Positions 1-21,551 of a stretch of 21,551 bases of DNA are shown in pieces. Origin of the DNA: a virus; IMG/VR virus record IMGVR_UViG_3300034062_004983, positions 1-21,551 of that record. One strand, given 5' to 3'. The translations under genes and the position numbers were made by a program. How positions within the stretch are numbered: the first letter of the stretch is position 1; the number at the start of each line of letters is the position of its first letter. The notes below the pieces were generated by a model. That model was not told the DNA's origin. It saw only the letters and a list, made by a program, of their open reading frames with translations, and did no database searches.

Positions 1-1102
1 AGTTTCCAGGATTTAATTGAAAACTTGCTGTATAATCTTTATTTTCTTGTAATGTATATTTTCTATTTAAAGTAGCACCACCAAAATCTGATGATGTTAA
101 TTCGAGTTTAAAATTATTAATTACAGCGGAGCCTGTAATTCCATTCTCATTTTCAATACCCTCATTTACAATATATGTTGTGGGTAAACTTGTTAAGTTT
201 GAAGAAAATTGGTCATAAAACAAAACATTTTCGGCTACATTTTTATACAAATAAAAATTGTCTATTGACCCGTTAGAACCATTAGAATCATCGTTATCAA
301 AAAATGAAAATTGTAATTTATATACACCACTAACACTAGCAGTAAATGCCATGTTGTATGTTTTGTTTAATGTAAGAGATTGTTCAAAGTTTGTTATACT
401 ATCATTTAAAAAAGAACCATCTGGTGATATTACATTAAATTCAACACCAGATAAACTATTTTTATTAAAGTCAAAATCAACGTAGTAAATTTCATTAGCT
501 TCAAGTGAAGCTGAAAGATTAGCTGTTCCTCCACTATAATTTGATGATGACATTATTAGTTTACCATTTAATACTAATAATATAGGGTCGTTTCCATTAA
601 CACCTTTAATTTTATCTACTAATTCAAAATTACCAACTGAAGTAACGAAATCATAGTATGCTTGAAGTGAAGCAATTAAATCAGGATTTAAAGGTTTACC
701 TACCGTTGAATTTGCGGTATCCCAAATTAAGTTATCAGTTCGTTGAGCCCACGAAACGTTATTTTCGTTATGAGGTGTATCTGGTTCGGAACCAATACCT
801 TCAGTCCATGATTCTTTTACAGGATAAACATAAAGTTCATAGTTTGATTGTATTTCACGATTTTCAATATTTTCTAATCTCAATCTATATTCAGGTGATG
901 TAATTTCACCATTAACAATTGAAGATGATATTTCAGTTAAATCAAATTCTACTAATACTCTACTATTACCCAATAAGGTAGTATTGTCAATATCATAAAA
1001 CTTACCAACTTCAAGAATTTCATCTTTGCCCGTATTTTGATTTTTACGAGATGAGTCTTCATATAGTGTAGCGTCTTTATTTGGATATATTCTATAAATC
1101 AT
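1..1102 (-). CDS. Phage structural protein, probably tail fibre or adhesin (C-terminus outside window)
   Basis: The minus frame is open from ATG at 1102 to the window edge: about 367 codons and no stop. It begins MIYRIYPNKDATLYED, a start resembling DNRLRE-type beta-rich structural proteins. A WTEG motif follows, then long Ser/Asn/Thr-rich stretches with alternating hydrophobic residues (for example YYVDFDFNKNSLSGVEFNV), as expected for beta-sandwich carbohydrate-binding or fibre repeats. It starts 10 nt after the gp6-like stop, with AAAAGG just ahead of the ATG, so it belongs to the tail operon. Placement beside baseplate genes suggests a baseplate-attached fibre or receptor-binding protein; this is inference, and no catalytic motif is visible. 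Confidence 0.75.
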   Translation of the reverse strand, partial: MIYRIYPNKDATLYEDSSRKNQNTGKDEILEVGKFYDIDNTTLLGNSRVLVEFDLTEISSSIVNGEITSPEYRLRLENIENREIQSNYELYVYPVKESWTEGIGSEPDTPHNENNVSWAQRTDNLIWDTANSTVGKPLNPDLIASLQAYYDFVTSVGNFELVDKIKGVNGNDPILLVLNGKLIMSSSNYSGGTANLSASLEANEIYYVDFDFNKNSLSGVEFNVISPDGSFLNDSITNFEQSLTLNKTYNMAFTASVSGVYKLQFSFFDNDDSNGSNGSIDNFYLYKNVAENVLFYDQFSSNLTSLPTTYIVNEGIENENGITGSAVINNFKLELTSSDFGGATLNRKYTLQENKDYTASFQLNPGN

Positions 1103-1112
1103 TTTTTACCTT

Positions 1113-3026
1113 TTAAAATAATGATACTACCTTACCACGAATATCAGTATCGGGATATTTTACTTCAAAAATTGATGGGTCTTTAGGTGGGTATACAATA
1201 CCATTACGAGTCGCGTTTTGGATTCCGTATTTGTTTGATGAATAATTACCACCAAATTTATTTATAATTTGAAGTCCACCATTTCCATCTCTATCAGGTC
1301 TTACCACACTTTGCACACCATCAATTCTATCCAATAATACATATATGTCTGTTAAAGCAATAGGATTATTAATTTGCATTTGTGAATTATTAAACATTGT
1401 TTTTAAAGCATCAATACATTTTAAAAGCACTTCATTTGAGTTGTAATTTGGTAATACAATAATTTCAAAATCAATACCAATATTTACAATGTAAGCATTT
1501 TTAATGTTTACAGCATCTGTCAAGATACGATAATATGACAAATAATTTTCTAAGTTTTGTTTAGTGGCTGGATTTAAATTTTGAAACTTACCATTTGCAT
1601 CATACCCCAAAATATAAAAATTAATAGCCAATGGATTAGGGATGGGGTCTGTTCCATCATCCAACAATGTGTTAATTTGAAAATCTGGTGCCGCGTATGC
1701 TTTTGCTACTGACCCAAATTGTGGTGGTAATGCGTATGCTCTTAATAAGTAATCTTCTTTAGTTACCGCTCTATTTTGAGCTCTAAAATAAGCCATGGCA
1801 TTATTACGAACCTCTTCAATTTCTTCCTCAAACTTTCCACCACCAGCAGCTCTTTCGTTTGTTACAGCTATTGAATTTTGAACTGTTTGAAATACATTTG
1901 TAATTAAATTTAAAGATGTAGTTTCAATAACACGCTCTACAATTTCAGTTAAGTCTTGTGATGGAACATTATCATCTACACCATTACCAACTCTATAACG
2001 AACTGTTAATATAGTATTTGCTGGTGCTACTCCGTATGTTTTAGCATACATAAAGTTTGAAGGGTCTATACCTTGGTCAAGATTTCCACTTCCAGCATAA
2101 AGTGCTGAACCTACATTATCAGGATTAGGTAAAATTTCCTCATCTGCGTTTTGAGAGATTCCACTACCAAATTGAATATCAATTTTGCCGGTGTCAGTAA
2201 CACGAGTAATGTATCTCTTTGGAACTCTTTTTAATTTAAGAAGTGATGGGGTTTCATTAGAGAACGCTGAAGTTGCTAACGAGTAATCTGTTGTATTTGG
2301 TAGTTCTTCAAATACAGTATCTTGAGCAAGATAATCTACCTTTGTCCATTCATCACCATCATCATCTATAATTGAAATTACATCAATCAATCCATCCTCA
2401 TCTTCTAATCTAATTTTGTCATATGGCTTTGGAGATTGGAATGTAAATGTTTGTGTTTTTTCTAAACCACTAACAGCCCTTACATTTTTTCTTAAAAGAT
2501 AATAAACTGGCTCATTTGTGTTTGGGTCAACTTCATACACCGAAACATCAGTTGGGTCAAATGATGATGAAAATCCAAATCTAACTTTGCTTGTGGTTGT
2601 AAATTGAACATTACCATTTGTAGAAGAACCTACCACCATACCTTCAGCTATGGTTAATGCATAATCCCAATTTGGAGATACATCATTACCACTACCCATT
2701 GATGGTAAAAGTTGATACACAGTAATGTCGGTTGTTGCGGGCACATATAATTTTGGTTTGTAACCAAATGATTGTGCAATTGCAAATACATTAGATTTTT
2801 CTTGAGCTTGTTCAAGAATAGATTCTCTTAATTGAACATCCGTATAGTATGATAAAACATCACCAACATACGATGCCATTTCTATAAACATCATACCTGG
2901 AGATGATTCATTAAAATCATTATAGGTTTGAGGGAAATAATTTTTAGCAAAGTCAATAAGGTTTTGACGAATATCGCCAAAATCTTTACCTATTAAATTT
3001 ACATCTTTTTTAACTGTGTTATTCAT
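1113..3026 (-). CDS. Baseplate wedge protein, T4 gp6-like / baseplate J family
   Basis: 637 aa, close to T4 gp6 (660 aa). Residues 41-63 (SSPGMMFIEMASYVGDVLSY then YTD) match the hallmark N-terminal helix of baseplate J-like proteins, which reads roughly PGxxLIExxAYVxDxLSYY. The C-terminal part contains IDGVQSVVRPD, a typical end domain of the family. In T4, gp6 dimers form the inner ring of the baseplate and contact gp53 and gp25. The adjacent gp25-like gene fits this, with 12 nt between them. The role as wedge subunit of a contractile tail is family knowledge; the assignment rests on motif and neighbourhood. Confidence 0.9.
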   Translation of the reverse strand: MNNTVKKDVNLIGKDFGDIRQNLIDFAKNYFPQTYNDFNESSPGMMFIEMASYVGDVLSYYTDVQLRESILEQAQEKSNVFAIAQSFGYKPKLYVPATTDITVYQLLPSMGSGNDVSPNWDYALTIAEGMVVGSSTNGNVQFTTTSKVRFGFSSSFDPTDVSVYEVDPNTNEPVYYLLRKNVRAVSGLEKTQTFTFQSPKPYDKIRLEDEDGLIDVISIIDDDGDEWTKVDYLAQDTVFEELPNTTDYSLATSAFSNETPSLLKLKRVPKRYITRVTDTGKIDIQFGSGISQNADEEILPNPDNVGSALYAGSGNLDQGIDPSNFMYAKTYGVAPANTILTVRYRVGNGVDDNVPSQDLTEIVERVIETTSLNLITNVFQTVQNSIAVTNERAAGGGKFEEEIEEVRNNAMAYFRAQNRAVTKEDYLLRAYALPPQFGSVAKAYAAPDFQINTLLDDGTDPIPNPLAINFYILGYDANGKFQNLNPATKQNLENYLSYYRILTDAVNIKNAYIVNIGIDFEIIVLPNYNSNEVLLKCIDALKTMFNNSQMQINNPIALTDIYVLLDRIDGVQSVVRPDRDGNGGLQIINKFGGNYSSNKYGIQNATRNGIVYPPKDPSIFEVKYPDTDIRGKVVSLF

Positions 3027-3038
3027 TAGTTACTATCC

Positions 3039-3473
3039 TTAAACAATCGTTATACTTCCCTGGTCGCTTACCATAATAATTATAGGAGTGTTTGCGCCGT
3101 TTTGAGAAACACGAACATTTAACATTATGTTTATTCTATTAAAATCATTTTCTTGTGTTATTACTAAATCATCAATAATAATATATGGTAGCCAAAATCT
3201 AATATCATCCTCTAAACTATCTTTTAAAACAGTACTTGTATCTAAACTTAATTGTTCAAATAATATAGAATAAATATTTGTTCCAAATAAAGGTTGAAAT
3301 GGTCGTTCACCTTTTCTTGTTAATAATAAATTTTTTAAATTTGATAACGCCTGTTCCTCGGTGGTATACGACAATTTGAATAAAGGATTACCCCCCATTG
3401 GTAATACTACACCAATAGCTACATTACGTTTTAAGTCTAACGGGTGTATTCTATATTCTTTTCTTTGGGCCAT
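3039..3473 (-). CDS. Baseplate wedge subunit, T4 gp25-like (GPW/gp25 family)
   Basis: 144 aa against 132 for T4 gp25. Residues 46-73 carry the family signature: NLLLTRKGERPFQPLFG, then LFE. Family members share the fold of the sheath initiator and link the baseplate core to the sheath. The ATG at 3473 shares one base with the stop of the upstream gene (TAATG), so the two are probably translationally coupled. The gp6-like gene follows after 12 nt. Order and sequence agree well with a contractile baseplate cassette. Confidence 0.92.
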   Translation of the reverse strand: MAQRKEYRIHPLDLKRNVAIGVVLPMGGNPLFKLSYTTEEQALSNLKNLLLTRKGERPFQPLFGTNIYSILFEQLSLDTSTVLKDSLEDDIRFWLPYIIIDDLVITQENDFNRINIMLNVRVSQNGANTPIIIMVSDQGSITIV

Positions 3474-3946
3474 TATTTACCCTTCTTCGCACTAATGGTT
3501 TTCATCAATGACGAATAGTCTCTTGTTAATGCTTTTACAACAGCTTGACCGGCTTCGGTTTGTTGTAATTTTTCAACTGAAACCGAATTACCATCTACGT
3601 TTTGAAGAACTTGGGGGTTTTGATTATTGATAGAACCCCAAGCACGAGCTTGTGTTGAATTAAAAGTCCCATTCATAGAGTTGATACTCCGCCACTCACC
3701 ACTATCAGCAGTCTCATTTAATAAATCAGAAAACCCAGTTGATTTAAACATTTCTTTTTTTGGTTTTTGTTTATTTTCAAAAATATGGTTAACATCCAAC
3801 GGGTCGTTTTTAACAACGGAAGGTTGAGATTGTTTTAACTCTTTAATGATAGACGCACGAAGATTTTTTTCACGTTTTGTGATTTCTTTACTAACCTCTT
3901 CTTGAATGATTAATTTCAAGGCGTAAATTAATTTTTTTGTGTCCAT
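3473..3946 (-). CDS. Unknown protein in baseplate cassette
   Basis: 157 aa, no family recognised. The N-terminal 35 residues are a charged helix (KLIIQEEVSKEITKREKNLR) with coiled-coil character. The middle is polar with several Lys-rich segments and the motif STGFSDLLNETADSGEWRS. The C-terminus is helical (VVKALTRDYSSLMKTISAKK). It lies between the OB-fold hub gene and the gp25-like gene and overlaps the latter by one base, so a tail or assembly role is likely. It could be a wedge accessory or a baseplate assembly factor; the sequence does not decide. Confidence 0.75.
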   Translation of the reverse strand: MDTKKLIYALKLIIQEEVSKEITKREKNLRASIIKELKQSQPSVVKNDPLDVNHIFENKQKPKKEMFKSTGFSDLLNETADSGEWRSINSMNGTFNSTQARAWGSINNQNPQVLQNVDGNSVSVEKLQQTEAGQAVVKALTRDYSSLMKTISAKKGK

Positions 3947-3966
3947 AGTAATAAATATTAGTTATA

Positions 3967-5025
3967 TTAATTTTTCATCAATTGTAGTTCGGTCTTTATA
4001 CTAACCAACTGACTTGTTATTTGTGAGGTTCTTGCAACAATACTTGGAGCAACAGCCACTAACGATGCAATCGGTCCACCCACAGGCGTTGTTGCTGTTT
4101 GTAAGGCTGGCGCCAGTGTGGCTAATGTATTATTTAATGCGGTTACTTGTGCTTCTAAATTTGCAAGTTGAGTAAACATTTTATCCATATCGGCTTTCCA
4201 ACTTGGAGTTGAAACATATACACCAGTTTCACCACTAATAAGAACACTTTCTTTTTTTGAGTTAATTAAAACTCGGTCGGAGGTTAATACCGCTTGTGGT
4301 TTTTGATAAGTGCTGCTTGGAACTACTCCAACTGAAAATGGTCTTGTTTTTATTTGTAGTTTTTGTTGTGAGGTAAGATATAAAGATGAATCATCACGAT
4401 TTATATCTTCAATGGTAAATTGGTTATACCCACGAGAAACTCCAGCGCCATTTCTAATAATGGTTATTGGTGATTCTGGTTTGGTAGAATTCCAACTTGG
4501 TTGGTTTCTTACTGAAGAAATTTTATTGTTAGATGATGTTACTCCTTGTGGAGTATATCCAAATCTAATTGATTGTCCATATCTACCCTCAAAAATAGTA
4601 TCACCCAAAAAAGGTTGAATTTGGGATATTGTAGAATCTTCTATAAATCCGGTTCCAAAGTTTATTTTACTATCATTTGATGTGCTACTATTTGAAACTC
4701 CAGCTGAAACCGATTGTAACGAAAGACCAGCAGTTCCTGCGGTTAATTCGTTATAGGGTTGCATTAAATTGTGATTTATATTACGATGTATACCAACAGG
4801 TGATAGATAATAATAAACTTCACCATTTATTACACCAGACGAAGTATTAGCCGGCCCTTTAACTAAATATACAATTTCACCAAGAACTGGAATAGTTCTA
4901 ACGTGCATATTAAGGGGCGTGCATTTTACAAGATTACGACCGCCTTTTTGAATTGATACCCAAATTGAATTTATAGCATCGCTTTCATCGTTTAGGTTTA
5001 TAGCTTCAACTACTCCCGTTATCAT
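3967..5025 (-). CDS. Baseplate hub/spike protein with N-terminal OB-fold (gp5/VgrG-like), no lysozyme seen
   Basis: 352 aa. Residues 1-75 (MITGVVEAINLNDES, then IWVSI and VPVLGEIVYLV-like strands) look like the OB-fold that starts phage spike/hub proteins. Residues 140-156 read GDTIFEGRYGQSIRFG, a motif common in phage hub/structural proteins. The C-terminal 75 residues form a coiled coil (MFTQLANLEAQVTALNNTLA). T4 gp5 (575 aa) carries a lysozyme domain after the OB-fold; I see no Glu/Asp/Thr lysozyme signature here, so tail lysozyme activity, if any, must lie elsewhere. Start ATG overlaps the previous stop as ATGA. Confidence 0.65.
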   Translation of the reverse strand: MITGVVEAINLNDESDAINSIWVSIQKGGRNLVKCTPLNMHVRTIPVLGEIVYLVKGPANTSSGVINGEVYYYLSPVGIHRNINHNLMQPYNELTAGTAGLSLQSVSAGVSNSSTSNDSKINFGTGFIEDSTISQIQPFLGDTIFEGRYGQSIRFGYTPQGVTSSNNKISSVRNQPSWNSTKPESPITIIRNGAGVSRGYNQFTIEDINRDDSSLYLTSQQKLQIKTRPFSVGVVPSSTYQKPQAVLTSDRVLINSKKESVLISGETGVYVSTPSWKADMDKMFTQLANLEAQVTALNNTLATLAPALQTATTPVGGPIASLVAVAPSIVARTSQITSQLVSIKTELQLMKN

Positions 5026-5381
5026 TCATCATCCCCATCATTAGGTAGGTCTTTTTCAACCTCTTTAATCGCATCCATTAATTGTCTCTTTTCGTCTTCA
5101 GAAAGAGCATATCCACCACCGTCGGCGTTAGCACTATCTTTCATCATTCGTTGAACAATAGCAGCAAGTTTAATTAAAGCATCATCATTTTTTACGGAAA
5201 TATCAAGATATTCTTTAATAAGTGGAACAACAACAGCCGCTTGGTCAAGTGACTTAACCATCGGCTCAAGTTGTGCTATTAATAACTTAATTTGTCTATC
5301 TTTCTTTTTTTGATTAGAATAGATGTCAGACATTAAGTCAGAAAAAGTTTTTCCTTTAAAAATTTCTTCATCTTTAGTCAT
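5022..5381 (-). CDS. Small helical protein in tail operon, unknown function
   Basis: 119 aa, acidic, almost entirely helical by eye. The N-terminal segment (FKGKTFSDLMSDIYSNQKKK) is followed by a heptad-like stretch through residue about 75 and an acidic tail ending LPNDGDDE. The stop overlaps the hub gene start (ATGA), and its start lies 8 nt inside the 3' end of the sigma gene, so all three are co-translated. No family could be named. The size and context would suit a tail assembly chaperone or small baseplate component; that is inference only. Confidence 0.75.
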   Translation of the reverse strand: MTKDEEIFKGKTFSDLMSDIYSNQKKKDRQIKLLIAQLEPMVKSLDQAAVVVPLIKEYLDISVKNDDALIKLAAIVQRMMKDSANADGGGYALSEDEKRQLMDAIKEVEKDLPNDGDDE

Positions 5382-6096
5382 TGAATTCCTCCGCTCGGTG
5401 ATTAATATTTAAAATTCCACCCCTTGTGTAATCACTATATAATTCACTATAAATTTCTCTCATTTTTCCAACTACACGTGTTATGTATTGAGTTTGAACA
5501 TTAGTTCGTTCTCTAATAAGTATGTAAAGAGCTTTTTTGTTATATGAATATAAATTATCACGAGTTCTAAATAATTCATTTAATGAATCTGCGATTTTTC
5601 TATCACGTTCTTTTTTAAATAATTCAAAAATGTTATAATCAATATATCTAACATAATAATCCATAAAATCAGATACAGCTTCTCGATTTATTTTGTCATA
5701 AACCTCACTAACAACATTACGAGACACATCAATAGCATCAATGTCATCACGAACTTTCATACGAGCGTAGTTAGTATTATTTTCATTAAACAAATAATTT
5801 CTTGCAATTACTGTAAAGTAAGAAAACGCTCTACCATTGTCTCCGTTAAACTTGTGAATTTTTTCGTTTAAAAATGCCACTACATTCATTTTAACATCCT
5901 CATACGGAACATCAAAATAATATGTCTTATAGGTATGAATTACATTTTCTGCAAGTTTATCAAATGGATAATGAATAAATCTATTGTAGATTTTATTTTT
6001 TAATCTATCGTCATCAGACCGATTATAGGCATTAATAGCCATTTCCGTAATTTGAGTAAAGTATCTTTTACTTTTCGCTTTCCTCTTTTTCACCAT
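5374..6096 (-). CDS. Late-transcription RNA polymerase sigma factor, T4 gp55-like
   Basis: 240 aa. Residues 40-102 resemble sigma region 2: an N-terminal helix, VKMNVVAFLNEKIHKFN, then RAFSYFTVIARNYLFNENN, the aromatic-rich stretch that melts the -10 element. The rest is helical and basic, without an evident region 4 for -35 contact, as in T4 gp55 (185 aa), which needs only a TATAAATA -10 sequence and the sliding clamp. Its place directly upstream of baseplate genes fits a late regulator. A matching TATAAATA lies at 8932-8939. The family call is by pattern, not by search. It overlaps the upstream gene by 29 nt. Confidence 0.75.
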   Translation of the reverse strand: MVKKRKAKSKRYFTQITEMAINAYNRSDDDRLKNKIYNRFIHYPFDKLAENVIHTYKTYYFDVPYEDVKMNVVAFLNEKIHKFNGDNGRAFSYFTVIARNYLFNENNTNYARMKVRDDIDAIDVSRNVVSEVYDKINREAVSDFMDYYVRYIDYNIFELFKKERDRKIADSLNELFRTRDNLYSYNKKALYILIRERTNVQTQYITRVVGKMREIYSELYSDYTRGGILNINHRAEEFND

Positions 6097-6388
6097 AATA
6101 ATTTTCTAATTCTGAAATAATATCATAAATATTTTTAAAAATAACTCCTGTTTCATCATCAGCTTCAAATGAACCAATTTTGTCAATTTCTTTCATCCGC
6201 ATCATTGACTCATCAATCTTTGTTGCGATGTTTGAAATAAGTGTTTCTTGTTCGTCTAATGAAATTTCAAACTCATCAATAGATGATTCATATAGTTCGT
6301 TTTTCCTAAGAAGATTAAAAGTAGTATATGCAAATACAACTGTTAAAATAAATAAAAGTGTAGTTATCCAAATCATATTATTCTTCAA
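6068..6388 (-). CDS. Membrane-anchored small protein with coiled coil
   Basis: 106 aa. Residues 5-26 (MIWITTLLFILTVVFAYTTF) form one transmembrane segment or uncleaved signal anchor. The remainder is acidic and helical (SIDEFEISLDEQETLISNIA), probably a short coiled coil. There is no cysteine lipobox. It overlaps the sigma gene by 29 nt at its 3' end and the HD hydrolase by 11 nt at its 5' end, a dense operon arrangement. I do not recognise a family; an i-spanin or membrane remodelling role is possible but nothing specific supports it. Confidence 0.7.
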   Translation of the reverse strand: MKNNMIWITTLLFILTVVFAYTTFNLLRKNELYESSIDEFEISLDEQETLISNIATKIDESMMRMKEIDKIGSFEADDETGVIFKNIYDIISELENYYGEKEESEK

Positions 6389-7160
6389 TTACATCTTTAA
6401 ACGCGTCAAATACATTTACAGTTCCAAACCCACCATTTGTAAACACATCAGTTAACTTGCTCTTTGATGAAGGTCTTCCATTCACATTACGAGTTGATTT
6501 AACGGGGTTTAATTGAGTTTCCCATCTCTTGTTTTCGTAAATAGCAGCCATTTGGTCCGCAGTGTGCATAATGAATGGTAATGATGTTTTTAACCTGTCA
6601 TCGTTATTATACTTGATGTAATATTCTTTGTTATTTTCATCATATAACCCATCGGTTAATTTCATACCAATCATTTCAACTTCGGAATACTTAATTCCAA
6701 AATATTGAAGATTAAACATTGTTCTATCATTAAGATTCATCCAATGAATTTTTGGATTGGTCTTGTAAATTTTACCTTGATTTTTTACATGCCATTCAGA
6801 ATCATTTTTTATATAGTAATCCATTTCGGCAGTTCCTAACTTACCAAGGTCGTGATGGAGGGCTGTAAAGACTATCGTTTCTTTATCAATGTCCTCCATA
6901 ATCATACCAAGGTCTTGCCACATACTATAAACCTTTAAAGCATTACGAGTTACCCGAAGAACATGGTCTACATACCCACCTGGAAATGCGTTGTGGTAAT
7001 GTTCTACTGAAGATGCTGGTGTATAAATCATACGCTCTTCAAAGTGGTCATACATTTTATTAAGTGACTCTAATCGGTCACCTGTAAAAGTTTGATTGAT
7101 TAATTTACGAAACTTCTCATAGTTTTCTACAAGTTCTTCTGCGGTAAACAAATTTTCCAT
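6378..7160 (-). CDS. HD-domain metal-dependent phosphohydrolase
   Basis: 260 aa. The metal ligands of an HD domain can be traced: His66 in PGGYVDHVLRV, the His103-Asp104 pair in LHHDLGK, and Asp202 in HTADQMAAIYE. Proteins of this superfamily hydrolyse phosphate esters of nucleotides or cyclic nucleotides. Comparable HD proteins occur in other T4-like phages, where they are presumed to act on nucleotide pools or signalling nucleotides. The substrate cannot be read from sequence. It starts 7 nt after the ClpP-like stop and overlaps the next gene by 11 nt, so it is in the same transcript. Confidence 0.8.
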   Translation of the reverse strand: MENLFTAEELVENYEKFRKLINQTFTGDRLESLNKMYDHFEERMIYTPASSVEHYHNAFPGGYVDHVLRVTRNALKVYSMWQDLGMIMEDIDKETIVFTALHHDLGKLGTAEMDYYIKNDSEWHVKNQGKIYKTNPKIHWMNLNDRTMFNLQYFGIKYSEVEMIGMKLTDGLYDENNKEYYIKYNNDDRLKTSLPFIMHTADQMAAIYENKRWETQLNPVKSTRNVNGRPSSKSKLTDVFTNGGFGTVNVFDAFKDVIEE

Positions 7161-7167
7161 TATTTAA

Positions 7168-7806
7168 TTAAATTATTTTATCAATGATTCCTAATTCCAA
7201 TGCTTTTTCAGCTGACATAAAATAGTCAGATGATGAAATATTTTCCCAATACGCTTTATCCATCTTTGAGTTATTAGCCATAAGTTGATTACATTCATGT
7301 TCCAACTCTTCACTAAACTTTGCGTTTGATTTAACATCACTTAATTTACCAACTACAATAGTAGACAATTGGTGAACCATAATTTTGGAATGTTTAGATG
7401 CAGCTCGAACGCCAGTAGCACACGTTAACAATAATGCTGCAGCCGACATAGCTGCCCCTCGAACAATAATATTGAATTTAATACCTTGTTCTTCTTGTGA
7501 TTTCATATAGTCAATTAATCCAAGAGTTTCAATAACATCTCCGCCAGGAGAGTTTAACAAAATGTTGATAGTATGAATACTTCCATTAATTTTTTTTATC
7601 AACCTAATTTTAGAAATAATATCAAAAATAAGACCAGGTTGAATTTCATCTTGAATAATAATTACATTATCAACAGTGTCAATACCATAATCAAACTCAC
7701 GATAATAGTTACGATAAACATCTACATCAACCCCACTATCAAAGGGTTCTTCATAGCTAATACTACGTGTTGTAAAATCGGTTGTTGTGCGATATAGGTC
7801 GTCCAT
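7168..7806 (-). CDS. ClpP-like serine protease
   Basis: 212 aa, the length of bacterial ClpP. ClpP landmarks are in order: NSPGGDV at 85-91, nucleophile Ser121 in RGAAMSAAALL, His145 in KIMVHQ, and Asp194 in SSDYFMSAEKALELGIID. The triad is therefore complete. The N-terminal 35 residues are divergent and acidic. Encoded ahead of late genes, it could act as a head-maturation protease, as ClpP-type enzymes do in some phages, or tune host Clp machinery. No scaffold or capsid gene lies in the window to decide. A family II promoter sits 35 nt upstream of the ATG. Confidence 0.85.
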   Translation of the reverse strand: MDDLYRTTTDFTTRSISYEEPFDSGVDVDVYRNYYREFDYGIDTVDNVIIIQDEIQPGLIFDIISKIRLIKKINGSIHTINILLNSPGGDVIETLGLIDYMKSQEEQGIKFNIIVRGAAMSAAALLLTCATGVRAASKHSKIMVHQLSTIVVGKLSDVKSNAKFSEELEHECNQLMANNSKMDKAYWENISSSDYFMSAEKALELGIIDKII

Positions 7807-7841
7807 ATATTAATAATATTTTTTTTTAACTTATAATTAAA

Positions 7842-7873
7842 CAAATATACAAAAAATAATCTAATAATACAAA
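7842..7873 (-). promoter_or_regulatory. Family II promoter for the clpP-like operon
   Basis: On the minus strand TTTG (7873-7870), exactly 20 nt, then TATATTTG (7849-7842), a full match to the Bacteroidota housekeeping promoter TTTG-spacer-TAnnTTTG. The leader before the ATG at 7806 is about 35 nt. The same arrangement recurs at 12912, 19853 and 20595. Confidence 0.75.
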
Positions 7874-7874
7874 T

Positions 7875-8891
7875 TTATTTTCGATATTTATGAATTTTTT
7901 GATTTGTAGAGTATTCTCCATATAAGTTTTTTACGGCATCCTCATTTGTTGGAACGAAAGTTACATCTTTTTTTGGATTATCAACCTTTGTTGAAGATAC
8001 AAATATTTTTGATTTATTTTTTTCAGTATCAACATCTTCAATAGTTTCTTTATCAATGTTAAAATCGAGTTTAGGTTCGTCTTCTTCTTTTTTATTGCTG
8101 GTTAATTTATTTAATGCAATGACCATTGAAATTGCTAATGGGTCAAATACAAACACAATCAAAAGAGTAAACCAGTTTACAATTACATTCATAGGTTTGC
8201 CTGTAATTTCCGACATATACCGAAGCGGTCCTATTTCAGCTGCTACTTCGTTGTTTGTTTTTAAATCTAAAACTTGTAAATCTAATTTAGTAACGGAATC
8301 TGTTGATACTTCAATTTTTTTTGAAATTAAATCTCGCTGTTCTACTGCTGATAATAATTGTGATTCTAAAGCTTTACGTTGAGCAGATGATGTAGTTATG
8401 ATTACATTACCACGACCATCAACACGTGATTGAGTGTTATTAGATAATCCCCCACGTAGTCCGTTAATAGATTCATTTAATTTTACCTTTTCATCATTAT
8501 AATAAGTTATTTGTTCTTGGAATCTCCCTTTCTTTAATTCAACTACTTCTATTAATTTATCAGTAGTTCCTAACTTGTCCGCTGTTGTCTGATAGGCTGA
8601 TGTTAAAAACCCATATATTCCAACTGATGTAATTACCATAAGAATACCCACAGCAAAAGTAAGATACCACTTCATCCATCCAGCAGATTTCCAATGATTA
8701 TGTAGATAAGCTGCAAGTATGAGTTTTGAAAATTCAAGAGAAGCCGCCATAATGATTACTTCAGTTTTAGCTCCAGCAAACAAAGAACTTAATCCGAATA
8801 CTGAATAATAGGCAGCAGACCCTGCGAGAGCAAAAGTGCTGATAATCATCAATAAGATGAATCCATTTTTTTTGTTGAAAAGTTTTTTCAT
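7875..8891 (-). CDS. Polytopic membrane protein with long coiled-coil loop, unknown function
   Basis: 338 aa. Transmembrane segments are visible at about 10-37, 43-64, 73-97 and 233-260. Between the third and fourth lies a roughly 130-residue polar domain (105-225) with coiled-coil stretches (KLIEVVELKKGRFQEQITYY, ALESQLLSAVEQRDLISKKI). The C-terminal 75 residues are charged and likely cytoplasmic. I recall similar proteins in other T4-like phages but know no function for them. A candidate late promoter and a tandem repeat lie upstream. Possible roles include superinfection exclusion or membrane remodelling during infection; neither is shown by sequence. Confidence 0.8.
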   Translation of the reverse strand: MKKLFNKKNGFILLMIISTFALAGSAAYYSVFGLSSLFAGAKTEVIIMAASLEFSKLILAAYLHNHWKSAGWMKWYLTFAVGILMVITSVGIYGFLTSAYQTTADKLGTTDKLIEVVELKKGRFQEQITYYNDEKVKLNESINGLRGGLSNNTQSRVDGRGNVIITTSSAQRKALESQLLSAVEQRDLISKKIEVSTDSVTKLDLQVLDLKTNNEVAAEIGPLRYMSEITGKPMNVIVNWFTLLIVFVFDPLAISMVIALNKLTSNKKEEDEPKLDFNIDKETIEDVDTEKNKSKIFVSSTKVDNPKKDVTFVPTNEDAVKNLYGEYSTNQKIHKYRK

Positions 8892-8931
8892 AATTTTTTA
8901 AAAAAGTTAACTTTACTAACTTCGGGGATTG

Positions 8932-8939
8932 TATTTATA
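8932..8939 (-). promoter_or_regulatory. Candidate T4-type late promoter TATAAATA
   Basis: TATAAATA on the minus strand, identical to the T4 late -10 consensus recognised by gp55, 40 nt upstream of the ATG of the membrane protein. The window encodes a gp55-like sigma. In AT-rich DNA a single octamer can occur by chance, so this is only suggestive. Confidence 0.4.
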
Positions 8940-8962
8940 TATAGTTAATTTTACCAAAGGTG

Positions 8963-8978
8963 CTAAGCAACTAAGCAA
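8963..8978. repeat. Tandem 8-bp repeat (CTAAGCAA x2)
   Basis: Two perfect adjacent copies of CTAAGCAA on the plus strand (TTGCTTAG on minus) in the 155-nt gap between uvsE and the membrane protein gene, 24 nt upstream of the TATAAATA octamer. No gene explains it; it may be a protein-binding site. The rest of the gap shows no ORF. Confidence 0.5.
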
Positions 8979-9046
8979 CCTGTTATTATAAATATTAAAT
9001 AAACTTAATATTACAATATCTACCAAGCATCGCCCATACTATGCAC

Positions 9047-9952
9047 TTACAAGTGCTTCCCAAATTTAGAAATGTAGTTAAGTACTGTTAACTCTTTCAT
9101 CTTGGCTTCAATATCAATATCAAGGTCATACCCATAAGTATTAATTTCTGAATAGATGTAATCCGAGTGAGCTTGTGGTTTGGATGTAGGGTCTTCTAAT
9201 GTCTTAGATTCGGAATAGTGAACTAATGGTTTTACATCTCCCCAAGTTGACATCGCAAGTTCAAGAGCCTCTTGTTCGGTTAGTCCGCCAGTATTAAAGG
9301 TGTGGTGATGATAATCAAACACAATTGGAATACCAATACGTTCGTGAATATACATAAGGTCTTTGACTGAATACATACTACCCTTGTCATCATTCTCAAC
9401 AGTCAGTCGTGTCTGAACTGATTCTGGCAACAACTCAAAGTTTTTACAAAACCTATCCATAGCAGATTGTTTATCACCATAAACGCCATTACAATGAATG
9501 TTGATAAGATTGTATGGAGTTCGTTCTAATCCCATAAGGTCAAAGTGTTCTCCATGTATAGAGAGGTCTTTAATTGTGTTGTGAACGACTTTCTCAATAG
9601 GAGACACCAAGACATTAAATGGACCGGGATGTGATGTTATGCGTTGTCCATAGGTCTTAGCAAGCGTGCCCGCTCCTTTGAGGATATTAGAAAACTTTTG
9701 GTAGTCTGGCATTTGATGTAATTCAAACTCACTAGCCCATGGAACAAGGTCGGAAGTTACACGAAATAATTTAAAATCATTCTGATGATTCCATTTGATA
9801 ATTTCACATAAGTCGCGGGCATTTTGAACTGCAAGACTTGATGACTTTTGAATACCTTCAGTAAGAAAGGTTTTTTTTATCATAGACCGATTGGTGGTAA
9901 TTTTTTGTTTACCAAGGGTCATGTTGATACAGCAATAACCTAATTGTGTCAT
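9047..9952 (-). CDS. uvsE: UV damage endonuclease UvsE/UVDE
   Basis: 301 aa, the usual UvsE length. It opens with LGYCCINMTLG, the family's N-terminal strand. Metal-site residues of the TIM barrel follow in order: His108 (RITSHPGPF), His153 (NIHCNGVYGDK), Glu186 (LTVENDD), and Asp213 with His215-217 (VFDYHHHTF). UVDE nicks DNA 5' to pyrimidine dimers, 6-4 photoproducts and some abasic sites, starting excision repair without UvrABC. It is a stand-alone unit with its own family I promoter about 20 nt upstream. A short inverted repeat, GCACTTACAAGTGC, spans the stop codon (9043-9056). Confidence 0.92.
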   Translation of the reverse strand: MTQLGYCCINMTLGKQKITTNRSMIKKTFLTEGIQKSSSLAVQNARDLCEIIKWNHQNDFKLFRVTSDLVPWASEFELHQMPDYQKFSNILKGAGTLAKTYGQRITSHPGPFNVLVSPIEKVVHNTIKDLSIHGEHFDLMGLERTPYNLINIHCNGVYGDKQSAMDRFCKNFELLPESVQTRLTVENDDKGSMYSVKDLMYIHERIGIPIVFDYHHHTFNTGGLTEQEALELAMSTWGDVKPLVHYSESKTLEDPTSKPQAHSDYIYSEINTYGYDLDIDIEAKMKELTVLNYISKFGKHL

Positions 9953-9971
9953 AGTATATTTTTTAATAATA

Positions 9972-10028
9972 TAAAGATAATAAAAAAGGGGGACTTAAAC
10001 AAGCCCCCCTATATTAAGTTTATGTTAA
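9972..10028 (-). promoter_or_regulatory. Family I promoter for uvsE with tandem TTAACA boxes
   Basis: Minus strand, upstream to downstream: TTAACA (10028-10023), TTAATA (10017-10012) one 11-bp step away, 8 nt, CTTG (10003-10000), exactly 20 nt, TATCTTTA (9979-9972), then ATG at 9952. CTTG lies in the loop side of the nested terminator hairpin. Confidence 0.7.
9982..10010 (-). terminator. Rho-independent terminator after hsp20, nested inside uvsE promoter
   Basis: On the minus strand a 10-bp stem, AGGGGGGCTT / AAGTCCCCCT with one G-U pair, closes on a GTTT loop and runs into six Ts. The pair is G-U only in the minus transcript (A-C on plus), which sets the direction. Confidence 0.88.
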
Positions 10029-10091
10029 ATATTTTCGTTTCGTAGTTGTAACTTCTTCAATAAAATTTTTAAAACGAAAATAAATAATCAT

Positions 10092-10439
10092 TTACTTAAC
10101 TTTAACATCAATCCTTTTTGCCTTTCGGTCTTCATACTTAGGAATGGTGATAATAAGAATACCATCCTTAGCAGATGCAGAAGTTTGATTGATATCGAAC
10201 GCATCGTGGATTTTGTATCTTTTATGAAAAGAACGATGCTCCTTTTCAGCTTTAATTTCTAAAGTTCGGTCTTCTACCAAGACATCAATATCCTTGTTAG
10301 ATAATCCCGGAACTTCAAATTCCATTGTTAATACATCATCCTTTAAATACGCTGTAGGCGATGTTTGTTGAACTGTGTCCCATCCACCGGAAACCATGTC
10401 TGATAACATGGTGTGGAATGTTGAATCGAATAGTGTCAT
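10092..10439 (-). CDS. Small heat-shock protein, HSP20/alpha-crystallin family
   Basis: 115 aa. The alpha-crystallin domain spans about 28-108: LTMEFEVPGLSNKDIDVLVE, LEIKAEK, and the signature DGILIITIPK at 92-101. The C-terminus RIDVKVK resembles the I-x-V tail that docks between dimers. These ATP-independent holdases keep unfolding proteins soluble. T4-like phages, especially cyanophages, often carry one, presumably to protect phage assembly. AAGGA (10447-10451) lies ahead of the ATG at 10439. A strong terminator follows the gene. Confidence 0.92.
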   Translation of the reverse strand: MTLFDSTFHTMLSDMVSGGWDTVQQTSPTAYLKDDVLTMEFEVPGLSNKDIDVLVEDRTLEIKAEKEHRSFHKRYKIHDAFDINQTSASAKDGILIITIPKYEDRKAKRIDVKVK

Positions 10440-10511
10440 ATATTAATCCTTTTTAATGTTAATGTCATTAAAACTACAAAGTCTATACCAATATAAATTA
10501 ATATTACATTT

Positions 10512-10528
10512 TGTCATGTTTTATGACA
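10512..10528. repeat. Inverted repeat TGTCAT-5-ATGACA
   Basis: Perfect 6-bp arms with a 5-nt spacer, 6 nt beyond the stop of the 132-aa gene and about 70 nt upstream of hsp20. Without a T-run on either side it is not a standard terminator; it may cap the upstream mRNA or act as an operator for hsp20. Confidence 0.5.
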
Positions 10529-10533
10529 TTGTG

Positions 10534-10932
10534 TCAGTTTAAGGAAAATGCATCACATTTACCAATTAGTTTATATACACGCTTTGTGTCATCTTTATTG
10601 AATGATTGTAACATCAAAATCATACCATCCATTATAAAATCGTTAACAACCGAATCCATCATATTAATAGATTTGTTGGTAGTTTTAGATTTATCACATG
10701 AGATTATTAAGTGTGTATCGGTTATAATTACATTAAAATCTACACTCTCTTCTTTTAACCCCAAGTCGTGCATGATTTGAAGCTCATCATCTGAAAACCC
10801 ATCGCTTTCAAAATTGATTATGTAATCCGTATTGAAATCGTCAAATATATATTCAAGCTTATCCTCATCAGTTAAGCTCATAAAAAAGTTATACTCTGAT
10901 TCATCCCAACCTAAATCTTCATAGTTTTCCAT
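10534..10932 (-). CDS. Acidic unknown protein
   Basis: 132 aa, very acidic in its first 60 residues (YEDLGWDESEYNFF, DEDKLEYIFDDFNTDY), with a more mixed C-terminal half. No motif is recognised. It is the last gene of an eight-gene run of small ORFs. It has an unusually good Shine-Dalgarno for this window, AAAGGAG (10946-10940), 7 nt ahead of ATG 10932, whereas most genes here have none. The charge pattern would suit a DNA-mimic or a host-protein inhibitor, but that is a guess. Confidence 0.7.
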   Translation of the reverse strand: MENYEDLGWDESEYNFFMSLTDEDKLEYIFDDFNTDYIINFESDGFSDDELQIMHDLGLKEESVDFNVIITDTHLIISCDKSKTTNKSINMMDSVVNDFIMDGMILMLQSFNKDDTKRVYKLIGKCDAFSLN

Positions 10933-10953
10933 AGAAACGCTCCTTTATTATAA

Positions 10954-11292
10954 TTATTTGATAATTTGTTTATTTAACTCGTTTAAATAATATAAAGCTG
11001 ATTTAGATATAGCCGTTTCTGATTCCTTTACGTATTCTATACAAATCTCAATAAAATGTTTTTCAAAGGATGGGGATGGTGGTATACTAAAATACATTTT
11101 ATTAAGGCTACCCATCATTTTAGTTCTATAAGACTCATCAATTTGAACATCAGACCAAAGGTAATATTCTTTTATTTTTGTCTTAACGATAGTATAATAA
11201 GGGTCAACTTTATTGCAAATAATAGTATCCACTCCGCTGCTTATGTAATCAGATAACTCGGAATGTTCATCTGATGTATTTTCTGAAAACAA
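10954..11292 (-). CDS. Unknown protein, non-ATG start
   Basis: At least 112 aa; the amino-acid pattern (DTIICNKVDPYYTIVKTKIK, YYLWSDVQIDESYR) looks coding. No ATG lies in frame until about residue 58 after the upstream stop at 11320-11322. The plausible starts are TTG at 11292 or CTG at 11310, which would add a helical LDLFKR segment. Mostly helical, no family recognised. It sits between the 99-aa and 132-aa genes. A 5' truncation or a missed frameshift from the upstream gene is possible. Confidence 0.55.
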   Translation of the reverse strand: MFSENTSDEHSELSDYISSGVDTIICNKVDPYYTIVKTKIKEYYLWSDVQIDESYRTKMMGSLNKMYFSIPPSPSFEKHFIEICIEYVKESETAISKSALYYLNELNKQIIK

Positions 11293-11323
11293 TCTTTTAA
11301 ATAAATCCAGAGCTTCTAATTAT

Positions 11324-11623
11324 TTAAGCAAGAATACCCAATCTATATTTTTTTTGAGAAGATTGAATCGCTTCGTGCATTGTAAGCATTACCTTTTCAC
11401 ATTCAGCTTTAGTCAATGTAATTTCTACATTGCCAATCATTAAAGTTCCAAGAGTTGTAAAATTTCTAATCGGAAAATCTTCTTCTTTTAAATCTGGATT
11501 AAATCCAAAATCAATTGATGAATAATTAGGTCCATATGCTTTAGATTGTCTTTCAACTTCGGACTCGATAACGGCAGAAGACATATTAACATATCCTCTT
11601 ACTTTGTTTTTGTATGGTTTCAT
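11324..11623 (-). CDS. Unknown small protein
   Basis: 99 aa from ATG 11623, or 86 aa from the internal ATG at 11584 (MSSAVIESEVERQ), which is preceded by AGAGGA at good spacing and may be the real start. The second half (LMIGNVEITLTKAECEKVML) looks like a beta hairpin followed by a helix of about 20 residues. The family is not recognised. It lies within a co-directional run of small genes with a 44-nt AT-rich gap before it, in which I see only a weak hairpin. Confidence 0.65.
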   Translation of the reverse strand: MKPYKNKVRGYVNMSSAVIESEVERQSKAYGPNYSSIDFGFNPDLKEEDFPIRNFTTLGTLMIGNVEITLTKAECEKVMLTMHEAIQSSQKKYRLGILA

Positions 11624-11667
11624 AACATTAAATTATTGTTTAATAATAAATATGTTATGAAAATTTA

Positions 11668-11967
11668 TTAAGTATTTTTTCTACGATTTCTTCGAGAAAC
11701 TCGACTATATTTCTTTTCATCAAATGGCATTTCGTATTTATCAGGGTGGGTGCGGTTAATATTTTGTTGAATTTTAATAGATTCCACAGCCCATCTCCAC
11801 GCGTCAAATACGTTATCTTGTGGCGGAATCATAAAGTCAACACCAACTCGATTTCCTAATCCATCTGATACATAATATTTACCATTAGTGTCCACCTTGG
11901 TTTTGGCGTTTGGGTATTTATTCAGCACTTTCTTCTTGAGTCGAATAAACTTTTTCTTGAGTTCCAT
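11668..11967 (-). CDS. Basic unknown protein
   Basis: 99 aa from ATG 11967 (MELKKKFIRLKKKV); an ATG at 11997 would lengthen it by 10 residues but overlap the upstream gene by 80 nt, so the shorter start is preferred. Strongly basic at both ends (RLKKKVLNKYPNAKTKV; C-terminal SRVSRRNRRKNT). The middle has NGKYYVSDGLGNRVGVDFMI, a small beta segment, then a helix with FDAWRWAVESIK. Basic termini suggest nucleic-acid binding. No family recognised. Confidence 0.6.
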   Translation of the reverse strand: MELKKKFIRLKKKVLNKYPNAKTKVDTNGKYYVSDGLGNRVGVDFMIPPQDNVFDAWRWAVESIKIQQNINRTHPDKYEMPFDEKKYSRVSRRNRRKNT

Positions 11968-12175
11968 TTGCATTATTAAATGATTTTGTAAGTCCACGGA
12001 TGATATAACATTCCGATAACTCTTTATTTACTGAACATGATTCTATAAGTTTGCCACTTTCCAATTTAACAGAATAAGACCATCCTTTTTTTAGTCGAGT
12101 TCGTGAGTTAACGACACCCACTTGATGAGTGCCGTTAACTTTCACAACTACCTGTTCTCCCTTTTCAAATGTCAT
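11918..12175 (-). CDS. Small beta-rich protein, possibly SH3/KOW-like
   Basis: 85 aa. The first 55 residues alternate hydrophobic strands and turns (EKGEQVVVKVNGTHQVGVV, WSYSVKLESGKLIESC), resembling an SH3-like barrel. The C-terminus is polar and overlaps the next gene. Its ATG overlaps the DUF4494 stop as ATGA, so translation is coupled. The barrel call is by eye and weak; the function is unknown. Confidence 0.65.
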   Translation of the reverse strand: MTFEKGEQVVVKVNGTHQVGVVNSRTRLKKGWSYSVKLESGKLIESCSVNKELSECYIIRGLTKSFNNANGTQEKVYSTQEESAE

Positions 12176-12372
12176 TGAATAACCTTGACAAGTTTAGTTT
12201 CAATTACAGCAGACACCTCAAACTCGATACTTAAACCAAAAAACTCTTTGGTTACCTTTACTTCAGCATCCGTAACTGATACTGCGTCAACAAGATATTG
12301 CTCGGTTACTTTTTTCACCTTACCTTTGTCATCTTCATGATGAACTTTTACTTTAACAATGTAATACGCCAT
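12172..12372 (-). CDS. DUF4494 domain protein
   Basis: 66 aa. The sequence VKVHHEDDKGKVKKVTEQYL followed by VDAVSVTDAEVKVTKEF matches DUF4494, a family found mainly in Bacteroidota and their phages, usually about 150 aa; this is a short form holding the core. Function is unknown for the whole family. It supports a Bacteroidota host. ATGA overlap with the downstream 85-aa gene indicates an operon. Confidence 0.75.
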   Translation of the reverse strand: MAYYIVKVKVHHEDDKGKVKKVTEQYLVDAVSVTDAEVKVTKEFFGLSIEFEVSAVIETKLVKVIQ

Positions 12373-12400
12373 AATTTTAATTTGATTTTAGTTAATATAA

Positions 12401-12580
12401 TTATTGTGTTTTGTTTTCTTTTAATATTTTTTTTAATGATTTCAAATAGTCTAAACTCTCAGCATCACCTATAATAGCATCAGCCTTTGAATAATAGTCA
12501 ACCACATATTTAACACCATGGTCATATACCATTTGTTGAAGTTGGTATTTTTTTAACATAATTCGTTTATTAAATCCCAT
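12401..12580 (-). CDS. Small unknown protein
   Basis: 59 aa if started at ATG 12580, which overlaps the upstream stop by one base (TAATG); an upstream ATG at 12592 is in frame but would overlap more. Basic helical N-terminus (MGFNKRIMLKKYQLQQMVYD), then a second helix (SLDYLKSLKKILKENK). No family recognised. The coupling to the 108-aa gene is the main argument for the start. Confidence 0.6.
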   Translation of the reverse strand: MGFNKRIMLKKYQLQQMVYDHGVKYVVDYYSKADAIIGDAESLDYLKSLKKILKENKTQ

Positions 12581-12906
12581 TAGTCGAACCATTGTGAACG
12601 ATGAGTTTTTACATTTTTTACACCAACTCGTTTTAACATATCATGTTTTTTTTCCTTCCACTCCATATCCATTTCTTTATCAAATCCAATTGATTCGTTT
12701 TCTCTACCTAACTTTTTTAGCTTTTTCAAATCAACGTTATCAACATTACCAGAAGCAGCGTTATACATTTTCAGATGATGTGTATCAAGTGGTTTAGTAA
12801 ATTGTTTTAAATATTCGGCCTTTTGGTCTAAATATTCCAAAAACTCATCCTCTGATAGGACTTGCATTTGTTCTTCGGTTAATTCAGCGTTAGGGTTATA
12901 AATCAT
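12580..12906 (-). CDS. Unknown charged helical protein
   Basis: 108 aa: acidic helix (LTEEQMQVLSEDEFLEYLDQ), then a Lys-rich second half ending VKTHRSQWFD. No motif recognised. First gene of the small-ORF operon: a family II promoter box ends only 5 nt before its ATG at 12906, so the message would be leaderless or nearly so. The promoter's -33 element lies inside the end of the upstream 137-aa gene. Confidence 0.7.
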   Translation of the reverse strand: MIYNPNAELTEEQMQVLSEDEFLEYLDQKAEYLKQFTKPLDTHHLKMYNAASGNVDNVDLKKLKKLGRENESIGFDKEMDMEWKEKKHDMLKRVGVKNVKTHRSQWFD

Positions 12907-12911
12907 AAATA

Positions 12912-12943
12912 CAAATATACAAAATTAATTTTAAATATCCAAG
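12912..12943 (-). promoter_or_regulatory. Family II promoter for the small-ORF operon
   Basis: Minus strand CTTG (12943-12940), exactly 20 nt, TATATTTG (12919-12912). The spacer also resembles that of the 19853 site (both end TTTTG before the box). The -33 element is within the coding end of the 137-aa gene. Confidence 0.65.
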
Positions 12944-13344
12944 CCTCTACGGCGCATTTTTTCTTGACAATAAAAATCGTATACTTCTTCTGTATCCATC
13001 GGGTCAGATTCCATAACACTATCCCACAAGTCAAACCCAAATTTAGAGCAAAGTTCATCACGAAGTTCTTTCAATAAACGAAACTCATCTTTATGTGCTT
13101 CTTCATCTAATTTCATAGCCCTAATATTATCCATACGGGCGGCTTGTCTAGCCATAGCATATGTGCCAGTTTCCTTCATTACTTTTTCAAAAGTAGAGTT
13201 GGCCCGAATCCGAGCCTCCTCTGCTTCCGTGTGATAATAAGAATAGTTGAAATCACCATTTACAATCTTGTCAAATAGATGAGCGCTTTGTGGTAATCGT
13301 TTCTTTTTACCTTTAGTAAACCAACGAAATGGATTATATGCCAT
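12931..13344 (-). CDS. Unknown protein coupled to the AAA+ ATPase gene
   Basis: 137 aa, charged and helical. N-terminus MAYNPFRWFTKGKKKRLPQS is basic; the middle has an Ala/Arg-rich helix (GTYAMARQAARMDNIRAMKL) and the C-terminus is acidic then basic. It starts 2 nt after the ATPase stop, so the two are surely co-expressed, and it may be an adaptor or substrate of the ATPase/VWA pair. This is inference from position; I recognise no domain. Confidence 0.7.
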   Translation of the reverse strand: MAYNPFRWFTKGKKKRLPQSAHLFDKIVNGDFNYSYYHTEAEEARIRANSTFEKVMKETGTYAMARQAARMDNIRAMKLDEEAHKDEFRLLKELRDELCSKFGFDLWDSVMESDPMDTEEVYDFYCQEKMRRRGLDI

Positions 13345-13346
13345 CT

Positions 13347-14612
13347 TTAGAAAGGATTTGTAATGTCATCAGTTTCAACATTGAATAAGTTTTCATCGGA
13401 TGGTCGTTCACCTAAGAACTTTTGAATGTATTGTTTCATATAAACTCGTTCCGATTGAGCGCCACCACTTTGGTCAAACAATGGGTATATTGTAATTTCA
13501 GCAGCCTCAGCGAGTGAAAACCCATCGTAGAGAAGTGACCCAATTTCGACAGCGGTTCGAGTTGAAAGTGAATTAGATAACTTTGGAGATTCAGACATTA
13601 CTTCCGTGCGAGTCATAGAAGTAATTTCAGCAACATTCGTAAGAGTTTCAGACAATACTGAAGGATACATCATTTGAAGAAGTGTAGCCTCTTCAGCTTT
13701 AGTTAGAGTATCCATCTCTATGATAGTAAATCGGTCAAGAATAGCCCGGTCGAGAGCTCTTGTAGCGGTGTATTCGTTACCAATGTTAGCAGAAGCGATA
13801 AAAGATACACCATCAGCCACCTTAACAACCGGAGCATCAGCAGCCTCATCTAATCGTAAGTAACGCTGACCTTGGTCGAGAACTGACATCAAAATATTGT
13901 GAGCCTCTGGATGAGCACGAGTCAACTCATCTAAAACCACGACAGTGTTTGGAGTTTGAATTGCCTTAACGAATGGTGATGTATTAAACACAGTTCCTTT
14001 TTTGGTATCAAATTGAGTATTACCAATCAAGGTAGTTCGTGGGTCTTGAGTAGCTCCCAAGTTAATGATAAAGGTATTGTAACCTTCAAGAGAATTAGCA
14101 GCCGCCTTAGCAGCCATTGTTTTACCACATCCAGCGGGGCCAGTCATCATAATATTTTTACCACGAATAATATTACGAATCAGATATTTCCATTTAAGAG
14201 ATTCCATAAACAATGCTTTAGGTTTTAACCCTTCAGATTTTTCGTGGATAAAGTTAAGGACATCTTCATTCATAACAGGAGCAGCTACAGCCGTAGGAGT
14301 ATTAGATTCATATTTCAAAGCGAGAAGACCGCCATTTGGAGCGGAAAAGTTACCAACCGGCTCGGGATTGTTTTCAACTTGAATAGCCGGAACACGAGTA
14401 AACCCAAGTTGACCATCTGATAGACGACCCACTACACGAACTTTAAATCCGTATTTTTCAGGCCGTTTAGCAGCCTGGCGGGCTCGAATATTAAGGGAAG
14501 TTCCTTCATTATTCAATTGGGGAATATTAAACATAACTCCATTAGAGTCTTCAAACAAGAACAAACCATCGACCTCGACAATCTTTCCAAAAACTGTTTT
14601 TTGTGTTTTCAT
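13347..14612 (-). CDS. MoxR/CobS-like AAA+ ATPase
   Basis: 421 aa. Walker A GPAGCGKT at 158-165, Walker B VVVLDE at 224-229, sensor-1 Asn276 in ASANIGNEY, and Arg-finger candidates in ATRALDRAILDRF (283-295). The first 100 residues look like a small beta domain, plausible for substrate or partner binding. MoxR/CobS ATPases work as hexamers with a VWA-domain partner; here the CobT-like gene lies just upstream, separated by one small gene. Many large phages carry this pair annotated as cobaltochelatase, yet no cobalamin pathway gene is present, so a remodelling chaperone role is more likely. Own family I promoter. Confidence 0.85.
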   Translation of the reverse strand: MKTQKTVFGKIVEVDGLFLFEDSNGVMFNIPQLNNEGTSLNIRARQAAKRPEKYGFKVRVVGRLSDGQLGFTRVPAIQVENNPEPVGNFSAPNGGLLALKYESNTPTAVAAPVMNEDVLNFIHEKSEGLKPKALFMESLKWKYLIRNIIRGKNIMMTGPAGCGKTMAAKAAANSLEGYNTFIINLGATQDPRTTLIGNTQFDTKKGTVFNTSPFVKAIQTPNTVVVLDELTRAHPEAHNILMSVLDQGQRYLRLDEAADAPVVKVADGVSFIASANIGNEYTATRALDRAILDRFTIIEMDTLTKAEEATLLQMMYPSVLSETLTNVAEITSMTRTEVMSESPKLSNSLSTRTAVEIGSLLYDGFSLAEAAEITIYPLFDQSGGAQSERVYMKQYIQKFLGERPSDENLFNVETDDITNPF

Positions 14613-14647
14613 ATAATTAATTTTTATTAGTTATCATCATTACTATG

Positions 14648-14703
14648 TAAAGATAGTGATTTAGGTTCACAGCTCCAAATTTTTAATGTTATCAAATTGT
14701 TAA
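14648..14703 (-). promoter_or_regulatory. Family I promoter for the AAA+ ATPase gene
   Basis: Minus strand: TTAACA (14703-14698), 5 nt, ATAACA (14692-14687), 7 nt, TTTG (14679-14676), exactly 20 nt, TATCTTTA (14655-14648). The distal box overlaps the stop codon of the 80-aa gene. Leader to ATG 14612 is about 35 nt. Confidence 0.75.
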
Positions 14704-14942
14704 ATTTCATACATCTGCGTTGTGACAAAAGAAAAGTGAGCTGATGCCAAATCAGAAGGGATTACCTTGACAACTCGGTTAGCACGATTTTCAATCATTC
14801 TATTTTCTTTAGCATCTTCGGCTTTTTCTTTACTAATGTAAATTCCAATAACCCTGTCGCCTTCCAATAGTTCGTAGCATTGGGTATTGTTAATAACCTT
14901 AGATGATTTTTGAATTTTAAGTGACTTTCTCATAACTTTCAT
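14700..14942 (-). CDS. Small unknown protein between ATPase and VWA genes
   Basis: 80 aa from ATG 14942; a second ATG three codons in (14933) lies in the context GAAAGTTATGAG, also seen at the start of the 20030 gene, and may be used instead. The fold looks like a strand-turn-strand plus helix: CYELLEGDRVIGIYISKEKA, then EDAKENRMIENRANRVVKVI. Not recognised. It has its own promoter and lies between an AAA+ ATPase and its presumed VWA partner. Confidence 0.65.
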   Translation of the reverse strand: MKVMRKSLKIQKSSKVINNTQCYELLEGDRVIGIYISKEKAEDAKENRMIENRANRVVKVIPSDLASAHFSFVTTQMYEI

Positions 14943-14956
14943 TTTTTATTACATAG

Positions 14957-15012
14957 TAAAGATAAAAAACAAATGGGACTTTTCCAAATCCCATATGTTA
15001 AATAATTGTTAA
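14957..15012 (-). promoter_or_regulatory. Family I promoter for the 80-aa gene
   Basis: Minus strand: TTAACA (15012-15007), 5 nt, TTAACA (15001-14996), 7 nt, TTTG (14988-14985), exactly 20 nt, TATCTTTA (14964-14957). The distal box overlaps the stop codon of the VWA gene; a terminator hairpin fills the space between boxes and TATCTTTA. Confidence 0.78.
14965..14994 (-). terminator. Terminator after the VWA gene, nested in the next promoter
   Basis: Minus strand 9-bp stem ATGGGATTT / AAGTCCCAT (one G-U) with loop GGAA, then TTGTTTTT. The -33 TTTG of the promoter is formed by the stem end and loop. Confidence 0.75.
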
Positions 15013-17129
15013 ATTTTAACTTCAAACTTTTTGTTTAGTGTCTTAGCAAGTTCACCCATGTTTGATACATCAATGAATTCCGAATCCTTACCATACATTT
15101 GTTTAAAGGAATCTAAGCCAGAATCACCATATTCAGATTCAGTAATAAAGTAAGAAAGAATCTTGACACCAGCCCTTCTGATTTTCATGATTTGTTCAGC
15201 GGTGTGTTTTATAGCGTAGTCACCACCATAAGAAATTTCAGAGTTATCAAAGCCAGGATATCCATCCGAAAAATTAATCAAGTAGGTATCTTCGCCAGTT
15301 TTAGTTTTAACGATTTCTTTTAAAATAGCCTCATAACATAATCCCTCGGGAGTAGTTCCATCGTAGGTAATGTGTTTAAATAAGTTTTGAATTTTTGAAA
15401 ACTTATCTTTACGACTATCATAAGCAATCAACATTAATGGTTGACAATTATTACCTCCATAGTATATGCCTCGATAAGAAATAACTACATTGATATTAGC
15501 GGTCATTGAAGCAGCCTTAGCTATCGCAACGGCGGCTACTTGTGTATTATTCCATTTATAACCACCCATCGAAGAACTGGCATCAATTGAAATGTGAAGT
15601 GTAACCGGAGTCGATGTGTTAACTAAAGTTTGTTCAAAAATACTAAAGTTACCAAATCCGATTTCGTGAATCATACGACCACTTAATTTACCAGCCTTCA
15701 TTCGTGGTGTAGTTAAAACTCGTTCTTCATTTCGTGTTTTTAACTTTTTACCTAATAAAGTTCCAAGTTGAATACCCTTGGTAACATTTTCAATACCTTT
15801 ATTAACCGTCCAGCTGCTATTTGTTAACATTCCAACCAGTTTAGATTCAATAAGTTGTTTAGACAAGTTATTAATGATGTAGGTTTGAACTCCATTAGAG
15901 CCAGATTTGTCATACCAACTTTGTTGAACTCCCTTGCCGGTTATTTCAGTTTTGACATCAGCCTTATCAAGAGTATCAAGTTTGTTTTTTTCAGCTTTTG
16001 AAACAGCACGTTTTTGGATATTACCTTCTAAAAATTTATTTTGTTTTTCAATAGCAGTTTCTAACATTTTACGTTGGCGGTCTGATAGTGGTTCGTATTG
16101 ACCACCAGCCCCATTTGAATTTGGTAAACTAAATGAACCACCATTAGAATCAGATTCTTCTTCAGAGTCATCACCTTCATTAGATTTACTTGGGGAAGAT
16201 TTACCATTACCCTTGCCACTCATACCACCGCCATTGGTAGATTGGGATTCCACGTCACCACTCATTTCGGTGTTACCATTTTCTTCACCATCTTGTGAAT
16301 CGCCATCACCATCCGAAGATGATTCAGTATCATTAACAATTTTAGTATTTTTTTCAACAATCATAAGAATTTCACCGGCCACCTCAAGTGCGTCCCATGA
16401 ATTTTTGAGTCGTGAAATATTACGAAGGTCAAGAACATTCCAAATCTCACGAAGACCTGTTAAAGCGGTGAGGTCACGATTAGCGTTAGTGAGGTTGATA
16501 ATACGAAACATATAAGAGTCCCAATCTTCATTACGATATTCTTCAGATTGAAGACCTTTGTCAACAATAGAGGAGTGAAAGTATTTTTCATACATAGCCT
16601 CGTAGTAACCACGATAGCCGGGCGCTGTGGTGTAAATATGATTATCAATCCTTCGGTCCTCAACATAGTTAAGAAGAGACTTTAAATTGTTGTTGACAAT
16701 ATGAGACAATCGGTGACTTTCATCCAAACCATACTTATTCATCAAATAATTTTTGTCAATTGATGTAGGAAGATAATCATTTTGTAATTGAGTTAAAATT
16801 CCAAAATCAGTCAATGCGATGTGAGACCCTTCGTGAAGAGCCAAACCAACCACGGGGTCAAATTCTTTATCATCTAACTTAGCAGATATAACGACTGAAT
16901 TTCCATCGGTATATGAATCATCACCACGACCATTAAAGGTAACAGGAATTGACTTACCGGTTACAATGTTAACGAAGTTAGCAATTGACCTTTTATAGGC
17001 CATAAGCTTCATAAGGTCGGACGCTTTACGTTCGACACTTGTTACTTGTATACTTGAATCATCCTCATCAAAAAATATAGAGGGGTCAAGCCAGAACGAA
17101 GAATAAGATTTGTTTTTCATGTAACTCAT
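15009..17129 (-). CDS. CobT-like zincin/VWA-domain protein (AAA+ partner)
   Basis: 706 aa. N-terminal part has a zinc-peptidase motif HEGSH at 99-103 (LALHEGSHIAL) with NYVEDRRIDNH at 154-164 as likely third-ligand region. Residues 268-345 are a low-complexity acidic Ser/Gly/Asp linker, typical of CobT-type proteins. The C-terminal VWA domain has the MIDAS motif DASSSM at 516-521 and INFSDGYPG further on. It should bind Mg and engage the MoxR/CobS-like ATPase. Whether the HEGSH site is proteolytic is unknown. ATG at 17129 or 17120 (MKNKSYSS); the latter is farther from the promoter and equally possible. Confidence 0.85.
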   Translation of the reverse strand: MSYMKNKSYSSFWLDPSIFFDEDDSSIQVTSVERKASDLMKLMAYKRSIANFVNIVTGKSIPVTFNGRGDDSYTDGNSVVISAKLDDKEFDPVVGLALHEGSHIALTDFGILTQLQNDYLPTSIDKNYLMNKYGLDESHRLSHIVNNNLKSLLNYVEDRRIDNHIYTTAPGYRGYYEAMYEKYFHSSIVDKGLQSEEYRNEDWDSYMFRIINLTNANRDLTALTGLREIWNVLDLRNISRLKNSWDALEVAGEILMIVEKNTKIVNDTESSSDGDGDSQDGEENGNTEMSGDVESQSTNGGGMSGKGNGKSSPSKSNEGDDSEEESDSNGGSFSLPNSNGAGGQYEPLSDRQRKMLETAIEKQNKFLEGNIQKRAVSKAEKNKLDTLDKADVKTEITGKGVQQSWYDKSGSNGVQTYIINNLSKQLIESKLVGMLTNSSWTVNKGIENVTKGIQLGTLLGKKLKTRNEERVLTTPRMKAGKLSGRMIHEIGFGNFSIFEQTLVNTSTPVTLHISIDASSSMGGYKWNNTQVAAVAIAKAASMTANINVVISYRGIYYGGNNCQPLMLIAYDSRKDKFSKIQNLFKHITYDGTTPEGLCYEAILKEIVKTKTGEDTYLINFSDGYPGFDNSEISYGGDYAIKHTAEQIMKIRRAGVKILSYFITESEYGDSGLDSFKQMYGKDSEFIDVSNMGELAKTLNKKFEVKI

Positions 17130-17137
17130 TTATAATA

Positions 17138-17193
17138 TAAAGATAGTAAATATTAACGATGTAACCTAATTTTCAATGTTAAGAAATTGTTAA
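17138..17193 (-). promoter_or_regulatory. Family I promoter for the VWA gene
   Basis: Minus strand: TTAACA (17193-17188), 5 nt, TTAACA (17182-17177), 7 nt, TTAG (17169-17166; weak -33), exactly 20 nt, TATCTTTA (17145-17138). Only 8 nt separate it from ATG 17129, so a very short leader is expected. The boxes overlap the end of the 54-aa gene. No terminator hairpin here. Confidence 0.72.
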
Positions 17194-17343
17194 ATCTTTT
17201 TTGTGTTTTTCGTTACGAACATAGACTTTTTTGCTTTTAACCACCCGTTCGGTAGTTTTTCTGCCAATGTGATGAGCGGCTTCGCCTCTGGACCAGCCTC
17301 CATTGAAGTTAAGTTTGTCTTGATATGTTTTATTAGTCTTCAT
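17179..17343 (-). CDS. Small basic protein (54 aa)
   Basis: ATG 17343 to TAA 17179, 54 aa: MKTNKTYQDKLNFNGGWSRG, then EAAHHIGRKTTERVVKSKKV and a Lys/Arg-rich tail. Strongly basic, so nucleic-acid binding is likely. It fills the space between two family I promoters exactly, its 5' side following the promoter at 17356 and its stop lying in the tandem boxes of the VWA promoter, which argues that it is a real gene. No family recognised. Confidence 0.65.
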   Translation of the reverse strand: MKTNKTYQDKLNFNGGWSRGEAAHHIGRKTTERVVKSKKVYVRNEKHKKDLTIS

Positions 17344-17355
17344 CACAAATACATA

Positions 17356-17411
17356 CTAAGATAATAAAAAAAGGGGACTTATACAAGCCCCCTATGTTAA
17401 ATTTATGTTAA
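17356..17411 (-). promoter_or_regulatory. Family I promoter for the 54-aa gene
   Basis: Minus strand: TTAACA (17411-17406), 5 nt, TTAACA (17400-17395), 7 nt, CTTG (17387-17384), exactly 20 nt, TATCTTAG (17363-17356; last two bases differ from the others). ATG 17343 follows after 12 nt. Confidence 0.72.
17365..17393 (-). terminator. Terminator after the DUF2061 operon, nested in the next promoter
   Basis: Minus strand stem AGGGGGCTT / AAGTCCCCT with a G-U pair, loop GTAT, then seven Ts. Nearly the same sequence as the terminator at 9982, as if duplicated. Confidence 0.88.
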
Positions 17412-17430
17412 TTTATTAAAATTATCGTTA

Positions 17431-17646
17431 CTAATCACGATTAGCATCGACTCCATACTTAATGTATTTGTACCAGAGCCGTTCGTGAAGATAATATAAT
17501 ATCATTTTAGTTAATAATTCAACACCACCAATAGCTAATCCAACTTTAAGATTACCACTTATTAAATAGGAAAGTAAAATAGTATCAATGGTGCCTATAA
17601 TTCTCCAAGTAATAGTTTTTAAAATATGTCTTTTATAACTTACCAT
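17431..17646 (-). CDS. DUF2061 membrane protein
   Basis: 71 aa. Matches DUF2061: RHILKTITWRIIGTIDTILL, then GGVELLTKMILYYLHERLW. Two hydrophobic segments (about 15-30 and 34-52) indicate a small two-pass membrane protein. In bacteria DUF2061 proteins are often encoded near or fused to sulfate-assimilation proteins such as CysC, which fits the APS-kinase-like gene two genes upstream. Function unknown. The start overlaps the nucleotidyltransferase stop by 14 nt, and a strong terminator follows, making it the operon's last gene. Confidence 0.85.
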   Translation of the reverse strand: MVSYKRHILKTITWRIIGTIDTILLSYLISGNLKVGLAIGGVELLTKMILYYLHERLWYKYIKYGVDANRD

Positions 17647-17983
17647 CTTCTCTCATTTGTTCACGAATTTTTGTGGCTGATATTTTTTCAATATGAGTTG
17701 GTGGAATATGTTCAATTATACGATATCCAACACCTCTACCATAATTAACGGAATCTATATCAGGTATAATCATCAATTTAATTTTACCTTTTTTTATATA
17801 CTCATAATGTAATTTTGATAGATTTTTATAAACCTGCTCAGCGCTCCAAGGATTATCTTTATCAGGTTGAACATCTCGAATAGCAAGTAATACACGATTA
17901 CCTTGATTTAGTTGTTGGTCAATTAACCATTGATGACCATCATGCCAAGGTTGCCATCTACCTATGTATAGTGAATATTTCAT
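17633..17983 (-). CDS. Cytidylyltransferase-like nucleotidyltransferase
   Basis: 116 aa. Nucleotide-binding HxGH motif: IGRWQPWHDGH, with His14 and His17. The second family motif ISATKIREQM lies at 101-110 (usual form ISxTxIR). Members transfer AMP or CMP from NTP to a phosphorylated acceptor (NMN, phosphopantetheine, glycerol-phosphate, or sulfate in ATP sulfurylase). It is short compared with most, so it is a minimal domain. Next to an APS-kinase-like gene it could activate sulfate or a sugar; the acceptor cannot be read. 26-nt overlap with the kinase gene. Confidence 0.8.
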   Translation of the reverse strand: MKYSLYIGRWQPWHDGHQWLIDQQLNQGNRVLLAIRDVQPDKDNPWSAEQVYKNLSKLHYEYIKKGKIKLMIIPDIDSVNYGRGVGYRIIEHIPPTHIEKISATKIREQMREDGKL

Positions 17984-18392
17984 TGAGTGATTGTAATACT
18001 GATTTGTTTGTGGTATCTAATTGTTGGTCACGAGAATCAATCTCAAACTCTTTTACAAAAAAATCTTCTCGACCTCTACTTTCGGTCGTATGGACATAGT
18101 AAAATTTTGAGTCTAAATCTCTAAGTTCATTACGAGTTTCGTTGTAGGGAGCTACTACTGAAATAACAACATCCCATCCCTTGTGACTCAAGTAACGGGC
18201 AATATTATTTACATTGCGGAGATTTTTTATTCTACCTTCTTTAGAATAATCTTTATTATCAAAGATGTTTCGTAATTCATCCCCATCAATATGTTCAACC
18301 ATACGATGGTTATTTAATTCAAGATGTTCTTGAAGTGCTTTAGCCAAGGTAGTTTTACCAGAGCCAGGTTGACCATAAAACCAATATATCAT
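17958..18392 (-). CDS. APS-kinase-like (CysC-like) P-loop kinase
   Basis: 144 aa, shorter than the roughly 200 of CysC. P-loop GQPGSGKT at 7-14, IDGDELR at 35-41 (CysC has DGDNxR), RYLSHKGWDVVISVVAPYNE at 66-85 with following Arg residues, as in APS kinases (S..APY...R). The C-terminal lid segment of CysC is reduced or diverged, so the substrate may not be adenylylsulfate; a related small-molecule kinase is possible. ATGA overlap with the 92-aa gene upstream and 26-nt overlap with the nucleotidyltransferase: a four-gene operon. Confidence 0.78.
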   Translation of the reverse strand: MIYWFYGQPGSGKTTLAKALQEHLELNNHRMVEHIDGDELRNIFDNKDYSKEGRIKNLRNVNNIARYLSHKGWDVVISVVAPYNETRNELRDLDSKFYYVHTTESRGREDFFVKEFEIDSRDQQLDTTNKSVLQSLNEIFTIHR

Positions 18393-18667
18393 TTTTGTAA
18401 AAATTTTAATATGTCTTCTTTAACTTGATTATTTCGTTGAGCGTTCCACATGGTATCCCATTCGGATTGAAGATATTCTCGATGATGGTCGTATAGCTCC
18501 GTTCCTCTATCAGTATATGCGATAATACCTTTTAACACAGACCTTACTTTATTTTTGTGAGTTTTACTATACGAAGAATTATCCACAAGTTCACATAATA
18601 GCAATATTGTTTCGCTTGTAGATTTAGTAGACCATAAGTGTTCTACATATTCCTTTTTACTATTCAT
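18389..18667 (-). CDS. Unknown helical protein, first gene of the CysC-like operon
   Basis: 92 aa, predicted all helix, with several Trp/Tyr/His (YVEHLWSTKSTSETILLLCE, YDHHREYLQSEWDTMW). No family recognised. Its stop overlaps the kinase start as ATGA. I could not see a clear family I or II promoter in the 40 nt between it and the tRNA gene upstream, so the operon may be read through from the RNA cluster. Confidence 0.65.
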   Translation of the reverse strand: MNSKKEYVEHLWSTKSTSETILLLCELVDNSSYSKTHKNKVRSVLKGIIAYTDRGTELYDHHREYLQSEWDTMWNAQRNNQVKEDILKFLQK

Positions 18668-18708
18668 TGGTATGTCTTATTACCCAATTAGATTTAAATA
18701 TAAAGTTG

Positions 18709-18800
18709 TAGTCAGAATAGGAATCGAACCTATAACCTTTGTCTTTTGGTTCCGACTAATCGGATTACTCACCAACACGCTACCATTGCGCCATCTGACT
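18709..18800 (-). tRNA. tRNA with aberrant anticodon region, isotype undetermined
   Basis: 92 nt. Acceptor AGTCAGA/TCTGACT, discriminator A, D-arm GCGC-AATGGTA-GCGT and T-arm ATAGG-TTCGATT-CCTAT are all canonical. The 42 nt between D and T arms do not form a 5-bp/7-nt anticodon arm with U33. The best fold is TTGGT/ACCAA enclosing a second stem TCCGA/TCGGA with loop TTAG. CCA is not encoded. It could be a pseudo-tRNA, a tRNA with an insertion, or a class II tRNA I mis-fold. Confidence 0.65.
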
Positions 18801-18806
18801 ATGGTA

Positions 18807-18948
18807 GTAGAGCTTGTCCTTTAGGAGGAACACACCTACTCTACCTGGTGGGAGTCTTTTTATGTGAAAAGTCCACAACCCACAGGACCATCCGTGAGAC
18901 TAGCTTCCTCCGATGGTAGTTATCGTCCTAGTGCTAGTTCAGATAACT
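18807..18948 (-). ncRNA. Structured RNA of four contiguous hairpins between two tRNA genes
   Basis: No ORF. Four stems fill the gap end to end: 18918-18948 (AGTTATC/GATAACT), 18887-18917 (ACCATC/GATGGT), 18844-18886 (CCTG-TGGG with CCCA-C-CAGG) and 18807-18844 (GTAGAG/CTCTAC). Loops are complementary: ACTAGC in the first and GCTAGT in the second (6 nt); GGAGGAA in the second and TTCCTCC in the fourth (7 nt). GC content is well above its surroundings. Strand is inferred from neighbours. Function unknown. Confidence 0.6.
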
Positions 18949-18952
18949 GCTG

Positions 18953-19025
18953 AGCGAAAGACTGGATTCGAACCAGCGACCCCCACCTTGGCAAGGTGAT
19001 GCTCTACCAACTGAGCTACTTTCGC
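18953..19025 (-). tRNA. tRNA-Gly(GCC)
   Basis: 73 nt. Acceptor GCGAAAG/CTTTCGC, D-arm GCTCAGTTGGTAGAGC, anticodon loop TTGCCAA (anticodon GCC), T-arm CTGG-TTCGAAT-CCAG, discriminator U as expected for glycine. No encoded CCA. Confidence 0.96.
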
Positions 19026-19126
19026 AAATTTAGGGCTCCCCATATCCCTAAGTGTCATCTAAAGTTTTTTCCTCTAAGAGGTTGCCGGTTGATGATTATC
19101 CTTTAACCTAAATGGGTTTTAATATT

Positions 19127-19253
19127 AAAGAGAGGCTTTTCGGGTCTTTCAGGGTTTCTGATTGAGTGCAATGAGTGAGCCCTTCCTACTATAAACCCTT
19201 TTTTGGAAATTAATACACTCTACCTCTCAATTACAGCTTTACTGCCTCTCCTT
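19127..19253 (-). ncRNA. Candidate junction-forming RNA between tRNA-Thr and tRNA-Gly
   Basis: The 19026-19254 gap has no credible ORF. A 10-bp helix AAGGAGAGGC/GCCTCTCTTT (one G-U valid on minus) joins 19244-19253 to 19127-19136. It encloses hairpins CAG-TAAAG-CTG, TAAT/ATTA (19211-19232) and GGGTTT/AAACCC (19152-19198). Further toward tRNA-Gly lie CCTCTTAGAGG (19071-19081) and TTAGGG/CCCTAA (19030-19051). Strand inferred; function unknown. Confidence 0.45.
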
Positions 19254-19254
19254 G

Positions 19255-19327
19255 AGCCTCCTATCGGATTCGAACCAATGACCCCTTCATTACAAGTGAA
19301 GTGCTCTACCAGCTGAGCTAAGGAGGC
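19255..19327 (-). tRNA. tRNA-Thr(TGT)
   Basis: 73 nt. Acceptor GCCTCCT/AGGAGGC, D-arm GCTCAGCTGGTAGAGC, anticodon arm CTTCA-CTTGTAA-TGAAG (anticodon TGT), T-loop TTCGAAT, discriminator U. No encoded CCA. The 60 nt on its 5' side hold nothing I can name. Confidence 0.95.
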
Positions 19328-19388
19328 AACCGACAATTGATTAGAGTTCAATTATCAAAACTCAATAGATTAGAATCAGCTCTTTAGA

Positions 19389-19559
19389 TTATTCAGCTGA
19401 AGCCTCTGCTTCATAAGCAGCATCTTCAAGTTGTTCAGGCGAAGTTGTATCAACCATAGTAGAATCTACTACAACTTCTTCAACAGCTACATTTTCTGCG
19501 GTTTGATTACAAGCCACAACTGATGTTGCGATAGCGAACATTAAAATCATTTTCTTCAT
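19389..19559 (-). CDS. Small lipoprotein (56 aa)
   Basis: ATG 19559 to TAA 19389. MKKMILMFAIATSVVACNQT is a lipoprotein signal: Lys2-3, a hydrophobic core, and lipobox VVAC with Cys17. The mature 40 residues are acidic and Ala/Val/Glu-rich (VEEVVVDSTMVDTTS). No acidic run directly follows Cys, so surface export by the Bacteroidota lipoprotein signal is not indicated; periplasmic anchoring is likely. It sits inside the RNA cluster between tRNA-Thr and a tRNA-like gene. Short phage lipoproteins such as T5 Llp block superinfection; that role here is inference. Confidence 0.72.
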   Translation of the reverse strand: MKKMILMFAIATSVVACNQTAENVAVEEVVVDSTMVDTTSPEQLEDAAYEAEASAE

Positions 19560-19617
19560 ACGAAAACTTTATATTAAATTGTTAAACATAAAACGACAAA
19601 GGACTATCCTTTGTTTG

Positions 19618-19689
19618 AGCGGAGGGTTGGAGCCGCCCCAACACCTTCTATCTGGATGATAGATGTCTTTCTCTCAAGACTTCCTCCGC
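19618..19689 (-). ncRNA. tRNA-Gly-shaped RNA lacking canonical loops (copy 1)
   Basis: 72 nt, exact tRNA layout: acceptor GCGGAGG/CCTCCGC, AA linker, D-stem GTCT/AGAC with loop TGAGAGAA, one base, anticodon stem TCTAT/ATAGA with loop CATCCAG, variable AGGT, T-stem GTTGG/CCAAC with loop GGCGGCT, discriminator U. The anticodon position reads TCC (Gly). Missing: U8, D-loop GG, U33, TTC of the T-loop. The stem C32-G38 could also close, leaving ATCCA. Paralogous to 19770-19841. Confidence 0.75.
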
Positions 19690-19695
19690 AAGTTT

Positions 19696-19766
19696 AGTAA
19701 GGATATCCGGTGTCTCTAACCATCATGGTATTGCAGTCGGTTTTATTACTGACTTCAATCCTTACT
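19696..19766 (-). ncRNA. 71-nt structured RNA between the two tRNA-like genes
   Basis: A 9-bp end helix, AGTAAGGAT/ATCCTTACT, closes a 71-nt element. Inside are a hairpin TTG-A-AGTC / GACT-G-CAA and a short ACCAT/ATGGT palindrome. The size equals a tRNA but the arms do not make a cloverleaf. There are 6 nt to the 5' end of copy 1 and 3 nt from the 3' end of copy 2, so processing from a common transcript is likely. Confidence 0.5.
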
Positions 19767-19769
19767 ATG

Positions 19770-19841
19770 AGCGGAAGGTTGGAACTGCCCCAACACCTCT
19801 TATCTGGATGATAAGCGACTTTCTTTTAAGTCTTCTCCCGC
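19770..19841 (-). ncRNA. tRNA-Gly-shaped RNA lacking canonical loops (copy 2)
   Basis: 72 nt, same layout as 19618-19689: acceptor GCGGGAG/CTTCCGC, AA, D-stem GACT/AGTC with loop TAAAAGAA, G, anticodon stem CTTAT/ATAAG with loop CATCCAG, AGGT, T-stem GTTGG/CCAAC with loop GGCAGTT, discriminator U. Differences from copy 1 in stems are compensatory (one D-stem pair, two anticodon-stem pairs, one acceptor pair, plus A-U to G-U). A family II promoter ends 11 nt upstream. Confidence 0.75.
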
Positions 19842-19852
19842 GATTGTTAATA

Positions 19853-19884
19853 CAAATATACAAAATAAATTTTATATATCCAAA
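19853..19884 (-). promoter_or_regulatory. Family II promoter for the tRNA-like RNA cluster
   Basis: Minus strand TTTG (19884-19881), exactly 20 nt, TATATTTG (19860-19853), 11 nt ahead of the 5' end of tRNA-like copy 2. An 18-bp AT palindrome (19883-19900) abuts the -33. Confidence 0.78.
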
Positions 19885-19891
19885 TATTTTT

Positions 19892-19917
19892 AAAAATATT
19901 CCGACCTAGCTCGGAAT
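19892..19917 (-). terminator. Terminator after tRNA-Ser
   Basis: Minus strand ATTCCGA/TCGGAAT 7-bp stem with 6-nt loop GCTAGG, followed by ATTTTT, 16 nt past the 3' end of tRNA-Ser and just ahead of the next promoter. Confidence 0.7.
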
Positions 19918-19933
19918 AACACATCGGATGATG

Positions 19934-20018
19934 CGGAGGCTCAGGGATTCGAACCCCGGTTAGTGTTACCTAAAACAGTTTTCAAGACTGCCGCATTCGA
20001 CCGCTCTGCCAAACCTCC
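19934..20018 (-). tRNA. tRNA-Ser(TGA)
   Basis: 85 nt class II tRNA. Acceptor GGAGGTT/AGCCTCC (one G-U), anticodon arm GCAGT-CTTGAAA-ACTGT with anticodon TGA, long variable arm, T-loop TTCGAAT, discriminator G typical of serine. No encoded CCA. Confidence 0.95.
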
Positions 20019-20029
20019 ATAATTACTAA

Positions 20030-20290
20030 TTATCCGTTTAGTAATGTTTTTGAATCTTTTGAATCAAACCCACCATACTCATCGCCAAAATTATCACGAA
20101 GTGTAGATAACTTATCAGTAGCATCTGTAAGTCGTGCAACCAATTTATCAAGTTCTTCGGTATGTTGTGGGTGTTCACCAATAGCAACCGGAGATTCAAA
20201 ATAAATAGAGATTGTCGCACGAGCATCCATGATATCGGCTGTATATTTAGCCTCAAGGGCTTGGAATAATCTTCTTGAAATTTTACTCAT
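20030..20290 (-). CDS. Small unknown protein inside the tRNA cluster
   Basis: 86 aa from ATG 20290 (MSKISRRLFQALEAKYTADI); an in-frame GTG at 20299 would add three residues. Helix (residues 1-45) followed by a second helix (ELDKLVARLTDATDKLSTLR) and an acidic-Gly tail; a coiled-coil hairpin is likely. No family recognised. It lies between tRNA-Arg and tRNA-Ser, 11 nt from the latter, so its message would be part of the tRNA transcript. The start context GAAAGTTATGAG also occurs in the 80-aa gene at 14933. Confidence 0.65.
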   Translation of the reverse strand: MSKISRRLFQALEAKYTADIMDARATISIYFESPVAIGEHPQHTEELDKLVARLTDATDKLSTLRDNFGDEYGGFDSKDSKTLLNG

Positions 20291-20335
20291 AACTTTCACA
20301 TTTAATATAAATATATTTTACAAACTTAATAAATC

Positions 20336-20389
20336 GAGAGTCGGGCCCAATTTACCATATAAATATGGAAGGGCCCTTTTTAAACTCTC
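20336..20389. repeat. Long inverted-repeat hairpin with GGGCCC arms
   Basis: Nested arms: GAGAGT/ACTCTC outer, GGGCCC/GGGCCC middle, CCATAT/ATATGG inner with an AA loop. It starts 4 nt past the 3' end of tRNA-Arg, whose acceptor also contains GGGCCC. Five Ts follow the GGGCCC arm on the plus strand, but no plus-strand gene exists; an RNA-processing or 3'-stabilising structure is more plausible. Confidence 0.6.
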
Positions 20390-20392
20390 TTG

Positions 20393-20464
20393 TAGGCCCA
20401 CCTGGACTCGAACCAGGAATATCTCATTAGAAGTGAGATGGTATATCCCTTTACCTATGGGCCC
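20393..20464 (-). tRNA. tRNA-Arg(TCT)
   Basis: 72 nt. Acceptor GGGCCCA/TGGGCCT (first pair G-U), D-arm GGTA/TACC, anticodon arm TCTCA-CTTCTAA-TGAGA with anticodon TCT, T-arm CCTGG-TTCGAGT-CCAGG, discriminator A. No encoded CCA. Reads the AGA codon, common in AT-rich genomes. Confidence 0.94.
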
Positions 20465-20497
20465 AATATTGTCAAAGAACGATATGTGCTTTTTCAG

Positions 20498-20581
20498 TAC
20501 CGATGGCCGGACTCGAACCGGCACGGACACAATGTCCAAGGGATTTTAAGTCCCTCGTGGCTACCTTTACACCACATCGGC
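20498..20581 (-). tRNA. tRNA-Leu(TAA)
   Basis: 84 nt class II tRNA. Acceptor GCCGATG/CATCGGT (first pair G-U), anticodon arm AGGGA-CTTAAAA-TCCCT with anticodon TAA, variable arm GGACATTGTGTCC, T-loop TTCGAGT, discriminator A. Reads TTA, frequent in AT-rich genes. First gene of the tRNA transcript. Confidence 0.95.
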
Positions 20582-20594
20582 ATTTTATTTAATA

Positions 20595-20626
20595 CAAATA
20601 TACGAAAAATTTATTATAAATCCAAA
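20595..20626 (-). promoter_or_regulatory. Family II promoter for the tRNA-Leu/Arg/Ser transcript
   Basis: Minus strand TTTG (20626-20623), exactly 20 nt, TATATTTG (20602-20595), 13 nt ahead of the 5' end of tRNA-Leu. The -33 element directly follows the T-run of the preceding terminator. Confidence 0.8.
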
Positions 20627-20656
20627 TAAAAAAGGGAAAACTTTCGTTCTCCCTTT
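20625..20656 (-). terminator. Terminator of the DUF2589 operon
   Basis: Minus strand 11-bp stem AAAGGGAGAAC/GTTTTCCCTTT (one G-U) with GAAA tetraloop, then TTTATT; 4 nt beyond the stop at 20661. Confidence 0.88.
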
Positions 20657-20660
20657 ATTT

Positions 20661-21137
20661 TTATTTTTGGTTTGGGTCTTCTAAATTTTTAATGTATTCA
20701 TCAATTAGCCTACTGACTGCTTCCGGCTTTTCATCTGCCTTAAATTTTACTTTAATCTTAGCCATACCCGCTTGAGATGGATTGTAACCAGAATCAACCT
20801 CAATACCATTAATATTGTGTTCGTATCCTTTTTTCTTAAATAACCCTAATAAAGATTTTTTAAGATTAGAAACTTCCTTTTCTTCATCTCCAAATATAAG
20901 TCTACAAGAGAACTCAATGTCTAACTCATCCAAACCAATAGATGAATGGTCCGCCAAAATGTAGAGAGGGACAACCAAATCTCTACCACCTATATTAAAG
21001 GAAGTAGTTTTAGGTGTCCCATCTTCATTAAAGTAATTACGTAAAGCATTTATGTGCTGCCTTTCACTAATACCTTGAGAAACCATGGCTGCCTCTAATA
21101 GACCGCCAACAAGTTCTTCTACATTTAATCTTGCCAT
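20661..21137 (-). CDS. DUF2589-like protein
   Basis: 158 aa. The N-terminus LNVEELVGGLLEAAMVSQGI and the segment VVPLYILADHSSIGLDELDI resemble DUF2589, where a hydrophobic helix is followed by VPLL..V....L.IDE...DF. The C-terminal half (AGMAKIKVKFKADEKPEAVS) also follows the family's pattern. DUF2589 genes commonly come in pairs, as here; their function is unknown. It lies 25 nt downstream of the second member and ends at a strong terminator. Confidence 0.7.
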   Translation of the reverse strand: MARLNVEELVGGLLEAAMVSQGISERQHINALRNYFNEDGTPKTTSFNIGGRDLVVPLYILADHSSIGLDELDIEFSCRLIFGDEEKEVSNLKKSLLGLFKKKGYEHNINGIEVDSGYNPSQAGMAKIKVKFKADEKPEAVSRLIDEYIKNLEDPNQK

Positions 21138-21162
21138 TATATAACCTTTATTGTTTTAATTA

Positions 21163-21551
21163 TTACTTAGGCTCTGCTGTAAGTGGAATTAAAGATGGTT
21201 CTAACATTTGAGTTAGGTAATCTGATAATTTCAACATACCTTCAGTTGCTGGTAATTGTTCAGCGTGCACTTTTACATTATACTTCGCTGAGTTGTCGGT
21301 GCTTCTGGTGTTCTCTTTATTAGTTGAAACTTTACCTGCTACTTTAGCGTTAAAGCTCATTCCCCACCATTTTCCACCAGCGGACATTTCATAGCTGTTT
21401 TCACTAGCCGATGTATCCTTTGATGCTTCAGATGTTTTAACTTCCATTGAAAACTCAATATCAGCTGAAGTAATAGCTAATGATGGTAGTGGAACTAATG
21501 GTAACATTGGAACTTTGTTATACAATTTTTGTATTTCTTGTTCACCAGTAT
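21163..21551 (-). CDS. DUF2589 family protein (N-terminus outside window)
   Basis: The minus frame is open to the window edge (…TGEQEIQKLYNKVPML), so the 5' end is missing; the Leu codon at 21525 is internal, not a start. Family features: VPMLPLVPLPSLAITSADIE, FSMEVKTSE, a Gly/Ser-rich AGGKWWGMSFNAKVAGKVS segment, and the well-kept KENTRSTDNSAKYNVKVHA. About 130 residues are visible. Function unknown for the family. Transcribed with the 158-aa relative downstream. Confidence 0.85.
   Translation of the reverse strand, partial: TGEQEIQKLYNKVPMLPLVPLPSLAITSADIEFSMEVKTSEASKDTSASENSYEMSAGGKWWGMSFNAKVAGKVSTNKENTRSTDNSAKYNVKVHAEQLPATEGMLKLSDYLTQMLEPSLIPLTAEPK

What the first reader, a model, noticed from the sequence alone, without database searches (positions are those of the whole stretch)
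19618..19841. Pair of tRNA-Gly-shaped RNAs without U33, D-loop GG or T-loop TTC
Both 72-nt RNAs keep exact tRNA spacing (7-2-4/8/4-1-5/7/5-4-5/7/5-7-1), and the differences between copies are compensatory, so the fold is selected. They retain known glycyl-tRNA synthetase identity elements (G1-C72, C2-G71, G3-C70, C35, C36, U73) with TCC at the anticodon position. They lack bases needed for the standard tertiary core and decoding. An orthodox tRNA-Gly(GCC) lies in the same cluster. They could be charged with glycine yet not used in translation, as with staphylococcal peptidoglycan tRNA-Gly, or act as decoys for synthetase, RNase or anticodon nucleases.
Basis: partly seen in the sequence, partly recalled or inferred. 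Interest (0 to 1): 0.9.

Follow-up and report, generated by a model that had tools for sequence, protein, structure and literature searches.

The report
Viral tRNA-Gly look-alikes that cannot decode
Large uncultured viruses of Bacteroidota carry small RNAs, usually two per genome, that keep the exact shape of glycine transfer RNA and the marks by which the cell loads it with glycine, but have lost the features needed to read the genetic code; they are probably glycine-tRNA decoys, though that function is untested.

Summary
Observation confirmed and strengthened. Two perfect 72-nt cloverleaves lie on the minus strand (19770-19841, 19618-19689); ARAGORN and Rfam miss them. Pattern and covariance-model searches found the same RNA in about 45 IMG/VR contigs, usually two per genome; over 49 aligned sequences 99.5% of cells pair, with 209 two-sided changes (0/500 shuffles). 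No hit in 84,980 prokaryote species (exact pattern) or 396 Bacteroidota genomes (model, strict filters). The bacterial GlyRS identity set (G1-C72, C2-G71, G3-C70, C35, C36, U73) and G10, G45 are invariant, whereas base 33 is free, 34 is U or A, and C32-G38 closes the anticodon loop to 5 nt. The tertiary core is rewired rather than lost: A8/U14, G19 and C56 kept, and a covarying 15-59 D-loop/T-loop pair. In the window the pair forms its own unit: Bacteroidota-type promoter, RNA A, a second new covarying RNA, RNA B, terminator. Presence is patchy (34/80 marker loci), one relative has an empty site, and orthodox tRNA-Gly(UCC) can coexist. Most likely a GlyRS-recognised, non-decoding tRNA-Gly mimic acting as decoy for host Gly-tRNA-targeting proteins. 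Shape and selection are shown; charging and function are inferred.

The parts
19770..19841 (-). tRNA-Gly-like RNA A (72 nt): GCGGGAG AA GACT TAAAAGAA AGTC G CTTAT CATCCAG ATAAG AGGT GTTGG GGCAGTT CCAAC CTTCCGC T
   Evidence: 21/21 pairs; CM R1 95.4 bits, E 1e-22 (member of the model); fold z -3.3
19618..19689 (-). tRNA-Gly-like RNA B (72 nt): GCGGAGG AA GTCT TGAGAGAA AGAC A TCTAT CATCCAG ATAGA AGGT GTTGG GGCGGCT CCAAC CCTCCGC T
   Evidence: 21/21 pairs; CM R1 88.5 bits (member of the model); fold z -4.1
19690..19769 (-). Spacer RNA R2: 10-bp closing stem, short hairpin with (G)ATAARNCCG in its loop, 3' ACCGG able to form a CCG/CGG pseudoknot; its 3' end abuts the 5' end of RNA B
   Evidence: 12-sequence alignment A3; closing stem 97% paired with 7 of 10 pairs doubly changed; CM R2 found only in loci that carry the odd RNA, 17/34 vs 0/46
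19853..19884 (-). Bacteroidota-type promoter-like sequence TTTG-N20-TATATTTG, 11 nt upstream of RNA A
   Evidence: direct reading; same motif upstream of the first copy in many homologous loci; consensus from general knowledge
19596..19614 (-). Terminator-like hairpin ACAAAGGA-TAG-TCCTTTGT followed by CGTTTTAT, ends the A-R2-B unit
19897..19918 (-). Terminator-like hairpin upstream of the unit, separating it from tRNA-Ser
18952..19025 (-). Orthodox tRNA-Gly(GCC) of the same cluster (comparison, not part of the unit)
   Evidence: ARAGORN, Rfam 70.2 bits; related pattern hits only Bacteroidota genomes among those listed

Best explanation
A virus-encoded RNA family derived from tRNA-Gly(UCC). SHOWN by comparison: the cloverleaf is under strong selection; the elbow is rewired (A8/U14, G19 with C56 kept, 15-59 pair); the GlyRS identity set is invariant; position 33 is unconstrained; it is found only in viruses in the collections searched. 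INFERRED: the A-R2-B transcript is made from its own promoter and cut into small RNAs by host tRNA-processing enzymes; host dimeric GlyRS recognises and probably glycylates A and B; they cannot decode because they lack U33 and have a closed 5-nt anticodon loop. Accumulating during infection, they act as a glycyl-tRNA decoy that draws off host proteins acting on tRNA-Gly or Gly-tRNA (tRNA-targeting defence toxins such as Gly-tRNA acetylases, tRNA pyrophosphorylating enzymes or nucleases), sparing the tRNA-Gly that viral translation uses.
For: Invariant G1-C72, C2-G71, G3-C70, U73, C35, C36, G10, G45 while pairs 4-7, 33 and 34 vary, matching the bacterial identity set and Gly consensus. 61/61 sampled Bacteroidota have dimeric GlyRS. 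Position 33 is A/T/C/G and 34 U/A; tRNA-Gly(ACC) is reported as universally absent among decoding tRNAs. Orthodox tRNA-Gly(UCC) coexists with the odd RNA in L219, L223, L045, so it is not the missing isoacceptor. Accessory distribution: 34/80 marker loci, empty site in L226. Gly-tRNA is a common target of bacterial toxins: most GNAT toxins tested are Gly-tRNA specific, and TacT reads U73 and G71, both invariant here; FaRel2 targets tRNA-Gly and tRNA-Thr.
Against: No expression or charging data. No Gly-tRNA-targeting defence was shown in the hosts, which are known only to phylum. FaRel2's G4-C69 determinant is not conserved here (39/49 G-C, 9 A-U). Conserved D- and T-loop letters suggest a further specific binder that the decoy model does not name. 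Why two copies, and what R2 does, is unexplained.
Confidence: 0.4

Rival explanations
1. GlyRS trap or glycine sink: the RNAs bind or are charged by host GlyRS but are not used in elongation, so they slow host translation or divert glycine during takeover.
For: Same invariant GlyRS identity set; own promoter and terminator.
Against: The phage needs glycine too (296 Gly codons in 4981 codons of the window genes counted) and carries an orthodox tRNA-Gly(GCC) that competes for the same enzyme.
Confidence: 0.17
2. Glycine donor for a non-ribosomal reaction, as with staphylococcal peptidoglycan tRNA-Gly.
For: Functional analogy: S. aureus tRNA-Gly(UCC) with altered D and T loops is charged but poorly used by EF-Tu.
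Against: No FemAB above cut-off (0/24) and no Acetyltransf_6 (0/24) in carrier records, many of which are fragments; FemAB in 11/61 sampled Bacteroidota; weak-EF-Tu T-stem pairs not present; no protein family near the marker gene tracks the RNA closely.
Confidence: 0.12
3. A highly modified but decoding tRNA-Gly(UCC) for GGA/GGG codons.
For: NCC at 34-36, perfect cloverleaf, GlyRS set, inside tRNA clusters; GGA+GGG are 112 of 296 Gly codons counted. L028:5445-5516 is an intermediate with TTC T loop, D-loop GG and encoded CCA.
Against: U33 not conserved, A34 in 9 of 48 sequences tallied, C32-G38 (once U-A) closes the loop; orthodox tRNA-Gly(UCC) coexists in some carriers.
Confidence: 0.13
4. 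A structural or regulatory RNA that uses the tRNA shape mainly for processing and stability (RNase P, CCA enzyme), acting with R2 on another target.
For: Conserved D-loop TNARAGAA and T-loop GGCRG and the linked R2 RNA.
Against: Does not explain invariance of C35, C36 and U73 while 33 and 34 drift.
Confidence: 0.13
5. Decaying tRNA pseudogenes.
For: Low similarity to tRNA models.
Against: 99.5% pairing with 209 two-sided changes over 49 sequences; 28 invariant columns.
Confidence: 0.01

Closest known systems
Staphylococcal non-proteinogenic tRNA-Gly (peptidoglycan pentaglycine; Giannouli 2009, via PMC4052509 and PMC8007984)
   Same: tRNA-Gly with UCC, altered D-loop GG and T loop, GlyRS identity kept, thought to be kept out of translation
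   Different: Cellular, used by Fem transferases, weak-EF-Tu T-stem pairs. Here viral only, no FemAB found in carriers, U33 not conserved, 5-nt anticodon loop, swapped 8/14, 15-59 pair, partner RNA R2
Phage-encoded tRNAs that rescue translation from tRNA-targeting defences (T5 against Retron and PARIS, described in PMC11559606)
   Same: Phage supplies tRNA-shaped RNAs alongside orthodox tRNAs
   Different: Those are working isoacceptors; these lack decoding features, so they could act only as decoys
B. cereus pseudo-tRNA tRNA-Other (PMC3399842)
   Same: tRNA-like RNA not used in translation, linked to mobile DNA
   Different: Bacterial, part of a larger regulatory RNA; no glycine identity set mentioned in the abstract read
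tRNA-Pyl and tRNA-Sec with non-canonical cores (PMC7609411)
   Same: Precedents for loss of GG/TPsiC, change of U8, and a D-loop contact to base 59
   Different: Both decode; not tRNA-Gly; their base changes differ from the A8/U14, 15-59 arrangement here
Rfam RF00005 tRNA
   Same: Cloverleaf and spacing
   Different: No hit reported for A or B even at E 10 on the 2-kb stretch

Membership tests
Canonical elongator tRNA-Gly | Cloverleaf with standard stem lengths | tested here: met
   21/21 pairs in both copies; 99.5% in 49 homologues
Canonical elongator tRNA-Gly | Recognised by tRNA models | tested here: not met
   ARAGORN, Rfam gathering, Rfam E 10
Canonical elongator tRNA-Gly | U33 and an open 7-nt anticodon loop | tested here: not met
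   A33 in both window copies, 33 is A27/T19/G1/C1 in the family; C32-G38 or U32-A38 always pairs
Canonical elongator tRNA-Gly | U8-A14, G18-U55, U54-A58 core | tested here: not met
   A8/U14 and A18 invariant; G54, G55, G58 in all but the L047 middle copy, which has U54, G55, A58
Canonical elongator tRNA-Gly | G19-C56 elbow pair | tested here: met
   49/49
GlyRS substrate (bacterial identity set) | U73, G1-C72, C2-G71, G3-C70, C35, C36 | tested here: met
   All invariant in 49 sequences; set from PMC9976931
GlyRS substrate (bacterial identity set) | Actual glycylation | not testable with these tools
   needs biochemistry
Staphylococcal non-proteinogenic tRNA-Gly | G18G19 replaced (UU/CU) and altered T loop | tested here: inconclusive
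   D and T loops are altered, but G18G19 is AG here, with G19 kept
Staphylococcal non-proteinogenic tRNA-Gly | Weak EF-Tu pairs A49-U65 and A51-U63 | tested here: not met
   G49-C65 and U51-A63 invariant
Staphylococcal non-proteinogenic tRNA-Gly | Fem transferase available | tested here: inconclusive
   0/24 carrier records over cut-off; 11/61 sampled Bacteroidota genomes
TacT-type Gly-tRNA acetylase substrate or decoy | U73 with G71 | tested here: met
   49/49; determinant from PMC9976931
FaRel2-type toxSAS substrate or decoy | G1-C72, C2-G71, G4-C69, Pu5-Py68 | tested here: not met
   1, 2 and 5 met; pair 4 is G-C in 39/49 and A-U in 9
tRNA pseudogene | Relaxed pairing | tested here: not met

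The most novel reading that the evidence does not exclude
A virus-only class of tRNA-shaped RNA with a rewired elbow that is charged or bound by GlyRS and serves as an RNA decoy against host Gly-tRNA-targeting immunity, produced from a dedicated unit together with a second new pseudoknotted RNA.
Probability: 0.35. Interest if true: 0.92.

Novelty: new variant of a known kind. Interest (0 to 1): 0.78.

Why it matters
tRNA annotation programs miss these RNAs, so phage tRNA surveys will have overlooked them. They are a natural experiment separating the GlyRS identity set from decoding, and they suggest that the tRNA elbow can be rebuilt with swapped and new tertiary pairs. If they are decoys, they would be a new viral way to answer tRNA-targeting immunity: a dummy substrate rather than a replacement tRNA. 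The prediction is directly testable with transcripts, a recombinant Bacteroidota GlyRS and laboratory toxin strains.

Tried and rejected
(1) A conserved ~90-aa helical protein (window 18389-18667) next to the pair looked like an RNA partner: same family in 23 loci in two arrangements, AF2 pLDDT 89, no significant Foldseek hit. Rejected as an obligate partner: in 80 marker loci it is present in 19 RNA+ and 11 RNA- loci and missing from 15 RNA+ loci. (2) Other proteins near the marker gene: none tracks the RNA closely. (3) FemAB and Acetyltransf_6 in carrier records: none over cut-off. (4) Host copies: none in genome contigs by exact pattern or 396 Bacteroidota genomes by model with strict filters (no positive control in that search). 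(5) Cultured phages: no blastn match to RNA A. (6) Pseudogene: rejected by covariation. (7) Further array stretches 18801-18945 and 19030-19250 fold no better than shuffles. (8) An alignment of the small protein was too divergent for a viral scan. (9) Seven loci from the pattern scan (L012, L016, L017, L020, L023, L025, L032) were chance pattern hits with no model match.

Full report
WHAT IS THERE. The window is a 21.5-kb IMG/VR virus record with baseplate, ClpP-like maturation protease, UvdE, MoxR-type AAA and vWA-like genes. Two 72-nt cloverleaves lie on the minus strand at 19841-19770 (A) and 19689-19618 (B), each with 21/21 pairs and exact tRNA spacing. ARAGORN finds six other tRNAs in the cluster but not these, nor does Rfam at gathering score or E 10. 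Fold z-scores are -3.3 and -4.1; about 8e-5 such 21-pair descriptors are expected by chance in the window.

FAMILY. Degenerate pattern scans of IMG/VR and a covariance model R1 found homologues in 43 of 50 records behind the loci, 1-3 copies each and usually two. Members score 58.9-98.9 bits against 33-35 for orthodox tRNA-Gly; most scored members were used to build the model, so the clean evidence is the covariation and the independent marker set below. In 49 aligned sequences 99.5% of cells pair, with 209 two-sided changes against 68 in shuffles (0/500) and collapse when partners are slid.

TERTIARY CORE. With tRNA numbering, A8 and U14 are invariant, a swap of the usual U8/A14. G19 and C56 are invariant, so the elbow pair is probably kept. 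A18 faces G55. Positions 54 and 58 are G and G except in one L047 copy, which has U54 and A58. A mutual-information scan ranks columns 15-58 (tRNA 15-59) as the strongest non-stem pair: A-U 36, G-C 4, U-A 4, other 5; two more divergent members found later have G-C and G-U there. tRNA-Sec gives precedent for a D-loop contact to base 59. The core is rewired, not lost; the specific base contacts are inferred from comparison.

ANTICODON LOOP. 32-38 is C-G or, once, U-A, leaving a 5-nt loop N33 W34 C35 C36 A37. 33 takes all four letters and 34 is U or A, while C35, C36 and A37 never change. tRNA-Gly(ACC) is described as universally missing among decoding tRNAs. This pattern fits recognition by GlyRS rather than decoding: the published bacterial set U73, G1-C72, C2-G71, G3-C70, C35, C36 is invariant, and the Gly consensus (G10-Y25):G45 is kept throughout.

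TRANSCRIPTION UNIT. Upstream of A stands TTTG-N20-TATATTTG, a Bacteroidota-type promoter (consensus from general knowledge), seen in many homologous loci; terminator-like hairpins flank the unit at 19918-19897 and 19614-19596. Between A and B is a second structured RNA, R2 (19769-19690): a 10-bp closing stem 97% paired with 7 pairs doubly changed, a hairpin, and an invariant CCG/CGG that could form a pseudoknot. A model of R2 finds it directly 5' of an odd RNA in nearly all cases (before an orthodox tRNA in L197/L198) and only in carriers: 17/34 against 0/46 marker loci (related loci are not independent).

DISTRIBUTION. Exact pattern: 0 hits in 84,980 prokaryote species. Model: 0 in 10 and 396 Bacteroidota genomes (heuristic first look, no positive control). 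No blastn match in 50,697 phage records. Host phylum: promoter type, and an orthodox tRNA-Gly(GCC) pattern whose listed genome hits are all Bacteroidota. All but two of 25 records tested share the 706-aa vWA-like protein at 44-73% identity. Among 80 loci fetched with that protein alone, 34 carry the RNA within the held stretch, none of them among the most distant relatives listed (L234-L257). L226, 71% identical in the marker, has tRNA-Ser and tRNA-Gly 34 nt apart where relatives hold the pair: an empty site. L011, L021, L048 and L053 carry the RNA with no tRNA gene within the held 8-13 kb.

ORIGIN. L028:5445-5516 has the A8/U14 swap and the family's sequence with a TTC T loop, D-loop GG, encoded CCA and an 8-nt anticodon loop, an intermediate between tRNA-Gly(UCC) and the family. 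Orthodox tRNA-Gly(UCC) coexists in L219, L223 and L045, so the odd RNA is not a substitute for it.

MECHANISM. GlyRS recognition with loss of decoding leaves three main readings: decoy, GlyRS trap or glycine sink, and non-ribosomal glycine donor. Sampled Bacteroidota have only the dimeric GlyRS type. The donor reading has no enzyme in the carriers. A decoy is favoured because the element is accessory and patchy, and because Gly-tRNA is a repeated toxin target. This last step is inference from the literature; no such toxin was tied to these hosts.

NOVELTY. No paper found in nine searches describes it; the library is partial. The kind (a tRNA-Gly diverted from translation) is known from staphylococci, but a viral-only family with a rewired core, a closed 5-nt anticodon loop and a companion RNA is not known to me.

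Noticed in passing
window 19690-19769 (-); also L049:12716-12804, L028:5564-5645: A second new structured RNA (R2) with covarying 10-bp closing stem and possible CCG/CGG pseudoknot, directly 5' of odd RNAs and once of an orthodox tRNA; not in Rfam.
   Followed up: yes
window 18708-18800 (-): tRNA with long variable arm and 8-nt anticodon loop UGAGUAAU that ARAGORN cannot assign; possibly a tRNA-Tyr(GUA) lacking U33.
   Followed up: no
L028:5445-5516 (+): Intermediate between tRNA-Gly(UCC) and the odd family: A8/U14 swap, but TTC T loop, D-loop GG, encoded CCA, 8-nt anticodon loop.
   Followed up: partly
L236:935-1006 (+): Apparently orthodox tRNA-Gly with anticodon ACC, an isoacceptor reported as universally missing.
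   Followed up: no
L018 about 6540-6930 (-): Long non-coding stretch with the motif ATGACCGAAyAATCC...GGGGATAAGGTACA twice, between tRNA-Pro and the small-protein gene.
   Followed up: no
window 18389-18667 (-): New ~90-aa five-helix protein family (invariant W12, N30, G47, H61-H62, W70, Q77) near the array; no fold or family match; not tied to the odd RNA.
   Followed up: partly
window 15009-17129 and 13347-14612 (-): vWA-like protein with an HEGSH motif followed by a MoxR-type AAA ATPase, conserved across this viral clade.
   Followed up: no
window 17633-18392 (-): Adjacent APS-kinase-like and nucleotidyltransferase-like genes beside the tRNA array, also in relatives.
   Followed up: no
window 9047-9952 (-): UvdE-type UV endonuclease gene (Pfam E 7e-60).
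   Followed up: no
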